The notes beneath the pieces are model-generated. The model was not told where the DNA came from, did no database searches, and worked only from the letters and a program-made list of their open reading frames with translations. Shown here in pieces: positions 1 to 64,000 of a stretch of DNA of 64,000 nucleotides. How positions within the stretch are numbered: position 1 is the first letter of the stretch; the number at the start of each line of letters is the position of its first letter. The DNA is from Providencia hangzhouensis (GTDB lineage: Bacteria; Pseudomonadota; Gammaproteobacteria; Enterobacterales; Enterobacteriaceae): NCBI RefSeq assembly GCF_029193595.2, contig NZ_CP135052.1:1612001-1676000 (forward strand), in the 5' to 3' direction. The position numbers were made by a program, and so were the translations under genes.

Positions 1-415
1 CTGTACTTTAGTGGGTAACGACTCCCCAATTATCACACGCATTAAGAATTGGCAGATTGTGCCGAAGTTAGCCGAAGCGACAGCGGAGGCTGGTTTTGAT
101 GGCGCGATTAGCGCCCCTTGGAGTTCTGTCAATAACTGTACGCAGGCACGGAGGACGATTAAAGACAAAGAAACGGTTATTCCCGATATTGTCAGAAAAG
201 CCAAAGAAATTGGCATCACTTTAGACCCCGAAAAAGACCCTTTCATGATCCATTCAATAGCAAGAGGGGCAATTTATACAGAAAACGGTCAAAGCGTGAA
301 GTTTCACGCGAATGGCCATATTCAAAAAATCGTATTTAAGTCAGATAAAGTCAAAAAATCACTGGCTCGGTGTGAACAAGCCATGTCTAGAATTCAATCA
401 CTCATAGGAAATTAA
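1..415 (+). CDS. A: Phage replication endonuclease (P2 gpA family), C-terminal part
   Basis: The reading frame is open to the left edge, so this is the tail of a longer gene; the GTG at position 11 is only an internal codon. The C-terminal stretch KNWQIVPK followed by APWSSVNNCT resembles the end of P2-type gpA proteins, which nick the phage origin and start rolling-circle replication with catalytic tyrosines that would lie outside the window. Its place, just before the accessory spot and the portal/terminase genes, is where P2-like phages carry gene A. It ends one base before the next gene, so translation may be coupled. The family call rests on a short region and on context. Confidence 0.7.
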   Translation, partial: CTLVGNDSPIITRIKNWQIVPKLAEATAEAGFDGAISAPWSSVNNCTQARRTIKDKETVIPDIVRKAKEIGITLDPEKDPFMIHSIARGAIYTENGQSVKFHANGHIQKIVFKSDKVKKSLARCEQAMSRIQSLIGN

Positions 416-416
416 T

Positions 417-1115
417 ATGATGCTAAAAATATTTAACTATAAAATTGATATTACAAATGAATTGCTATTCAGTTTACAAAAAGAACAATTGAATTTTTTG
501 CCGTGGCAAAAGCGTTGGTATCAAAATAGATTTTTGAAAAATAGGTCATTAAAAAAAGCTCGTCAGGTTGGAGCAGATTATTACTTTTTATTTGAAGCTT
601 TACAGGATGCCTGCTTAACAGGCAGAGATAAAATATTTATGGGTAATATTCCAGTAGAATATTTATTAAAACATGCAGGAATAAAAGAATTTAAAGCCGC
701 CAGAAATTATATTTTTAATTTAAGTAATGGTGCACATATTTATGTGTTAAATCATGAGTATTTTAACGATATACCTTTAGGCGGGGTATCTGGTGATGTT
801 TATGTATCAGAGTGGTCATGGATTGAGAATTTACGCGATGTTGTATCGCTAGCTGGGGCATTTTCAGCGCATGATAAATGGCGAGTTACTCTCTACTCCT
901 ATAGGTCAAAATGTGATGTTTCTTCTAATCGCGGTAATTCAATATTGTGTGATTCATTATTAGGCCGTGATTATCATTATGATTTGGTTCAAAACTCAGA
1001 ATATGAATTAGGTAGTCTGTTTAAAATTAATACTAAAAAGTTAAACGATTGGGAATTGATATTCACTAATGAAATAGCTCAAGAAATGATTTTTTGTTGT
1101 TTTAACGATAACTAA
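417..1115 (+). CDS. Terminase-ATPase-like protein of unknown function (prophage accessory gene)
   Basis: This 232-residue protein aligns by eye with residues 150-300 of the large terminase encoded at 3176-4963. The shared pattern includes KARQVGADYYFLFEA against KSRQIGATWYFSFEA, the block ACLTG, and HDKWRVTLYSY against HDRWRITYFST. The Walker A-like loop (residues 48-55) has lost the usual pattern. The Walker B aspartate is a serine in YVSEW (residues 129-133). The whole nuclease domain is missing, so it is probably not a working packaging motor. It has a good ribosome site (AGGAAA) and starts one base after gene A. It is clearly more AT-rich than the phage genes around it. P2 carries its exclusion genes tin and old in this position, so an anti-phage role is possible but unproven. 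Confidence 0.55.
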   Translation: MMLKIFNYKIDITNELLFSLQKEQLNFLPWQKRWYQNRFLKNRSLKKARQVGADYYFLFEALQDACLTGRDKIFMGNIPVEYLLKHAGIKEFKAARNYIFNLSNGAHIYVLNHEYFNDIPLGGVSGDVYVSEWSWIENLRDVVSLAGAFSAHDKWRVTLYSYRSKCDVSSNRGNSILCDSLLGRDYHYDLVQNSEYELGSLFKINTKKLNDWELIFTNEIAQEMIFCCFNDN

Positions 1116-1128
1116 GGGAGTAGAACTA

Positions 1129-1500
1129 ATGGCAAAAACAGCAGCAGAGCGCAAAGCGGAACAGCGTAAACGACAAAAAGACAGTGGCGAAACGAAATTT
1201 GAGCTGATTGTCGATAGTCAAGAATTGGAAATGTTGAAAAATAATTGTGCTATTCGTCGACCAGGGCGGGAGCCTTACGAAATGAATGAGTACATTCAAC
1301 TATTAATTCGCCAAGATACTGCTCGACTAAGTGACAAAATTCACGAGTTATCAAAATCAACCTGTAAAAGATGTGGTGAGCAATTGCCTGTTAGTCAGTG
1401 TTGCTTATCGGGTGCGGCTGATTGTTGGAATACAAACGGCTGGCATGATTTGAAGTTGGATAATATTGCCGTGACATGTCACAAAGCGGATAGTTTATAA
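1129..1500 (+). CDS. Ribbon-helix-helix-like protein with C-terminal zinc-type cysteines
   Basis: The protein has 123 residues. Residues 1-20 are very basic (AERKAEQRKRQK). They are followed by a strand-helix-helix pattern (KFELIVDSQELEMLKNN, then EMNEYIQLLIRQD) typical of ribbon-helix-helix DNA-binding proteins. The C-terminal third has CKRCG and further cysteines plus a tryptophan-rich end, suggesting a zinc knuckle. Similar small proteins are frequent beside gene A in P2-like prophages, by recollection. A ribosome site (GGGAG) precedes the ATG, and the gap to the previous gene is 13 bases. It is likely a DNA-binding accessory regulator; no target is known. Confidence 0.55.
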   Translation: MAKTAAERKAEQRKRQKDSGETKFELIVDSQELEMLKNNCAIRRPGREPYEMNEYIQLLIRQDTARLSDKIHELSKSTCKRCGEQLPVSQCCLSGAADCWNTNGWHDLKLDNIAVTCHKADSL

Positions 1501-1511
1501 ATGAATCACAT

Positions 1512-1559
1512 AACCCTGTAATTCAAAAGAAATTTTAATTATTTCTGATTTACAGGGTT
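1512..1559 (+). terminator. Long hairpin between accessory genes, possible terminator
   Basis: There are perfect 10-base arms AACCCTGTAA (1512-1521) and TTACAGGGTT (1550-1559), with inner arms AGAAAT (1528-1533) and ATTTCT (1541-1546). It separates the gene-A transcription unit from the LexA-controlled gene. Only a short T run follows, so termination efficiency is uncertain. Confidence 0.5.
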
Positions 1560-1581
1560 TCCCAATGACTTTATTTATGTA

Positions 1582-1601
1582 TACTGTACAAATATCCAGT
1601 A
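1582..1601 (+). promoter_or_regulatory. LexA box of the prophage
   Basis: The 20-mer tactgtacaaatatccagta matches the LexA consensus at 17 of 20 positions, with a perfect CTGT half and CCAG in place of ACAG in the other half. It overlaps -10 like hexamers TATACT (1580-1585) and TATACA (1600-1605) and lies 20 bases before the next ATG. This points to SOS control of the small gene downstream. Confidence 0.75.
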
Positions 1602-1620
1602 TACAAATGGGAATTTGAAT

Positions 1621-1842
1621 ATGAGCGATTTATTACAGGAATCGGTAGCGTTTGAGCGCATTAGTGTTATTGCAAAGCTAGGGAGTTTAGAGGGTTGCAA
1701 CCATTATGAGCGTCAAGTTGTACTCACACTGATTACTGAACTTGCAGACGGTGCAAGGGAAGAAATAGCAAAAAAGAGCAATCAAAAAATTAGGCTGCTA
1801 AATAGCAGCCCTGATGTAAATCAGCAATCATGCACCCTTTGA
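1621..1842 (+). CDS. SOS-regulated small phage protein, putative antirepressor (Tum-like position)
   Basis: A 73-residue protein begins at the ATG preceded by GGGAA at a spacing of seven; the upstream TTG at 1615 is less likely. It is predicted mostly helical and has no clear domain. It lies directly behind a LexA box and just before the portal/terminase genes. In phage 186 the LexA-controlled antirepressor gene tum sits in the same region, and Salmonella prophages use LexA-controlled small antirepressors to induce. By position and control it probably helps inactivate the phage repressor after DNA damage. No sequence similarity to Tum is claimed. Its last 15 bases overlap the end of the convergent ogr gene. 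Confidence 0.5.
   Translation: MSDLLQESVAFERISVIAKLGSLEGCNHYERQVVLTLITELADGAREEIAKKSNQKIRLLNSSPDVNQQSCTL
1782..1810 (-). terminator. Terminator of the P-Q-ogr operon, inside the opposing gene
   Basis: GGCTGCTA (1793-1800) pairs with TAGCAGCC (1803-1810). Read on the minus strand, the hairpin is followed by TAATTTTTTGA, a standard U tract. It lies inside the 3' part of the convergent small SOS gene. Confidence 0.65.
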
Positions 1843-2145
1843 GGTTAATAACCCTAGCGCCAGTTGGCGCTGTTCAGGGTTAAATTTCTCAATCATGGAT
1901 TGAATCAAATCATCTGAGTGGGCACTAGGGCTGATTGTGTGACTAAACGTTAGATTTAAAACATAGGTGTGACCGCATTCAACATCATTACAGGCGCAAT
2001 AAAGGTCTGAAATTTCACGATGTTTACGATTCGATTTGCGAATTGTCGCGCGTTGGCCGCAAATGGGGCAGAATATTTTTAATACTCGCACGTTCCAGAC
2101 CTCCGGTTGTTGATAACGTCTTAATTTTACCTTATTTTTAGACAT
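1828..2145 (-). CDS. ogr: Ogr/Delta-type zinc-finger activator of late phage genes
   Basis: The protein has 105 residues. After a short basic start it has FCPICGQRATIRKS, then a CxC-type region ending in the ECGHTY motif. This is the CPxC...C....C zinc-binding layout of the Ogr/Delta family, which activates late promoters of P2-like phages by contacting the RNA polymerase alpha subunit. Its start codon shares one base with the portal stop codon (TAATG), so it is translationally coupled to Q and forms the last gene of the P-Q-ogr unit. In P2 itself ogr lies after gene D near attP, so this location differs. A terminator follows within its 3' overlap with the SOS gene. Confidence 0.8.
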   Translation of the reverse strand: MSKNKVKLRRYQQPEVWNVRVLKIFCPICGQRATIRKSNRKHREISDLYCACNDVECGHTYVLNLTFSHTISPSAHSDDLIQSMIEKFNPEQRQLALGLLTSKGA

Positions 2146-3176
2146 TATTCATTTTCCTTAATGATATTTTGACGAAAATTCAATTTCAAAGACTCATTTC
2201 TACCGATTTCACTATTGACCGCATTCATAAATAAATTTTGTACGGGGATAACTTCATCTTGCCGATAGGCTTCTCTTGCTTTTAAGGGGTCACCTAAGCC
2301 GCCAGAGCCTAAGCCGGGAATGATGCCAGCAAGGCCTGCGGGGAAGCGGTGAGCATTCAAGATATCTTGCGCACTAATACTTTTCACATTGCTAAACTCA
2401 TCGTTTGCAGAGATATCCCCAACGGGAATAAATTTGATGCCGTCAGGGTCACCATTCGGCACACTCACAAACATAGTTTCAAAATTACCAATCCCTTTGC
2501 TTTGGCTGAGTTTTTGGATAATTTGTTCTTCTACTTCGTCGGTCATATTCGGGTCATTACAGTAAATCATCCCGCCCGTGTGTGCCCCGTTATGGTAATA
2601 ACGACGACGAAATATAGTGGCTTCACTGTTTAGTAAAGCTGCATGGATACCGCCAATATAGTCCGGTAAACCGTAGACTTGCTGTTGTGGGTCATACATC
2701 TTGATATAAATGATTTCATCAGGGGTATAAACTAGATGTTCACCTTCTTGTAAAATGACAAAATCACCGTCTTTACGCCTGCGCAAGTAAAGTGAGGGCA
2801 AAACCTCCAGTCCGATGGTTTCGCCCCAACCGTTACGCACTTTTAAAATGGCCACATCACCAAACAAAAAATAATTAAAAACGGCCGCTTTTAGTTGCTC
2901 ATGGGTTAGGCCACCGCCTATATAGTCACTGGTAACCATATTATGACGAGCATAAAGAACGCCCCCATGTTGGCCATTTAAATTCACTAACTGCGCAAGT
3001 GCTTCACGGTCTATTGGGGGTGTCCAATGGTCAAAATCATTGTCATACCAAATATTTTGATAATCAGTATGAGTCGTTAAAATCGGCTCTGGTTTGCCAA
3101 GAACGATGCTAAATGCTTTTTTTGGCGCAGTCGTAGTCTGTGTCATTTGTTTACGAGAATTCCGTTTCTTTTTCAT
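2145..3176 (-). CDS. Q: Phage portal protein (gpQ)
   Basis: The 343 residues are close to the 344 of P2 gpQ. The portal forms the dodecameric DNA gate at the capsid vertex, to which terminase docks and through which DNA enters and leaves. Family-like stretches are PPIDREALAQLVNLNGQHGGVLYARHNM near the start, the YNYFLFGDVA-type region, and the HRFPAGLAGIIPGLGSGGLGDPLKA region near residue 290. The start shares a base with the P stop codon (TAATG) and the end overlaps the ogr start, giving a tight three-gene operon opposed to the rest of the late genes, as in all P2 relatives. Confidence 0.93.
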   Translation of the reverse strand: MKKKRNSRKQMTQTTTAPKKAFSIVLGKPEPILTTHTDYQNIWYDNDFDHWTPPIDREALAQLVNLNGQHGGVLYARHNMVTSDYIGGGLTHEQLKAAVFNYFLFGDVAILKVRNGWGETIGLEVLPSLYLRRRKDGDFVILQEGEHLVYTPDEIIYIKMYDPQQQVYGLPDYIGGIHAALLNSEATIFRRRYYHNGAHTGGMIYCNDPNMTDEVEEQIIQKLSQSKGIGNFETMFVSVPNGDPDGIKFIPVGDISANDEFSNVKSISAQDILNAHRFPAGLAGIIPGLGSGGLGDPLKAREAYRQDEVIPVQNLFMNAVNSEIGRNESLKLNFRQNIIKENE

Positions 3177-4963
3177 TATGCAGCCTTTGGTAATATATAT
3201 TTAGATTTGCGCTTTTTATCCGTGTTAAGCGGCTCTTTAATTACTGCGTGAGACGTTGCCCAGAAAACATCCGCGTGGCCTGTTTCTTGTGTTCTATCTG
3301 CGACGAATGTCATTGCGCCACCTTTACCTGTAGTTGTGTGACGGATGCATAAAAATGACGCGGGGATTTCTTTCTGATCCATATCCCATTCAATGCGTTC
3401 TTCGTCGACAATATCTATCATTTTCATCACAAGTTGCGTTTTCATTTGCAGACTATAAAGAATGGGCTGTGTGATACGTGGCGCAAAATCTTGCACCATT
3501 TCATATACGGATTGACCTATCCCTGTGGTATCAATGCCAATATGTGTGAAACGATATTTCTTGGTTAAGTCTTCAATCAATTTTGCTTGATGTCGCCAGC
3601 TAAACCCTTGCCAATAAAATGTTGCCAATACCCGAAATACTTCGGGTGCCATCATGGGTGGTGCAACGATAACAAATGTTGACGTGTCGCCAGAGCGTGC
3701 AGGGTCATACCCGCCCCACACTTCGCGATTGCCAAATGGGCGCGGGTCGTCGGGTTTATGGTCTTCCCATAAATTCACATCAACACCGCATTTCATTAAG
3801 GTGTCATATTTAAAGACAGACTTACCACTATCAATAAATACGCACATATACAACATGTTGAATGTGTCAGGGTTATATCGTTGTCGTAATTTATCGATAG
3901 ACGCTAAGTTAAAGCCGCCTTTTATCGCATCTTCAAGGGTAATGATATAGCGCCATTGCCCATCGGGGCACTCACGCCCCCCGTCACGCATTTCTTTCTC
4001 ACTTGGAAACTCGACGTTCTTACGTTTAGGGTCATTGCCGCGCCATTCATCCCCCATCCAAAATGGATAAGCTGGATGTGTTTTAGAGCTAGGCGTGGAA
4101 AAATAGGTGATACGCCAGCGGTCATGTGTTGCCATTGCTGATGCAACATCATTTAAGCGTTTAAAATCAGGAACCCAAAAATATTCGTCACAATATAAAT
4201 GACCACTATAAGATTGAGCCGTGTTTTTATTGGTGGATAAGAAGCGCAGCTCTGCGCCATTGCTTAAACGGATGGGATTACCCTTTAGCGATACACCAAA
4301 GAATTGCTCCGCAATATTCACAATATATGACCGGAATACTTCCGCTTGGGGTTTTGACGCAGATAAAAATATCTGTGGGTCACCCGTCAAGCAGGCATTC
4401 TCAAAGGCTTCAAAGGAGAAGTACCACGTTGCCCCGATTTGACGGCTTTTTAATATATTGCGCACTGCCTGCGTGATATTAATGCGCAAATGCTTTTGAT
4501 AACCAAACAGCATTTCATCAGCAAAGCGTTGGAAATCTTCTGGCGTCAGGCTAGAAATGTCATTTTTACGATAGCGTTTCTTTTTCTTCGGTTCGCCATC
4601 TTCATTCATTGCATAATCAGCACCGCCTTGCATATCCGCTGATTGCGATTTTAACGCTGCCATTTTTTCAGCGTGTTTATTCGCTTGCGCCATTAATTTA
4701 ACGTGGCTAGCAATCAAGCGGTCTAACTCATCTAATTCAAGCTCCGTTTTTTTAGTTCGCTCGCTCAATAAAACAATGCGACGGTTAATTGCTTCAATCA
4801 CACTCTCATGACTGAGCATATCTGCCCAATTCCATTTTTCTGCCCAATAGTAAACAATCCGACGATTAGGCAGGCTCAATTCCTCCGCGATTTCCGCTGG
4901 AGTATAGCGTCGCAAATATAACGATTTTGCGACCTGTATTTTTGCATCCGTGTATTTAGCCAT
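3176..4963 (-). CDS. P: Terminase large subunit, ATPase and nuclease (gpP)
   Basis: This protein of 595 residues (P2 gpP has 590) is the motor that pumps DNA into the procapsid and cuts it at cos. Residues 1-50 hold a helix-turn-helix (TPAEIAEELSLPNRRIVYYW). The ATPase has a variant Walker A, SRQIGATW (173-180), Walker B LYCDE (256-260) and the coupling region YFSTP (287-291). The nuclease half carries the acidic motifs GGYDPARSGDTS and GIDTTGIG, and a late aspartate in HADVFW. It is the first gene of the minus-strand operon and diverges from the scaffold gene across 161 bases that must hold both late promoters. Confidence 0.95.
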   Translation of the reverse strand: MAKYTDAKIQVAKSLYLRRYTPAEIAEELSLPNRRIVYYWAEKWNWADMLSHESVIEAINRRIVLLSERTKKTELELDELDRLIASHVKLMAQANKHAEKMAALKSQSADMQGGADYAMNEDGEPKKKKRYRKNDISSLTPEDFQRFADEMLFGYQKHLRINITQAVRNILKSRQIGATWYFSFEAFENACLTGDPQIFLSASKPQAEVFRSYIVNIAEQFFGVSLKGNPIRLSNGAELRFLSTNKNTAQSYSGHLYCDEYFWVPDFKRLNDVASAMATHDRWRITYFSTPSSKTHPAYPFWMGDEWRGNDPKRKNVEFPSEKEMRDGGRECPDGQWRYIITLEDAIKGGFNLASIDKLRQRYNPDTFNMLYMCVFIDSGKSVFKYDTLMKCGVDVNLWEDHKPDDPRPFGNREVWGGYDPARSGDTSTFVIVAPPMMAPEVFRVLATFYWQGFSWRHQAKLIEDLTKKYRFTHIGIDTTGIGQSVYEMVQDFAPRITQPILYSLQMKTQLVMKMIDIVDEERIEWDMDQKEIPASFLCIRHTTTGKGGAMTFVADRTQETGHADVFWATSHAVIKEPLNTDKKRKSKYILPKAA

Positions 4964-5124
4964 AGTAGATGCATTGTGCCCCGACCTTTAAACGCTGGCA
5001 TTAAGCGGCTTTCGGCAAAGCATTTATAACCGAATCGAACTTGTCGCCAGTGAAAAAAATGTGGGCAATACTGAGCACCTAACGAAATGGAAGCAATAAA
5101 CCCAAGGATGGGAGCAACATGTAA
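4964..5124. promoter_or_regulatory. Divergent late promoter region between P and O
   Basis: These 161 bases separate the divergent terminase and scaffold genes, so both late operons must start here. I looked for the P2-type activator site TGT-N12-ACA and found no exact copy. A ribosome site (GGAG) lies before the scaffold ATG. The presence of promoters is inferred from gene layout only. Confidence 0.5.
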
Positions 5125-5907
5125 ATGTCGCAATTGAGAACAACATGGTTATGTATCGCGACTGAGGGTGACACTGTTGATGGTCGTATTATCGAACGCC
5201 AACATTTAATTGAAGCCGCTGAACTTTATGATTACACGCTATGGGCAGCGTTGATTTGGCCTGAGCATAACCACGAAGTTGATCCAGTGGGTGAAGTCCT
5301 TGAAGTCATGCTTGATGAAGATAATAACGGAAACTTGCAACTTTTAGCGATTATCCGCCCATTTGTCAGTTTGCTATTAGCAAATACAGAAGATAAGTGG
5401 CTATTTACCTCGATTGAATTAACGCCAGATGGAAATTTTCGCGGTACGGGAAAACACTATTTAGAAGGTCTGGCTGTTACTAATAGCCCGGCAAGCGTAG
5501 GAACAACTCGGCTACACTTTAGCCGCAACAAATCTAAGGATGGAACCATGTCAGACAAAAAAAACTGGCGCAAAAAATATAATATCGCAGACCCTGCACC
5601 AACACCGGAACCAACACCGGAGCCAACACCTAACCCCGACCTTCAAGAGTTAGCCGAAGCGCTGGCAGCTGCAGAAGATAAAATTGTAGAGCTGGAAGCG
5701 AAGTTAAATGAAACGTCGCAGGAAGTGACTGAAGTTCAAGAAGATATCGAAGTAGTAAAAGAAGTCGTCGATACAAATGAATTTAAACAGTTGCGTGATA
5801 GTTTGCCGGATTTAGTTAAAAATTTCAGCAAACTAGATAAGGTTGTGACTAAAAAACCAAATCCAAATCCTAACGGGGATAAAAACGCTCGTTTTAATTT
5901 TCTGTAA
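5125..5907 (+). CDS. O: Capsid scaffold with internal protease (gpO)
   Basis: The protein has 260 residues. In P2, gpO guides capsid assembly and then cleaves itself and other head proteins with an N-terminal serine protease. Here Asp19 (in DTVDG) and His48 (in WPEHNH) fall at the residue numbers I recall for the P2 catalytic residues, and Ser96 (TSIE) or Ser121 (TNSPAS) could be the nucleophile. A linker with repeated PTPE units (residues 157-170) leads to a long acidic coiled coil (residues 173-225), then a basic C-terminus that probably binds the capsid protein. The major capsid gene follows after 21 bases. Confidence 0.9.
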   Translation: MSQLRTTWLCIATEGDTVDGRIIERQHLIEAAELYDYTLWAALIWPEHNHEVDPVGEVLEVMLDEDNNGNLQLLAIIRPFVSLLLANTEDKWLFTSIELTPDGNFRGTGKHYLEGLAVTNSPASVGTTRLHFSRNKSKDGTMSDKKNWRKKYNIADPAPTPEPTPEPTPNPDLQELAEALAAAEDKIVELEAKLNETSQEVTEVQEDIEVVKEVVDTNEFKQLRDSLPDLVKNFSKLDKVVTKKPNPNPNGDKNARFNFL

Positions 5908-5928
5908 GGATAAAAAGGAAAGGAATCC

Positions 5929-6957
5929 ATGCAATTAAATACTCGTGCAAGGCAGTTTCTAAAAGAATATGAAGCTGGTCTGCGTAAAAGTTATGGGGTT
6001 GACGATACGTCAAAATACTTTGCCATAACTGATCCAAAAGAAACATCATTGCGCAATGCGTTGATGGAGCAATCTGCATTCTTAAACATGATTACATGTG
6101 CTGATGTAGACCAACTCCAAGGGCAAGTCGTATCAGTAGGAAACCCCGGTATTTTTACAGGTCGTAAGCAAGGTGGGCGTTTTATTCGTCAAACTGCGAA
6201 CGATGGTAATGAATATAAACTGGTTGAAACTGATTCCGGTGCAGCACTTGATTGGGCGCTTTTATCTGTATGGGCGAACTCGGGGTCTGAAAATGAGTTT
6301 TTCCAACGCATGCAAGCCTTTACTAATGAAACGTTTGCATTAGATATGATCCGAATCGGTTGGAATGGTACGCATGTAGCAAAATCAACAGATTTTGAAG
6401 CCTATCCGAACGGAGAAGACGTCAATATTGGTTGGCATCAAATCGCAAAAGATTGGGACGGTGGTAAACAGGTAATTACTGACCCAGTCAAATTAGATGA
6501 TAAAGGGGATTATCGGTCATTAGATGCAATGGCATCCGACCTGATTAATACCTGTATTCCGGTGCAATACCGCAGTGACCCACGCTTAGTTGTATTAGTT
6601 GGGCCTGATTTAGTCGCGGCTGAACAATACCGACTTTATCAAGCGGCTGACAAACCAACAGAAAAAATCGCAGCTCAAATGTTGGGAACCACAATTGCGG
6701 GTCGCCCTGCGATTATCCCGCCATTTATGCCGGGCAAACGCATGGTTGTGACATATCTGTCAAACCTGCATATCTACACCCAACGCAATACGCGTCAGCG
6801 TAAAGCGGAGTTTGTAGAAGACCGTAAGCAGTATGAAAACAAATATCTGCGTAATGAAGGATATGCGCTGGAATATCCAGAGTTATATGCCGCTTATGAT
6901 GAAAGCGCGGTCACAATTGGTGAAATTACTGAACCTGCTGAAAAGGTCGGTGAATAA
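5929..6957 (+). CDS. N: Major capsid protein (gpN)
   Basis: The protein has 342 residues (P2 gpN 357) and an HK97-fold-type head subunit sequence. Its N-terminus MQLNTRARQFLKEYEAGLRKSYG is the normal gpN start, followed by KYFAITDPKETSLRNALMEQS. The region GRKQGGRFIR and the C-terminal YLRNEGYALEYPELYAAYDE are also typical. It probably loses its first residues to the gpO protease during maturation, as in P2. It has a strong ribosome site (AAGGAAAGGAA) as expected for a highly expressed structural gene. It lies between scaffold and small terminase in the conserved O-N-M order. Confidence 0.95.
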   Translation: MQLNTRARQFLKEYEAGLRKSYGVDDTSKYFAITDPKETSLRNALMEQSAFLNMITCADVDQLQGQVVSVGNPGIFTGRKQGGRFIRQTANDGNEYKLVETDSGAALDWALLSVWANSGSENEFFQRMQAFTNETFALDMIRIGWNGTHVAKSTDFEAYPNGEDVNIGWHQIAKDWDGGKQVITDPVKLDDKGDYRSLDAMASDLINTCIPVQYRSDPRLVVLVGPDLVAAEQYRLYQAADKPTEKIAAQMLGTTIAGRPAIIPPFMPGKRMVVTYLSNLHIYTQRNTRQRKAEFVEDRKQYENKYLRNEGYALEYPELYAAYDESAVTIGEITEPAEKVGE

Positions 6958-6960
6958 ACC

Positions 6961-7668
6961 ATGCTATCACCTGCTCAACGTCATCGGGCTAGCGTTGAAC
7001 TACGCCAAAAGTTAGAACAGCAACAGGCCGTCACTATCGCAGATGGTGCCAGTATGCACTTACAGGCGAGAGCGATTGAGCAGGATGTCAAAAGACTGCG
7101 TGAGCAACCGACAACAGCTGACCGCGTGGAAATGAAAAAGCGGGAGTTACTCCCCGCTTATCTTCCCACCGCTGAACGCTATTTGTCCGAGGGGGAGGTC
7201 TACCGAAACCCAATTTTTGCTTACTGCACCGTTTGGCTATTTGATGTTGGGGATTTCGACAAGGGATTGGATTGGGCAGATATTGCCATTGAGCAAGGAC
7301 AGCTCACCCCAGACAATTTCCGCAGTAATTTTCCGGCCTTTGTTGCTGACACTATCTTAGCGTGGGCAACATTGGAAAATGAAGCGGGAAACAGTATTGA
7401 GCCTTATTTTTCAAGAACCTTTAAAAATGTCACTGAAAAGTGGCGAGTTCACGAAAAAATCAGGGCTAAATACTACAAATTTGCTGCATTGAATTTGCTA
7501 AGAAGCAATATCAATCAGGATGCGAAAGCCAGCGCCATTGATTGTGTTGATACATTGGAGCAAGCCGCATCCTATATGGAAAAAGCACGACAGCTTAATC
7601 CGAAAGTGGGTGTTGATACGCATTTAAAACGGATCGCTATGCGCATTCGAGCATTAACAGCCGAATAA
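6961..7668 (+). CDS. M: Terminase small subunit (gpM)
   Basis: The protein has 235 residues, close to P2 gpM (247). The small terminase recognises the cos packaging site and hands it to gpP. Family-like segments are LSPAQRHR at the start, VEMKKRELLPAYLPTAERYL near residue 60, the acidic DVGDFDKGLDWADIAIE segment, and the C-terminal YMEKARQLNPKVGVDTHLKR. It starts three bases after the capsid stop codon and ends before an AT-rich insertion that separates it from L. Confidence 0.92.
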   Translation: MLSPAQRHRASVELRQKLEQQQAVTIADGASMHLQARAIEQDVKRLREQPTTADRVEMKKRELLPAYLPTAERYLSEGEVYRNPIFAYCTVWLFDVGDFDKGLDWADIAIEQGQLTPDNFRSNFPAFVADTILAWATLENEAGNSIEPYFSRTFKNVTEKWRVHEKIRAKYYKFAALNLLRSNINQDAKASAIDCVDTLEQAASYMEKARQLNPKVGVDTHLKRIAMRIRALTAE

Positions 7669-7686
7669 AAACGACTACCGCAAGCC

Positions 7687-7750
7687 AATCGGGCGTGGTG
7701 GAGATGATGCAATTTATTGCTTTCAGTCTTGGAAGCCAGTCTGCCCGATT
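7687..7750 (+). repeat. Inverted repeat before the accessory membrane gene
   Basis: AATCGGGC (7687-7694) and GCCCGATT (7743-7750) are perfect 8-base arms around a 48-base loop, followed by TTT. They fill the gap between M and the inserted membrane gene. This may be a weak terminator or a scar of the insertion. Confidence 0.4.
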
Positions 7751-7764
7751 TTTAAGGATAAAAA

Positions 7765-8175
7765 ATGAAAACATGGATGATAGGCGTATTTGGTGCGCTG
7801 GTATTTTCAATGAGTTTAATTGTGGGTAATACATTTGATATTGAAATATTAGCAAATGTTGGGTTTTCACTCGCATGGGTATGTATTGCTTTTTATTACA
7901 TTATTTCCGGTTCGTTATTTTTAGCTCTATTTGCTTTTACATTTGGTGACGCAGAAGATAAAGAAAGAATTAAAGAATATGTTTTAATGCTTAATACAGA
8001 TAATTCAAAAACGAGAACCATTTTCTATTTAATAAATAATGTATTAGCAATTGTATTATTGTTTTTATCAGGGTTCATTATTACAGCTGTAAGCCTAGCT
8101 GTAATGTGTGTTGTATCGCGATATCTAATTAAAGTTGCGGTAAGGAAAATATCATGTTCAATGGTAACGATTTAA
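7765..8175 (+). CDS. Accessory membrane protein inserted in the head operon
   Basis: The protein has 136 residues and I do not recognise it. It has about four hydrophobic segments: residues 4-22, 27-60 (possibly two), 87-102 and 104-122. A short charged loop (DAEDKERIKEYV) lies in the middle. It is much more AT-rich than gpM and gpL on either side and is not part of the standard P2 head module, so it is likely a lysogenic-conversion or exclusion gene (moron). Its ribosome site is AAGGATA at a spacing of about six. Its last 22 bases overlap the start of gene L, so it is now woven into the operon rather than a fresh insertion. Function unknown. Confidence 0.6.
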   Translation: MKTWMIGVFGALVFSMSLIVGNTFDIEILANVGFSLAWVCIAFYYIISGSLFLALFAFTFGDAEDKERIKEYVLMLNTDNSKTRTIFYLINNVLAIVLLFLSGFIITAVSLAVMCVVSRYLIKVAVRKISCSMVTI

Positions 8176-8606
8176 ATTATCAATCAGTTGAAATAACGAA
8201 TGATGGTTTCTGGCCTGATATTAATTTAGCTGACTTTCAAAGACAGCGCCAAATACCACCGGATTTAAATCATGAGTTATTAACGGATGCGTTATTAGCC
8301 AGTGTTGCTGAAATTAATTTATCGCTCGAATCACTGAAAAAACAATTGTTGCCTAAAGGGTATAACACTGCAAATGATGCTCCGGGAGCAAAAGCCAATG
8401 GGCAAAACGCATTGTGTGCACAATATAAAAAGGCGCTCTATGCACGGGCTAAAGCGGATTTGATAGGCGAAATAACATCAATTGTCAGCCGTGCGGCAAA
8501 TCCGAAGCAAGAAAACCCTGAAACAAAGAATAATTTACTCGCAGAAGCCGCATTTGTGATCCGCAATATGAAAGGCTTAAAACGTGTCACGGTGGCGATG
8601 ATATGA
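8154..8606 (+). CDS. L: Head completion protein (gpL)
   Basis: The protein has 150 residues (P2 gpL 169). gpL plugs or extends the portal after packaging so tails can join. Features that fit are DGFWPDINLADFQRQRQIPPDLNHELLTDALLASVAEIN near the start and YKKALYARAKADLIGEI in the middle. The ATG has TAAGGA eight bases upstream, inside the end of the preceding membrane gene. It overlaps R by four bases (ATGA). Confidence 0.85.
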   Translation: MFNGNDLNYQSVEITNDGFWPDINLADFQRQRQIPPDLNHELLTDALLASVAEINLSLESLKKQLLPKGYNTANDAPGAKANGQNALCAQYKKALYARAKADLIGEITSIVSRAANPKQENPETKNNLLAEAAFVIRNMKGLKRVTVAMI

Positions 8607-9082
8607 ATAAATTAAAAAGCCTAACTGATTTTTTAAAAGCCAATTTACCGCCACGCGTCTGCGATGTTGAATTTAAAAGCGAAATGGACGAAATACAGTT
8701 TATCCGCGCGCATCGGGATTTAGGCTTAGACCAATATCAAATGATGATACGACAAAGTGAAGCTGTCATTTCATGGGGGCGTTTTCCTTATCGACTGATT
8801 CATCCTGATTATATCCCTTTGCTAATTGATGCGTGGGCATGTGAACAAGATAACGAGTTAGGCAATAGCAATATCGAACAAGAACCGCCATCTATGATTG
8901 TTGAAGTTGATGACGAAACAGCCGTTGTCATTGTGTCAATTTCACTCGCTGAGCCCGTTGTGATGAAAGAAGACATAAACGGGATTGTTCCTTTTGATGG
9001 TAAACGTTGGTCACTGGCAGATACCGAATTTGGATACGCAGAACACGCTGAAATTTATAGTGACGTGAAAAATGATAATTAA
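8603..9082 (+). CDS. R: Tail completion protein (gpR)
   Basis: The protein has 159 residues (P2 gpR 155). It begins MNKLKSLTDFLKANLP, and the core RYPYRLIHP-like stretch FPYRLIHPDYIPLLIDAW is typical of gpR, which acts at the head-tail end of the finished tail. It overlaps L by ATGA and overlaps the S-like gene by 11 bases, so L, R and S are translationally coupled. Confidence 0.85.
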   Translation: MNKLKSLTDFLKANLPPRVCDVEFKSEMDEIQFIRAHRDLGLDQYQMMIRQSEAVISWGRFPYRLIHPDYIPLLIDAWACEQDNELGNSNIEQEPPSMIVEVDDETAVVIVSISLAEPVVMKEDINGIVPFDGKRWSLADTEFGYAEHAEIYSDVKNDN

Positions 9083-9785
9083 AGGCCAATTGAGCAAAGA
9101 GCAGTTTGCAGAAATGCAAAAAGCTTTAAAAAACCTTGAATTACCAGAAAAGAAAAAACAACGTTTTTTATGGCGCATGGCGAAACATGGCGTAATTGCA
9201 TCAGCAAAACGAAATGTTAAAAACCAACAGTCGCCTGATGGCGAAGCTTGGGAAAAAAGGCAGAGTAAGTATAAGAAAAAAATGCTTCGTAATATGCCTA
9301 AGTTATTACATATCAGGGAAATGCCAGAAAAAGAAGCCGTTAGAATTTATTTACAAGGTGGTCATTATCGTAATGGTAAAAAACCTGTTCCTGCTGGTGT
9401 AGTTGGTTATGCACAGCAAAATGGAATGAGCGTGAGCCGAAGAAAAAGAGACTCAGAGCAAGAAAATAAATCAAAACCGACGGATAAAGATAGAAGAGCA
9501 ACTATCAAACAAGCTAAAAAATTACGGGAGCTTGGTTATCAGGAAACCAAAGGAAAACGAATTAAAAAACCATCGGTTAAAGATATCACAACAAATATGT
9601 CTTTTATAAAAGCAGGTGGAATAATTCGAACGTTAAGTAAAAAAACAGCCAAAACATTTTGGACTATTGAAGTACCTTCACGTGTTTTCCTCGGCATGAG
9701 CGATAGCGATTTTAAAAAGGCACTCGCAAGGCAGTTACAAGGGATTGGATTTGGCGCTGATGTTAAAGCGCAGGATATTAAATAA
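9072..9785 (+). CDS. S: Phage virion morphogenesis protein (gpS-like tail completion)
   Basis: The protein has 237 residues, longer than P2 gpS (150), and is very basic, with many lysines. The segment MAKHGVIASAKRNVKNQQSPDGEAWEKRQ matches the tail completion/virion morphogenesis family. The C-terminal SRVFLGMSDSDFKKALARQL is also typical. The extra length lies in a lysine-rich middle (residues 120-165). It probably finishes the tail tube before head joining. It overlaps R, and the sheath gene follows after 12 bases. Confidence 0.8.
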   Translation: MIIKGQLSKEQFAEMQKALKNLELPEKKKQRFLWRMAKHGVIASAKRNVKNQQSPDGEAWEKRQSKYKKKMLRNMPKLLHIREMPEKEAVRIYLQGGHYRNGKKPVPAGVVGYAQQNGMSVSRRKRDSEQENKSKPTDKDRRATIKQAKKLRELGYQETKGKRIKKPSVKDITTNMSFIKAGGIIRTLSKKTAKTFWTIEVPSRVFLGMSDSDFKKALARQLQGIGFGADVKAQDIK

Positions 9786-9797
9786 AAGGACTTAACT

Positions 9798-10916
9798 ATG
9801 TGGCCTAACATTCAGGTTAATCAAGTCAATCAGTTACAAGGCGAAACCAAAGAAATTGAGCGTGTTTTGCTGTTTGTGGGCAAAGGGAAGAGCCATATTG
9901 GTGAAACCTTACCTGTTAATACTCAAACTGATTTAGATACATTATTGGGGGTAGAAAATAGCCCTTTAAAGTCGAATATCAAGGCAGCAATGGCGAATGC
10001 TGGGCAGAATTGGTTTGGTTATGTTCACGTCTTGCCCGAGAGCGCAGCCGAAACCGATTTTGTTGATGCGGTAATGAAAGCGCAATCTGTTGCCAGTGTT
10101 GAGGGCTATGTCTATATCGGTGATGCCACCAAAACAACAATTAAAGCTGCGCAAACACTCCGCGCCAATTTAATGGCGAAGTTTGGGCGCTGGACATGGG
10201 CAATTCTTTCTGTCGCAGGGTTACAAGCGAAAGAAACATGGCAGCTAGCATTAACCCGCCTTGGTGAACTCCAAAAAGGCGAAGCGGTTGAATCTATTCA
10301 ATTAGTGCCCACGTTTTGGGGAAATGAAGCGGGAGTATTGGCGGGTCGTTTATGTAATCGTGCGGTTACCATTGCCGATAGCCCGGCTCGGGTAAAAACA
10401 GGCGCTCTGCTTGATTTAGGCAACGTTGATAAACCCAAAGACGATAGCGGTGTGGAAATTGACTTAGCCACCTTGCAAGCGTTGGAAAAACTCCGTTATA
10501 GCGTGCCAATGTGGTACCCCGACTATGACGGCATGTATTGGTCAGATGGTCGAACCTTAGATGTTGAGGGCGGCGATTTTCAAGCAATTGAAAACCTGCG
10601 TATTGTTGATAAAGTCGCGCGTCGCGTTCGCTTACAAGCTATTGCAAAAATTGCAGACCGTAGCTTAAACAGTACACCAAACAGCATTGAAACCCACAAA
10701 TCGTATTTTGCTCGCACTATGCGTGAAATGTCACGTAGTGCAGAAATCAACGGTGTCACGTTCCCCGGTGAATGTAAACCGCCACAAGACAATGACGTCG
10801 TGATTGTGTGGAAAACCAAAAATACCGTTGAAATTTATATCACAGTAAGAACGTATGAATGTCCGAAAGGAATTACGGTCAGTATCTTACTGGATGCTAG
10901 CTTGGAGAGCGCATAA
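9798..10916 (+). CDS. Contractile tail sheath protein (DUF2586 type)
   Basis: The protein has 372 residues. It resembles the DUF2586 sheath-like proteins of HP1/K139-type phages rather than P2 gpFI: MWPNIQVNQVNQLQGETKEIERVLLFVG at the start, then LSVAGLQAKETW, a VPMWYPDYDGMYWSDGRTLD block near residues 235-255, and VDKVARRVRLQAIAKIADRSLN. The sheath contracts to drive the tube through the cell envelope. The tube gene begins at its stop codon, which is the usual sheath-tube pairing. Confidence 0.82.
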   Translation: MWPNIQVNQVNQLQGETKEIERVLLFVGKGKSHIGETLPVNTQTDLDTLLGVENSPLKSNIKAAMANAGQNWFGYVHVLPESAAETDFVDAVMKAQSVASVEGYVYIGDATKTTIKAAQTLRANLMAKFGRWTWAILSVAGLQAKETWQLALTRLGELQKGEAVESIQLVPTFWGNEAGVLAGRLCNRAVTIADSPARVKTGALLDLGNVDKPKDDSGVEIDLATLQALEKLRYSVPMWYPDYDGMYWSDGRTLDVEGGDFQAIENLRIVDKVARRVRLQAIAKIADRSLNSTPNSIETHKSYFARTMREMSRSAEINGVTFPGECKPPQDNDVVIVWKTKNTVEIYITVRTYECPKGITVSILLDASLESA

Positions 10917-11371
10917 TGAGCCAACGTTTATCTGGTCAATCCTTTGACTTTAATATTGATGGTGACTTAATTCACGTCGAAAAAGTGAGCCTATCCATTA
11001 CTGATAATACCGCAGCCGCGCAAACCAAAGGTATGCCCGACGGTTTTGTCGCGGGTGATGTGAGCGCAGAGGGTGAAATCGAAATTAGTACAAAATATTT
11101 TGAGATTATCGTCGCAAAAGCGCGGGCGGCAGGCTCATGGCGTGGGATTAAGCCAATGGATTTCCTTTGGTACGCCAAGGCAGGCAATGAAGAAATGAAA
11201 GTCGAATCATTCGGCAATAAATTGATTTTGACTGATATTTTAGATACCGATCCCAAAGGTGGCGCACTCACTACTCACAAAATTAAATATCTGGTTACGA
11301 GTCCTGATTTTGTGCGTATTAAAGGCATTCCTTATTTGGAATCTGAGTTAACTCAAACCCTTATCGGATAA
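10916..11371 (+). CDS. Tail tube protein (DUF2597 type)
   Basis: The protein has 151 residues. It begins MSQRLSGQSFDFNIDGDLIHVEKVSLSITDNTAAAQTKGMPDGFVAGDVSAEGEIEI, a pattern of the HP1-type tube proteins that stack as hexamer rings inside the sheath. It starts in an overlap with the sheath stop (TAATG). The lysis genes follow directly, which differs from P2 but fits HP1-like maps. Confidence 0.82.
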   Translation: MSQRLSGQSFDFNIDGDLIHVEKVSLSITDNTAAAQTKGMPDGFVAGDVSAEGEIEISTKYFEIIVAKARAAGSWRGIKPMDFLWYAKAGNEEMKVESFGNKLILTDILDTDPKGGALTTHKIKYLVTSPDFVRIKGIPYLESELTQTLIG

Positions 11372-11387
11372 TAGGGATAATTTGTTC

Positions 11388-11681
11388 ATGGAAGAACACG
11401 AAAAAACATTTATTACAATGGTTATTATCGGGGCGCTAATTAGCATTGGTCAAATGCTAACAGGGGCTGAACCTATCACCATCAAGTTATTTGTGAGTCG
11501 GGTAATTTTAGGGGCGGCAACCTCTGTCGCTGCCGCTGCACTTTTAATTTGGATCCCCGACCTTTCACCGCTTGCCCTTGTTGGATGTGCCTCCGCATTA
11601 GGGATTGCCGGATATCAAGCGGTTGAAATGTGGATTAGAAAACGTGGAAGCGCACTGTTAAAAGGGAAATTTAAGCAATGA
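11388..11681 (+). CDS. Phage holin
   Basis: The protein has 97 residues from ATG (GGGATAA upstream; a TTG six bases earlier is possible). It has three hydrophobic segments at about residues 9-25, 33-52 and 57-76, then a basic tail (RKRGSALLKGKFKQ), as in HP1-family holins. It makes the inner-membrane holes that time lysis. It overlaps the endolysin gene by ATGA. Confidence 0.8.
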   Translation: MEEHEKTFITMVIIGALISIGQMLTGAEPITIKLFVSRVILGAATSVAAAALLIWIPDLSPLALVGCASALGIAGYQAVEMWIRKRGSALLKGKFKQ

Positions 11682-12088
11682 GCAAATTACCACCAAGAGG
11701 CATTCGTAACAATAACCCCGGTAATATTCGCCACGGTGATAAATGGCGAGGTTTACACCCTGAGCAAACAGATAAATCATTTTGCCGATTTATCGCACCG
11801 GAATGGGGGTATCGGGCGCTGTTTATTTTAATGCGTACCTATGAGCGAAAACACAAAATTTGCTCTATTCGTGAAATTATTAACCGCTATGCACCACCAG
11901 TGGAAAATAACACTGAGGGCTATATTCAGCGTGTCGCAAAAGAGTTAGGGGTTAGTCCTGATGATTGCTTATCTGTTATGCAAAAAGACGTTTTGTTTGC
12001 TTTAGCGGATGCCATTACTCGTGTCGAAAATGCGGGGCAGCAACCTTGGGGCATTGCAGAGTTCGAAAAAGGATATGCATTAATATGA
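11678..12088 (+). CDS. Phage endolysin / structural-protein-like cell wall hydrolase
   Basis: The protein has 136 residues. The N-terminal block RGIRNNNPGNIRHGDKWRGL, then FCRFIAPEWGYRALFILMRTYERK and the INRYAPPVENNTEGYIQRVAKELGVSPDD region, are typical of small lysozyme-like phage hydrolases often labelled structural protein. There is no signal sequence, so release should need the holin. Its position between holin and spanins makes it the endolysin of this phage. The bond cleaved cannot be read from sequence. Confidence 0.8.
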   Translation: MSKLPPRGIRNNNPGNIRHGDKWRGLHPEQTDKSFCRFIAPEWGYRALFILMRTYERKHKICSIREIINRYAPPVENNTEGYIQRVAKELGVSPDDCLSVMQKDVLFALADAITRVENAGQQPWGIAEFEKGYALI

Positions 12089-12462
12089 CAAAACAACTCG
12101 CGCTGATAATTGCTTTATTGGCCTGTGCCTTTGGCGCGGGTTGGAAAGTCAACGGCTTATATCACGATAGCATTGAGCTAACCGCAAGTAGGACAGCAGC
12201 AAAAATCAAAGGGGATATTGAAAAGATATCGAGTGAGTCCGGTCAAAAGCTGGAAGAACAATTGGAGGGGATTGCCAATGCTGCCCCCAGAGAAATACGC
12301 ACTGAAATTATTAAGCCTGTGTTTACTAACGTTTGTGTTAGTGATGAGTTTGTCAGCATGTACAACCAAACCGCAGAAAACATCGAGCGTGAGCTATCAG
12401 GAAAACCTGTTAAAAAAATGCTCGACGGACATTCCGAGACTCGCGGGAACAACAGGCCGTGA
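12085..12462 (+). CDS. Inner-membrane spanin (i-spanin)
   Basis: The protein has 125 residues. It starts at the ATG inside the endolysin stop (ATGA). One N-terminal membrane segment (ALIIALLACAFGAGW, residues 5-19) is followed by a periplasmic helical part (residues 30-70). This fits P2 LysB-like i-spanins, which reach across the periplasm to the o-spanin and fuse the two membranes at the last step of lysis. The o-spanin gene is embedded in its 3' half in another frame. Confidence 0.8.
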   Translation: MTKQLALIIALLACAFGAGWKVNGLYHDSIELTASRTAAKIKGDIEKISSESGQKLEEQLEGIANAAPREIRTEIIKPVFTNVCVSDEFVSMYNQTAENIERELSGKPVKKMLDGHSETRGNNRP

Positions 12463-12571
12463 TATCTCAGAGCCATTAGAAAAAATGGCTATTTTATACG
12501 GTCAATGTGCCGCACGGCACAACCAATTAACGGACGAAATCAGAAAGAGAAAGGAATTATCTCATGACTAA
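12278..12571 (+). CDS. Outer-membrane lipoprotein spanin (o-spanin), nested
   Basis: The protein has 97 residues from the ATG that has GGAGGGG seven bases upstream. The N-terminal signal peptide LLSLCLLTFVLVM is followed by the lipobox LSAC, so the mature lipoprotein starts at a cysteine near residue 28. The first 185 bases overlap the i-spanin in a different frame, a common Rz/Rz1 arrangement. The end overlaps the tail chaperone start by eight bases. Confidence 0.82.
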   Translation: MLPPEKYALKLLSLCLLTFVLVMSLSACTTKPQKTSSVSYQENLLKKCSTDIPRLAGTTGRDISEPLEKMAILYGQCAARHNQLTDEIRKRKELSHD

Positions 12572-12827
12572 AAAAATTATTACGTTAACTATCAATGAAA
12601 AAGACGTTAGCTTTGAGCCAAATATCACGGCTTATAACGGCATGATTAACGATATGTCGATGGACAATAAAGTTGCTCCGCTCACCACTTATTTAAAACG
12701 TATTGTCACCGCAGAAAGCAAAGAATATTTAGACGAATTACTGAGCTTTCCGGGGGCTGCCGCACAGCTTGCCGAAGCAGTAAACAAAGAATACGCGCCA
12801 AAGCTGGAAATTAGCGTAAAAAACTAA
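12564..12827 (+). CDS. Tail assembly chaperone, short form
   Basis: The protein has 87 residues: KKIITLTINEKDVSFEPNITAYNGMINDMSMDNKVAPLTTYLKRIV, then an alpha-helical end. It fits the HP1-type tail assembly chaperone family. Such proteins lie just upstream of the tape measure gene and coat the tape measure during tail assembly. It ends at TAA right after the slippery sequence A AAA AAC. It is the un-shifted product; the longer product is listed separately. Confidence 0.75.
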   Translation: MTKKIITLTINEKDVSFEPNITAYNGMINDMSMDNKVAPLTTYLKRIVTAESKEYLDELLSFPGAAAQLAEAVNKEYAPKLEISVKN

Positions 12828-13018
12828 AAAACCGTGTTCGTGCAATTGAGCGTAATGAGTTAGAGCAATTCATTGCGCTCAGAAAACACTATTTACCTCA
12901 TGAGCCGGACACGGAAGAAAATATCGCTACTGCAATCTGGTTAGATAACCGTCACTGGGAAAATACGCAAATTGCAGTCGCAAACGGAATTGTATTAGCG
13001 TTTAAAGGTGACTCATGA
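12564..13018 (+). CDS. Tail assembly chaperone, long form by -1 ribosomal frameshift
   Basis: The heptamer A AAA AAC (12818-12824), in the right phase and immediately before the TAA stop, is an ideal -1 slip site. After a slip the frame stays open for 64 more codons, including RVRAIERNELEQFIALRKHY, to a TGA at 13016-13018 that overlaps the tape measure ATG by ATGA. The fused product would have 151 residues. The arrangement equals E/E' of P2 and G/GT of lambda. The extension has no good start codon of its own near its 5' end. The frameshift is predicted, not shown. Confidence 0.78.
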
Positions 13019-15114
13019 GCGAGTTAGATTTTACTCTCAGCCTTATCGACAATATCACAAAGCCTATTCGACAAGTGCAATCGGCTGTCTCTAATTTTGC
13101 TAGAGACAGCCAAGTCGCCTTTGGTAAAATTGCTGTAGGCGGTGCAGGTCTTGCCGGGGCGTTCTGGTCTATTAAAAGCATCCTTGACCCTGCCATTGAA
13201 ATGAATGACGCCATGATGAGTGCATCATTACAGGGTATTGATGATGGCATCATGTCTAAAGTGTCTAAAGACGCCCTGAAATTCGCATCCCAATACGGAA
13301 AATCATCCATTGATTTTGTCAATTCCACTACGGCAATCAGCAAAGCCATTAACAATGTCACGCAGCAAGATTTGCCACAATTAACCCGTATTACTAATAC
13401 GACAGCCGCGGCATTAAAAACCACATCAACCGAAGCCACCGAATACATGGGGCAAATGTTTAACCAGTTTGAGAGCCAAGCAAATGCCGTTGGGCATGTT
13501 AAGTTTGCCGAAGATTTAGCAGGTAAGGCCGTGTATATGTCAAAAGCGTTTGGCGTATCGATGGCTGAAATAACAGGTTTGATGGAGGGTGCAAAAAATG
13601 CAGGTACGCAGTTTGGCGTCGGGATTGATGAGCAGCTTGCTGTATTGGGTGAACTGCAAAGAACGCTAGGCGGTGAGTCGTCGGGAGCGTATGAAGCATT
13701 CCTCAAAACAGCGTCCGATAGCGGTAAAAAACTCGGCCTGTCATTCGTCAGTGTGTCAGGTCAGATGTTATCCATGCCTGAAATGCTGGATAAATTGCAG
13801 GCCAAATACGGCAAGAGCATTGAGGGCAATTTAAAAGCCCAAAAAGAAATTGAAGCCGCCTTTGGTGACTCTGCCGTCGTGGTCAAACAGCTTTATGGCA
13901 ATGTTGATATTTTGCGTAAAAATATTGGCTTCTTGGGCGCCAGTGATGGAATGAAGCGCACCACGGAACAAGCCGCAAAATTAGCCAATCCGTGGGAACG
14001 GCTTATGTCTATTTGGCAATCTATCCGTATCGCCATTGGTATGACGTTATTACCTGTCATTACCCCATTAATCGATAAACTCGCGGAGGGCGGTCAAACC
14101 CTTGTACGTTGGTTTACTTTATTCCCTAATATCGCGCGATGGGTCGGTTATATCACGATGGGAACACTCGGATTTGCTGCTGCAGGTGCTGCCGCCAATA
14201 TCGTGATGGGCATTTCCAAATTTATCATGACAGGGCTAAGTATCATCATGGGCGTATTTAGTGGCGTGCTAAAAATTGGCACCGCTGCTATTTGGTTATA
14301 TAGCGTTGCAGTAAAGGCGTGGAGTGCATCACTGAAATATCTGCGTGGGGTATTAATGGCAGTATCGCTGCAATCAAAAATTGCGGGTGTCAGCTTTTCA
14401 TTTATGAGCTGGCCTATCTTATTGGTAATTGGCGCCATCGCGCTTTTAGCTTATGGCATTTATAAACTTATTCAACATTGGGATGATGTTAAAGCAGCAG
14501 TGATGAACACCACCGCATTTAAAGTGGTAGCAATTGCCGTGCGTGCCGTCGGGCTTGTTGCTATGCAAGCATGGGAATGGATGTCACAAAAGTGGCAAGA
14601 GTTTACAGCCTATTTTGCCGATACATGGGCATTCAAGGCGCTCATGATTGTGATTGATACTTTGAAATCTGCATTTATTCAAACGTGGCAGGCAATTACG
14701 GATGGGTGGAATGCGGTTTGCAATTTCTTTAGTGACTCACCGATTGATAAAACATTTGAAGCAATGGGAAATAGTATTAAAGCTATTTTTTCAAAGGTTT
14801 GGCAATCAATTACTGATTCTTTCCGTAGTGTCTACAACACCATTGTAGAAACACTAAATTACCTGCCGGGCGTCAATATTGAAACCAAAACAACGGGAAC
14901 CGTTGACGGCTCACCCGCCCCAGCAGGCGCGGCAGGTTTATTAGTCGGTGGGCAACTTAGCGGTGTAGAGAAAGGCGGCATTAGTCGGCAAATCAGCAAT
15001 AACCGAACCCAATCGATTGATAACAGCAAGCGATACGATACAGTAAATATCAATGTGACAAACGGAATGTCACCAACGGATTTGGCGGAATGGACTGCGC
15101 TTGATAATGGATAA
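13015..15114 (+). CDS. Tail tape measure protein
   Basis: The protein has 699 residues (P2 gpT 815). It starts MSELDFTLSLIDNITKPIRQVQSAVSNFARDSQ, then has a TP901-like core with repeated alanine-rich helices (residues 30-330), hydrophobic segments around residues 375-425 and 460-485, tryptophan-rich amphipathic repeats (residues 510-610) and a glycine-rich end. It sets tail length; at the usual 0.15 nm per residue the tail would be about 105 nm. It overlaps the frameshifted chaperone by four bases. Confidence 0.9.
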   Translation: MSELDFTLSLIDNITKPIRQVQSAVSNFARDSQVAFGKIAVGGAGLAGAFWSIKSILDPAIEMNDAMMSASLQGIDDGIMSKVSKDALKFASQYGKSSIDFVNSTTAISKAINNVTQQDLPQLTRITNTTAAALKTTSTEATEYMGQMFNQFESQANAVGHVKFAEDLAGKAVYMSKAFGVSMAEITGLMEGAKNAGTQFGVGIDEQLAVLGELQRTLGGESSGAYEAFLKTASDSGKKLGLSFVSVSGQMLSMPEMLDKLQAKYGKSIEGNLKAQKEIEAAFGDSAVVVKQLYGNVDILRKNIGFLGASDGMKRTTEQAAKLANPWERLMSIWQSIRIAIGMTLLPVITPLIDKLAEGGQTLVRWFTLFPNIARWVGYITMGTLGFAAAGAAANIVMGISKFIMTGLSIIMGVFSGVLKIGTAAIWLYSVAVKAWSASLKYLRGVLMAVSLQSKIAGVSFSFMSWPILLVIGAIALLAYGIYKLIQHWDDVKAAVMNTTAFKVVAIAVRAVGLVAMQAWEWMSQKWQEFTAYFADTWAFKALMIVIDTLKSAFIQTWQAITDGWNAVCNFFSDSPIDKTFEAMGNSIKAIFSKVWQSITDSFRSVYNTIVETLNYLPGVNIETKTTGTVDGSPAPAGAAGLLVGGQLSGVEKGGISRQISNNRTQSIDNSKRYDTVNINVTNGMSPTDLAEWTALDNG

Positions 15115-15442
15115 TTTACTCTACATTGATTTATTAATTACAAACCGAGATTTGACATTAAACTCCGGCAATGAGCCGGAGTTATGTAATAACCGTCAAT
15201 CAATCACCCAAGATGTGGCTCACCGTATTATTGAAAGCGGCCTTGCCACCCAATTAGTGGCAGAGCGTAGCCCAACATTACGCGCGGACATTCGCACGCA
15301 AATGGAAATCTTGGTTGAAAGTGACGACCGATTGGTACCGGGTACGGTTGTGATTGATGAAGAAAATACAAAGCGGCTTTGGGTAACTGCAGACACTTAT
15401 GATTTTGGCCGTATCAGTTTAGGGGTGAATTATGAACAGTAA
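15107..15442 (+). CDS. Baseplate wedge-like protein (DUF2590 type)
   Basis: The protein has 111 residues from the ATG inside the end of the tape measure gene. It begins MDNLLYIDLLITNRDLTLNSGNEPELCNNRQSITQDVAHRII and continues with RSPTLRADIRTQMEILVESDDRLVPG. This resembles HP1-type DUF2590 proteins and, in position and size, gp25/gpW wedge proteins of baseplates. It overlaps the J-like gene by 11 bases. Confidence 0.7.
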   Translation: MDNLLYIDLLITNRDLTLNSGNEPELCNNRQSITQDVAHRIIESGLATQLVAERSPTLRADIRTQMEILVESDDRLVPGTVVIDEENTKRLWVTADTYDFGRISLGVNYEQ

Positions 15443-16622
15443 AAACATTCCTGAAATTGATTATGAACAGGTCTTGCGTGACAGCGGAATGCCTGTCTCA
15501 GAAGAAGAAATTAGCGATAAATTTGCAGAAATTGTTCACGATGAGGGCTTTGTCACTAATACTTCGGACATGTCCCCATTTTGGCGCTTAATTAATACCA
15601 TCGTAACAAAGCCTGTTCGTTGGCTTACGGAAGCATTAATTAATGTCACCTTGAAAAATATGTATTTAGCAACCGCATCAGGCCAATGGCTAGATATGTT
15701 TGCATGGGGCGTCAATTTAACGCGCAAGCCTGCCACCGAAGCAAAAGGCGTCATCCGTTTTTATCGTACCGCAGGTGCGGGAACAGTCACCATTCCTGCT
15801 GGAACCATAGTGCAAACAGAGCGTATCAACGGAATTATTTACAGTATGAAAACCGTTGAAACTAAAGCGATAAATACCGATAGTGCATTAGTGCCGGTTA
15901 TCGCTGAAAATGCCGGAGGGGCTTACAATCTTGCTCCTGGTTATTTTCGTATTTTACCCGTGGCGATTGCAGGGATTGAGCGCGTTCAAAGTGAAGAAAA
16001 TTGGTTATTAGTTCCGGGTGCGAATGCAGAAAGTGACAATGATTTGCGCGACCGCTGCCGCAATCAATACAACTTAGTCGGTCAATATCACACTGATGCT
16101 GTTTATCGCGGCATGATAGCGAATGTTGTCGGCTTGAGTATTGACCGTATTTTCTTTTTGCATGATGCACCACGCGGAGCGGGAACCGCTAACGCTTATT
16201 TACTCTTAGACAGTGGCGTCGCCAGTCAGCCATTTATCGACAAGGTGAATGATTATATTAATGCACAAGGTCACCACGGGCACGGTGATGATATGCAGTG
16301 CTTTCCTATGCCGGAAACACAGCACGCATTAAAAATCACGTTATTTGTGCAAAGCGTGGAAAACCTCACCACTGAGGAACTGCAAAAACTCAAACAAGAT
16401 ACGGGCGATTTGGTGCGTTGTGCGTTTCGTGAAAACACCAATTATGATGTCAAAAAAACATGGCCATATTCGCGCTTTTCATTCTCAAATTTAGGTCGTG
16501 AGTTACATAAACAGTTTTCCGTCTTGGATTCTATTGTGTTTAGCATTCCCGACATTGTCAGTGATTTAAGCGTCCCACGCCTAAAATCGCTCACGATAGA
16601 GGTACAAAATGCCCGAGTTTAA
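15432..16622 (+). CDS. J: Baseplate assembly protein J
   Basis: The protein has 396 residues (P2 gpJ 302). The middle part has YLATASGQWLDMFAWGVNLTRKPATEAKGVIRFYRTAGAGTVTIPAGT and ENAGGAYNLAPG, the hallmarks of the baseplate J/gp47 family. The later segment ESDNDLRDRCRNQ is typical too. It forms the baseplate wedge together with gpI. It overlaps I by 14 bases. Confidence 0.88.
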   Translation: MNSKNIPEIDYEQVLRDSGMPVSEEEISDKFAEIVHDEGFVTNTSDMSPFWRLINTIVTKPVRWLTEALINVTLKNMYLATASGQWLDMFAWGVNLTRKPATEAKGVIRFYRTAGAGTVTIPAGTIVQTERINGIIYSMKTVETKAINTDSALVPVIAENAGGAYNLAPGYFRILPVAIAGIERVQSEENWLLVPGANAESDNDLRDRCRNQYNLVGQYHTDAVYRGMIANVVGLSIDRIFFLHDAPRGAGTANAYLLLDSGVASQPFIDKVNDYINAQGHHGHGDDMQCFPMPETQHALKITLFVQSVENLTTEELQKLKQDTGDLVRCAFRENTNYDVKKTWPYSRFSFSNLGRELHKQFSVLDSIVFSIPDIVSDLSVPRLKSLTIEVQNARV

Positions 16623-17226
16623 AGCGCGATTAAAGCGATTGCAGTTGCCATCATGGATGAACCTTGGTGAGCTCGCCACATTATTGCGTGCAGCAAAGCG
16701 GTTTTGGGAAATTATTTATAGCTGGTTAACGTGGCCTTTAGCGCAACTAGACCCCGACACATGCACTGAGCCATTATTAAACTTGTTGGCCTATCAGCGC
16801 GATATCCACCGCTTTAATAATGAACCGTTGGATTTATACCGCAAGCGCGTGAAATATGCGTTTATTAATGCCAAAGACTCCGGCAGTGTCGCGGGGTTTA
16901 TTGAGATATTTAAACGCCTTGGCGTCGGCTACGTCGAAATTAACGAGCGACAGCCGGATATTGACTGGGACGTCATTATTTTACGTGTCAGCGACGGTCA
17001 AATCGCCAATAACCCGGATTTGTTATTACAAATCATTAGGCAGTATGGGCGAACATGTAGGCGCTATCGCTTTGAAGTCATGGCGGTGCATGAGTTAGGA
17101 ATGCGAGTGGGCTTTGTTGAAGCCGATTATATTTGCTATTACGCCACGCTCCCAAATCAGCCGTTATTTATTCGAATTGGACAAATTACCGCGTCAAGTG
17201 AAACCTTTGGCGCATCATTAATGTAA
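16609..17226 (+). CDS. I: Phage tail protein I (baseplate wedge)
   Basis: The protein has 205 residues (P2 gpI 176). The segment LLNLLAYQRDIHRFNNEPLDLYRKRVKYAFINAKDSGSVAGFIEIFKRLGVG is the conserved gpI core. It links the baseplate wedge to the tail fibres. It follows J with a 14-base overlap and precedes the fibre gene by 12 bases, the usual J-I-H order. Confidence 0.88.
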   Translation: MPEFKARLKRLQLPSWMNLGELATLLRAAKRFWEIIYSWLTWPLAQLDPDTCTEPLLNLLAYQRDIHRFNNEPLDLYRKRVKYAFINAKDSGSVAGFIEIFKRLGVGYVEINERQPDIDWDVIILRVSDGQIANNPDLLLQIIRQYGRTCRRYRFEVMAVHELGMRVGFVEADYICYYATLPNQPLFIRIGQITASSETFGASLM

Positions 17227-17238
17227 AGGACTACATTC

Positions 17239-19236
17239 ATGGCATCAGTTATTACAGTTGCTTTCGAAATATGGAAAGCCCAAGAAGCGGCAAGCGGTAA
17301 AGCCGTGTTGTTGGATGAATTCGTGTTCGCCAATGTGCCGAATTTAGACCCAGCCAAACCGATTGACCGCAACGAAAAATTACCCCCTGCAAATCAAATT
17401 GTTCACCGTCAAGCGGTCAATAAAGCAGGTTTAGCCAGCGAAAATGCCGTGGCCTATAGCGTCACATTGGGTGCAGAAGTCGGTAACTTTGATTTCAACT
17501 GGATAGGCTTATTAAATAAAGCATCCGGCACGGTTGCAATGATTACCCACGCCCCTATCCAAAAGAAACTTAAAACCCAAAATGGGCAGCAAGGAAACGT
17601 GTTAACCCGCTCATTTATCTTGGAATTCCAAGGCGCAGCCGAAGAAACCCAAATCAAAACCAGTGCGGAAACGTGGCAAATTGATTTTACTGCGCGTTTG
17701 TCGGGCATTGATGAAATGCAGCGCCTGATTAACGTTGATAGCTATGGCGCGGCTGCATTCTTTAATGATGGTTTTGAAGTTATCCGCAGTGGTGAACAAT
17801 ACACGGTTAAAAAAGGTTTAGGCTATGTAGGCGGTTTGCGTGGTGAACTGACACAAAACCAGATTTTAAATGGCCTACGCAATACTAAGGTTTACGCTGA
17901 TTTTTCTTATCAGGGAAACATTGTTAGTCAATGGAACACTGTTGTTAAAATTACCGCTGCCGCAACACTGACTAATTATGTTGATACCGCTGGATTTACC
18001 CATCAAGTGTTCGCCATTGCCAGCATTGATGCATCAGGGAACGTAAAAGATTTGCGCTCAATGGGGGCGTTAAGTAGTCAAGAAATCAGCGCATTAGAAA
18101 CTCGTTTAAAATTAGATTTAAGTAAAAAAATTGATAAAGCCAATATTTCAGGCGTTCTAGGCAATGATAATGACAAAGTTCCTAGCTTAAATTTGCTTGC
18201 GACTGAATTAGGCAAAAAACAACCAGCCGGAAATTATGCCCCTGCGGGTGACTATGCAACCAATACAGCGTTAAATAATGGCCTTGATAAGAAGTTTGAT
18301 AAAACAGGTGGTGCGATTAACGGTGGAATTTCAGCAACGGGAGCAATTCAAACATCTGGCGGACAAGTGACGGTGCATACAGCTGGAGGGACAGGTGCGC
18401 AGCTAGATAGCCGTGGTGATATTGCAAGAATAAGATCGAGAAATAAAACAGGGAAATGGTTCGATCATGTAATTCCAGAAGTAGACGGGACGTTAATGCA
18501 AATTGGTGATTTAGGTCTCGGCGGTTTTGGTGTCGGAATTCCGGGGGGTGATTATGAAAAAATCGATAAGTCAGGTTTTTATTCAGGCGTAGGTGGAGGG
18601 GCTCATGTTAACGCACCACCACAAACCGTTAGCGGAAACCCTCTTTATGGTGCATTACTGGCGGCAGTTAGCTCAGTCAATGAAGCATTTTTTATTACTG
18701 CACACAATAAAGAGGTCACCTATCGAATTAAAACAGGTGGCGTGTGGGGAAGTTATTTCAGTGCATTGACAACAGCAAATACTCAAGCTGACCATAACGG
18801 TAATGTAAAAATCCTCGGTTATCTTGAGCGCAGTGATTACCCTGTGGGATGTCCAATTCCATGGCCGCAATCAAGTGCCCCTGCGGGATATTTAATCTGC
18901 AATGGTCAAGTATTTAATAAAACCACTTATCCATTGCTTGCTAAAGCCTATCCATCGGGAATATTACCCGATTTACGGGGCGAATTTCTTCGTGGACTTG
19001 ATGCAGGAAGAAATATTGATGTTAATCGTTCAGTTAATAGCTTTCAAGATGGGCAGGTTGGTGAAATCACTTGTATTGCTACTGCATCAGATAACGATCT
19101 AATGATTCACAGTTCTTCATCTAAATACCTATCAAGAGGTGACATTGGAACTAATGTAAATAGCATTACATTCAATGTAGGTAAAGAAAATCGAGTTCGC
19201 AACATTGCATTTTTATATATAGTGAGAGCAGCATAA
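17239..19236 (+). CDS. H: Tail fibre protein (gpH-like) with tail-collar C-terminus
   Basis: The protein has 665 residues (P2 gpH 669). The N-terminal 150 residues (ASVITVAFEIWKAQEAASGKAVLLDEFVFANVP) belong to the fibre N-terminal domain that docks on the baseplate. The middle is a repetitive shaft (GDYATNTALNNGLDKKFDKTGG and similar). Near residue 540 is a collar-type domain, VGCPIPWPQSSAPAGYLICNGQVFNKTTYPLLAKAYPSG, with DLRGEFLRGLDAGR. The receptor-binding tip is the last 130 residues, so this gene sets host range. The fibre chaperone follows in overlap. Confidence 0.92.
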   Translation: MASVITVAFEIWKAQEAASGKAVLLDEFVFANVPNLDPAKPIDRNEKLPPANQIVHRQAVNKAGLASENAVAYSVTLGAEVGNFDFNWIGLLNKASGTVAMITHAPIQKKLKTQNGQQGNVLTRSFILEFQGAAEETQIKTSAETWQIDFTARLSGIDEMQRLINVDSYGAAAFFNDGFEVIRSGEQYTVKKGLGYVGGLRGELTQNQILNGLRNTKVYADFSYQGNIVSQWNTVVKITAAATLTNYVDTAGFTHQVFAIASIDASGNVKDLRSMGALSSQEISALETRLKLDLSKKIDKANISGVLGNDNDKVPSLNLLATELGKKQPAGNYAPAGDYATNTALNNGLDKKFDKTGGAINGGISATGAIQTSGGQVTVHTAGGTGAQLDSRGDIARIRSRNKTGKWFDHVIPEVDGTLMQIGDLGLGGFGVGIPGGDYEKIDKSGFYSGVGGGAHVNAPPQTVSGNPLYGALLAAVSSVNEAFFITAHNKEVTYRIKTGGVWGSYFSALTTANTQADHNGNVKILGYLERSDYPVGCPIPWPQSSAPAGYLICNGQVFNKTTYPLLAKAYPSGILPDLRGEFLRGLDAGRNIDVNRSVNSFQDGQVGEITCIATASDNDLMIHSSSSKYLSRGDIGTNVNSITFNVGKENRVRNIAFLYIVRAA

Positions 19237-19853
19237 TGAAAAACTATAATTTAGAGATTGAACAAGCCGAAATTGGCGACAATGGTTTAGCAACAAAAGC
19301 AGGTTGGATTAAAGTTTATATAGCAGACCCACACACGCGTGAATATTTAAAAGCGAGCATGGAGAGTATTTATTTTGATGTAAGCGTGTCGGCTGGTGCT
19401 TATATTGATGCGCCAGAATTACCGACAAAATCCGGTTTCGCGGTGGTGCGTAGTGAGGATGGCTCTAAATGGGAAATCGTGACAGATAACCGAGGTAAAA
19501 CGGCTTACAGCACAGAAACCCGTCAACCGATGGAAATTGATTTTATTGGTGAGCTACCAAACAATTTAACATTGTTAGTACCAAAAACTGAGTTCGATGT
19601 GTGGAACGGTAAAAAATGGGTAACAGATACTGATGCGCAAAAAGCGATGCTAGTCGAACAAGCAGAGAGGGAAAAAACTCAGCGTTTAGAAGAGGCAGAG
19701 CAAAATATCTTAATGCTTGAGCGCAAAGTGCGCTTAGGAATGGCAACCGATGAAGAAATTGAGCTACTTAGACAGTGGGAAGTTTACAGCGTCAGAGTCT
19801 CTGATATTGACACCTCAAACGCACCGGATATCGAATGGCCAGTGAAACCATAA
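19236..19853 (+). CDS. G: Tail fibre assembly chaperone (gpG/Tfa)
   Basis: The protein has 205 residues. The C-terminal half has a coiled coil (AEREKTQRLEEAEQNILMLERKVRLGMATDEEIELLRQWEVYSVRVSDID) ending in the Tfa signature WPVKP. The N-terminal half carries a Tfa domain with NRGKTAYSTETRQ. Tfa proteins help the fibre fold and often stay at its tip, so fibre and chaperone usually move as a pair. It begins at the fibre stop codon (TAATG). Confidence 0.9.
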   Translation: MKNYNLEIEQAEIGDNGLATKAGWIKVYIADPHTREYLKASMESIYFDVSVSAGAYIDAPELPTKSGFAVVRSEDGSKWEIVTDNRGKTAYSTETRQPMEIDFIGELPNNLTLLVPKTEFDVWNGKKWVTDTDAQKAMLVEQAEREKTQRLEEAEQNILMLERKVRLGMATDEEIELLRQWEVYSVRVSDIDTSNAPDIEWPVKP

Positions 19854-20611
19854 TCCACCCAACGTGGCGTAAATCATTGATGAAAATGTCCCCGACTATG
19901 TCGGGGTTAACTTGTTCGATGGTGCCTGCTCACCCATTTATTTACGGACTTGGGCAAAAAACAGATACAGGCTGCTATTTAAGCCCAACCAACGCCATTA
20001 ATCATATTGCAAAGAAATTGGCAGGTGCGGGTGAAACTGACATTGTTGTCATGATGGTCTGCGCTAAATCGCAGGTCGAATTTATGTCATTGTTGCAATT
20101 GTTTTCGTCTGTATTTCCACTGCCTGTTTTTTCTCAGGTAGAACGCATGGCAAAAACAGCGGCTAATCTGCAAGTCACTAAAATGCAATTGCCCGGCAAG
20201 CAGTTTGGCGGCTTACCTAAGCCGCAGGCACTATCAACATCAACAAGTCGAGCAACAATTAATGCTCAATTGATAGAACAGGCCAAAAATAGCGCAGGCA
20301 GTGCAAGCGGTATCGATGCCATGAAATCTGCTATGTCCGGCTTTAAATCAGCAAGAGAGAACGCACTTAAAGAGATTGGCAATAAACTCACGGATTTATT
20401 AGGAAAATCCGTGATTATTTGGAGTTTTACGGGCAAAGGTACAGGTGATTATTTAACGGAACGGCTACAAAAAGATATCCCTGAGCCAGATGCCATTTTT
20501 ACATTGGCTACACTGTTCGCAGGAAGCGAACTTGCACCACTAAAGGGAATGCTTCATGATCCAACAAAATCAATCAACAGCACAGAACCCGACCATCACG
20601 CTCGCCCTTGA
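19835..20611 (+). CDS. HP1-type tail gene of unknown function
   Basis: Read from the ATG at 19835, inside the end of the fibre chaperone, this gives 258 residues; an in-frame ATG at 19919 (MVPAHPFIYGLGQKT) would give 230 and may be the real start because the hairpin lies between them. The core TDIVVMMVCAKSQVEFMSLLQLFSSVFPLPVFSQVERMAKTAANLQVTKMQLP suggests a soluble alpha/beta part, followed by an alanine/serine-rich helical part and SVIIWSFTGKGTGDYL. It sits where HP1-like phages have late tail genes before the hub. It overlaps the next gene by 56 bases. Confidence 0.55.
   Translation: MASETIIHPTWRKSLMKMSPTMSGLTCSMVPAHPFIYGLGQKTDTGCYLSPTNAINHIAKKLAGAGETDIVVMMVCAKSQVEFMSLLQLFSSVFPLPVFSQVERMAKTAANLQVTKMQLPGKQFGGLPKPQALSTSTSRATINAQLIEQAKNSAGSASGIDAMKSAMSGFKSARENALKEIGNKLTDLLGKSVIIWSFTGKGTGDYLTERLQKDIPEPDAIFTLATLFAGSELAPLKGMLHDPTKSINSTEPDHHARP
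19890..19906 (+). repeat. Short perfect hairpin after the fibre pair
   Basis: CCCCGAC-tat-GTCGGGG is a perfect 7-base stem lying 37 bases after the chaperone stop. No U tract follows. It may act as a transcript-stabilising or processing element, or mark the edge of the exchangeable fibre cassette. Confidence 0.4.
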
Positions 20612-21122
20612 TGGTGAAGCTATTCCGCTGAAAAACATCAAAGTTAATTCGTCCATTCAATTTCAAGATAAAGACCAATCCGGTCAAACGTCCAGCACAT
20701 CCGTAGCGGAGCAAGGTATTAAACCTCAAGAGCTGCGTATAACGGGCGTGATTAATTTTATTGATGAAAAAATCCTCACGCGCCTATTTACATTAGCGAG
20801 AGCCACCGAAAACGGAAAGCTAAAACGTTATCGGGTGGCAAACCACACCGCTAAAGCGATTAATTTTCGCATTGGTACTTTTACCAACAATATTGATGCC
20901 AGTGAAATTGACGGGCAGATGGCGTGGCAAGTCACATTCACGTTGCGAGAGCATTTATCTGTTTCTGAGAAAAAAGACGCCAGAGCCGCAGCCCAAGTCA
21001 AAGCGAAAAAGCAGACGGGCAACCCGAAAGCACCGACAGCAGGCTCACAAGAAGAAAAAGACGAATTAAGCTGGCTTGAGAGAGAAGTATTGAAGCCTAT
21101 TAATGATTGGGGGAACCCATGA
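20556..21122 (+). CDS. Baseplate/tail protein, gpU-like position
   Basis: The protein has 188 residues. It begins with a polar region, then a beta-rich domain (TITLALDGEAIPLKNIKVNSSIQFQDKDQSGQTSSTSVAEQGIKPQELRITGVINF) and a lysine-rich linker. It resembles the HP1-type proteins before the hub gene and may take the place of P2 gpU. It overlaps the hub gene by ATGA (21119-21122). Exact role unknown. Confidence 0.55.
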   Translation: MIQQNQSTAQNPTITLALDGEAIPLKNIKVNSSIQFQDKDQSGQTSSTSVAEQGIKPQELRITGVINFIDEKILTRLFTLARATENGKLKRYRVANHTAKAINFRIGTFTNNIDASEIDGQMAWQVTFTLREHLSVSEKKDARAAAQVKAKKQTGNPKAPTAGSQEEKDELSWLEREVLKPINDWGNP

Positions 21123-22795
21123 AACCCATTAGCCGCTGCTATTTATCCAATGATGAAGTCCATATTGTGGACGCTAAAATCATGCTCGAACTATCAGCGT
21201 GTGGTCGTGGGTTTCTGACGGTTGAGACAGAAAATGATTACACAGGTAAATTAGTTCGCTTTGATACGGGTTACACAGATTCACTGTATCGATATTTCAC
21301 TGGATATGTTGAGCGGTCACAACCTGCCGATAATGGCTTTCAAAAATTATTTGTTCGTGAGCTCGTTGGCCTGTTTGATAAAATGTGGCCATGTTCATTC
21401 CAGCACCCCACATTAAAAACCATCACCGACTACTTACAGGAAAATAGCGGACTAACCTTTATTTTGCCCGATGCGAAATATATCAATACACCTATTCCTC
21501 ATTTCACCCATAACGGCACCGGATATCAACTACTAACCAATTTAGGGGCAGTTTTTAGTATCACTGATTATGTCTGGTACCAAATGCCAGATGGTAAAGT
21601 TTTTGTCGGCAGTTGGGTGGATTCGATGTTTAAAGCCGATAACTACGAAATACCTGCTGAATTTTCAAAGAATCAATCTGCAGGTAACAGCGCCACTTAC
21701 CCATTAATCCCCGCGTTACGTGCCGGAACCGTGGTAAATAATCAGCGGGTTAATAAAATTCAGCTTGAAAATGACGATATTACGCTCTACTGGACAGCCG
21801 CAAATCCATTGACAGGGAAAGCAGAAAATAAGAGCCCAATTCAAAAACAAATTGATAAGGCTTACCCCGAATTATCAGCAGGTTTGCATTTACCAAAATT
21901 CGCGCGAATTGAATCACCAAGCGAGTCAGTTAGTGCCGGTGATATTTCTGACCCATTCAGACCGAAATATGCCGTTGACGTGCAATTGCTAGATAGTGAC
22001 GGTAACGAATCAGCCGCACCAACTTACAAGGCGGTACCTTTACCACTCCCAATGGCAGGCGGTGAAAGCGGTATGTTTCAATTTCCACCCGAGGGAACAT
22101 TAGTCGAAATCGCTTTTGAAGGTGGCAGGCCAGATAAACCCTTTATCCGGCAAACGCTCAGTCAAAATAATACCCTACCGGACATACAACCAGGGGAGCA
22201 ATTGCAGCAACAACGCAAAGAAGTTTTTCAGCGTGTAACCCAAGATGGTAGTTGGAACCGTGAAACTGACCAAAGCATTAATGAAGCGTCAATGTTACGC
22301 ATTATCAAAGCGGACAAAGAACAGCGCGAACTTGTCGCAAGGGAAACCACAGTACAGGCCAGCGACACATTAACCGTTTTAGGTACACGAAAATTACTAG
22401 CAGGCGCAATACAGCAATTATCTGAGGGTGACTACTCAATCGCCACATCATCAAATTATGTCGCCAGTATTGAAAAAGACATGACCCTTGATGTTGGGCA
22501 AAACTCAACTATCACCGTGGGACAAAAGCTGATAGAGAAAGTTGGACAAATAAAACAAAGTATCGCAGGCGCACAGCAACAAATTATAGCGCCTGTTATT
22601 TGGATAGGTAGCCAGCAAATCAACGTCGCACAATTGATGATAGACACACTTGATGTAGTGAAAGAATTAGCAGAATTGACAGCCGCGCACACTCACAGCA
22701 ATACAGGTGCGCCATTAAACGCGCAAGATATCAAAGGCACTGGCACCAAGTCAGACACCTTGAATAAAAAGTACTCACCTGTTATTGGTAAGTAA
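21119..22795 (+). CDS. Fused tail hub and spike protein (gpD/gpV or VgrG-like)
   Basis: The protein has 558 residues from the ATG behind GGGGGAA. The N-terminal part (residues 1-190) looks like a gpD-type hub. Residues 280-350 form an OB-fold-like region (RPKYAVDVQLLDSDGNES, then FQFPPEGTLVEIAFEGGRPDKPFIRQTL). The C-terminal part (residues 400-500) has repeats such as YSIATSSNYVASIEKDMTLDVGQNSTITVGQKLIEKVGQ, typical of a beta-helix needle, ending in HTHSNTGAP. P2 makes hub and spike from separate genes D and V; here one polypeptide seems to do both, as in VgrG. It is the last clear tail gene. Confidence 0.82.
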   Translation: MKPISRCYLSNDEVHIVDAKIMLELSACGRGFLTVETENDYTGKLVRFDTGYTDSLYRYFTGYVERSQPADNGFQKLFVRELVGLFDKMWPCSFQHPTLKTITDYLQENSGLTFILPDAKYINTPIPHFTHNGTGYQLLTNLGAVFSITDYVWYQMPDGKVFVGSWVDSMFKADNYEIPAEFSKNQSAGNSATYPLIPALRAGTVVNNQRVNKIQLENDDITLYWTAANPLTGKAENKSPIQKQIDKAYPELSAGLHLPKFARIESPSESVSAGDISDPFRPKYAVDVQLLDSDGNESAAPTYKAVPLPLPMAGGESGMFQFPPEGTLVEIAFEGGRPDKPFIRQTLSQNNTLPDIQPGEQLQQQRKEVFQRVTQDGSWNRETDQSINEASMLRIIKADKEQRELVARETTVQASDTLTVLGTRKLLAGAIQQLSEGDYSIATSSNYVASIEKDMTLDVGQNSTITVGQKLIEKVGQIKQSIAGAQQQIIAPVIWIGSQQINVAQLMIDTLDVVKELAELTAAHTHSNTGAPLNAQDIKGTGTKSDTLNKKYSPVIGK

Positions 22796-22844
22796 AACTA
22801 GAATTAGATAGAATCACTGCAACAAGGATTATTGAGAGGTTGTC

Positions 22845-23363
22845 ATGGGATTTACAAACCTGAAAGAATTAGTACCGCATCTAAGTTTAAGCAAAGATGA
22901 GGACAATAGGTTGTTTGCAGCTCAACGGGTTGAAATTATTGAAGTTACAGAAAGCCACACGAAAATAAGGTGGAAGTTTATTCTTGAAAATGGAATGGAT
23001 ATAAATTTTCAAGAAAGCATTAGAGATATAACAAACAGTGAGTTATTGGAAAATATAAAAAATTATATTAGAAAAACGCTTACGGAAGAAAATCGCAATC
23101 ATCAGAATGACGATTTAAAGCAGCAAGCGGGAATATTACTCATAGGCGGGTCGTGGGATGGCGAGTATTATGAGGCTCCAGTTGATGATGGTGGATACCC
23201 TATTTGTCACGTATGCATGCCACCACGCACGCCCATGCCCGCAACTGTTGTAACAGGCTACGTAGAGCCAGAAAGACTAACACTTGAAACTTATAAGTTG
23301 AAAGTTATTGAAACGCAAACTAAAAATACACGATATGAATATCATTATCTTTATACGAATTAA
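22845..23363 (+). CDS. Unknown protein at the end of the late operon (prophage accessory gene)
   Basis: The protein has 172 residues and I do not recognise it. It has no membrane segment or signal peptide. The first 85 residues are charged, with alternating strands (VEIIEVTESHTKIRWKFILENGMDINF). The second part has a CHVC pair and a proline-rich stretch (PPRTPMPATVV). It has a good ribosome site (GAGAGG) 49 bases after the hub gene and is followed by a strong terminator. It is more AT-rich than the tail genes, which suits a moron carried for the lysogen. Confidence 0.5.
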   Translation: MGFTNLKELVPHLSLSKDEDNRLFAAQRVEIIEVTESHTKIRWKFILENGMDINFQESIRDITNSELLENIKNYIRKTLTEENRNHQNDDLKQQAGILLIGGSWDGEYYEAPVDDGGYPICHVCMPPRTPMPATVVTGYVEPERLTLETYKLKVIETQTKNTRYEYHYLYTN

Positions 23364-23383
23364 CATATAAAAATATTATCATT

Positions 23384-23407
23384 AGCCCACATCATGTGGG
23401 CTTTTTT
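23384..23407 (+). terminator. Terminator of the late tail operon
   Basis: AGCCCAC (23384-23390) pairs with GTGGGCT (23396-23402), loop ATCAT, followed by a run of T to 23407. Confidence 0.85.
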
Positions 23408-23934
23408 ATACCTGCAATAAAACAACTCCAGAGCCATTCCAAGCGATTCAATTCATAAACAACTCAGCGCAACAAACAAAGTGGATCACATCATCTGCGC
23501 AGTGCTGAGGAATCACAGCGCCCACGAAATAAAAGTTTTCACCACGTAAAACGCACTACACCGCACCCGCCTGCACAATTTGGATCTAAAAATTATTTCA
23601 GTTTTAAAATTCTACAAACCATACCGGAAAGCCGCGCCAATACTAGGGACTTGCCGAAAATCTCAAACTGAAATGTGTGAAAAGAATTTCAATAGATTTC
23701 AGTTTTTAGATCACGAAATGGATCGCGCCAAAAATGCAACATAATGAAATATATAAGTATTTTTTATTTTACGTGAGTTTGATTGGATCACGATATCAAC
23801 CATGTAATTTCAGAAAGCCAGCAATCATGCGGCTTGAGAGGAATTGAAAAACTGAAATGAACTGGAAAATTATTTGGGGAAATTAGCGTGACATACCTTA
23901 GACAAAATAAATCACGCTGTGACATGTCACGAAA
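23408..23934. repeat. Non-coding prophage end with iterated ACTGAAAT and TGGATC motifs
   Basis: No gene is visible in these 527 bases. The 8-mer ATTTCAGT/ACTGAAAT occurs exactly at 23595-23602, 23667-23674, 23696-23703 and 23851-23858, and with one change at 23807-23814, in both orientations. GATCTAAAAA (23583-23592) and TTTTTAGATC (23703-23712) form an inverted pair. TGGATC or close variants recur several times. The stretch lies between the last late gene and the attachment end at ssrA. Such clusters suit protein-binding sites, for example recombinase arm sites, but the protein is unknown. Confidence 0.5.
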
Positions 23935-24447
23935 TTATTGTAAGCGGCCTTGAGTTACTTTTGCATTAGCAACTGATTCACTATCAATATTAACAATGCA
24001 GTGATAGGTCATAGGAACCTTTGCATTAAATCCATTTGTGAATTTAAGTTCATCACCAACAAGAGTCATTTGATTATTCTTTTCATCAAGCAAGTACCGT
24101 GAAAACATAGGTGTCATTATTCCATCAGTCCACTCGTAATCGTACTTTGAAAGTTTTTGAATATTGGTTTTACAACTTACAATTAAATCCGCATTTTTCA
24201 TCATAGAGTTTGCGATGCACTCTCCATCATTCTTGGCACATGCAACAGGGTTTGTATTTGTTGTTTTATTCTCAGAATCACTACTAGCGAAGTAATAAAC
24301 AATACCTGCAAAAATGACTAGGGCAACAAGACAGCCACCTGCTTTTTGTTTTGCTGTTACTCCGGGTTCTTTCACACCACAATGCGGACATTGTTTTGCT
24401 TTGTCTGATACTTCCTTTTTGCATTCTTTACATTTTACTAAAGCCAT
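23935..24447 (-). CDS. Zinc-ribbon single-pass membrane protein
   Basis: The protein has 170 residues. The N-terminus CKECKKEVSDKAKQCPHCG is a zinc ribbon (two CxxC pairs), followed by one membrane segment at about residues 36-53 (GGCLVALVIFAGIVYYFAS), then about 115 residues that would face the periplasm and contain three cysteines (VACAKNDGECIAN and VSCK). It stands alone between the prophage late operon and ssrA, on the opposite strand. It may be a prophage accessory gene or a genomic passenger. Function unknown. Confidence 0.6.
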   Translation of the reverse strand: MALVKCKECKKEVSDKAKQCPHCGVKEPGVTAKQKAGGCLVALVIFAGIVYYFASSDSENKTTNTNPVACAKNDGECIANSMMKNADLIVSCKTNIQKLSKYDYEWTDGIMTPMFSRYLLDEKNNQMTLVGDELKFTNGFNAKVPMTYHCIVNIDSESVANAKVTQGRLQ

Positions 24448-24523
24448 ATCACCCTCGTTAATAAATATTGAGTGTCCATCTTCATTTAGAGTGGTGGACG
24501 CAAAGTGGACATTAGATAAGACA

Positions 24524-24551
24524 AAGGGGCTGCGTTTTCACGCAACCCCTT
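24524..24551 (-). terminator. Terminator of ssrA
   Basis: Eight bases beyond the CCA end of tmRNA, AAGGGG-c-TGCG pairs with CGCA-a-CCCCTT around TTTTCA. On the minus strand CTTTGTCTTAT follows. Confidence 0.75.
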
Positions 24552-24559
24552 GATTTAAT

Positions 24560-24923
24560 TGGTGGAGCTGGCGGGAGTTGAACCCGCGTCCGAAATTTCT
24601 ACATCCTCGGTACTACATGCTTAGTCTAGTCTTTGAATTCATTTGCCAGCTGCGGACAGACACGCCACCAACAAACTATCCTGATTAAGTTTAACGCTTC
24701 AACCCCAGGCAAGGCATCCACGCGATCTCTTTTGGGTTTGACCTCTCTTGATCCCCGTCCTAAGAGCGGAGGCTAGGGAGAGAGGGCTCTAAGCAGGTTA
24801 TTAAGCTGCTAAAGCGTAGTTTTCGTCGTTTGCGACTATTTTTTTGCGGCTTTTTACGAGGCCAACCGCCCCTCGGCATGCACCTTGGGTTTCGCAAATC
24901 CCGTCGAATCCAGAATCAGCCCC
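24560..24923 (-). ncRNA. ssrA: Transfer-messenger RNA (tmRNA)
   Basis: It is 364 nt long. The 5' end GGGGCTGATTCTGGATTCGA and the 3' end, with the T-arm sequence GGGTTCAACTCCCG and CCA, are those of enterobacterial tmRNA. The tag frame at 24801-24833 encodes ANDENYALAA followed by a stop. tmRNA rescues stalled ribosomes together with SmpB, encoded just upstream. The 3' end is a frequent integration site for phages, and the prophage begins on that side, so this end is the likely attachment core. Confidence 0.97.
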
Positions 24924-24937
24924 AAGTTGTTGAGCGC

Positions 24938-24970
24938 AGTATAACAGAAAAATACTCTATAAAGCTAGAG
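24938..24970 (-). promoter_or_regulatory. Promoter of ssrA
   Basis: A -10 hexamer TATACT (24938-24943, minus strand) lies about 15 bases before the mature tmRNA 5' end, which leaves a short 5' leader to be trimmed as in E. coli. The -35 region is weak. Confidence 0.55.
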
Positions 24971-24971
24971 G

Positions 24972-25454
24972 TTAGCGGTTAGAATGTTTCATTATACGTG
25001 CTTTATCGAGTTGCCATTCACGTTCTTTAATATCAGAACGCTTATCGTGAGATTTTTTACCTCTGGCAACGCCGATTTTAACTTTACACCATGCATTTTT
25101 CCAGTAGAGAGAAAGTGCAATAACGGTATAACCTTCACGGTTAACTTTACCGTAAAGTGTATCTAATTCACGTTGATTTAAAAGTAATTTACGGCTACGA
25201 GTTGGGTCGCACACAACATGCGATGATGCAACAGTCAGCGGTGTGAAGTTTGCACCGAATAAATAAGCTTCGCCGTCCCTTAAAAGAACGTAGCTATCTC
25301 CAATGTTGGCTTTGCCCGCACGGAGTGATTTGACTTCCCAGCCTTGTAGGGATAGACCCGCCTCGAACTCCTCTTCGATAGAATATTCGTGGCGAGCACG
25401 CTTGTTCATAGCAATTGTTGCTGAACCGGGTTTATATGGTTTTTTCTTTGTCAT
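24972..25454 (-). CDS. smpB: SsrA-binding protein SmpB
   Basis: The protein has 160 residues, normal length. It binds the tRNA-like part of tmRNA and takes it to stalled ribosomes. Recognisable are [40 protein letters not shown], the core [22 protein letters not shown], and the C-terminal tail [11 protein letters not shown] that mimics an mRNA strand in the A site. It is transcribed in the same direction as ssrA, 48 bases upstream of it, the standard enterobacterial pair. Confidence 0.97.
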
Positions 25455-25607
25455 AGTGCAATCATTATACTGTAAGCTGAGTTGAAAGAAATCTTTCTAA
25501 GCTGATATTTTTTTGATTGTGCAAATCTTGCCCTATGTGGGTTTTGTTTTTTGTTTAACCAATCAAAGATGGTATTATACGCTCAGTTTTTGGGGATAGG
25601 AATTGAT

Positions 25608-26042
25608 ATGCCACAGATTAGTCGCTCTGCGTTGGTCCCTTTTAGCGCAGAACAAATGTATAAACTCGTTAATGACGTTATTTCATATCCGAGCTTTTTG
25701 CCGGGGTGTGTGGGTAGCCGAATTATTAGTCATAGTTCTGAAGAAATGACCGCTTCTGTTGAAGTGTCAAAAGCAGGCATTAGCAAAACTTTTGTCACAA
25801 AAAATGTGCTAGAGGATAACAAGTGCATTCATATGCAACTTGTGGAAGGGCCATTTAGTAAATTAGCTGGTGGTTGGAAATTTATTCCTTTAAGCCCTGA
25901 TGCTTGTAAAATCGAGTTTCACCTTGATTTTGAATTTACAAATAAATTGATAGAACTTGCATTTGGCAAAATTTTTAAGGAATTAGCTAATAATATGGTT
26001 CAAGCCTTCACTTTAAGAGCAAAGGATGTATACAGTGTCTGA
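25608..26042 (+). CDS. ratA: RatA, coenzyme Q-binding (START-like) protein
   Basis: The protein has 144 residues from the ATG with GGGGATAGG upstream; the longer frame from 25551 lacks a better site. The sequence [37 protein letters not shown] and the C-terminal [20 protein letters not shown] are the RatA/COQ10 family, with an SRPBCC lipid pocket. E. coli RatA was reported to block 70S assembly, while its eukaryotic relatives bind ubiquinone. It is divergent from smpB and overlaps rnfH by eight bases, as in other Enterobacterales. Confidence 0.93.
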
Positions 26043-26331
26043 GCTGAATATTGAAGTGACATATGCGCTTCCTGAAAAGCAATTTTTGCTATCAGTAAAA
26101 GTGAAAGAGGGGGCGACAATAGAAGAAGCAATACTAGCTTCTGGTATTTTAGCTCTTAGAGATGATATTGATCTTAAAAAAAATAAGATTGGTATTTATA
26201 GTCGCCCTGCTAAATTGACAGATTTAGTGCAAGATGGGGATCGTGTTGAGATTTATCGACCTTTGATTGCAGACCCAAAAGAATTACGTCGCAAACGAGC
26301 GGAAAAGTCTAAAGAAGTTAAAAATAAGTAA
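26035..26331 (+). CDS. rnfH: RnfH family protein (RatB)
   Basis: The protein has 98 residues from GTG 26035, chosen because AAGGA lies at a good distance; an ATG at 26026 is too close to it. It is a ubiquitin-like beta-grasp protein: [28 protein letters not shown], then [47 protein letters not shown], nearly the E. coli sequence. Function is not settled. It overlaps ratA, and a terminator follows. Confidence 0.93.
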
Positions 26332-26348
26332 ACCGATTATACGTAGCG

Positions 26349-26370
26349 AACCGAGCAAAGCTCGGTTTTT
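26349..26370 (+). terminator. Terminator after ratA-rnfH
   Basis: AACCGAGC (26349-26356) pairs with GCTCGGTT (26360-26367), followed by TTT. Confidence 0.85.
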
Positions 26371-26504
26371 GTCTTTAAATTTATTTATACAAGTTGAGTC
26401 TAAATAAATTTTTAATAAAGATACTCATAATAACAACCCGCCTGAATAAGTCCTTCATAAAACAGGTTGTTACTATCACACTAGGTGGTTCTTAGTGTTT
26501 GTGG

Positions 26505-26897
26505 TTAGTCAGCTGTTTTAGTTTCTGATGCTTTTGTTTCAGCAGCTTCCATTGATTCCTGCGCGGCAAGATTTTTCTCGTTTTTGATGTCAGTAAGAAT
26601 ACCATTGCGATCAAAAATCAGAGTCAAAGTTTCTTGCTGAACTGGGTCATGCCCAAGTTCTTGACGGAAAACATAATACCAAGTCTGAGTACCAAACGGG
26701 TCAGATAACATTGGCGTGCCCAAAGTATAAGCGACCTGTTGCTGTGTCATTCCTTTTTGGATCTTAGCAACATCTTTCGCTGTGAGGTAATTACCTTGGT
26801 TAATGTCTGGGTGATAGACAAGACGTTCCATCATTGAACAGCCCGTAGACATTAATGCGAGTGATAGTGCGGCAGCAGTTAACAATTTATAACGCAT
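26505..26897 (-). CDS. bamE: Outer-membrane assembly lipoprotein BamE
   Basis: The protein has 130 residues. A signal peptide with lipobox LMSTGC anchors the mature protein in the outer membrane, where BamE stabilises the BamA-BamD complex that inserts beta-barrel proteins. [55 protein letters not shown] is the SmpA/OmlA core. The C-terminal tail is rich in alanine, glutamate and threonine and is less conserved. A sigma-E-like promoter lies upstream. Confidence 0.96.
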
Positions 26898-26975
26898 GGA
26901 TATCTCATTCCTTTTGGAGTCAGAACATCAATGATAATCGACATTGATACAATTTAAAACCTTCCTTATCGACTC

Positions 26976-27003
26976 TAAGACCACATGAGCGTAAAAAAGT
27001 TGT
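26976..27003 (-). promoter_or_regulatory. Candidate sigma-E promoter of bamE
   Basis: On the minus strand, AACTT (26997-27001) is followed after 16 bases by TCTTA (26976-26980), close to the sigma-E pattern AACTT-N16-TCNNA. BamE belongs to the sigma-E regulon in E. coli. rpoE is in this window with a similar sequence at its own promoter. Confidence 0.55.
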
Positions 27004-27009
27004 CAAAAA

Positions 27010-28671
27010 TTATGCTGCAAGTAACTCTTTTGCGTTGGCTAGTGTATTTTTGGTGACTTCTGAACCTGCTAAAAGGCGCGCAAGCTCTTGTAATCTAGAT
27101 TTTTTATCTAATAGCTGCATATGAGTTTCAGTTTCAACGCCATTAGTTTCTTTGCTTACATAAAAATGATGATGTCCACAACCTGCAACTTGAGGTAAAT
27201 GCGTTACACACATGACTTGAGTTGATTCACCTAACTCACGTAATAACTTACCAACAATAGCAGCTGTTGGTCCGCTAATACCCACATCGACCTCATCAAA
27301 AATTAACGCTGGAGTATCCATTTTCTTAGCGGTAATAACTTGAATAGCTAGTGCGATACGCGATAGTTCACCACCTGAAGCAACTTTAGCGAGCGCCTGA
27401 TGTGGCTGACCTGGGTTCGTTGTAACATTGAATTCTATCTTACATGCACCATCAACCTGCAATTGTTCTGGTATAAATTTCACATCAATAGTAAACAGAC
27501 CATGAGGCATTGAAAGTTGATGCATACTGTTGGTAATTAGTGTGCTTAACTCTTGGGCATAATGCAGTCGCACATGGTGTAAACGCTCTGCACAAGCTAA
27601 TGCTTTTTGATGATCGATAGTAACTTGCTCGTTTAAAGTTTCACAATCTTCATTTTGATTAGCAATTTGTTCTTGCTCAGTCAATAACTGTTGAAATAGT
27701 TCAGGTAGTGCCTCGGGGCTAACATGATGTTTTCGAGCTAAGCTAATTTGTTTAGAGATACGTTGCTCAAGTTCAAATAAACGGTTGGGATCAAGTTCGT
27801 ATTGATCGCAATAATGTTTTATTTCATCACTGACTTCACTGACTTGTATTGATGCTTCTTCAAGCATATCGAGAAGTTCTGAAAATTTCGGATTGAGAGC
27901 AACGAGATCAGTCAATTCATTTTTTGCCATATTTAATAAACTAATGACGTTCGCATCATCATTTTCAGATAGTATGTGCGTGGTTGTTTGACCAATAGAC
28001 AAAAATTGCCCATGATTAGCGAGTTGTTTATATTCTTGGTCTATCTCTTCAAATTCCCCTTGAACAGGAAGGAATTCGTTTAGCTCTTTTAGATGATATT
28101 CCAGCAACTGTTGTCGAGATTCACGCTCTTGTATCTCTTTTTGAAATACGGCTAATTGTTGGCAGGAGTCGTGCCATGTTTTCCATGCTTTTTTCATTTG
28201 AGCAAGTAGTTCTTGCTGGTTTGAATAGGCATCAAGCAGGGACTTTTGATGAGTGTTATCTAGCAAGAGTTGGTGCGCGTGCTGGCCATGAATTTGGATC
28301 AGTAATGTACCGAGTTCTCTAAGTTGTGATAAAGGTACAGAAACGCCGTTAATAAAACCTCGGGAACGGCCGTCAGGAGAGATAGTCCGACGTAATAAGC
28401 ACTCATTTTGGTTATCAAGTTGGTGCTCAATAAGCCAATTAGCAGCCATCTCAGCATCAACTAAGGAAAAACGGGCACAAAGATCAGCACGCAGTGCACC
28501 AGGGCGTACCATATTGGCTTCCCCCCGATTACCTAAACATAGGCCAAGAGCATCAATAGCAATGGACTTACCCGCACCTGTTTCACCGGTTATGGCTGTC
28601 ATACCATTACGGAAATCAATTTCTAATTCACGTACGATTGCAAAATTATTGATTGTTAGTTGGGTAAGCAT
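27010..28671 (-). CDS. recN: DNA repair protein RecN
   Basis: The protein has 553 residues from the start [10 protein letters not shown]. It is an SMC-like ATPase that helps double-strand break repair. The Walker A is GETGAGKS (29-36), there are long coiled coils (about 150-360) on both sides of a short middle, and the C-terminal signature [13 protein letters not shown] is followed by the Walker B region [13 protein letters not shown]. Two LexA boxes lie directly upstream, so it is strongly SOS-induced. The longer frame to 28695 is not supported because it runs into the operator. Confidence 0.96.
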
Positions 28672-28695
28672 CTGCGCTCTCCTGTAAAAATACAC

Positions 28696-28738
28696 ACCTG
28701 TGTTTTAATACAGTGTATGACTGTTTTTTTATACAGTA
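28696..28738 (-). promoter_or_regulatory. Two LexA boxes in the recN promoter
   Basis: Both boxes fit CTGT-N8-ACAG: 28698-28713 (CTGTGTTTTAATACAG) and 28721-28736 (CTGTTTTTTTATACAG). E. coli recN also has more than one box, which gives tight repression and strong induction after DNA damage. Confidence 0.9.
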
Positions 28739-28757
28739 AAGAGGCAGAATGAAAAAA

Positions 28758-29657
28758 TTAAAAAGTTTTTTTAGCCCAGCCTAATTTTGAACTTAACGTA
28801 TTGAAATAATTGTAATCTTGTGGATGAACTAAATTAAGATTTTTATTACTACGTTTAACAATAACTTCCTCTCCATCCTGAATAGGGAGCATAATTTGGC
28901 TGTCACAGCTGACTTCATAATCAATATTTGTTCGTAAAAACCTCAACCGAATACTGCTGTCGCTGCTAATCACTAGTGGTCTGGAGGATAAGGTATGTGG
29001 AAACATTGGAACTAATACAATAGCATCCAAGTTCGGGGTTAAAATAGGGCCACCTGCGGAAAGAGAATAAGCTGTAGAACCTGTTGGTGTGGCGATAATC
29101 AAACCATCAGAACGTTGAGAAAAGGCAAATTTTTCATCAATGTAAACCTCGAATTCGATCATATGCGCAACTTTGCCTGGGTGCAGAACAATCTCATTAA
29201 TTGCGGTGCTTTTACGTGCTTTTTGGTTAGCTTTAATGACTTGTGCTTCTAGTAAAAAACGTCTTTCTTCGCGGTATTTTCCTTCAAGAACACTTGAAAG
29301 TTGTTGCAATGCATTATCAGGGTCTAAATCAGTAAGAAAACCGAGATTACCACGATTTACACCGATCACTTTATTATTATACCGGGATAAAATACGAGCA
29401 GCGCCAAGCATATTGCCATCCCCGCCAACGACGACAACTAAATCAGCCTGTTGGCCTATTTCAGTTAATGTACCAGTGTTGGCATTATCTAATTTTAAAT
29501 CTTTAGCAACTTGTTTATCGATAATGGCATGATAATTTTTTGAAATTAACCAATGGTATATTAATTCATGAGTTGCCAATGCTTCAGGATGCCTAGGGTG
29601 CCCGACAATGCCTATCGTTTTAAAATGTGGTAGTGCTGTATTATTGTCCTTTCGCAT
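28758..29657 (-). CDS. nadK: NAD kinase
   Basis: The protein has 299 residues. It phosphorylates NAD to NADP. The motif GGDGN in [15 protein letters not shown] binds nucleotide, and [13 protein letters not shown] and [17 protein letters not shown] are the other family hallmarks. The first ten residues ([10 protein letters not shown]) precede the universal [16 protein letters not shown]. It lies between recN and the divergent grpE in the usual grpE-nadK-recN order. Confidence 0.96.
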
Positions 29658-29687
29658 ACTTTTTTGGCCTCTGATTGTATGACTTCC

Positions 29688-29716
29688 CTTGAATCCCTGT
29701 ATTAGATCCCCATAAT
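29688..29716 (+). promoter_or_regulatory. Heat-shock (sigma-32) promoter of grpE
   Basis: CTTGAA (29688-29693) and CCCCATAAT (29708-29716) separated by 14 bases match the sigma-32 consensus closely. The start codon follows 43 bases later. Confidence 0.88.
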
Positions 29717-29758
29717 ACTCTCATATATGGGATTAATGCTAAATACGCGGAGATATTC

Positions 29759-30352
29759 ATGAGTAGTAAAGACCAAAACATGCATGATGAGCAAGCTTTT
29801 GAACAAAATGAATCACAAAAAGTTCAAGCTGAGCAAGAAGCCAGCGTTCAACAAGCTGATGAGTTACAAGCAGACGAACAAGCGTTAGCCGCGCGTATTG
29901 CTGAGCTTGAGCAACAGTTAGAAGCTTCACAAAAAACTGAACGTGAAGCGATGTTACGTGCACACGCCGAAATTGAAAATATTCGTCGTAGGACTGAGCA
30001 AGATATCGAAAAGGCACATAAATTTGCACTGGAAAAATTCTCAAATGAATTATTGCCAGTGATTGATAACTTGGAACGTGCAATAGAAGCTGCTGATCAC
30101 GAAAGTGAAGAGTCTAAAGCGATGTTAGAAGGTTTAAATTTAACGTTAAAAACCTTTTTAGATGCAGTGGCTAAGTTCGGTATTGAGCCTGTCAGTGAAG
30201 TGAATGTGCCATTCAACCCTGAAGTTCACCAAGCGATGACGATGATTGAGTCACCTGATCACCAAGCTAATCATGTGATTGATGTGATGCAAAAAGGGTA
30301 CACGTTAAATAACCGTTTACTCAGACCTGCAATGGTTATTGTGTCTAAATAA
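29759..30352 (+). CDS. grpE: Nucleotide exchange factor GrpE
   Basis: The protein has 197 residues. The N-terminal 60 residues are glutamine- and glutamate-rich and disordered, then there is a long coiled coil (residues 45-95) and a beta domain ending [18 protein letters not shown]. GrpE releases ADP from DnaK and acts as a thermosensor. The signature [30 protein letters not shown] is clear. It is under a sigma-32 promoter and closed by a strong terminator. Confidence 0.97.
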
Positions 30353-30360
30353 TCGATGAA

Positions 30361-30387
30361 ATGGGATACGTGAGTATCCCATTTTTT
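30361..30387 (+). terminator. Terminator after grpE
   Basis: ATGGGATAC pairs with GTATCCCAT around GTGA (30361-30382), followed by six T. It lies between the convergent grpE and ung genes. Confidence 0.88.
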
Positions 30388-30405
30388 CTTGTCCGCAATT
30401 TGAAA

Positions 30406-31086
30406 TTATTCGCTAATTACAGGTGTCCAATCTATAGGTTTTTTGCCTTGCTGAGCTAAAATTTCATTTGTTTGTGAAAAATGCCCACAACCTAAAAACC
30501 CGCGATGAGCAGAAAGTGGGGAGGGATGTGGGGCTTTCAGAACATGATGGCGTTTAGTATCAATAATTTTACCTTTTTTCTGGGCATGAGAGCCCCAGAG
30601 TAAAAAGATCACGCCCTCGGTATTTTCATTAATTGCTTCAATAACTTTATCTGTAAATGTTTCCCAACCTAAATGTGCATGGGAATGGGCATTGCCTTGC
30701 TCGACGGTGAGGACGGTGTTAAGGAGTAAAACACCTTGTTGAGCCCAACTGAGCAAGTACCCATGATTAGGCCTTTGAAAGTCACTAATATCTTTTTCTA
30801 GCTCTTTATACATATTGACTAATGATGGTGGTGGCTTAATTCCTGGGAGTACGGAAAAAGAGAGGCCGTGAGCTTGCCCTGGCCCATGGTAAGGGTCTTG
30901 CCCAAGGATAACAACTTTAATATCAGAAAGCTCGGTATACCTAAATGCATTAAAAACGTCGTCTTGAGCAGGATAGATAATTTTACCATTTTTGCGTTGT
31001 TCTGCTACATAAGCCAACGTTTCTTTGAAATAAGGTTTTGATTTTTCAGGGCCAATGACATCGTGCCACGTAATGGAGTTTGACAT
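30406..31086 (-). CDS. ung: Uracil-DNA glycosylase
   Basis: The protein has 226 residues from [10 protein letters not shown], chosen because GGAA lies six bases upstream and relatives start here. It removes uracil from DNA. The catalytic motif [14 protein letters not shown] and the C-terminal [18 protein letters not shown] with the catalytic histidine are intact. It is divergent from grcA and convergent with grpE. Confidence 0.97.
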
Positions 31087-31251
31087 GAAATATTCCATAA
31101 CAATGAATTTAAGAAGGAACAATTATATGAACCAGTTGATAGCTATAAGCTTACTGGTTCATGAGGGAGAGATAAAGCCCTGATATTGAGTATTAATCTT
31201 TAAAAAAAATTGAAAATATATAAAAATAGTTAAAAAAGTGAATTATGAATT

Positions 31252-31345
31252 TTGATTTAAATCATAATGTTGGGTTGGTTGAATTAGTTACTAAGCGGAA
31301 TAATTGATAAATATCAAAGAAAATAGGGGATCTAGCTGGTATAAA
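31252..31345 (+). promoter_or_regulatory. Tandem FNR sites and promoter of grcA
   Basis: TTGATAAATATCAA (31304-31317) is a perfect FNR box, and TTGATTTAAATCAT (31252-31265) has one change. The -10 TATAAA is at 31340-31345, so the boxes are centred near -41 and -93. This is the spacing I recall for E. coli yfiD, where both sites tune anaerobic expression. The rest of the 380-base gap between ung and grcA is AT-rich and holds no gene. Confidence 0.85.
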
Positions 31346-31466
31346 ATACCTATATACATTGGTTAGACCAAATATCCAATTACAAGTTTTCATAAGATTG
31401 ATGGTTAATGTAGCTTCGATTTATTAAGCAAATCGAATGCAATCTAGCTCGAACGTGGAGGTCGAC

Positions 31467-31850
31467 ATGATTACAGGTATTCAAATTACTAAAACTGATA
31501 ATGCAGCATTGATGAATTCGTTTTGGTTACTGGATGACGAAAAAAATGAAGCTCGTTGTGTTTGTGCGAAAGCCGATTATAACGAAGGGCAAATCGTTGC
31601 TAAAGACGAATTAGGTGCTTTTGAGTATCGTGAAGTTCCTTTAGAAATGAAACCAACTGTACGTGTTGAAGGTGGTCAGCACTTAAATGTTAACGTATTA
31701 AGTCGTGAAACATTAGAAGATGCAGTTAAAAACCCAGAAAAATATCCACAATTAACAATCCGTGTTTCTGGTTATGCAGTGCGTTTTAATTCATTAACGC
31801 CTGAACAACAACGTGATGTTATTACTCGTACTTTCACTGAAAGCTTGTAA
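31467..31850 (+). CDS. grcA: Autonomous glycyl radical cofactor GrcA
   Basis: The protein has 127 residues from the ATG behind GGAGGT; the frame upstream of it is not needed. GrcA can replace the oxygen-damaged C-terminus of pyruvate formate-lyase. The radical site is the glycine in [21 protein letters not shown] near the C-terminus. Two FNR sites control it. Confidence 0.97.
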
Positions 31851-31894
31851 TAAATATTAAATGTAATTACATCTAGTAATGCATAATAAATTCT

Positions 31895-31922
31895 AAAGCC
31901 ATTGTTACCAATGGCTTTTTAT
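31895..31922 (+). terminator. Terminator after grcA
   Basis: AAAGCCATTG pairs with CAATGGCTTT around TTAC, followed by T residues. Confidence 0.85.
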
Positions 31923-32008
31923 TTGTTCCTAATAAAGTTGATTATTTCCCACCTTGGTTATTTGTATTTCAATATTCTTCCAACAAATACACTTGTTAGG
32001 GAGAATTC

Positions 32009-33454
32009 ATGTCACTACCAACACTACAAACATTATCAAAAAAAGATGAATATATTTTTGTTAGAGAAAACTTAAATATTTATTTGCAGCACCAACATCA
32101 AGAAATTAAACCTTGTATAACAGATTTATGGTCTAAAGAGATATTAAGAGAAGACTTCTTAGGAGGTCATGCACAACAAAATGACTATATTTTGGCTCTA
32201 TTAGCACAAGGTGCTTATCATAAAAATTGGAGGAATATTCAGGGTGTTGAAAGATTAAGTAATAAAGAGATTTTTGATCTCGGAATTAATGCGGAACTAT
32301 TAAACGACGAGCAAACAGGTTTTCAAGCTAATATCTGTCGATTTAATGATTTATATATTCTTTGTTTTGCGGGTACTAACGATATTATCGATTTTTACAG
32401 TAATATTCGTCAAGGCCTTGGTTTTTATGAGTCTCAATATTTTCAAGCTGTTGGTTTGATGAATGTTTTATTCAATGCAGTTAATGGAAACACAATTTGT
32501 ACAGGGCACTCATTAGGTGGAGGATTGGCATCAATAGCGGCGTTAGCGAGTCAATCACCCTGTATCGCATTCAGTCCTGCAGGGCTGGCAAAAAATACTA
32601 TTAATAATATTGGGATTGATTATCACGTTGCTGAAAAAATGGCACAAGAAGGGTTGATACGTTATTACACGGTGCAATATGATTGGCTCGATGGATTACA
32701 AAACTCTTTACCGATCCCTTCTGCGTTGGGAAATTGTATTAAAATGGCTTATAGCGAACATAGCTCTTGGAAAAATTGGTTACCCACCCGTTTATTAACA
32801 AGAAGTTTTATTGCTCATTCAATGCTTAAAATTATTAGGGTTATGTGCAAACATAAGCCATGGAATAATTGGAATGCAATCACAGGTGAATATAATAAGG
32901 TACAAGAAATACCACTAGAAATATTTCCAACTAAAGAAGAAAAACAGGAAATGAGTTGGCAGGAATGTTGTGAAAGTGCTATCAAAAAAGGAAATATAAC
33001 GGAGTTTTCAGCACTTTTATCATTAGACCACAAACCTTGTGACATTAGTTTATTGGCACAACAATCAGTCAGAACAGTTAATGGGCAATTTATGGCAGCC
33101 CTAATGGAATCTCAATATGGTCAAACAATTAAAATGTTTCAATCCAGAGGCCAAAAAAGTATTTTGCATTTAGCTGCGCAAAATGGCCGTCTTATACAAT
33201 CGCAACTTTTATTAAAAAATGGATTAACAGTGAATATTAAGGATAGTTTGGGGAACACACCTTTACATGATGCGTTAAATAGCCATGCACTTGATGTTGC
33301 TACATTACTATTGGAAAATGGAGCCGATTGGCGAATTAAAAATAATAAAGGCTTAGATTGTAAGGATATACTTGGTAGCCATATTATTAAGTATGATTTG
33401 CTAACTCATGAAGGCAAACAAATGCGAGATAAAGTTTTTCAAATGATGGGCTAA
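32009..33454 (+). CDS. Class 3-type lipase with C-terminal ankyrin repeats
   Basis: The protein has 481 residues. The nucleophile elbow GHSLGGG (residues 166-172, Ser168) follows a beta strand. LCFAGTND (residues 118-125) is the usual oxyanion strand of class 3 lipases. A catalytic aspartate could be in QYDWLD near residue 225. About residues 375-450 form two to three ankyrin repeats (KSILHLAAQNGRLIQSQLLLKNG and GNTPLHDALNSHALDVATLLLENGAD). There is no signal peptide or membrane segment, so it acts in the cytoplasm or is exported by a dedicated system. It lies between grcA and srmB, where E. coli has eamB-yfiE. Substrate unknown; an effector role is speculation. Confidence 0.7.
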   Translation: MSLPTLQTLSKKDEYIFVRENLNIYLQHQHQEIKPCITDLWSKEILREDFLGGHAQQNDYILALLAQGAYHKNWRNIQGVERLSNKEIFDLGINAELLNDEQTGFQANICRFNDLYILCFAGTNDIIDFYSNIRQGLGFYESQYFQAVGLMNVLFNAVNGNTICTGHSLGGGLASIAALASQSPCIAFSPAGLAKNTINNIGIDYHVAEKMAQEGLIRYYTVQYDWLDGLQNSLPIPSALGNCIKMAYSEHSSWKNWLPTRLLTRSFIAHSMLKIIRVMCKHKPWNNWNAITGEYNKVQEIPLEIFPTKEEKQEMSWQECCESAIKKGNITEFSALLSLDHKPCDISLLAQQSVRTVNGQFMAALMESQYGQTIKMFQSRGQKSILHLAAQNGRLIQSQLLLKNGLTVNIKDSLGNTPLHDALNSHALDVATLLLENGADWRIKNNKGLDCKDILGSHIIKYDLLTHEGKQMRDKVFQMMG

Positions 33455-33456
33455 AT

Positions 33457-33481
33457 AAAAAACGGGCCTAAACCCGTTTTT
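33457..33481. terminator. Bidirectional terminator between the lipase gene and srmB
   Basis: ATAAAAAACGGG pairs with CCCGTTTTTA around CCTAAA. A-rich and T-rich flanks serve both convergent genes. Confidence 0.85.
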
Positions 33482-33486
33482 AGTGA

Positions 33487-34824
33487 CTAGCTTTTATCGC
33501 TAGCTGTTGGTATAGAAGGGCTAGCAGGAGTACGACGTTTACCAATATTTTTCTTATCGCGATGGCGTACTTTTTCTTTTTTCTTAGCTTGTTCTTCTTT
33601 TTTCTTTTCTTTACGCTTAGCAAGCACTTTCTTCGACGGTTTTGGCTTATTTAGCATCGCTTCTGAAGGGGCTTTAGTTGTTGGACGTAAAGAATCAACC
33701 ACACGAATTTTGATAGGTTCTTCAATATAACGAGTAATTTTACCCAATAATGGGAAGTCATGCGCTTCGACTAAGGAAATTGCGGTTCCTTTACGTCCAG
33801 CTCGGCCGGTACGGCCAATACGGTGCAAATACACATCTGCAGTTCTAGGTAAGTCAAAGTTAAAAACATGGCTAACGTTTTCGATATCTAAGCCACGGGA
33901 AGCAACATCTGTTGCAACGAGTACTTTAACTTGGCCATCAACTAGGCGACGTACCGCTTCATTACGCTTAGCCTGCGGCATTTCACCTTCAAGATAACAA
34001 GGTTCGATACCCGCTTCACGTAACCATTGGACTAATTCGCGCAAACGCTCACGCTTACGCACAAAGACGATAGCTTTGGTGACTTCATCTTGTTTTAACA
34101 AATGGCACAGTAATGCCGTTTTATGCTCTAGTGTGTCAGCACGGTAATGAAATTGCTGAATTTTTTTACGTTCACGGCGTGAAGGGTCGGCGTCAATTTC
34201 AATTGGGTCTTCTAATAAGCGCTCAGCAAAGTCACGAATAGCTTCGCCTTCAAGAGTTGCAGAAAACAGCATGGTCTGCTTGCGCCAGCGCGTTTCGCCT
34301 GCAATTGTTTCTATGTCATTGGCAAAACCCATGTCGAGCATGCGGTCAGCTTCGTCGAGGATCAAAATCTCAACTGCTCGGCAGTCAAAGTTTTCTTCTT
34401 TAATATATTGGAGTAGACGGCCTGTTGTTGCGACGACAATGTCTTGATTTTCGCTGAAAACTTCAGCGTGATTCATATAAGCAACACCACCCGTGATTGT
34501 TGCAATATCGAGGTGATTATGGGCACATAATTCTTTTGCTTGGTCAGCAACCTGCATGGCTAATTCACGAGTTGGCGTGACAACTAGAACGCGAGGTGGC
34601 CCTGATTTCTTTCTAGGGAAATCAAGTAAATGTTGGATCGCAGGTAGTAAAAACGCGGCGGTTTTACCTGTACCTGTCGGGGCTGAACCTAATACATCGC
34701 GGCCATCCATTGCAGCAGGAATAGCTGCCGCTTGAATCGCGGTTGGACGTTGATAGCCTTTATCTGAAAGCGCATCAATTAGGCTTTCATCAAGTTCAAG
34801 TTCAGTAAAAGTGGATGCAGTCAT
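33487..34824 (-). CDS. srmB: DEAD-box RNA helicase SrmB
   Basis: The protein has 445 residues. It helps early assembly of the 50S ribosomal subunit. The motifs are in order: Q motif (GYQRPTAIQ), APTGTGKT, PTRELA, DEAD (LDEADRMLDMGF), SAT, RGLD and HRIGRTGRAGR. After residue 375 comes a lysine-rich tail (KKEKKKEEQAKKKEKVRHRDKK) that binds RNA. It is convergent with the lipase gene. Confidence 0.95.
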   Translation of the reverse strand: MTASTFTELELDESLIDALSDKGYQRPTAIQAAAIPAAMDGRDVLGSAPTGTGKTAAFLLPAIQHLLDFPRKKSGPPRVLVVTPTRELAMQVADQAKELCAHNHLDIATITGGVAYMNHAEVFSENQDIVVATTGRLLQYIKEENFDCRAVEILILDEADRMLDMGFANDIETIAGETRWRKQTMLFSATLEGEAIRDFAERLLEDPIEIDADPSRRERKKIQQFHYRADTLEHKTALLCHLLKQDEVTKAIVFVRKRERLRELVQWLREAGIEPCYLEGEMPQAKRNEAVRRLVDGQVKVLVATDVASRGLDIENVSHVFNFDLPRTADVYLHRIGRTGRAGRKGTAISLVEAHDFPLLGKITRYIEEPIKIRVVDSLRPTTKAPSEAMLNKPKPSKKVLAKRKEKKKEEQAKKKEKVRHRDKKNIGKRRTPASPSIPTASDKS

Positions 34825-34975
34825 GATATACCTCTATTTGGGGCGCTGATTATAAACAGGTTAGCAAAATTGTTCACCTGAAAAAATCAGCTTTGCTCAA
34901 GTGTAACTGTTTTCACTGTGGACAGGGAGCGATATATCAATGTATGTGAGTGAAATATAGAGAAGATAAATAATT

Positions 34976-35002
34976 GAAGGAGGAAAGAGCTTTTCCTCCT
35001 TC
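34976..35002 (-). terminator. Hairpin after gltS
   Basis: GAAGGAGGAAA pairs with TTTTCCTCCTTC around GAGC, placed just past the gltS stop. The T tract on the minus strand is weak. Confidence 0.6.
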
Positions 35003-35015
35003 ATGCTTATCTAAC

Positions 35016-36221
35016 TTAGCTAAGTATATTAATTAACCATGTATGATAAGGAATACCAACTAAGTCAATGAGCACGGCACCACTGAGTGGCACAATCATG
35101 AAAGCTTTCATTGACACTTGTTTGTAACGTTCACAAACAGAGGACATATTCGCCATTGCATTTGGCGTCGCACCTAAGCCGTGCCCCATTAGGCCTGCAC
35201 ACATTACTGCGGCATCGTAGTTTTTGCCTAATAAGCGGAAAATGACAAAGACAACTAATAGAATTAAAATAATCACTTGCGCCAATAGAATGGTGAATAA
35301 TGGCAAAGCAACAGCTTTTAGCTCCCATATTTTCAATGACATCATCGCCATAGTCAAAAATAGGCCAAGCGAAACTTCAGAGATAAGGTCAACCGACTTT
35401 TGGTTAATACGGAATAATTCTACTTGGTCATTAATATTGCGAATAACAATCGCAATGATCATTGCTCCAACATAGCTCGGCAAAGAAAACCCGGTTGCTT
35501 TGGTAAATTGCGCTGAAGCGAATTGACCAATAACCATAATTCCAAGAACAAGTGCTAGCATTTTTAAAAAGGCGTGAGCATCGATGGATTCAATTTTTCC
35601 AGCAATGGTTTCAGGAACTTGAACTCGCTCAACATTTTCATCAGCTTTAATCTGCACGTTAAATTTCTTAATTAAGAACGTTGCAATCGGACCACCAAGT
35701 AAACTTCCTGTAATTAGGCCGAATGTTGCTGCGGCAATTGCGGCAACCGTTGCGGATTGCACGCCAAGGCCCTCAGCCATGCCACCAAAGGCTGCTGCAC
35801 CACCATGTCCCCCAGTAAGAGAAACGCCACCAGCCATGATACCAATAACGGGATCAACACCGAGTAAATGAGCAAGGCCTGCACCAAAGGTGTCTTGGAA
35901 AATAACCACAAACCAGCAGATAAACAGGTAGATAAAGAGTAACCGACCACCACTTTTTAAAATACGGAAGCTGCCGTCAATACCAATAGTGGTAAAGAAA
36001 GCGACCATTAAGAAGGTTTGTAAACTGGTATCAAAATTGATTTCGGCCAGATTAAATGATTTGAGCCCCCAAATAATCAAACTAACCAGAAAGCCGCCAA
36101 TGACGGGAGAAGGGATACAAAAGCGCTGTAGCCATTCGATACGTTTCTTTAAGTGGATCCCCATGAGTAAGCAGATCACCGTTAGGAAGAGGGTGGAGAG
36201 TGTGTCGAGGTGTAGAATCAT
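35016..36221 (-). CDS. gltS: Sodium/glutamate symporter GltS
   Basis: The protein has 401 residues and ten or so membrane segments in two inverted halves. Each half has a glycine-rich reentrant loop: GGVSLTGGHGGAAAFG (residues 131-146) and MGHGLGATPNAMANM near residue 350. It imports glutamate or aspartate with sodium. The ribosome site AAGGG is inside or beside a long palindromic repeat that covers its 5' leader. It lies between srmB and hutG, unlike in E. coli, and may supply or salvage the glutamate made by HutG. Confidence 0.95.
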   Translation of the reverse strand: MILHLDTLSTLFLTVICLLMGIHLKKRIEWLQRFCIPSPVIGGFLVSLIIWGLKSFNLAEINFDTSLQTFLMVAFFTTIGIDGSFRILKSGGRLLFIYLFICWFVVIFQDTFGAGLAHLLGVDPVIGIMAGGVSLTGGHGGAAAFGGMAEGLGVQSATVAAIAAATFGLITGSLLGGPIATFLIKKFNVQIKADENVERVQVPETIAGKIESIDAHAFLKMLALVLGIMVIGQFASAQFTKATGFSLPSYVGAMIIAIVIRNINDQVELFRINQKSVDLISEVSLGLFLTMAMMSLKIWELKAVALPLFTILLAQVIILILLVVFVIFRLLGKNYDAAVMCAGLMGHGLGATPNAMANMSSVCERYKQVSMKAFMIVPLSGAVLIDLVGIPYHTWLINILS

Positions 36222-36230
36222 ATTTTTCCC

Positions 36231-36361
36231 TTTTTAACTGTTGTCTTTCACGCTACAGCGTTGTTGGCCGCGCTCCGTTACCCTAGTCACATACTTTTGT
36301 ATGCTCCTAGGGATAACGTCACTTGCCGCCTAGCTGTAACGCGAAATTCAATAGTTAAAAA
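36231..36361. repeat. 131-bp imperfect palindromic intergenic repeat
   Basis: The outer ends TTTTTAACTG (36231-36240) and AGTTAAAAA (36353-36361) are inverted. Inner parts also match: ACGCTACAGC with GCTGTAACGC, TTACCCTAG with CTAGGGATAA, and a central CATACTTTTGTATG. The whole can fold into one long hairpin. Its size and build are like ERIC/MITE-type intergenic repeats of Enterobacterales. One end lies in the gltS ribosome-site region, so it is in the gltS leader and may affect its mRNA. Confidence 0.8.
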
Positions 36362-36493
36362 CCATTAAGTTATTGTGTTACGGCTAGTTTGATAATCAAC
36401 TTCAAAGCTATTTTTATTGTGGTGTTTGAAAATTAATAATCTTAACAGCGTGAGAAACAGTGTATTTATCAGTCGAGTTGTTGTGTTGTTTTA

Positions 36494-37411
36494 TTAGAAT
36501 AAATATTGGTATATCAAATAAGCCGCGAGTTTGGCGGTATGGTTGTCAATATCAAATTCAGGATTACATTCTGCGATATCAAAAACCGCAATTTTTTGGC
36601 TGCTCTTGATAATGGCAAACAATTCATCAAAAATTTCAGTAGAAATGCCTTTTGGCGCTGGTGCACTAACGCCCGGCGCAATAGCAGCAGAAAAGACATC
36701 TAAATCAACGGTGACATATAAATATTCTACTTCGTCAATAAATTTTTTAATTTTTTCAATCGCTTGAGGCAGCTTGGAATAAGCGAGTTCTTTATCGCGG
36801 ATATATTGGCAACCTAGCGTATCTGCGGTATCGAATAATATTTTTGTATTGCCATGATCTGCGATGCCTAAACATAAATATTTGAAAGAGCGTTGGTGTT
36901 GCTGGCACAACATGGCTGATTGTAAAAATGGAGTGCCAGAAGTGGCGACAGGGGCTTCACGCAAATCAAAATGTGCATCAAAGTTAATAATACCAATCGT
37001 TTTACCCGCTTGATGTTGTTCAACGTAGTCAAACAGGCCCTGGAAGCTCGCAAATGCAACTTCATGACCGCCGCCAAGGACAATCGGTTTTTGGTTATCT
37101 GCGAGGAGGGCGATAAGTTGGTCGGATAAACGGCGCTGTGCTGCTTCTAAATTGCCATCATCACAGCGAATTGTACCGACATCTTTGATTGCAAGTGGTT
37201 GATGAATAGGCAAACCTGCCAGTTGATGACGAATTGCATCAGGGCCTGCTTTTGCACCTTGGCGGCCTTTATTGCGTCGGACGCCCTCATCAGAAGCAAA
37301 ACCAATTAATGCAAACTTGGCAGGTGTGTGTTTATTAATGACTTGGTGGATGCGCAAATGTTCTTGCGTTTCACCATCTGTGCGCCCTTGCCATTGGAAA
37401 GGTTGTGTCAT
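36494..37411 (-). CDS. hutG: Formimidoylglutamase
   Basis: The protein has 305 residues, of the arginase/agmatinase fold. The metal-binding motifs are GGGHEVAFA (residues 112-120), NFDAHFD and VDLDVF. Together with the WQGRTDGE start these fit HutG, which hydrolyses N-formimidoyl-L-glutamate to glutamate and formamide in histidine breakdown. The other hut genes are not in the window. It follows the IclR-type regulator by two bases, so they form one transcript. Another ureohydrolase specificity is possible. Confidence 0.85.
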   Translation of the reverse strand: MTQPFQWQGRTDGETQEHLRIHQVINKHTPAKFALIGFASDEGVRRNKGRQGAKAGPDAIRHQLAGLPIHQPLAIKDVGTIRCDDGNLEAAQRRLSDQLIALLADNQKPIVLGGGHEVAFASFQGLFDYVEQHQAGKTIGIINFDAHFDLREAPVATSGTPFLQSAMLCQQHQRSFKYLCLGIADHGNTKILFDTADTLGCQYIRDKELAYSKLPQAIEKIKKFIDEVEYLYVTVDLDVFSAAIAPGVSAPAPKGISTEIFDELFAIIKSSQKIAVFDIAECNPEFDIDNHTAKLAAYLIYQYLF

Positions 37412-37413
37412 AG

Positions 37414-38145
37414 TTACTCCAAGTTAATTAATTTAGTGATGTTATGCGCTGTTTGGCAGGTGTGCGTGATAAATTCATCCACGCGATGTGTAGAACGAAA
37501 TTCAGGTGCCATAACTGAAACGACAGCTAACACATCATTACCTTTGAAAATCGGTGCAGAAACACCCAGTACGCCTTCATCGATTTCACTCACAGACATG
37601 CCGTAACCTTGTTTGCGTATCTGTTGTAAATCTTGTTGTAGCTTTATTTTTTGTTGTTCAGTGGTTAACTGCTTTGTATGAGCTTCAAGTACTTGGTTTT
37701 GATAGAGTTCATGACGAAAAGCTAACAATGTTTTCGCACTTGCTCCTTTAACTAAAGTATTGCCCCGGCCAATAATAAAAGAGCAGCGCAGCGCTTGTTC
37801 ACTCTCAATCATGTCGACACAAATGGTCTCTCGTAAATTTGAGGTGATAATCGCCACGGTTTCTTGGGTTTTTTTCGCTAAAGTTTGCAGCTCTTGTTTA
37901 GACGCGCTCATCAATAAACTGTGGTGATAGTATTTTTCTTGATTTTTGATACTCTGCGAGCCAACACAGTATGTTCCATATTGTTTTGCGTGAGATACAA
38001 ATTCCCAATCTATAAGAATTGTTAGTAAACGATAGACGGTTGATAATGGGATCTCTAACGCTGATGAGATAGACTGTGGCGTCACTGGAGATGCGCAAGT
38101 TGTGATGTAAGACAAGATGTCTAAGGTTCTATTTATACTGTTCAT
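37414..38145 (-). CDS. IclR-family transcriptional regulator
   Basis: The protein has 243 residues. The N-terminal winged helix (INRTLDILSYITTCASPVTPQSISSALEIPLSTVYRLLTILIDWEFV) is typical of IclR. The C-terminal effector domain has VKGASAKTLLAF and GYGMSVSEIDEGVLGVSAPIF. It lies two bases upstream of hutG. A 31-base perfect palindrome 47 bases before its start is its likely own operator. The ligand could be a histidine-degradation intermediate; that is inference. Confidence 0.88.
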   Translation of the reverse strand: MNSINRTLDILSYITTCASPVTPQSISSALEIPLSTVYRLLTILIDWEFVSHAKQYGTYCVGSQSIKNQEKYYHHSLLMSASKQELQTLAKKTQETVAIITSNLRETICVDMIESEQALRCSFIIGRGNTLVKGASAKTLLAFRHELYQNQVLEAHTKQLTTEQQKIKLQQDLQQIRKQGYGMSVSEIDEGVLGVSAPIFKGNDVLAVVSVMAPEFRSTHRVDEFITHTCQTAHNITKLINLE

Positions 38146-38191
38146 GGCATCTCCTTTTTTTCGAACTTATCAGTAAATTTTTTTCGTCTCA

Positions 38192-38222
38192 AATATAATT
38201 CTCATATTATGAGAATTATATT
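38192..38222. promoter_or_regulatory. 31-base perfect palindrome, likely operator
   Basis: The left arm AATATAATTCTCATA (38192-38206) and right arm TATGAGAATTATATT (38208-38222) are exact reverse complements around a single T. A further half-like TATGAGAATG begins at 38261. It lies between the divergent IclR gene and trmN. Confidence 0.7.
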
Positions 38223-38303
38223 GTAGCAAATAGGTTAAATTATGACTTTTATTTGCTTAGTATGAGAATGTTCGAACAAGTATTAGTCAATTAGAGTGTT
38301 TGC

Positions 38304-39038
38304 ATGTGTAAGCAAAAAAAGAATTACCGTAAAGGCGGTTTTACGTTTAAACAGTTTTTTGTGGCTCATGACCGATGTGCGATGAAAGTGGGGACGGATG
38401 GTGTGCTATTGGGGGCTTGGGCTCCTGTAGGCGGTGTTCAATCTGTATTGGATATAGGTAGCGGTAGTGGATTAATAGCATTGATGCTAGCACAAAGAAA
38501 TGCAATGTTATGTGTTGATGCCGTCGAGTTAGATAATGACGCGGCAGTGCAAGCACAAGAAAATTTTATTGAATCACCATGGGCGGATCGTTTACATGTC
38601 ATCAATCAAGACATTGTGAGTTACAGCCAGCTGTCATCGGTTCAATATGATTTGATTGTTAGTAACCCACCTTACTTTGAACCTGCGGTTGCGTGTCGGG
38701 ATGAAAAACGAGACCAAGCGAGATATACCGCGACATTAACTCATGATGTATTACTCGAAAGTGCAAAATCCTGTCTTACATCTCATGGACTATTTTGTTT
38801 AGTGCTGCCCTATGAAGTTGGTGAAAAAATACAGAAGATGGCTGAGAATTCAGGTTGGTTTACCGCTTTTCGCGTCAATGTTAGTGATAAACCTACAACG
38901 GTCTACCATCGCATGCTATTGGGCATTCAACTGCAAGAGATACAAACACAAGTGACATCGCTGGCACTCAAAGATGAAAAGGGTGAGTATACCGATGAAT
39001 TTTGTAAACTAATTCAGCCATTTTATGTGAAATATTAA
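38304..39038 (+). CDS. trmN: tRNA1(Val) adenine-37 N6-methyltransferase
   Basis: The protein has 244 residues, the E. coli YfiC family. The SAM-binding motif LDIGSGSGLIALMLAQR lies near residue 50 and the catalytic NPPYF (VSNPPYFEPAV) near residue 120. The start MCKQKKNYRKGGFTFKQFFVAHDRCAMKVGTDGVLLGAW is typical. It modifies A37 of a valine tRNA. It is convergent with nadB, 30 bases apart. Confidence 0.94.
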   Translation: MCKQKKNYRKGGFTFKQFFVAHDRCAMKVGTDGVLLGAWAPVGGVQSVLDIGSGSGLIALMLAQRNAMLCVDAVELDNDAAVQAQENFIESPWADRLHVINQDIVSYSQLSSVQYDLIVSNPPYFEPAVACRDEKRDQARYTATLTHDVLLESAKSCLTSHGLFCLVLPYEVGEKIQKMAENSGWFTAFRVNVSDKPTTVYHRMLLGIQLQEIQTQVTSLALKDEKGEYTDEFCKLIQPFYVKY

Positions 39039-39058
39039 AGCCGGCTCAAAGGCCGGCC
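39038..39058. terminator. Hairpin between trmN and nadB
   Basis: AAAGCCGGC-tcaaa-GGCCGGC forms a stem in the 30-base gap between the two convergent genes. There is no T tract, so it may act in mRNA end protection. Confidence 0.5.
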
Positions 39059-39068
39059 CTAGCTCACG

Positions 39069-40664
39069 TTATTCAGGTTTTAAAATAGTGGGGCCTGAAT
39101 TAGGAAGTGGTTCTGGGTAATCCAAGGTGTAATGTAATCCACGGCTTTCTTTGCGTTCTAATGCACAACGAACCATTAATTCAGCGACTTGAACTAGGTT
39201 ACGTAATTCAAGTAAGTTATTTGAAATGCGGAAATTTGCATAGTAGTCGTGAATTTCTTGCTGCAATAGATGGATGCGACGCAGTGCGCGCTCAAGCCGT
39301 TTTGTAGTTCTCACAATTCCCATGTAATCCCACATAAATAAGCGTAATTCATGCCAGTTATGTTGAATAACAACCTGTTCATCTGAGTTATGTACTCGGC
39401 TTTCATCCCATTCAGATAAATAGGGGATTTCGTCGATCTGTTTAATCGTTTTATTAATATTTTCTGCCGCCGCCCAACCATATACCAAGCATTCTAATAG
39501 AGAATTGGATGCCATACGGTTTGCACCATGTAAGCCAGTGTAGCTCACTTCGCCAATTGCATAGAGATTCGTGATATCAGTCATACCCGTTTCATCGACA
39601 ATTACACCACCGCATGTGTAATGGGCCGCTGGGACGATAGGGATGGGCTCTTGAGTGAGGTCTAACCCTAAAGTCATCAATTTCGCATAAATAGTCGGGA
39701 AATGGTTTTTAACGAAATCGCTAGGCTTATGGCTAATGTCCAAATACATGCAATCAGCACCAAGGCGTTTCATTTCATGGTCAATAGCTCGTGCAACAAC
39801 ATCGCGAGGAGCAAGTTCACCGCGATCGTCGTGATCTGGCATAAATCGGCTACCATCAGGACGCTTGAGGTAAGCCCCCTCACCACGTAATGCTTCAGTT
39901 AATAAGAAATTGCGTGCTTGTGGGTGAAATAAACACGTTGGGTGGAATTGATTAAATTCAAGGTTAGCAACACGGCAGCCAGCCCGCCACGCCATTGCGA
40001 TACCATCACCAGAAGAAATATCTGGATTCGTGGTATATTGATAAACTTTAGCCGCGCCGCCCGTTGCTAGAACAATCGTTTTCGCTCGAATGGTTTCAAC
40101 TTGCTCTTTTTGGCGGTTCCATACGTAAGCGCCTAAAATTCGTGGCGATTCAGCCTCATTAGAAAGGATAAGGTCGACGGCATTATAGCGTTCTTTAATA
40201 TGAATGTTTGGGTGGGCAAAAGCGAGGTCAACTAACGTGGTTTCAACTTCTTTTCCTGTGGCATCAGCATGATGGAGGATCCGCCGATGGCTATGGCCAC
40301 CTTCACGGGTTAAATGATACTGTGTTTCACCGCTTTCGGTAATTTCAGTATCGAATAAAACACCTTGGTCGATAAGCCATTGCACGCAATGTTTCGCATT
40401 GGAGGCAATAAACTCAACAGCTTCTTTCTGGCAGATACCTGCACCAGCAATTAGCGTATCTTCTACATGGGATTCGATGCTGTCAGTGTCATCAAAAACG
40501 GCGGCAATACCACCTTGTGCGTAATATGATGCCCCTTCGCTGAGGCTGCTTTTACTGAGAATGGTCACTTGATGAAAAGGGGCGAGCCGTAAGGCAGCTG
40601 AAAGTCCTGCGACACCACTCCCAATGATTAAAATATCAGTGTAATGCTGTGTGGATTCGTTCAT
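39069..40664 (-). CDS. nadB: L-aspartate oxidase
   Basis: The protein has 531 residues from [10 protein letters not shown], the start that aligns with E. coli; an in-frame ATG 12 bases upstream exists. It makes iminoaspartate, the first step of NAD synthesis, with FAD. Seen are the FAD motif [19 protein letters not shown], the active-site [15 protein letters not shown] and the [28 protein letters not shown] stretch. No clear Shine-Dalgarno precedes either start. It is divergent from rpoE. Confidence 0.96.
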
Positions 40665-40879
40665 AAGTGTTTGCATGTATATAATAGTATGTATTGAGTT
40701 TTTTATGTTAGCCTATCGAGTGTCCTATTGCTATTAGTGGATGGTTGTTAAGGCACAGTATATTGACCTAGCGCTATTTACGTATTCAAATGCTTTTAGT
40801 GTGATAGCTATCGCAATCGCGCCTAAAATCTGTATGCTGTCTTATAGGCCTGAAAGAATATTATAGGCAGTTGTTTTAA

Positions 40880-40913
40880 TGAGGATCTTTAAGATCGTCT
40901 CAGTAATTTTTTT
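40880..40913 (+). terminator. Terminator-like hairpin in the rpoE leader region
   Basis: TGAG-GATCTT pairs with AAGATC-gt-CTCA, followed by GTAATTTTTTT. It lies between nadB and the sigma-E promoter of rpoE, so it may stop read-through from an upstream promoter or attenuate it. Confidence 0.55.
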
Positions 40914-40954
40914 ATCGGTTTTGTAAATTTTTGACTATTTTTTTAGATTAAATT

Positions 40955-40981
40955 GAACTTCAACGAGTTCTACTACTCAAA
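40955..40981 (+). promoter_or_regulatory. Sigma-E autoregulated promoter of rpoE
   Basis: GAACTT (40955-40960) and TCAAA (40977-40981) spaced by 16 bases match the sigma-E promoter pattern. rpoE is autoregulated in this way in E. coli. Confidence 0.75.
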
Positions 40982-41008
40982 GTAGTGCTTGCTTTAGGAA
41001 GGGAGAAC

Positions 41009-41062
41009 ATGATCAAGTTAACATATTATCGGCCTGAATTCGGGAGATACTTCCTGGAATGA
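41009..41062 (+). CDS. rseD: Leader peptide upstream of rpoE (RseD-like)
   Basis: A 17-codon frame, MIKLTYYRPEFGRYFLE, is preceded by a very strong ribosome site (AGGAAGGGAG). Its TGA overlaps the rpoE ATG by ATGA, while rpoE has no good site of its own. E. coli rpoE is reported to be translationally coupled to an upstream frame called rseD; the position and coupling agree, and the sequence similarity was not checked. The frame is open further up to 40952, so the peptide could be longer with a rare start. Confidence 0.65.
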   Translation: MIKLTYYRPEFGRYFLE

Positions 41063-41637
41063 GCGAGCAACTGACCGACCAGATTTTGGTTGAAAAGGTA
41101 CAAAAAGGCGATCAACAAGCTTTCAACTTATTGGTGATAAAATATCAGCATAAAGTCGCAAGCTTAGTATCCCGCTATGTACCGCAAGCAGATGTGCCTG
41201 ACGTTGCGCAGGAGTCATTTATAAAAGCTTATCGCGCCATTGGTTCGTTTCGTGGTGACAGCGCATTTTATACTTGGCTTTATCGGATTGCGGTAAATAC
41301 AGCTAAAAATTATTTAGTTGCCCAAGATAGACGCCCACCTGCGTCGGACTTGGAAGCGAGTGATGCAGAAAACTTTGAAACCGCTGGTGCCTTAAAAGAA
41401 ATTTCGAACCCAGAGAACTTAATGTTGTCTGATGAATTAAAGAAAGTTGTTTTCCGGACCATCGAATCGCTGCCAGAAGATCTTAGAATGGCAATTACTC
41501 TCCGCGAGTTAGATGGTTTGAGCTATGAAGAAATCGCAGAAATAATGGATTGCCCTGTTGGCACCGTACGTTCTCGTATTTTTAGGGCAAGGGAAGCGAT
41601 TGATAATAAAGTTCAGCCTCTGATTCAACAGTATTAG
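41059..41637 (+). CDS. rpoE: RNA polymerase sigma factor E
   Basis: The protein has 192 residues, almost the E. coli sequence. Region 2 (RYVPQADVPDVAQESFIKAYRAIGSFRGDSAFYTWLYRIAVNTAKNYL) and region 4 (LPEDLRMAITLRELDGLSYEEIAEIMDCPVGTVRSRIFRAR) are intact. It directs the envelope-stress response. It heads rpoE-rseA-rseB-rseC and is read through the overlapping leader peptide. Confidence 0.98.
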   Translation: MSEQLTDQILVEKVQKGDQQAFNLLVIKYQHKVASLVSRYVPQADVPDVAQESFIKAYRAIGSFRGDSAFYTWLYRIAVNTAKNYLVAQDRRPPASDLEASDAENFETAGALKEISNPENLMLSDELKKVVFRTIESLPEDLRMAITLRELDGLSYEEIAEIMDCPVGTVRSRIFRAREAIDNKVQPLIQQY

Positions 41638-41695
41638 TCTGTTAAATCAGTCAATTAAATATAATTGTGATGCAATTAACTGAAGGTAATTGGGC

Positions 41696-42319
41696 ATGCA
41701 AAGAGAGAAACTTTCCGCAATGATGGATGGCGAAGTACTAGACTTAGAACTGGTCAACGCTATTTCACGTGATTCAACGTTAAAACAACGTTGGGAGAGC
41801 TATCATCTTATTCGTGATACTCTGCGTAACGATACTAATGAAGTCATGCACTTCGATATTGCAAGTAAAGTTGCGGCAGCATTAGAGAATGAAGCTGTGC
41901 GTATTAATCCTCAGGTAGTTGTCGAATCGCAGCCAGAGCCTGCGACTTGGGGGGCTTTCCCATTCTGGGGTAAAATTCGTCCTTGGGCGAGCCAGCTGAC
42001 TCAAATTGGTGTTGCAGCTTGTGTGTCTTTGGCGGTTATTGTTGGGGTTCAACAATACAACCAAAGTAATGCCGTTGACTCACCGGTTGATGAGCCAATG
42101 TTTAATACTATTCCTGTTGGTAGCGGGGCGCCAGTTAGCTTAAATATCTCAGATAACCAATTATTTGGTAATGAGCAGCAAATTCAACAAGTTGAGCAAC
42201 AAAATCAACGTATTAATGCGATGCTGCAACAGTATGAAATTGAAAGACGCTCGATGCTTAACCAGCAATATCAAGAGTCTGTAAAACCTGCGTCTTCAGC
42301 AGGAGTTAAATTGCAATAA
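41696..42319 (+). CDS. rseA: Anti-sigma-E factor RseA
   Basis: The protein has 207 residues from ATG (MQREKLSAMMDGE); the TTG two codons earlier is weaker. The cytoplasmic domain (1-100) binds sigma E, one membrane segment follows (about 103-121, LTQIGVAACVSLAVIVGV), then a periplasmic glutamine-rich part that RseB covers. Stress leads to cleavage by DegS and RseP. Its stop overlaps the rseB start by one base. Confidence 0.95.
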   Translation: MQREKLSAMMDGEVLDLELVNAISRDSTLKQRWESYHLIRDTLRNDTNEVMHFDIASKVAAALENEAVRINPQVVVESQPEPATWGAFPFWGKIRPWASQLTQIGVAACVSLAVIVGVQQYNQSNAVDSPVDEPMFNTIPVGSGAPVSLNISDNQLFGNEQQIQQVEQQNQRINAMLQQYEIERRSMLNQQYQESVKPASSAGVKLQ

Positions 42320-43269
42320 TGAACAAATGGTTATCCGTCATCTGCCTGACGGGCAGCCTGATTATTTCTAATCAAGCTTCGGCATCTGAACTAGATGCCG
42401 ATGTTCTTTTTAAAGAAATGGGAAATGCTGCCCAGAACCTCTCTTACGAAATGTCTTATATGACATTCAGTCCGCAATCAATAACACCTGTACGTTACCG
42501 TCATGCCATCATTAATGGTGAACCTGTTTCACAAATGATCCAAATGGATTCATCGCGTCGTGAAATTGTTCAAAAAGGCAATAGCATCAGTTACTTTGAA
42601 CCTGGTTTTGATGCATTCAGCTTAAATGGTAAATATATAGTTGATAATTTACCATCAGTAGTTTTTGCCAATTATCAACAGATTAAACCTTATTATAATT
42701 TTATTGATGCAGGGCGGACCCACATTGGCGATAGGCCAGCATTAGTAATTCGCATAATATCGAAAGACAATTCTCGGTTTAACTATGTAGTATTGATCGA
42801 TGAAGAAACGAAATTGCCATTACGTATCGACCTTCTCGATAATAATAGCCAAACATTAGAACAATTTCGTGTGATCTCGACGGTGCTAGATAGCCAAACA
42901 GTTAAGGATTCATTACTTGCGTTAAGTAAGGTGAATATGCCGCCATTATTGATTTCCCCTAAAAATGGAAATCCTTCCTTTAAGTGGCAAGTTGGCATGT
43001 TACCACCTGGTTTTGAAGAAATATCCCGTTCTTCGCGAAAATTAGCTGAAGATGACGTGGTAGAAACCGCAATGTTTAGTGATGGTTTATTTACCTTTTC
43101 TGTAAATGTGACAAAATCGACTAAAGGCCCGTTACTCGATCAACCGCTTCAAAATGGGCGTCGAACTATTTACACAATGACGCAAAAGCAAAATGTCATC
43201 ACTATCATTGGTGAATTACCATTAGCAACAGCACAAGTGGTAGCAGGTAGTATTCAGTTTCGGGAGTAA
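42319..43269 (+). CDS. rseB: Periplasmic sigma-E regulator RseB
   Basis: The protein has 316 residues with a cleavable signal peptide (WLSVICLTGSLIISNQASA). The lipoprotein-like N-terminal domain and smaller C-terminal domain (from about residue 210) are typical. RseB shields RseA from DegS and releases it on sensing lipopolysaccharide. It lies between rseA and rseC in the normal operon. Confidence 0.95.
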   Translation: MNKWLSVICLTGSLIISNQASASELDADVLFKEMGNAAQNLSYEMSYMTFSPQSITPVRYRHAIINGEPVSQMIQMDSSRREIVQKGNSISYFEPGFDAFSLNGKYIVDNLPSVVFANYQQIKPYYNFIDAGRTHIGDRPALVIRIISKDNSRFNYVVLIDEETKLPLRIDLLDNNSQTLEQFRVISTVLDSQTVKDSLLALSKVNMPPLLISPKNGNPSFKWQVGMLPPGFEEISRSSRKLAEDDVVETAMFSDGLFTFSVNVTKSTKGPLLDQPLQNGRRTIYTMTQKQNVITIIGELPLATAQVVAGSIQFRE

Positions 43270-43272
43270 ATT

Positions 43273-43737
43273 ATGGTAAAAGAGTGGGCAACAGTAGTCC
43301 GTTGGCAAAACGGTAGGGCTTTATTGCGCTATGGTTCTTCATCCGGCTGTGGTAGTTGCGGTGCTCGTAAAACCTGTGGTTCTTATGCTTTAAGCAAAAT
43401 TGGGCCAAATACGGAACATGAATTAGAAATCGCAATTGAACAACCACTAGTTGAAGGGCAGAAAATTGAAGTGGGCATCCCTGAGGGGAGCTTAATTCGC
43501 TCAGCGCTGTTAGTTTACTTAACACCCATTTTGGGGTTGTTTATTTTTGCAGGCTTAGCGCAGGCGTTTGATTTTGAGCAGTTCTGGATAGCGATTTCAG
43601 GTGTAATTGGTGGTATTATTGGTTTTTATGTCGCGCGTAGGCTAGCGTCAAATTTGCGCGATGATGAAGCTTTTCAACCTGTTGTTTTACAGATAGGGTT
43701 GCCTCCGAGCGAGCTTTCAGTACAAATTAATTGTTAA
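43273..43737 (+). CDS. rseC: SoxR-reducing / sigma-E regulatory protein RseC
   Basis: The protein has 154 residues. The N-terminal cysteine cluster CGSCGARKTCGS (about residues 24-36) and two membrane segments (LIRSALLVYLTPILGLFIFAGLAQAF and FWIAISGVIGGIIGFYVAR) are the family hallmarks. It sits in the inner membrane, affects sigma-E activity weakly, and has a role in reducing SoxR. It ends the operon, followed by a terminator. Confidence 0.94.
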   Translation: MVKEWATVVRWQNGRALLRYGSSSGCGSCGARKTCGSYALSKIGPNTEHELEIAIEQPLVEGQKIEVGIPEGSLIRSALLVYLTPILGLFIFAGLAQAFDFEQFWIAISGVIGGIIGFYVARRLASNLRDDEAFQPVVLQIGLPPSELSVQINC

Positions 43738-43782
43738 ATTTCAATATGTTGAGTTAGAAGGTTAATTTGATATTATCAATAG

Positions 43783-43809
43783 AAAGGGGAACATATGTTT
43801 CCCTTTTTT
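43783..43809 (+). terminator. Terminator after rseC
   Basis: AAAGGGgAACATATGTTtCCCTTT followed by T residues. The remainder of the 397-base gap to lepA (up to 44134) is AT-rich, holds no gene, and probably carries the lepA promoter, which I could not place. Confidence 0.8.
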
Positions 43810-44134
43810 GTGGATTAGAATTAATTAACATACAAATAGTATTATGGCTAATAAAGTCATTAACATATTTTGTCTGTTTTGAGTTAGAAATTACAATAGA
43901 TTGATTATGGCTATAAGCGTGGTTGATGTGGTTTGTATTAATGATGAATTATGACGACTAACCTATTAACCTGATGCAGGTTTACAGTTGTTTTACATTG
44001 AATCTTTGTGTTAGCGGGTTCTTATATGTAAAATGCTGCTAATTAACAATCTTGTGATAATCATAGCATTTTAGTTTTGTCGCGATACTTGCACAAAACT
44101 GATTTTGTAAGGCAATTTAAAAGAAGATATTACC

Positions 44135-45934
44135 TTGAAAATCAATAATATAAGAAACTTTTCCATCATTGCTCATATCGACCATGGTAAGTCGACCTTG
44201 TCAGATCGCATTATTCAAATTTGTGGTGGCTTAACCGACCGCGAAATGGCGGCACAAGTTTTAGACTCGATGGACTTAGAGCGTGAGCGTGGGATCACTA
44301 TTAAAGCACAGAGCGTGACGCTTGATTATAAAGCGTCAGATGGTGAAACTTACCAATTAAACTTCATTGACACCCCGGGTCACGTAGACTTCTCTTATGA
44401 AGTATCTCGTTCATTAGCAGCCTGTGAAGGTGCTTTGCTGGTGGTTGATGCAGGGCAAGGCGTTGAAGCTCAAACCTTGGCAAACTGTTATACCGCTATC
44501 GAAATGGATTTAGAAGTGGTTCCGGTTTTAAATAAAATTGATTTACCCGCTGCAGATCCTGAGCGTGTTGCTGATGAAATAGAAGATATTGTTGGCCTTG
44601 ACGCGCATGATGCAGTTCGCTGCTCTGCAAAAACAGGTATTGGTGTTCAAGATGTGATTGAACGCCTTGTTAAAGAGATCCCACCTCCGATTGGGGATGC
44701 GGATGCGCCTTTGCAAGCACTTATTATTGACTCGTGGTTTGATAACTATTTAGGCGTTGTTTCATTGATCCGTATTAAAAACGGAACATTGAGAAAAGGC
44801 GATAAAATTAAAGTGATGAGCACCGGGCAAGTATATAATGCAGATCGCCTCGGTATTTTCACACCTAAGCAAATCGACCGTGATGTTTTGAGTTGCGGTG
44901 AAGTGGGCTGGTTAGTTTGTGCAATTAAAGACATCACTGGTGCCCCAGTTGGGGATACGCTAACAGGGGCTCGTAATCCAGCAGATAAAGCATTACCTGG
45001 TTTTAAAAAGGTTAAACCACAGGTTTACGCTGGTTTATTCCCAGTCAGTTCTGATGACTATGAATCATTCCGTGATGCACTAGGTAAGTTAAGTCTAAAT
45101 GACGCGTCTTTATTTTATGAGCCAGAAACTTCTACTGCGCTAGGTTTCGGTTTCCGTTGTGGTTTCCTTGGCTTACTGCACATGGAAATCATTCAAGAAC
45201 GTTTAGAACGTGAATATGACCTTGATTTGATTACCACTGCGCCAACTGTAGTGTATGAAGTGCAGCAGACCAATGGTGATATCGTGTATGTCGATAGCCC
45301 ATCTAAGCTACCGGCATTGAACAATATTGAAGAATTACGCGAACCAATCGCAGAGTGTCATATGCTGATGCCTAAAGAATATTTAGGTAACGTTATTACA
45401 CTTTGTATTGAGAAACGTGGCGTTCAGACCAATATGGTCTATCATGGTAATCAAGTATCGTTGACTTATGAAATCCCAATGGCAGAAGTGGTATTGGATT
45501 TCTTCGACCGCTTAAAATCAACGTCTCGTGGGTATGCATCTTTAGATTATGCATTTAAACGTTTCCAAGCATCAGACATGGTGCGTGTTGATGTTCTTAT
45601 CAACAATGAGCGTGTAGATGCTTTGGCCTTGATCACTCACCGTGCGAATTCTCAATATCGCGGCCGTGAACTGGTTGAAAAAATGAAAGAGTTGATCCCG
45701 CGTCAGCAGTTCGATATTGCGATTCAAGCTGCGATCGGTAACCACATTATTGCTCGTTCTACAGTTAAACAACTGCGTAAAAACGTACTTGCTAAGTGTT
45801 ATGGCGGTGACGTTAGCCGTAAGAAAAAACTGTTACAGAAGCAAAAGGATGGTAAGAAACGCATGAAGCAAGTTGGTAACGTTGAGCTACCACAAGAAGC
45901 GTTCCTTGCTATATTGCATGTTGGTAAAGACTAA
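44135..45934 (+). CDS. lepA: Elongation factor 4 (LepA)
   Basis: The protein has 599 residues and starts with TTG, preceded by AGAAG. It is a translational GTPase that back-translocates ribosomes or helps initiation. Seen are G1 [10 protein letters not shown]3 [29 protein letters not shown]4 NKID, and the unique C-terminal domain ending [38 protein letters not shown]. It heads the lepA-lepB-rnc-era-recO cluster, with lepB 17 bases downstream. Confidence 0.97.
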
Positions 45935-45951
45935 GTTTACAAGGAGTCTCA

Positions 45952-46917
45952 ATGGCTAACACCTTTGCCTTGATCCTAACACTGGCAACATTAATCACTG
46001 GGATTATATGGTGTTTAGACAAGTTTAAATTTGCACCTGCGCGTAAAGCAAAACTTAAGCAGTTACAGGATGCAACAAATGGCGCAGTGAGTGAGGCGGA
46101 TGTGGCAAATGCTGTCCGCCGTCCATCATGGCTTGAAACAGGGTCGTCTATTTTCCCTGTGTTAGCGATTGTACTGATTGTGCGTTCATTTATTTATGAG
46201 CCATTTCAAATACCTTCAGGGTCAATGATGCCAACGTTGTTAGTTGGCGATTTTATGTTGGTTGAGAAATTTGCTTATGGTTTGAAAGATCCAATCACAC
46301 AAACGACATTAATCGAAACAGGTAAACCGAAACGTGGTGATATCGCAGTTTTTAAATACCCTAAAGATCCTAATGTTGATTTTGTAAAACGAGTTATTGG
46401 AATGCCGGGTGATAAAATTATTTATAACCCAGATGCAAAAGAACTCACAATTTACCCTAATTGTGCAGATAACAAATGTACAGAGACCTTACCTATTGTT
46501 TATGGTCCTCTGGCGCCGAGTGAATGGACAATGTTCCTTGATATCGGTTCTGTTGTTGATAACCAAAAGGGCAATTATGAAATTCCATTAGACCAACCTC
46601 TACCAAGAAATGCATTGCGTCAATACGAACGTAGTGAAAAATTGGATACGGTTGAGCATCAAATTTTGATTATTCGTCAAGCAATTACGGAAGCAAAATA
46701 TTTGCAACCAGGTATGCCAAAGAATGAATGGATTGTTCCTGAAAAGCACTATTTTATGATGGGTGACAACAGGGATAATAGCTCTGACAGCCGTATGTGG
46801 GGCTTTGTGCCGGAAGAGAATTTAGTTGGTCGCGCGGTATTTATTTGGTTAAGTCTTGATAAGCAAGAAAATGAATGGCCGACAGGTATTCGCTTTAGTC
46901 GAATTGGTCCACTATAA
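45952..46917 (+). CDS. lepB: Signal peptidase I
   Basis: The protein has 321 residues. Two N-terminal membrane segments (residues 4-22 and about 63-80) are followed by the catalytic serine in IPSGSMMPTLLVGD, the catalytic lysine in VDFVKRVIGMPGD, and the conserved GDNRDNSSDSRMWG. It removes signal peptides at the periplasmic face of the inner membrane. A strong terminator follows, separating it from the rnc transcript. Confidence 0.97.
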   Translation: MANTFALILTLATLITGIIWCLDKFKFAPARKAKLKQLQDATNGAVSEADVANAVRRPSWLETGSSIFPVLAIVLIVRSFIYEPFQIPSGSMMPTLLVGDFMLVEKFAYGLKDPITQTTLIETGKPKRGDIAVFKYPKDPNVDFVKRVIGMPGDKIIYNPDAKELTIYPNCADNKCTETLPIVYGPLAPSEWTMFLDIGSVVDNQKGNYEIPLDQPLPRNALRQYERSEKLDTVEHQILIIRQAITEAKYLQPGMPKNEWIVPEKHYFMMGDNRDNSSDSRMWGFVPEENLVGRAVFIWLSLDKQENEWPTGIRFSRIGPL

Positions 46918-46948
46918 TTTGGTTAGTGGGTCTAACTAAATGTTACAA

Positions 46949-46976
46949 ATACGGGTTTTCGTTTGAAAACCCGTAT
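46949..46976 (+). terminator. Terminator after lepB
   Basis: Perfect 12-base arms ATACGGGTTTTC and GAAAACCCGTAT around GTTT, with TATC following. Confidence 0.75.
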
Positions 46977-47134
46977 TATCCGAAGCATTATTGTTTTACC
47001 CAGTGTACAATATAGATTAATTAATATTATTGGCTCCCCAATTATTAACTCTCCCATTTTAACTTATTGTAACTAATGGATTTTTATAATTAGTTTCACT
47101 GAGCTGCAAAAAATGCGGGAGGATTCGGAGTCAG

Positions 47135-47190
47135 TGCAAACGCAACAGTTTTGTAAAATGGTGCATTTTACAGGTCTGTTGCGTGTGCTT
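47135..47190 (+). promoter_or_regulatory. Long stem-loop in the rnc leader, likely RNase III self-cleavage site
   Basis: CGCAACAG (47141-47148) pairs with CTGTTGCG (47175-47182). TAAAATG (47154-47160) pairs with CATTTTA (47164-47170) around GTG. It lies 30 bases before the rnc start. In E. coli RNase III cuts a leader hairpin to lower its own mRNA. A T run follows, so a terminator is an alternative reading. Confidence 0.6.
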
Positions 47191-47219
47191 TTTTATCAAA
47201 TAAAAATGGTTGGGCGCAC

Positions 47220-47900
47220 ATGAACCCCTCTTTAATAGAAAGATTACAACGTAAGCTTGGTTATCAATTCAAACAGAACGAGTTATTAATCCAAGCATTG
47301 ACACATAGAAGTGCAAGCAGCAAACATAATGAACGCCTAGAATTTTTAGGTGACTCGATTTTGAGTTTTGTGATTGCAAATGACTTATACCACCGTTTTC
47401 CAAAGGTAGACGAGGGGGATATGAGTCGTATGCGAGCAACGCTTGTACGCGGAAATACATTAGCAGAAATCGCACGCGAATTTGAACTCGGTGAATGTTT
47501 ACGTTTAGGACCGGGGGAATTAAAAAGTGGTGGTTTTCGTCGCGAATCTATCCTTGCTGATACTGTTGAAGCACTGATCGGTGGTATTTTTTTAGATAGT
47601 GATATCCAAACGATCGAAAGAATTATTTTAGATTGGTATCAAAGTAGACTGGTTGAGATCAGTCCGGGTGATAAGCAAAAAGACCCGAAAACAAGGTTAC
47701 AAGAATATCTGCAAGGACGCCATTTACCACTACCTAATTATTTGGTTGTTCAGGTTAAAGGTGAAGCTCACGATCAAGAATTTACGATCCACTGCCAAGT
47801 CAGTGGTATTGACCAACCGATTAATGGCGTTGGCTCAAGCCGTCGTAAAGCGGAGCAAGCAGCAGCAGAGCAAGCATTGAAAATTTTGGAGCTTGAATGA
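47220..47900 (+). CDS. rnc: Ribonuclease III
   Basis: The protein has 226 residues. The catalytic signature [20 protein letters not shown] (residues 38-57) and the second metal site [13 protein letters not shown] are intact, followed by a double-stranded RNA-binding domain (from about 155: [12 protein letters not shown] to [16 protein letters not shown]). It processes rRNA and regulates mRNA. It overlaps era by ATGA. Confidence 0.97.
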
Positions 47901-48805
47901 GTGAATTACAATCCCACTGTGGTTTTGTTGCCATAGTTGGACGGCCAAATGTCGGTAAATCGACATTATTGAATCAATTACTGGGGCAAAAAGTTTCGAT
48001 TACTTCGAGAAAGCCACAGACGACTCGCCATCGTATTATGGGGATCCACACAGAAGATAATTACCAAATTATTTATGTTGATACCCCAGGACTTCATATT
48101 GAAGAAAAACGTGCAATTAACCGTTTAATGAATCGCGCTGCATCCAGTTCAATTGGTGATGTTGAATTAGTTATTTTTGTTGTTGAAGGAACTAATTGGA
48201 CCGCTGATGATGAAATGGTACTGACTAAGTTATCTAGCTTGCGTTGCCCTGTTATATTGGCAATTAACAAAATTGATAATGTGACTGATAAAACGATACT
48301 GTTGCCACATATCAGTATGATCAGTCAGAAAATGAATTTTTTAGATGTTGTTCCTATCAGTGCAGAAAAAGGTACTGGTGTGGATACAATTGCTAAAATT
48401 GTTAAACAACATATACCTGAAGCTATTCATCATTTTCCTGAAGACTATATTACTGACCGTTCTCAACGTTTTATGGCATCTGAGATTATCCGTGAAAAGC
48501 TCATGCGTTTCTTGGGTGATGAACTGCCATATTCGGTAACCGTCGAAATTGAACAATTTAAGGTAACAGAAGCGGGTATTTACCATATCAATGGCTTAAT
48601 TCTTGTTGAGCGTGAAGGCCAAAAGAAAATGGTTATTGGTAACAAAGGGAGCAAACTGAAAACCATTGGTACCGAAGCGCGTATCGATATGGAAAGAATG
48701 TTTGATAACAAGGTACACCTTGAGCTTTGGGTTAAGGTTAAATCTGGCTGGGCTGATGACGAAAGAGCATTACGTAGCCTGGGTTATGTTGACGACCTAA
48801 AATAG
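47897..48805 (+). CDS. era: GTPase Era
   Basis: The protein has 302 residues. GTPase motifs are [30 protein letters not shown] and NKID. A KH domain follows ([30 protein letters not shown]). It binds the 3' end of 16S rRNA in small-subunit assembly. It overlaps rnc, and recO begins 11 bases after it. Confidence 0.97.
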
Positions 48806-48816
48806 TAGGTGGCAAA

Positions 48817-49545
48817 GTGAGTGGTTGGCAGCGTGCGTTTGTACTCCATTCAAGGCCTTACAGTGAAACGAGTTTATTGCTCGATTTTTTTACTGAAGGC
48901 GAAGGAAAAATACGCTTACTTGCAAAAGGCGCTCGCCGTAATCGTTCACCATTAAGGGGCTGTTTACAGCCCTTCACACCGTTGCTAATCCGTTGGGGGG
49001 GCAAAGGTGAAATCAAAACCTTAATTAATGCCGACCCTGTGTCTTTGGCTCTCCCTTTAACGGGAACCGTTCTATATAGTGGTTTATACCTTAATGAATT
49101 AACCGCACGTGTATTAGAATTTGGTACACCATATTCCTCACTATTTTTTGATTACCTCTCATGCTTACAGATCCTTGCCGCAAGTGAACACACCCCTGAA
49201 TTTGCATTGCGTCGGTTTGAATTGGCTCTGCTTTCTTACCTTGGTTATGGTGTTGATTTTTTACATTGTGCTGGCAGCGGAGAGCCCGTTTCTGACACAA
49301 TGACTTATCGGTATAGAGAAGAAAAAGGGTTTATTGGTAGCTTGGTTGTTGACCAGCTTAGTTTTACGGGTAAACAACTTAAGGCATTGGCGAGTCGAGA
49401 ATTTCCTGACGCAGATACGCTCAAAGCAGCAAAACGTTTTACCCGACTTGCTTTAAAACCATATTTAGGCGGTAAACCTTTAAAAAGCAGAGAATTATTT
49501 CGACAGTTTACTTACTCGCCAGTTACACATAACAAACAGAGCTAA
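48817..49545 (+). CDS. recO: DNA repair protein RecO
   Basis: The protein has 242 residues with a GTG start. The OB-fold N-terminus ([43 protein letters not shown]) and the [24 protein letters not shown] stretch match the E. coli protein closely. It works with RecF and RecR in loading RecA onto gapped DNA. It ends the rnc-era-recO unit; pdxJ follows after a 288-base gap. Confidence 0.95.
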
Positions 49546-49833
49546 AATTGTTTTTCATTTTATTTTTTATCTAGTTTGTTACACCTCGATTACTACAATA
49601 TATCCTTTTCTCATGTGTCTTTTTAGCGGAACTGGCTCTTTCAGACAATACATTTATTTCACTGGTACAAAATCTTACGAAGCGCTTCGCAAAAATAAAA
49701 TACAAATACTGAAACAGGATATACAGATTGGAATTTGCTTCGAATGGTGAGAGATTTATTCCCTCAAAGGAGAAAATTACAGTAGGATAGGAGGTAGATG
49801 AGTTTGTTAGTGTTTATTAATGGGGAATAAAAA

Positions 49834-50565
49834 ATGGCAGAGCTTTTGTTAGGCGTAAATATCGACCATATTGCAACGGTTAGAAATGCAAGAGGAACTC
49901 AATATCCAGACCCTGTACAAGCTGCATTTGTTGCGGAGCAAGCAGGCGCTGATGGCATTACAGTGCATTTACGCGAAGATCGACGCCATATTACAGATAG
50001 AGATATCACTCTGTTGAATGAAACTATTCAAACACGTATGAATCTTGAAATGGCGGTAACCGATGAAATGGTTGAAATTGCGTGCCGCATCAAACCTACT
50101 TTCTGCTGTTTAGTGCCAGAAAAGCGTGAAGAGGTAACCACTGAAGGTGGTTTAGATGTTGCGGGCCAAAAACAGAAAGTGGCTGATGCTGTAAAACGTC
50201 TGACTGAGGCGGGCATTCTCGTTTCATTATTTATTGATGCGGATCATCAGCAAATTGATGCAGCACAAGAGTGTGGAGCACCATTTATTGAAATTCACAC
50301 AGGGGCTTATGCTGATGCTAAATCAGAACAAGAGCAAGAGTTAGAATTTCGCCGTATTCGTGATGGTGCCGTATATGCGGCGAGTAAAGGCATTAAAGTT
50401 AATGCGGGTCATGGTTTGACATACCATAACGTTCAACGTATTGCACAGTTACCTGAAATTTATGAGCTTAATATTGGCCATGCAATTATTGGTCGTGCTT
50501 TGTTTAGTGGGTTAGCTCAAGCGGTTACTGACATGAAAAAAATCTTATTAGAAGCACGTAAATAA
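49834..50565 (+). CDS. pdxJ: Pyridoxine 5'-phosphate synthase
   Basis: The protein has 243 residues, of TIM-barrel type. It condenses 3-amino-2-oxopropyl phosphate with deoxyxylulose phosphate to pyridoxine phosphate. [25 protein letters not shown] and the [18 protein letters not shown] end are conserved. It overlaps acpS by one base (TAATG). Confidence 0.97.
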
Positions 50566-50951
50566 TGGCCATTGTTGGATTAGGAACGGATATTGTTGAG
50601 ATTGCTCGAATTGAGTCGGTGCTTGAACGAACCGGTGATAGCCTGGCGAAAAGAATTCTAACTGAGAATGAATTAGCCCAATATCAACAGCAATCAAAGC
50701 CAGCTCGTTTTTTAGCAAAACGCTTTGCAGTTAAAGAAGCGGCAGCAAAAGCATTAGGAACAGGGATCCGTAATGGTTTAGCCTTTAACCAATTTGAAGT
50801 AACCAATGATAAATTGGGAAAACCATTATTAAGTTTAACTGGGGAGGCATTGGAGCTGGCGAATCGGTTAAAAGTTACGCATTACCATGTTTCTATTACC
50901 GATGAACGTCACTATGCATCTGCTACAGTTATCATAGAAAGTATTTCTTGA
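50565..50951 (+). CDS. acpS: Holo-acyl carrier protein synthase
   Basis: The protein has 128 residues. It transfers phosphopantetheine to the acyl carrier protein. The metal-binding [13 protein letters not shown] and the [20 protein letters not shown] signature are intact. It is coupled to pdxJ by a one-base overlap, and a terminator follows. Confidence 0.97.
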
Positions 50952-50967
50952 ATCAATGTAATACCGA

Positions 50968-50997
50968 GCTGCCAGTAAAAATCACTGGCAGCATTTA
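50968..50997. terminator. Terminator between acpS and yfhL
   Basis: GCTGCCAGT (50968-50976) pairs with ACTGGCAGC (50984-50992), loop AAAAATC, placed between convergent genes. The T tract is short on the plus strand. Confidence 0.65.
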
Positions 50998-51038
50998 AGG
51001 ATAACTAGGTAAATAATTGGATATAAGTGAAGTTAAAC

Positions 51039-51299
51039 CTAAATTTTATCGGCGTGATGAATTGCAACAAACTTATCCCAAAGCTGTTCTTCAGTTTCGA
51101 TATGTTGAGGATCTGTGATGATTGTATTAGTAATTGGGCAAACGGACTGGCAAGTAGGTTTGTCGTAATGGCCTACACATTCAGTACATAGTGTTGAGTC
51201 AATTTCGTAAATTTCGTCACCCATAAATATTGCATCATTTGGGCATTCGGGTTCACACATATCGCAATTGATACAGCGTTTTGTAATTAATAAAGACAT
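51039..51299 (-). CDS. yfhL: 2x[4Fe-4S] ferredoxin YfhL
   Basis: The protein has 86 residues. Two iron-sulfur motifs are seen: CINCDMCEPECPNDAIFMGDE and CTECVGHYDKPTCQSVCP. It is an Alv-type bacterial ferredoxin; in E. coli it supports tRNA hydroxylation. It lies next to acpS as in E. coli but on the opposite strand. Confidence 0.95.
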   Translation of the reverse strand: MSLLITKRCINCDMCEPECPNDAIFMGDEIYEIDSTLCTECVGHYDKPTCQSVCPITNTIITDPQHIETEEQLWDKFVAIHHADKI

Positions 51300-51840
51300 A
51301 TCAGTGATTTACATTGTATTAAGTTAAAAACTAGTAACTTATACCTTGCACCTATTCGTTACTTTCGTTTGGTTCTTATATTTTTATGCCATGTATTTTA
51401 CCTGCAAAGCCTGAAAAAAGTAACAACAAATCATAGTGTAGATGTTTTACATCATTTAAATGATAAATTTGTATTTTTAGCGTTCAATTTTTTGCTATAC
51501 CAGAATATTGGTATCCTTTTCTGTTATTGTATTCACATCTGGATCGTTATTTTCTATTTTTAAATAATCAGTAAACTAGAATGTAATAATAAAGTGAATT
51601 AAGATAAGAATGTAAATATACCTATGCTAAATAATCGAAACTAGGGTGAAAGATAAGATTATTTATTTAAATAGACCTAATGTTAATAGTGTGGTGAAGT
51701 TTTAATGTTGATGATCTTATACCGCTTTTCTTTCTTTATTAAAATATGATTTTAAAGTTGATTATTTAAATAAGGGGCAAATTAATACCCCTTGTGACTA
51801 ATTTAAGGTGTCATAAAATATACGTAATATAAGGAAGGTA
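51300..51840. other. AT-rich gap without a convincing gene
   Basis: These 541 bases hold only a short hydrophobic frame at 51369-51563, which starts with TTG, has no ribosome site and is not believed. In E. coli the small toxin gene shoB and its RNA lie near yfhL; I see no clear equivalent here. The promoter of yfhL must be at the left end. Confidence 0.5.
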
Positions 51841-52290
51841 TTATATGATGCTATAGCTATGGGTTTTCCAGCTTTTATCTTTTTCAGCTTGACTGAATAT
51901 ATGGATAAGGCCATTGGCGATAAATAGAGTTGCCGATTGAATTGTACTTCCAACAGTAAATTCATCAACATAGAGTAGTTTTATGCCAGCTTTATCGTCA
52001 ATTTCATATAATTCGACGATTTTCTCGCTTAAATTATATCCATATAAGTATTGTTTATTATCTACTGTATCATAAAATGCTTGAATATTACCAAGGTAGG
52101 ATCTTAATTTGCCTTTTTGCGCAGGAGCATTTGGTTCAATTTTACCATTATCAGCCATAGCATAGACAACGTAAGTTTTATCTTTTGAGTGGCCTAAAAA
52201 ATAATTACGTTTTGCGGCATTGAATGTCATTGTTGTTGGATAAAACTCTTCAAATGAACCGTCTTGTACCAATCTTCTAATGATAGCCAT
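51841..52290 (-). CDS. Orphan protein of unknown function
   Basis: The protein has 149 residues with no signal peptide or membrane segment. It is rich in tyrosine and beta strands. Repeat-like strands such as NYFLGHSKDKTYVVYAM, KQYLYGYNLSEKIVELYEI and NGLIHIFSQAEKDKSW recur about every 45 residues, suggesting blades of a beta-propeller or a lectin-like fold. The start (MAIIRRLVQDG) has AAAGGAATAA upstream. The region is AT-rich, with no operon partner. I do not recognise the family. Confidence 0.55.
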   Translation of the reverse strand: MAIIRRLVQDGSFEEFYPTTMTFNAAKRNYFLGHSKDKTYVVYAMADNGKIEPNAPAQKGKLRSYLGNIQAFYDTVDNKQYLYGYNLSEKIVELYEIDDKAGIKLLYVDEFTVGSTIQSATLFIANGLIHIFSQAEKDKSWKTHSYSII

Positions 52291-52474
52291 ATATTTATTC
52301 CTTTTACTATTAATAATGAATAATAATTTGATTGCCTAGTTATCATAAATAAATAAGTTAGATTTAAAATAATCTTTATTATTAGTTCATTTCATATATC
52401 TAATAAATAGAATAAATATTCACAAAGATTGAAAGTTGTGATAAAAATAATAAAAAAGATAAAGGGTTGAAAAT

Positions 52475-53122
52475 ATGTTCGAAAATCTTGGTGTTCTTAA
52501 CTTTTGGACTTACCTAGCTGGGCTTGTTTTAATCATTATCGTGCCAGGGCCTAATTCATTATATGTATTAAAAACAAGTAGTTCGAGTGGGACTCGGTTT
52601 GGTTATCGTGCTGCTCTAGGGGTATTTACTGGGGATGGGATATTAATTTTCCTGTCATTTATTGGTGTAGCTTCGGTAATCAAAGCTTCTCCAACATTAT
52701 TTATGATAGTGCGTTACTTAGGGGCTGCTTATTTACTATATTTAGGTTGTAAGATTTTATATAGCACATTTATGCATAAGAATTCGAATCAAGACGGCAC
52801 TGACACTATTTCAATTAAAACAGAAAACCATTTTACTCGTGCCTTAGTGCTGAGCTTAACAAACCCGAAAGCAATTCTATTTTATATTTCTTTCTTTATA
52901 CAATTTGTTGATTTTAATTACTCTCATGCATGGGTGCCTTATCTTGTACTCGCGACGATCTTAGAATTAGTCAGTTTTTTATACTTAAGCTTATTGATTT
53001 TTAGTGGTTACTTGATAGCTCGTTTTTTACGTGAAAAGCAGCTCCTTGCAAAACTTGGAAATTGTACGGTAGGCGCTTTCTTTATGGGTTTTGCAGCTAA
53101 ATTAGCGATTTTTAGCAATTAA
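52475..53122 (+). CDS. leuE: Leucine efflux protein LeuE (LysE/RhtB family)
   Basis: The protein has 215 residues and six membrane segments. The RhtB motif VPGPNSLYVLKTSSSSGTRFGYRAALGVFTGD and the LSLTNPKAILFYISFFIQF loop fit E. coli LeuE across the whole length. It exports leucine and some related amino acids. It stands between the orphan gene and tadA, which is not its position in E. coli. Confidence 0.85.
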   Translation: MFENLGVLNFWTYLAGLVLIIIVPGPNSLYVLKTSSSSGTRFGYRAALGVFTGDGILIFLSFIGVASVIKASPTLFMIVRYLGAAYLLYLGCKILYSTFMHKNSNQDGTDTISIKTENHFTRALVLSLTNPKAILFYISFFIQFVDFNYSHAWVPYLVLATILELVSFLYLSLLIFSGYLIARFLREKQLLAKLGNCTVGAFFMGFAAKLAIFSN

Positions 53123-53217
53123 AATTAGGTTGTTATTATAAAGGCAAAAGCATTTTAATTGCGGTCATTCTAACATTTAAGGATAATCACGTGTAAACGC
53201 ATTGGTTAGAGGTAAGA

Positions 53218-53700
53218 GTGACACAAATAGAAATTGATGAGTATTGGATGCAACAAGCCATTGAACTTGCGCTAAAAGCACAAGATCTTGGCGAAATTCC
53301 TGTCGGTGCGGTCTTAGTGAAAGATAACCATTTGGTTGCCTCGGGGTGGAATCGTTCTATTATTGACCACAATCCGACTGCACATGCTGAGATTATGGCT
53401 TTGCAACAAGCAGGGCAAGAGCTATCAAATTATCGGTTATTAGATACCACCTTATATGTCACGTTAGAGCCTTGTATTATGTGTGCAGGTGCAATGATCC
53501 ACAGCCGTATTAGCCGTGTAGTTTATGGTGCTAAGGACTTTAAAACTGGAGCTTGTGGTTCTTACCTAGATATCATGGGGCAAGCAGGGTTAAATCATTA
53601 TGTGGATGTTACTGGTGGTGTTCTAGAACAGCAATGTTCTTCAATGCTGAGTGCTTTTTTTAAGCTGCGTAGAGCCCAAAAAAAAGAACAAAAGCGCTAA
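53218..53700 (+). CDS. tadA: tRNA-specific adenosine deaminase
   Basis: The protein has 160 residues with a GTG start. It deaminates A34 of tRNA-Arg to inosine. The zinc motif HAEIMAL (His and catalytic Glu) and PCIMCAGAM (two Cys) are intact, and VYGAKDFKTGACGS is typical. It is convergent with mltF. Confidence 0.96.
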   Translation: MTQIEIDEYWMQQAIELALKAQDLGEIPVGAVLVKDNHLVASGWNRSIIDHNPTAHAEIMALQQAGQELSNYRLLDTTLYVTLEPCIMCAGAMIHSRISRVVYGAKDFKTGACGSYLDIMGQAGLNHYVDVTGGVLEQQCSSMLSAFFKLRRAQKKEQKR

Positions 53701-53719
53701 TATGGTTAATTTTAGCGCT
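53693..53719. terminator. Hairpin between tadA and mltF
   Basis: AGCGCTAA (overlapping the tadA stop) pairs with TTAGCGCT (53712-53719); CCCATTTTATTT follows on the plus strand. Confidence 0.6.
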
Positions 53720-53740
53720 CCCATTTTATTTCAGCATGAT

Positions 53741-55405
53741 TTATAACGGTTTCTCAGGTGCTTTTAGTGGTGTGATGGGCGTTTTATCATCGGTTTCATC
53801 GGTATTTTGCGATGGATGTAGTGAAAGCAAATACTTTCCTAATGGTAGTCTTTTTTCTTCAAGTGTTTTAGGTGGTTGCGTTGCAGAACTCATTTTACCT
53901 AAATGCGTAGTACTCACTTTTTCAGGAATAGGGGACTGATTTTGAATCGTTTGAGACTCAGCTGCTGTCAGGTTTTCTGGTGAAATTAAATAAATAAGTG
54001 ATTTTTGTGCAATATCAAGTGCATGCTGTTTTCTTTCTTGGCTTTGTAAGTAACCAACTAAACTTTGATGATAACGACGAATATTCTCAACGTAACGATA
54101 AGCTTCGTGGCCACGTGCATAACCATAAGTGAGCTGTGAGTAATATTTTTTCTGTGTCAATAAAGGTAAGCGAGCTTTCACATCTAACCACCGGTTAGGG
54201 TCTCCGCCTAACATTTCAGTTAATTTACGTACATCCTGCATATGCCCATACCCCATATTATAGGCAGAAAGGGCGAACCAGATGCGGTCATCTTCTTCGA
54301 TGGTTTCAGGTAAACGTTCCATAATATAAGCAAGATAAGCGGCACCACCCTTAATACTTTCTTCCGGGTCTAACCTGTCAGCAATACCCATTGTTGTTGC
54401 CGTTGGCTTGGTTAACATCATTAGCCCACGTACACCTGTAGGCGAAGTCGCTAAAGGGTCCCAATGGGACTCTTGCCATGCGATAGCTGCTAATAATTTC
54501 CAGTCAATCACCTGAGCATATTTTTCAAACAGCGGTTGATACTCGGGAAGTTTATTATCAATTGCCTTTATAAATGCCATTGTGTCGAAATAATCGAAGG
54601 ATTCTACATGGCTAAAATATTTTTCATTAAGGCGTGCGAGTAATTCGGTTTCATGACTGAGATTGAAGAAGTCAAGTAACGCAGCGTCTAAACTGTTTTC
54701 TTTGCTACGTCGCATGTACCAAGTGATAGCATGTTCATCCAATAAATCAAAAGCCACGGCAATTTGAGGGTGAATACGTTGTTGTAGTGCAACCGCAATA
54801 GAGTCTTCTAACGTGTAGTCAACCTCGCCATCAGCAACCATTTCAAGGATTTGACTGGTATTGTATTTTGAAGTTTCTTCCCACTTTAGGTCTGGGTATT
54901 CTTTGGACAATTCTTTAAGTGTACTTGCATGAGCTGTGCCAGCGGTAACTAATAATTTACCATTAATTTCATTGAAATTTTTGGGACGGTTTGTTCCTTT
55001 GCGATATACAAGTTGTTGAGTCACATTAAGATAGCTTGGACCGGTTTTCGTTTTGGCTAAACGGTCTTTGTTATACAGCAGGCCCGCTACCGCGATATCT
55101 GCATCACCATTTTCAAGGTCATCGAATATTTGCTCGAATGTTGGGCGGATGGTTATCTTGAGTTTAACTCCTAGGTATGAGGCAAAGCCTTGAGCCAGCT
55201 CGTAGTCAAACCCACGCAGCTGTTTTTGCTCATCAATATAGATAAGTGGCGAGCTAACGGCACTAATACGTAATTCACCTTGAGAAATAATTTTATTAAT
55301 TTGTGAATTTTGTGTATTGGGCCAACGGACGTTAAAACCGATGACCATAGTAGCCAGTAGCGCGATGACCACGACAATTAAATAGTTAACTTTTAAGTTA
55401 TTCAA
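53741..55405 (-). CDS. mltF: Membrane-bound lytic murein transglycosylase F
   Basis: The protein has 554 residues with a TTG start (NNLKVNYLIVVVIALLATMV, matching the E. coli start). After the N-terminal membrane/signal segment comes a periplasmic binding protein-like domain (about 35-270), then the transglycosylase domain: WQESHWDPLATSPTGVRGLMMLT with the catalytic Glu, and ALSAYNMGYGH. The C-terminal 90 residues are long and disordered (TPITPLKAPEKPL). It cuts peptidoglycan to 1,6-anhydro products and is activated by the binding domain. It is divergent from purL. Confidence 0.95.
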   Translation of the reverse strand: MNNLKVNYLIVVVIALLATMVIGFNVRWPNTQNSQINKIISQGELRISAVSSPLIYIDEQKQLRGFDYELAQGFASYLGVKLKITIRPTFEQIFDDLENGDADIAVAGLLYNKDRLAKTKTGPSYLNVTQQLVYRKGTNRPKNFNEINGKLLVTAGTAHASTLKELSKEYPDLKWEETSKYNTSQILEMVADGEVDYTLEDSIAVALQQRIHPQIAVAFDLLDEHAITWYMRRSKENSLDAALLDFFNLSHETELLARLNEKYFSHVESFDYFDTMAFIKAIDNKLPEYQPLFEKYAQVIDWKLLAAIAWQESHWDPLATSPTGVRGLMMLTKPTATTMGIADRLDPEESIKGGAAYLAYIMERLPETIEEDDRIWFALSAYNMGYGHMQDVRKLTEMLGGDPNRWLDVKARLPLLTQKKYYSQLTYGYARGHEAYRYVENIRRYHQSLVGYLQSQERKQHALDIAQKSLIYLISPENLTAAESQTIQNQSPIPEKVSTTHLGKMSSATQPPKTLEEKRLPLGKYLLSLHPSQNTDETDDKTPITPLKAPEKPL

Positions 55406-55575
55406 ATAATAGTTTCTCGTGCATTGACTGGTGCTGTATGTCCATAAAAGAGTATGGCTAAGTAATGGTTATAATTCCAGTAGTCGGCTATTTTGCTCAA
55501 CATTTAGGAAGGGTGCAACCTATATTATCGTATTTAGCACAGAATAATATTTAACTAATCGCTTTATTTTTAATC

Positions 55576-55614
55576 ACGCAAACGGTTTCGTATTGATGAA
55601 CATTGCTCTATAAT
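55576..55614 (+). promoter_or_regulatory. PurR operator and promoter of purL
   Basis: ACGCAAACGGTTTCGT (55576-55591) fits the PurR consensus ACGCAAACGTTTTCGT with one change. The -10 TATAAT is at 55609-55614, so the operator covers the -35 region (55586-55591) and should repress transcription when purines are plentiful. Confidence 0.88.
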
Positions 55615-55675
55615 GTGTTCCGGTTTCCCTGCTTTCATGTTCAGGGCTGGCGTTTAAAAGAGAGAAATTAAGACG

Positions 55676-58600
55676 ATGGAAATTTTGCGTGGTTCACCTG
55701 CTCTATCAGCATTTCGTATTACCCGCCTTTTGGCACTGTTTGTAGAAAAACAGCTTCCTGTCACGGATATCTATGCTGAGTATATGCACTTTGCTGAAGT
55801 TTCGGCGCCGTTGAGTGATAGTGAGCAAGGCAAACTGAGCAGTTTGTTAAAGTACGGCCCTTCTCTGGCAGAGCACGACCCATTCGGTAAGCTTATTTTA
55901 GTGACTCCTCGTCCGGGAACTATTTCTCCATGGTCTTCAAAAGCAACAGATATTGCACACAACTGTGGTCTTAATCAAGTCAAGCGTATTGAACGCGGAG
56001 TTGCTTATTATGTCCAAGGTGATGCACTGACCCAAGAGCAGTGGCATGAAGTGATCGCTATTTTGCACGATCGCATGATGGAAAGCATTTTCTCTTCTTT
56101 TGAACAAGCGAGCGCATTATTTGTGCAGCACCAGCCAGCACCAATGAAATCTATTGATGTGATTGCGGGTGGTCGTATTGCATTGGAAACAGCAAACCGG
56201 GAAATGGGACTGGCATTAGCTGATGACGAAATTGATTACCTGTTAGAGGCCTTTGTCGGGTTAAAACGTAATCCAACGGATGTTGAGCTCTACATGTTTG
56301 CTCAAGCAAACTCAGAACATTGTCGCCACAAAATCTTTAATGCAGATTGGGTGATCGATGGCGAAGAACAGCCTAAATCGCTGTTTAAAATGATTAAAAA
56401 TACATTTGAAAAAACACCTGACCACGTTTTATCGGCATATAAAGATAACGCAGCCGTGATGGAAGGCTCGCCTGTTGGTCGTTTCTTCCCTGAGCCTGAA
56501 GGGCGCACTTACCGCTACCACCAAGAAGACGCTCATATCTTAATGAAAGTGGAAACCCATAACCACCCAACAGCGATTTCGCCTTGGCCAGGCGCAGCAA
56601 CAGGCTCTGGTGGTGAAATTCGTGATGAAGGCGCAACAGGTCGCGGCGCGAAGCCAAAAGCAGGTTTAGTCGGTTTTTCGGTTTCTAACCTACGTATTCC
56701 TGGTTTTGAACAGCCTTGGGAAGAAGATTTCGGTAAACCAGAGCGCATTGTGACCGCTTTGGATATTATGATGGAAGGGCCATTAGGCGGTGCGGCATTT
56801 AATAATGAATTTGGTCGCCCTGCGTTATTAGGCTATTTCCGTACTTATGAAGAAAAGGTCAATAGCCACAATGGGGAAGAGTTACGTGGTTATCATAAGC
56901 CGATTATGTTAGCGGGGGGCATAGGAAATATCCGTGCAGACCACGTACAAAAAGGCGAAATTACGGTCGGTGCAAAACTCATTGTGCTCGGTGGCCCTTC
57001 AATGAATATCGGGTTAGGTGGTGGAGCTGCGTCATCAATGGCATCGGGCCAATCAGATGCAGACCTAGATTTTGCTTCGGTACAGCGCGATAACGCAGAG
57101 ATGGAACGCCGTTGCCAAGAAGTCATCGATAGCTGCTGGCAACTTGGTGATGATAACCCAATTTTATTTATCCATGACGTAGGCGCAGGCGGTTTGTCGA
57201 ACGCAATGCCAGAATTGGTCAGTGATGGTGGCCGTGGTGGGCGCTTTGAGTTACGTAAGATTCTCAATGATGAGCCAGGAATGAGCCCATTGGAGGTCTG
57301 GTGTAACGAATCTCAAGAACGTTATGTAATGGCCGTTTCACCAGAGCAGCTTCCTGTGTTCACCGCAATTTGTGAGCGCGAACGTGCGCCGTTTGCAGTG
57401 ATTGGGGAAGCCACTGAAGAACGTCATTTGACATTAAATGATGAACATTTTGCTAACCAACCGATTGATATGCCACTGGATGTTTTATTAGGCAAAACGC
57501 CAAAAATGTTGCGTGATGTAAAAACATTAAAGGCGGAACCGGATTCATTAGACAGAACAGCGATTAATTTAAATGAAGCGGTGAAACGTGTCTTGCATTT
57601 ACCAGCCGTAGCTGAAAAAACATTCTTAATTACCATTGGCGACCGAACCGTTACAGGCATGGTTGCTCGTGATCAGATGGTTGGCCCATGGCAAATTCCT
57701 GTCGCTAACTGTGCGGTAACGACTGCAAGTTTAGATAGCTACTATGGGGAATCCATGTCTATTGGTGAAAGAACGCCAGTAGCATTGGTGGATTTCGCTG
57801 CATCAGCACGCATGGCCGTGGGTGAAGCATTAACCAATATTGCATGTTCATATGTGCAAGATTTAAAACGCGTTAAATTGTCTGCAAACTGGATGGCAGC
57901 GGCAGGGCATCCAGGGGAAGACGCAGGTTTATATGAAGCGGTTAAAGCGGTAGGGGAAGAGCTTTGTCCTGCGCTAGGCCTAACCATCCCTGTTGGTAAA
58001 GATTCCATGTCAATGAAAACCCGTTGGCAGCAGGATGGTGAAGAGCGTGAAATGACGTCGCCACTTTCCTTAGTGATTAGTGCATTTGGCCGTGTTGAAG
58101 ATGTCCGCTTAACAGTGACACCTGAACTAAAAACAGGTCATGATAATGCCTTGTTATTAATTGACCTCGGGCAAGGCCATAACGCGCTGGGCGGTTCTGC
58201 ACTCGCACAGGTATATCGTCAGTTAGGCAATAAAGCCCCTGATGTACGTAGCCCTGAAGTATTGCTTGGCTTCTTTAATACCATTCAGAAGTTATTATCC
58301 GAGCAAAAATTATTAGCCTATCATGACCGCTCAGATGGCGGCTTATTCGTCACTTTAGTGGAAATGGCTTTTGCGGGTCATTGCGGTATTAATGTTGATA
58401 TTAGCTCTTTTGATGAAGACACGCTCGCAGCATTATTCAACGAAGAGTTAGGCGCTGTCATTCAAATTAATGAAGCCGATAGAGCGTATGTGGCAGAATG
58501 TTTTGCACAAGCAGGGCTTGCAGGCTGTGTTCATTATTTAGGTTCTGCAATACAAGATGATGCCGTGATCATCAATAGCCGAGATACGGTTGTTTACCGC

Positions 58601-59563
58601 GAGTCTCGCAGTTTATTGCGCCAATGGTGGGCTGAAACGACTTGGCAAATGCAGCGCTTGCGCGATAACGAAGTGTGTGCCGACGAAGAACATACAATGA
58701 AACAGGATAATCAAGACCCAGGTTTGAATGTGAAATTGACTTATGACATTGAAGAAGACATTGCTGCGCCATTTATTTTGTCAGGTGTACGTCCTAAAGT
58801 AGCTGTTTTACGTGAACAAGGTGTGAACTCACATGTGGAAATGGCGGCAGCCTTTGACCGTGCTGGTTTCGATGCAATTGATGTGCATATGAGTGATTTA
58901 CTCGCAGGTAACTTGTCTTTGGAACAATTCCAAGCATTAGTGGCTTGTGGCGGTTTCTCTTATGGTGACGTATTAGGTGCGGGTGAAGGTTGGGCAAAAT
59001 CTATTTTATTCAACAATAAAGTCCGTGATGAATTTGAGACATTCTTTAACCGTGCTGATACTTTATCTCTGGGGGTATGTAATGGTTGCCAGATGATGTC
59101 GAACTTACATACGCTTATCCCAGGTGCTGAATTCTGGCCCCGTTTTGTACGTAACCGTTCTGAACGTTTTGAAGCACGCTTTAGCTTAGTTGAAATAGCA
59201 AAAAGCCCATCACTGTTACTGCAAGATATGACAGGTTCTCGTATGCCGATAGCGGTTTCTCATGGGGAAGGGCAAGTGGAAACCCGTGCAGCCGCACATT
59301 TACAGCAATTAGAAGATAATGGGCTGGTGGCAATGCGCTTCGTGAATAACTACGGTCAGGTAACTGAGCAATATCCAGCTAACCCGAATGGGTCAGTTAA
59401 TGGTATTACGTCGGTGACCTCGAAAGATGGCCGAGCAACGATCATGATGCCGCACCCTGAGCGTGTTTTCCGCACTGTGAGTAATTCATGGCACCCTGAA
59501 AATTGGGGAGAAGATAGCCCGTGGATGCGCATTTTCCGTAACGCACGTAAGCAATTAGGTTAA
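55676..59563 (+). CDS. purL: Phosphoribosylformylglycinamidine synthase
   Basis: The protein has 1295 residues, the large single-chain form. It converts FGAR to FGAM with glutamine and ATP. The N-terminal PurS-like part, the two ATP-grasp-like synthetase halves ([31 protein letters not shown] near residue 296 and the GYGES-like [14 protein letters not shown]) and a C-terminal glutaminase ([12 protein letters not shown] with the nucleophile Cys, [16 protein letters not shown]) are complete. A PurR box lies upstream and a hairpin follows. Confidence 0.98.
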
Positions 59564-59592
59564 TAAATCACAAGTTCGATAGATTGTTGAAA

Positions 59593-59620
59593 AGGCCAGC
59601 TATTTTGCTGGCCTGAATTT
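59593..59620 (+). terminator. Terminator after purL
   Basis: AGGCCAGC pairs with GCTGGCCT around TATTTT, followed by GAATTTT. Confidence 0.75.
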
Positions 59621-59678
59621 TAATCGAGTGAGTTTTAAACGGAAAGGTCGGTTTTTGAGTCAGAATTATTCCTAATTA

Positions 59679-60326
59679 CTATTTCCAAAAACGATCAATT
59701 TGTTCCCTTAATGCTTCCGCCGTTTTTTTGCCTTTTTCGCCAACTAATGCACGGCCAGCAATAAAGGCTTTTGCATTGATACCATTAAATAAATGCAGGT
59801 CTTCTGGAACTATCCCGCCTGTAATTGAGAGTTCTAGTCCTAAATCAGACAGTTTGCGCATTTTTTCGATATCTTCATTGGTCCAGCCAATACCAGCGAG
59901 TTCTGCATCACGGGAACGATGGTAAATAGCTTGCGAAATGCCAAGTTCAACCCAATTTTTAGCATCGTCAAAAGTCCAATTACCATAGATTTCAATTTGG
60001 ATTTCACGATTAAACTCATCGGCAACTTTTTTACAGGCAGCTATAGTGGCAATATGTGCCGCCGCTGATACTGTGATCCAATCTGCTCCCGCTTCAAATG
60101 CCATTTTCGATAAAATGGCTCCACCATCCGTGGTTTTCATATCGCAAACTAGAATGTGATTGGGATATTTTTGACGTAAAGTCGCGACCGCATTCATGCC
60201 TTCTGCAAAAGCTAAGATTGTGCCCACTTCAATAATATCAACGAAAGTGTGTACATTTTCAGCCACTTCGAGTGCAGCCGGTAAGTTGGTTTGGTCTAGA
60301 GCTATTTGGATCAAAGGCTTTGTCAT
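59679..60326 (-). CDS. ulaD: 3-keto-L-gulonate-6-phosphate decarboxylase
   Basis: The protein has 215 residues, of TIM-barrel orotidine-decarboxylase fold. The active-site DMKTTDGGAILSKMAFEAGADWITVSAAA and the phosphate-binding GGIVPEDLHLFNGINAKAFIAGRALVG fit the UlaD/SgbH family, which makes L-xylulose 5-phosphate. It is the last gene of the PTS operon and overlaps the phosphatase by ATGA. A hexulose-phosphate synthase activity is a less likely alternative. Confidence 0.85.
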   Translation of the reverse strand: MTKPLIQIALDQTNLPAALEVAENVHTFVDIIEVGTILAFAEGMNAVATLRQKYPNHILVCDMKTTDGGAILSKMAFEAGADWITVSAAAHIATIAACKKVADEFNREIQIEIYGNWTFDDAKNWVELGISQAIYHRSRDAELAGIGWTNEDIEKMRKLSDLGLELSITGGIVPEDLHLFNGINAKAFIAGRALVGEKGKKTAEALREQIDRFWK

Positions 60327-61153
60327 TGTGATTGTCCTAAAATATTTTCATGTATGAGACGCGCAAGGCCATCACCATTGTTATCGGTAGCACAAACGAA
60401 ATCCGCATGGGACTTCACGGTGTCATCAGCATTTTTCATTGCAACTCCTAAGCCTGCTAGCTTAATCATGGAGATATCGTTGTGATTATCACCAACAGCA
60501 ATAACTTGCTTCGAGTCATAACCCAGAGAATGAAGATACTCAGCTAAACGCGTTCCTTTGTTATTGCCTTTAGCAGCAAAATCGAAACGGTTTGACCATG
60601 ATTTTTCTGCATTAAAAGTTTGTTTTATCCAAGGTGAGTTTAAGAAGCGCTCTAATGTAGCCGGTTCACCTTCGACGACAAATTTCCAAATATAGTCAGC
60701 GTGCTGGACTTGTTCTTCAAATGAATCAATGCGATAAATTTTTGGCGGATGGGCCATGGTTGGGTCGTTAGCCCATTGCTCCATCGCGCTCATGTAATCG
60801 ATGGGATCGATTTTTGAATACACCATGGCATCGGTGATATACATCACCATTTTCAGTTTGTCCTGTTGCGCCAGTTCAATAAAAGTGAGCGCGTTCTCTT
60901 TGGTGAGAGCATTGTGTGTGAGAACTTTTTCATTTTGGTAATCATAAATATAAGTACCATTGCAACAAATAATTGGCGTGGTTAAACCAAGCTCATCATA
61001 ATAGGGGCGAGCTGCGGTATGATGGCGACCCGTGACTATCATGACATGGCATTGTTTTGCTGCTTTGTGAATGGCTTGTTTGACGGCTGGGTGGATAGTG
61101 TGTTCTTGAGTTAAAACTGTGCCATCTAAATCAAGCGCTAATACGTTATACAT
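60323..61153 (-). CDS. Cof-type HAD sugar phosphatase
   Basis: The protein has 276 residues, HAD-IIB subfamily. The motifs are LDLDGTVL (nucleophile Asp), VTGRHH, KGTRLAEYL with the conserved Lys, and GDNHNDISMIKLAGLGVAMKNA. It resembles YidA/YbhA-type enzymes. In an ascorbate-type operon it may remove phosphate from an intermediate or detoxify an overflow product; the substrate is not readable. It is 51 bases downstream of the EIIA gene. Confidence 0.8.
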   Translation of the reverse strand: MYNVLALDLDGTVLTQEHTIHPAVKQAIHKAAKQCHVMIVTGRHHTAARPYYDELGLTTPIICCNGTYIYDYQNEKVLTHNALTKENALTFIELAQQDKLKMVMYITDAMVYSKIDPIDYMSAMEQWANDPTMAHPPKIYRIDSFEEQVQHADYIWKFVVEGEPATLERFLNSPWIKQTFNAEKSWSNRFDFAAKGNNKGTRLAEYLHSLGYDSKQVIAVGDNHNDISMIKLAGLGVAMKNADDTVKSHADFVCATDNNGDGLARLIHENILGQSQ

Positions 61154-61203
61154 AGTTGATTACCTCTATTGCTAATTAATGATTCTTTTTTATTATCATT
61201 AAA

Positions 61204-61671
61204 TTAGCATAATGCTTGGTCAATAACCTGATAAACATCATCAATGGTGCGGCAGCGACGTAATTTATCAAGATCGACACCGGTTTCACTGTTTTCATCA
61301 TCGAGAACGCGAGTCACTTCCATCAAGCCTTCCATATGTTCATCTGATGAGCTACCCGCTAAGGTGATCAGCACATCAACGGGTTCATCCTCGCCATCAA
61401 AAATAATGGGTTTGTCTAGAGTGACTAAAGCAAAGGCTGTTTTTAGTACACCATCTTCAGGTCTTGCATGGGGAAGGGCCAAATTAGGCGCGATACAAAT
61501 ATAAGGCCCAAGTTTTTCGACGCTGCTGATGATTGCCTCATGATAACTGGGTTTTATCGCCCCCGAAGCGATGAGCAGGTCTGTACCTATCTTAATAGCA
61601 TCACGCCAGTTATCAGCGGATGCTTTTAGCTGTATCGAATTATTGTCGATTAGTGATTGTTTAAATCCCAT
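61204..61671 (-). CDS. ulaC: PTS EIIA component, ascorbate type
   Basis: The protein has 155 residues from the ATG with AGGAAGG five bases upstream; starts at 61674 or 61692 are less likely. The phosphorylated histidine is in APNLALPHARPED (His68 here). It passes phosphate from HPr to EIIB. Close in form to UlaC of E. coli. Confidence 0.85.
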   Translation of the reverse strand: MGFKQSLIDNNSIQLKASADNWRDAIKIGTDLLIASGAIKPSYHEAIISSVEKLGPYICIAPNLALPHARPEDGVLKTAFALVTLDKPIIFDGEDEPVDVLITLAGSSSDEHMEGLMEVTRVLDDENSETGVDLDKLRRCRTIDDVYQVIDQALC

Positions 61672-61743
61672 CATTGCCTTCCTATTTTTCAACGTTAAGG
61701 GAGTAGATACCGTTATGAGCGATATCTATTCCTATGACTTAGG

Positions 61744-63498
61744 CTATTTATTTCCGATAAAATTAGTATGTATGATATCGAGTAGTTCATCACCGAATGA
61801 GTTAGGGTTGAGCATATTTTGTACGCCAAGCACAAATTTCCCATCACCGGGGTCCATTTCTGAGCTTAAATGCTTAGAGGAAACGATAATATCAGTGGCT
61901 GTTAATTTTGATTTATAGTCAGATACGGCGCAGGAGTCCATGATGTGTGGGATCCCTTTTTTCTCAAGATACTGGCCAATTTTCATTTTCATCATCATTG
62001 ACGAGCCTTGTCCATTACCGCAAACTGCTAAGATACGTACAGGTTTAGCGCCGCTATTTTCAAGTGGGGCTGCTTCAGCTTTCTCATTGACCTCACTTTC
62101 AGCTTCGGTTGGACTTTGTGCGTCTTCTTCAGCGCGTAATTTTTTTGCGGCAAAGTACATATAGACAAAGGAGAGGGCGACAACCACAAAGAAGAACATT
62201 TTAGAGAAAGACAAACCTTGCATAATGACAGGGAAAGCTAATGCCCAGTCGGCCATTCCCATCCAACCGCTAAATTCAGTACCTTGTCGATTGATAAGAT
62301 CAATGGCCCAAGCGGAACCTAATATCTCGATAACGCCCATGACAAAACAGACTTTCATAACCGCTTTCCAGCCGCCAAAATGGTTTGCAAAGATACCAAT
62401 AGTGGCGTTAGAGAAAAACATTGGGATAAAACCAGGAATAATCATAATTGGCGAGTTAAATGCCAACATACCCAGAACGGCAACAAATTGCCCAATTGCC
62501 CCCCACATAAAGCCAAATACCATCGCATTAGGTGAGAAAGCGTAGATTGCTGCACAATCGATAGCGAGTACAGCGTTGGGAATGACACGTTCGGAGATCC
62601 CTTTAAAGGCCTCAGAAAGCTCGGCAACAAACATTCGCACACCCGTTACAATGATTTGGATAGCAACGGCAAATTTTAAACCTGTTTCAATAATATAAAT
62701 GGTCCAGTGGGTGGTCCCTGCCATGGTTTGCAGATTAGGTATACCAAAGGAAATTAAGATCACACCAAAGAATAAGGTCATCACAATGGCAGTAGCGGAA
62801 ATACTGTCATGGAAGATATGCAGCCATTTGGGCAGTTTTAAATTATCAACACTGTCTTTTCTATCCCCCAATTTCGGGGAAACTTTGGTTGCTATCCATG
62901 AGGCAAACTGCTGCTGGTGGCCGATAGAAAAACCGGCACCGCCAGTGACTTCTTGCGTTGGCTTAAACATAATATTGGAAGAAATTCCCCAATACAGCGC
63001 CATTAATACTGCAGAATACAAAATGGTTTCCCACATGCTTGAGCCGAGCACAAAATAGAAAACAGCGATTAGGCCTGCTTGTTGAAACATAATATGCCCT
63101 GTCAACATAATGGTACGAATACCCGTGACGCGGCGAAAAAGGACTAAAACAATATTAATTGCGAGAGCTAATAAAACGGTATAGCCCACCCAAGAATAGT
63201 TATCACCCATGGCTTCCATTGTCGCCATCATTGACGTATATGGGTCAATAACTGAGCCCGTAAGTCCATGGTATTCAGACATTTTTTCTATTACGGGTTT
63301 AAAACTGGAAACTAAAGTACTGGCTCCAACGCCAACTAGCATAAAACCAACAATCGTTTTGATTGTCCCTTTGAGGATTGTCGTGCCATCGCGCTTTAAT
63401 AGCCAATAACCAATAAATGTGACTAAGCCTAATAATAGAGGCGCTTTTGTCATTACTTGGCTGTAAAAAATATAGAAAGCGTCGTATAAAAAATCCAT
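61744..63498 (-). CDS. ulaA: PTS EIIC-EIIB fusion, ascorbate type (UlaA-UlaB)
   Basis: The protein has 584 residues from the ATG preceded by AGAGGT; the frame above it lacks support. Residues 1-460 are the UlaA-type membrane channel with about ten segments ([41 protein letters not shown]). A charged linker leads to EIIB with the phosphocysteine in [11 protein letters not shown] (Cys493). In E. coli these are separate proteins UlaA and UlaB; here they are fused. It imports and phosphorylates L-ascorbate or a relative. It is the first gene of the operon. Confidence 0.88.
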
Positions 63499-63900
63499 AT
63501 TTTTACCTCTAATCAAATTGTATTTGTAATTTATCTGGGTCAGAGATGATTCATATTGATCGTATCTGGTGTTATTGCGATATAATCATTTAAAGGGGTT
63601 AAACAATCCCGCAAAAATCAAATGTGATCATATATAATCACGAATTGCTCTTTTATGATTGTTTGCATTTGTCTGTTTTTTTACCAGTAAAAAAATAAAT
63701 AAATGGCGACTTGATCACGTAAAATTTAAAATATCCATATATATCAATGTGATATTTTTACTTGAATCAAATATTGTTTTTTTGCATAAGCAAAGGTTGA
63801 CAATATTAGATGAGATAAATAGAATCAAAACTAATCACTAGTAATCATTTTGAGTCATATGTCATCATGGTCGTGATTATTAACTAATAAGGCGATGATT
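63499..63900. promoter_or_regulatory. Divergent control region of the PTS operon and its DeoR regulator
   Basis: These 402 bases are AT-rich without a gene. ATAATCACGA (63634-63643) and TCGTGATTAT (63871-63880) are exact inverted 10-mers 227 bases apart, one by each gene, which would suit two operator sites joined by looping. TAATCA recurs further (about 63585-63590, 63833-63838 and 63842-63847). A TGTGATC at 63623 is CRP-like, but its partner is spaced by ten rather than six. Confidence 0.5.
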
Positions 63901-64000
63901 ATGAATGAAGTGCAAAGACACAATGAAATATTGTCGTTATTGGAAACGCATCGAGTGATCAATGTTTCTCATATAACCGAACAATTTAGTGTGTCTCCTG
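63901..64000 (+). CDS. DeoR-family regulator, N-terminal part (cut by window edge)
   Basis: MNEVQRHNEILSLLETHRVINVSHITEQFSVSP is the usual start of a DeoR/UlaR winged helix. AAGG precedes the ATG; an in-frame ATG at 63895 is also possible. It is divergent from the PTS operon and most likely represses it until a phosphorylated intermediate binds. The rest lies beyond the window. Confidence 0.85.
   Translation, partial: MNEVQRHNEILSLLETHRVINVSHITEQFSVSP

What the first reader, a model, noticed from the sequence alone, without database searches (positions are those of the whole stretch)
417..1115. Stripped terminase-like ATPase domain in the P2 defence hotspot
The sequence shows a 232-residue protein that follows the large terminase of the same prophage over its ATPase core but has lost the Walker A pattern, the Walker B aspartate and the whole nuclease. 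It is intact, has its own ribosome site, is AT-rich, and is coupled to gene A. In P2 the exclusion genes tin and old lie in this interval, and related phages use the spot for varied anti-phage genes (established). I infer that it may act as a decoy that jams the packaging motor, portal or DNA of incoming phages, or that limits the phage's own packaging. This is the best candidate for an undescribed system here.
Basis: partly seen in the sequence, partly recalled or inferred. Interest (0 to 1): 0.7.

Follow-up and report, generated by a model that had tools for sequence, protein, structure and literature searches.

The report
Terminase-motor look-alike, kin of 186 W
A phage dormant in this bacterium carries a small, intact look-alike of its own DNA-packaging motor that lacks the DNA-cutting part and two key residues; its relatives are optional, fast-changing add-on genes of P2-type phages, so it looks like a stand-in for the motor, but what it blocks or shields is not known.

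Summary
Window 417-1115 (+) encodes an intact 232-aa protein covering only the ATPase domain of the P2-type large terminase gpP (own gpP: 3176-4963, minus strand). AlphaFold pLDDT is 90; the best PDB matches are TerL ATPase domains. Two corrections: the Walker A Lys and Gly and the catalytic Glu are kept, while the two presumed Mg2+ ligands are changed (Thr to Asp54, Asp to Ser131); and it is no singleton but kin of coliphage 186 gene W. In 186-type phages W sits between P and Q; in Providencia, Proteus and Xenorhabdus prophages the relative sits in the A-Q hotspot. A tree puts 42 of 43 stand-alone proteins on one branch off gpP; the 43rd is a second, independent birth at the P-Q site. The gene is optional (clean empty sites at both positions; 186-type W in 8 of 5426 E. 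coli genomes), under purifying selection, yet its dN is 5-6 times that of P, and it does not track its phage's gpP or gpQ once near-copies are removed. No promoter of its own was found, so expression is probably lytic, which argues against lysogen-expressed exclusion. Best guess: a lytic-phase gpP decoy, target unproven.

The parts
417..1115 (+). Stand-alone gpP-ATPase-like gene, 232 aa, W-like (class 1)
397..1128 (.). Segment of about 730 bp absent from the nearly identical prophage of G012, between the 3' end of gene A and the phrog_536 gene (bounds read by eye)
406..409 (+). AGGA, likely ribosome site of the gene
   Evidence: read from the sequence
555..581 (+). Walker A region KARQVGADY (residues 47-55): K, R and G kept, Thr to Asp54
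795..827 (+). Walker B region GDVYVSEWSWI (residues 127-137 by gene position 126-136): Asp to Ser131, Glu132 kept
2..415 (+). 3' end of replication gene A (709 aa in all; begins upstream of the window, L081:14286)
   Evidence: (phrog_91, nicking at origin)
1129..1500 (+). phrog_536 'transcriptional regulator', next gene; directly follows gene A in prophages that lack the insert
1828..2145 (-). Ogr/Delta-like zinc finger gene
2145..3176 (-). Portal gene Q, joined directly to P with no W between
   Evidence: named by similarity to annotated portals of related loci
3176..4963 (-). Full-length large terminase gene P (595 aa), the paralogue

Best explanation
It is an optional phage gene of the family of coliphage 186 W: a stand-alone copy of the gpP ATPase domain. 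Shown: resemblance to gpP and W, predicted fold, shared branch with W, two genomic niches, empty sites, purifying selection in relatives, fast evolution that does not follow the phage's own gpP. Inferred: it is made during lytic growth (from the replication operon here, from the P-Q operon in 186-type phages) and works as a decoy for gpP. It would occupy a partner that otherwise binds the terminase ATPase domain, without driving DNA, because the presumed Mg2+ ligands are changed and the nuclease is missing. The partner is more likely outside its own motor: a rival phage's or satellite's packaging complex, or a host sensor of terminase such as Avs1-3.
For: Anatomy: whole ATPase domain, no nuclease, no N-terminal region. 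Kin: 186 W and relatives; one branch off gpP holds 42 of 43 stand-alone rows. Second independent birth at the P-Q site (L108). Optional: empty sites in G012, G014 and two G018 prophages and in six W-less E. coli regions; 186-type W in 8 of 5426 E. coli genomes. Not tied to own gpP or gpQ: Mantel r 0.15 and 0.20 for 8 class 1 loci, -0.01 and 0.12 for 7 class 2 loci, none significant, while P-Q gives 0.97 and 0.75. dN 5-6 times that of P. No own promoter found. Avs1-3 sense the large terminase (passages of PMC12931631 and PMC12724215).
Against: No binding, packaging or plating data. With near-copies kept in, the short protein does correlate with gpP (r 0.45 for 10 class 1 loci, 0.75 for 9 class 2 loci), and 7-8 loci give little power. 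186 W itself keeps Walker Thr, Asp and Glu, so loss of catalysis is not a family trait. The gene letter W of 186 suggests a classical mutant with a phenotype (recalled; the 186 papers tried were not held), which would fit a role in its own packaging. A decoy of a conserved protein might be expected to evolve slowly. Missing promoter matches are weak evidence.
Confidence: 0.48

Rival explanations
1. Accessory subunit or regulator of the phage's own motor: it joins gpP at the portal or at cos and tunes initiation or timing of packaging.
For: W lies between P and Q, overlapping both, in an operon with one promoter and terminator annotated. Independent birth at the same place in L108. W carries a letter of the classical 186 map (recalled).
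Against: 186-like prophages without W have gpP 97.8-98.0% identical to that of 186. No co-variation with own gpP or gpQ after removal of near-copies. In class 1 phages the gene lies outside the packaging operon.
Confidence: 0.27
2. One reading: expressed from the prophage, it poisons the packaging motor, portal or DNA of incoming phages (superinfection exclusion).
For: Lies in the A-Q interval that holds old, tin and other defence genes (PMC9122126, section 10). A relative in Proteus prophages has a KAP NTPase matching PADLOC PDC-S20 next to it. Tab of phage JBD26, lodged between terminase genes, is a precedent for blocking a rival's assembly (passages of PMC10884400).
Against: No + strand promoter-like site in window 1-1700 nor in 11 of 12 class 1 upstream stretches (about 6 expected by chance in the 12, 1 found). 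No PADLOC match. 186 W is annotated in a late operon.
Confidence: 0.16
3. Decayed or neutral duplicate of gpP.
For: Lost domains and changed motifs. Broken copies exist: two stops in G016 and a 176-aa remnant in phage 500465-1.
Against: dN/dS 0.10-0.30 in 24 of 24 pairs computed (15 of the 186 group, 9 of class 1). K47 and G52 kept in 64 of 64 rows. Intact frames with ribosome sites in many loci.
Confidence: 0.03

Closest known systems
Coliphage 186 W protein (AAC34147.1), with PSP3 gp2, EtG_02 and Yersinia phage vB_YenM_56.17 gp020
   Same: Stand-alone gpP ATPase domain of 248-254 aa, no nuclease, same branch off gpP
   Different: W lies between P and Q in the late operon and 186 W keeps Walker Thr, Asp and Glu; the window gene lies after gene A and has Asp54 and Ser131. 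Identity of window and 186 W about 17% in the alignment
gpP, large terminase of P2-type phages (own copy 3176-4963)
   Same: ATPase fold, Q motif, K, R, G and catalytic Glu
   Different: No N-terminal region, no RNase H-like nuclease, both presumed Mg2+ ligands changed
P2 tin and old, hotspot exclusion genes
   Same: Same interval between gpA and gpQ (PMC9122126, section 10)
   Different: No sequence link was sought or seen; no evidence of expression in the lysogen or of defence
Tab of Pseudomonas phage JBD26 (passages of PMC10884400)
   Same: Phage gene lodged between terminase genes that interferes with a rival's virion assembly
   Different: 83 residues, own promoter, targets the tape measure protein, has an anti-Tab partner
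Avs1-3 sensors of large terminase (passages of PMC12931631 and PMC12724215)
   Different: They are host sensors; a link to the window protein is only inferred

Membership tests
186 W-like stand-alone gpP ATPase paralogues | ATPase domain of gpP as a separate protein of about 225-255 aa without nuclease | tested here: met
186 W-like stand-alone gpP ATPase paralogues | On the same branch off gpP as 186 W | tested here: met
   (motif columns left out); long branches noted by the program
186 W-like stand-alone gpP ATPase paralogues | Position between P and Q in the late operon | tested here: not met
   window P and Q are directly joined; the gene follows gene A
186 W-like stand-alone gpP ATPase paralogues | Same biochemical function as 186 W | not testable with these tools
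   function of W not found in the held papers
Functional P2-type large terminase (gpP) | C-terminal RNase H-like nuclease | tested here: not met
   no Terminase_6C match; the protein ends with the ATPase domain
Functional P2-type large terminase (gpP) | Walker A Thr/Ser and Walker B Asp | tested here: not met
   Asp54 and Ser131
Functional P2-type large terminase (gpP) | TerL ATPase fold | tested here: met
P2 hotspot anti-phage system | Encoded between gpA and gpQ | tested here: met
P2 hotspot anti-phage system | Match to a known defence family | tested here: not met
   Searches (window protein; three relatives): no PADLOC match
P2 hotspot anti-phage system | Own promoter, active in the lysogen | tested here: inconclusive
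   no consensus site found; consensus scans are weak evidence
P2 hotspot anti-phage system | Measured resistance to phage | not testable with these tools
   needs plating assays

The most novel reading that the evidence does not exclude
P2-type phages have at least twice split off the ATPase domain of their own terminase as a separate protein at the P-Q site. One branch moved into the replication operon of Morganellaceae phages, changed its Mg2+ ligands, and became a lytic-phase terminase decoy that spreads between phages irrespective of their terminase, shielding gpP from host terminase sensors or poisoning rival packaging motors.
Probability: 0.4. Interest if true: 0.78.

Novelty: new variant of a known kind. 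Interest (0 to 1): 0.56.

Why it matters
W is a named gene of a model phage, yet several records label it a terminase subunit. If W-like proteins are exchangeable terminase mimics, they are a phage-phage or phage-host conflict module hidden in plain sight, and one that can be tested at once with 186, P2, P4 and laboratory E. coli. Genes of about 230-250 aa annotated 'terminase large subunit' in P2-type phages would need a second look.

Tried and rejected
Single-sequence scans of viral contigs and genome contigs found no relative; scans with the alignment found 8 and 5 loci. Sequence comparison with PDB chains found no relative (one chance hit at E 0.66; none). Decay was rejected for the relatives. 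Co-evolution with own gpP or gpQ: present with near-copies, absent without them. Co-variation of the Walker A and Walker B positions is perfect for the Thr and Asp rows but rests on 2-3 changes on the tree, with only 2 independent pairs, so no significance is claimed. Literature: listings showed no paper on W-like proteins; two 186 papers tried by DOI are not held; absence from print is not claimed. A test of host Avs systems or P4-like satellites against presence of the gene was thought of and not run. Rows dropped: five (fragments and broken copies) from the first tree; those five plus four near-copies from the second, which used 12 of the new proteins; from the motif count four proteins and everything outside 200-275 aa. 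A few of its 64 rows may be pieces of gpP.

Full report
What is there. Window 417-1115 (+) is an intact 232-codon frame with an AGGA ribosome site, starting one base after the stop of replication gene A. The gene has 30% G+C, the 400 nt before it 43%. In the joined upstream sequence it is the eighth of a run of plus-strand frames that begins at L081:11735 and includes gene A (frames of 60 aa or more, not curated genes). It is followed by the phrog_536 gene; on the other strand lie ogr, portal Q and terminase P.

Relation to gpP. The protein matches the window's gpP over residues 30-164 at 35% and PHROG_3746 at E 3.4e-29; NCBIfam and PADLOC give nothing. Aligned to gpP, KSRQIGATW becomes KARQVGADY and LYCDEYFW becomes VYVSEWSW. 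K47, R49, G52, the Q motif and the catalytic Glu132 stay; both presumed Mg2+ ligands change (the roles of these residues are recalled from TerL biochemistry, not from a call). Across 64 stand-alone rows K47 and G52 are kept in 64 and Glu in 63; 31 of 31 rows with Asp at the Walker A position lack the Walker B Asp, 30 of 30 with Thr keep it, and of three with Ser two lack it. This reflects only 2-3 changes on the tree. Asp54 with Ser131 could be a swap that keeps one carboxylate and one hydroxyl near the metal, so loss of catalysis is likely, not shown.

The family. A protein search found 11 stand-alone homologues; a profile search found 61 proteins, some of them gpP pieces. tblastn with one relative led to phage 186: W protein, 1215-1961 of U32222, between the gpP and gpQ homologues, with a B-dependent promoter p12 and a terminator tW annotated. 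PSP3, EtG, Midge and a Yersinia phage show the same order. I call the P-Q form class 2 and the A-Q form class 1. Class 1 position was seen in the window and 13 other loci (L004-L008, L010-L016, L092; L013 and L015 look like second records of L005 and L007), and in 14 of 14 P and Q are directly joined; L009 ends before P. A gene A homologue lies upstream in 12 of 16 class 1 loci examined, sometimes with other genes between; none was found in L006, L009, L014 and L089. In seven class 2 stretches of 12-16 kb (L077, L082-L087) no second stand-alone copy was found. For proteins known only the position is unknown.

Origin. In the first tree 16 gpP rows lie on one side of a branch (100/100), 23 class 1 rows form one group (100/100), and the 11 class 2 rows lie between. 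With the motif columns left out and 61 rows, class 1 again is one group (100/99), and 42 of 43 stand-alone rows lie on one side of a branch from gpP (100/100). The exception, the W of L108 from another family of the order, groups with its own gpP (100/98), and a clade of gpP without it is rejected (AU p 0.024; the test was named after the first tree was seen, and long branches are in play). L108 W is 65% identical to its gpP over 245 residues, 186 W 39% over 235. So stand-alone copies probably arose at least twice at the P-Q site. The program warned of long branches; the order within class 2 is not safe.

Optional. G012 carries a nearly identical prophage in which gene A runs into the phrog_536 gene; the window has about 730 bp more. 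Three further prophages of this type (L097, L098, L099) lack the gene too. In E. coli 245 of 5426 genomes match the 186 P-W-Q stretch and 8 hold the 186-type W; more diverged W alleles, such as that of Escherichia phage 500465-1, would escape that DNA search. Of 40 rows listed evenly down the ranking, 17 have the P and Q pieces with a gap of W size, 2 the whole stretch, and 21 only one end. Six annotated W-less regions (L102-L107) have P followed directly by Q; the alignment of two of them shows a clean insert between the P stop and the Q start. gpP of those two is 97.8-98.0% identical to 186 gpP, gpQ 96% and 82%.

Evolution. dN/dS of the stand-alone gene is 0.10-0.30 in 15 pairs of the 186 group and 0.17-0.28 in nine class 1 pairs. 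Mean dN is 0.037 (W), 0.006 (P) and 0.011 (Q) in the first set at mean dS 0.23, 0.19 and 0.22; in four class 1 pairs it is 0.063, 0.012 and 0.012 at dS 0.28, 0.41 and 0.45. Distances of the short protein do not follow those of gpP or gpQ once near-copies are removed (8 class 1 loci: r 0.15 and 0.20; 7 class 2 loci: r -0.01 and 0.12), while P and Q follow each other (0.97 and 0.75). With near-copies in, all correlate (r 0.45-0.83). L007 and L092 share 95% of gpP but 38% of the short protein; L082 and L086 share 87% of gpP but 38% of W.

Expression. No plus-strand sigma70-like site lies in window 1-1700. In 12 class 1 upstream stretches of 400 nt one site was found where about six were expected by shuffling; a frame of 60 aa or more ends within 18 bases of the start in all 12, some of those frames being short and unproven. 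That the P2 replication operon is silent in lysogens is recalled. Lytic expression is the likelier reading.

Function. The anatomy says gpP mimic. Its optional, exchangeable, fast-changing behaviour suggests that its partner is not only its own motor. Candidates are rival phages and satellites that use P2-type terminases (P4 does; PMC9122126, section 10) and host sensors of terminase (Avs1-3; passages of PMC12931631 and PMC12724215). I rate a lytic-phase decoy at about one half, without a firm target. Lysogen-expressed exclusion is possible but less likely. W being a letter of the classical 186 map suggests a mutant phenotype (recalled); since the portal start overlaps the W end, a nonsense mutation there could be polar (inference).

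Distribution. In the genus search 3 of 24 genomes have an intact class 1 gene and one a broken copy. In the family search (392 genomes, list cut) six intact W genes in five genomes were confirmed in fetched loci. In the order search (47 of 247 genomes matched) one full-length short frame, that of L108, was listed outside the window's family.

Noticed in passing
L108:6269-7033 (-): A second, independent gpP-ATPase duplicate between P and Q in another family of the order, 65% identical to its own gpP; it keeps the Walker B Asp but has His in place of the otherwise invariant Arg of Walker A.
   Followed up: partly
PHROG_3746: The family 'terminase large subunit' matches 186 W end to end (profile 123-374, E 5e-122), so it seems to describe W-like proteins rather than true terminases.
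   Followed up: no
window 1615-1842 (+): Small frame with matches to phrog_8554, phrog_698 and, weakly, DinI (phrog_189, E 6e-05), between the phrog_536 gene and ogr.
   Followed up: no
L005:8741-10090 (-): KAP NTPase matching PADLOC candidate defence family PDC-S20 (E 1.8e-76) next to the class 1 gene in Proteus prophages; L010 has a similar frame.
   Followed up: partly
L007:6768-7793 (+): C-5 cytosine DNA methylase between gene A and the class 1 gene in a Xenorhabdus prophage.
   Followed up: no
L095:17202-18986 (+): In the second P2-type prophage of the window's genome a 594-aa frame with a P-loop-like start lies beyond Q in the A-Q interval; judged by eye, not searched.
   Followed up: no
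L099:9498-10648 (-): Two frames that look by eye like an IS3-type transposase pair interrupt the portal gene of a G018 prophage.
   Followed up: no
L078:3683-5440: Escherichia phage 500465-1 has a shortened W (176 aa) and a portal split into two annotated genes, so this copy looks decayed.
   Followed up: no
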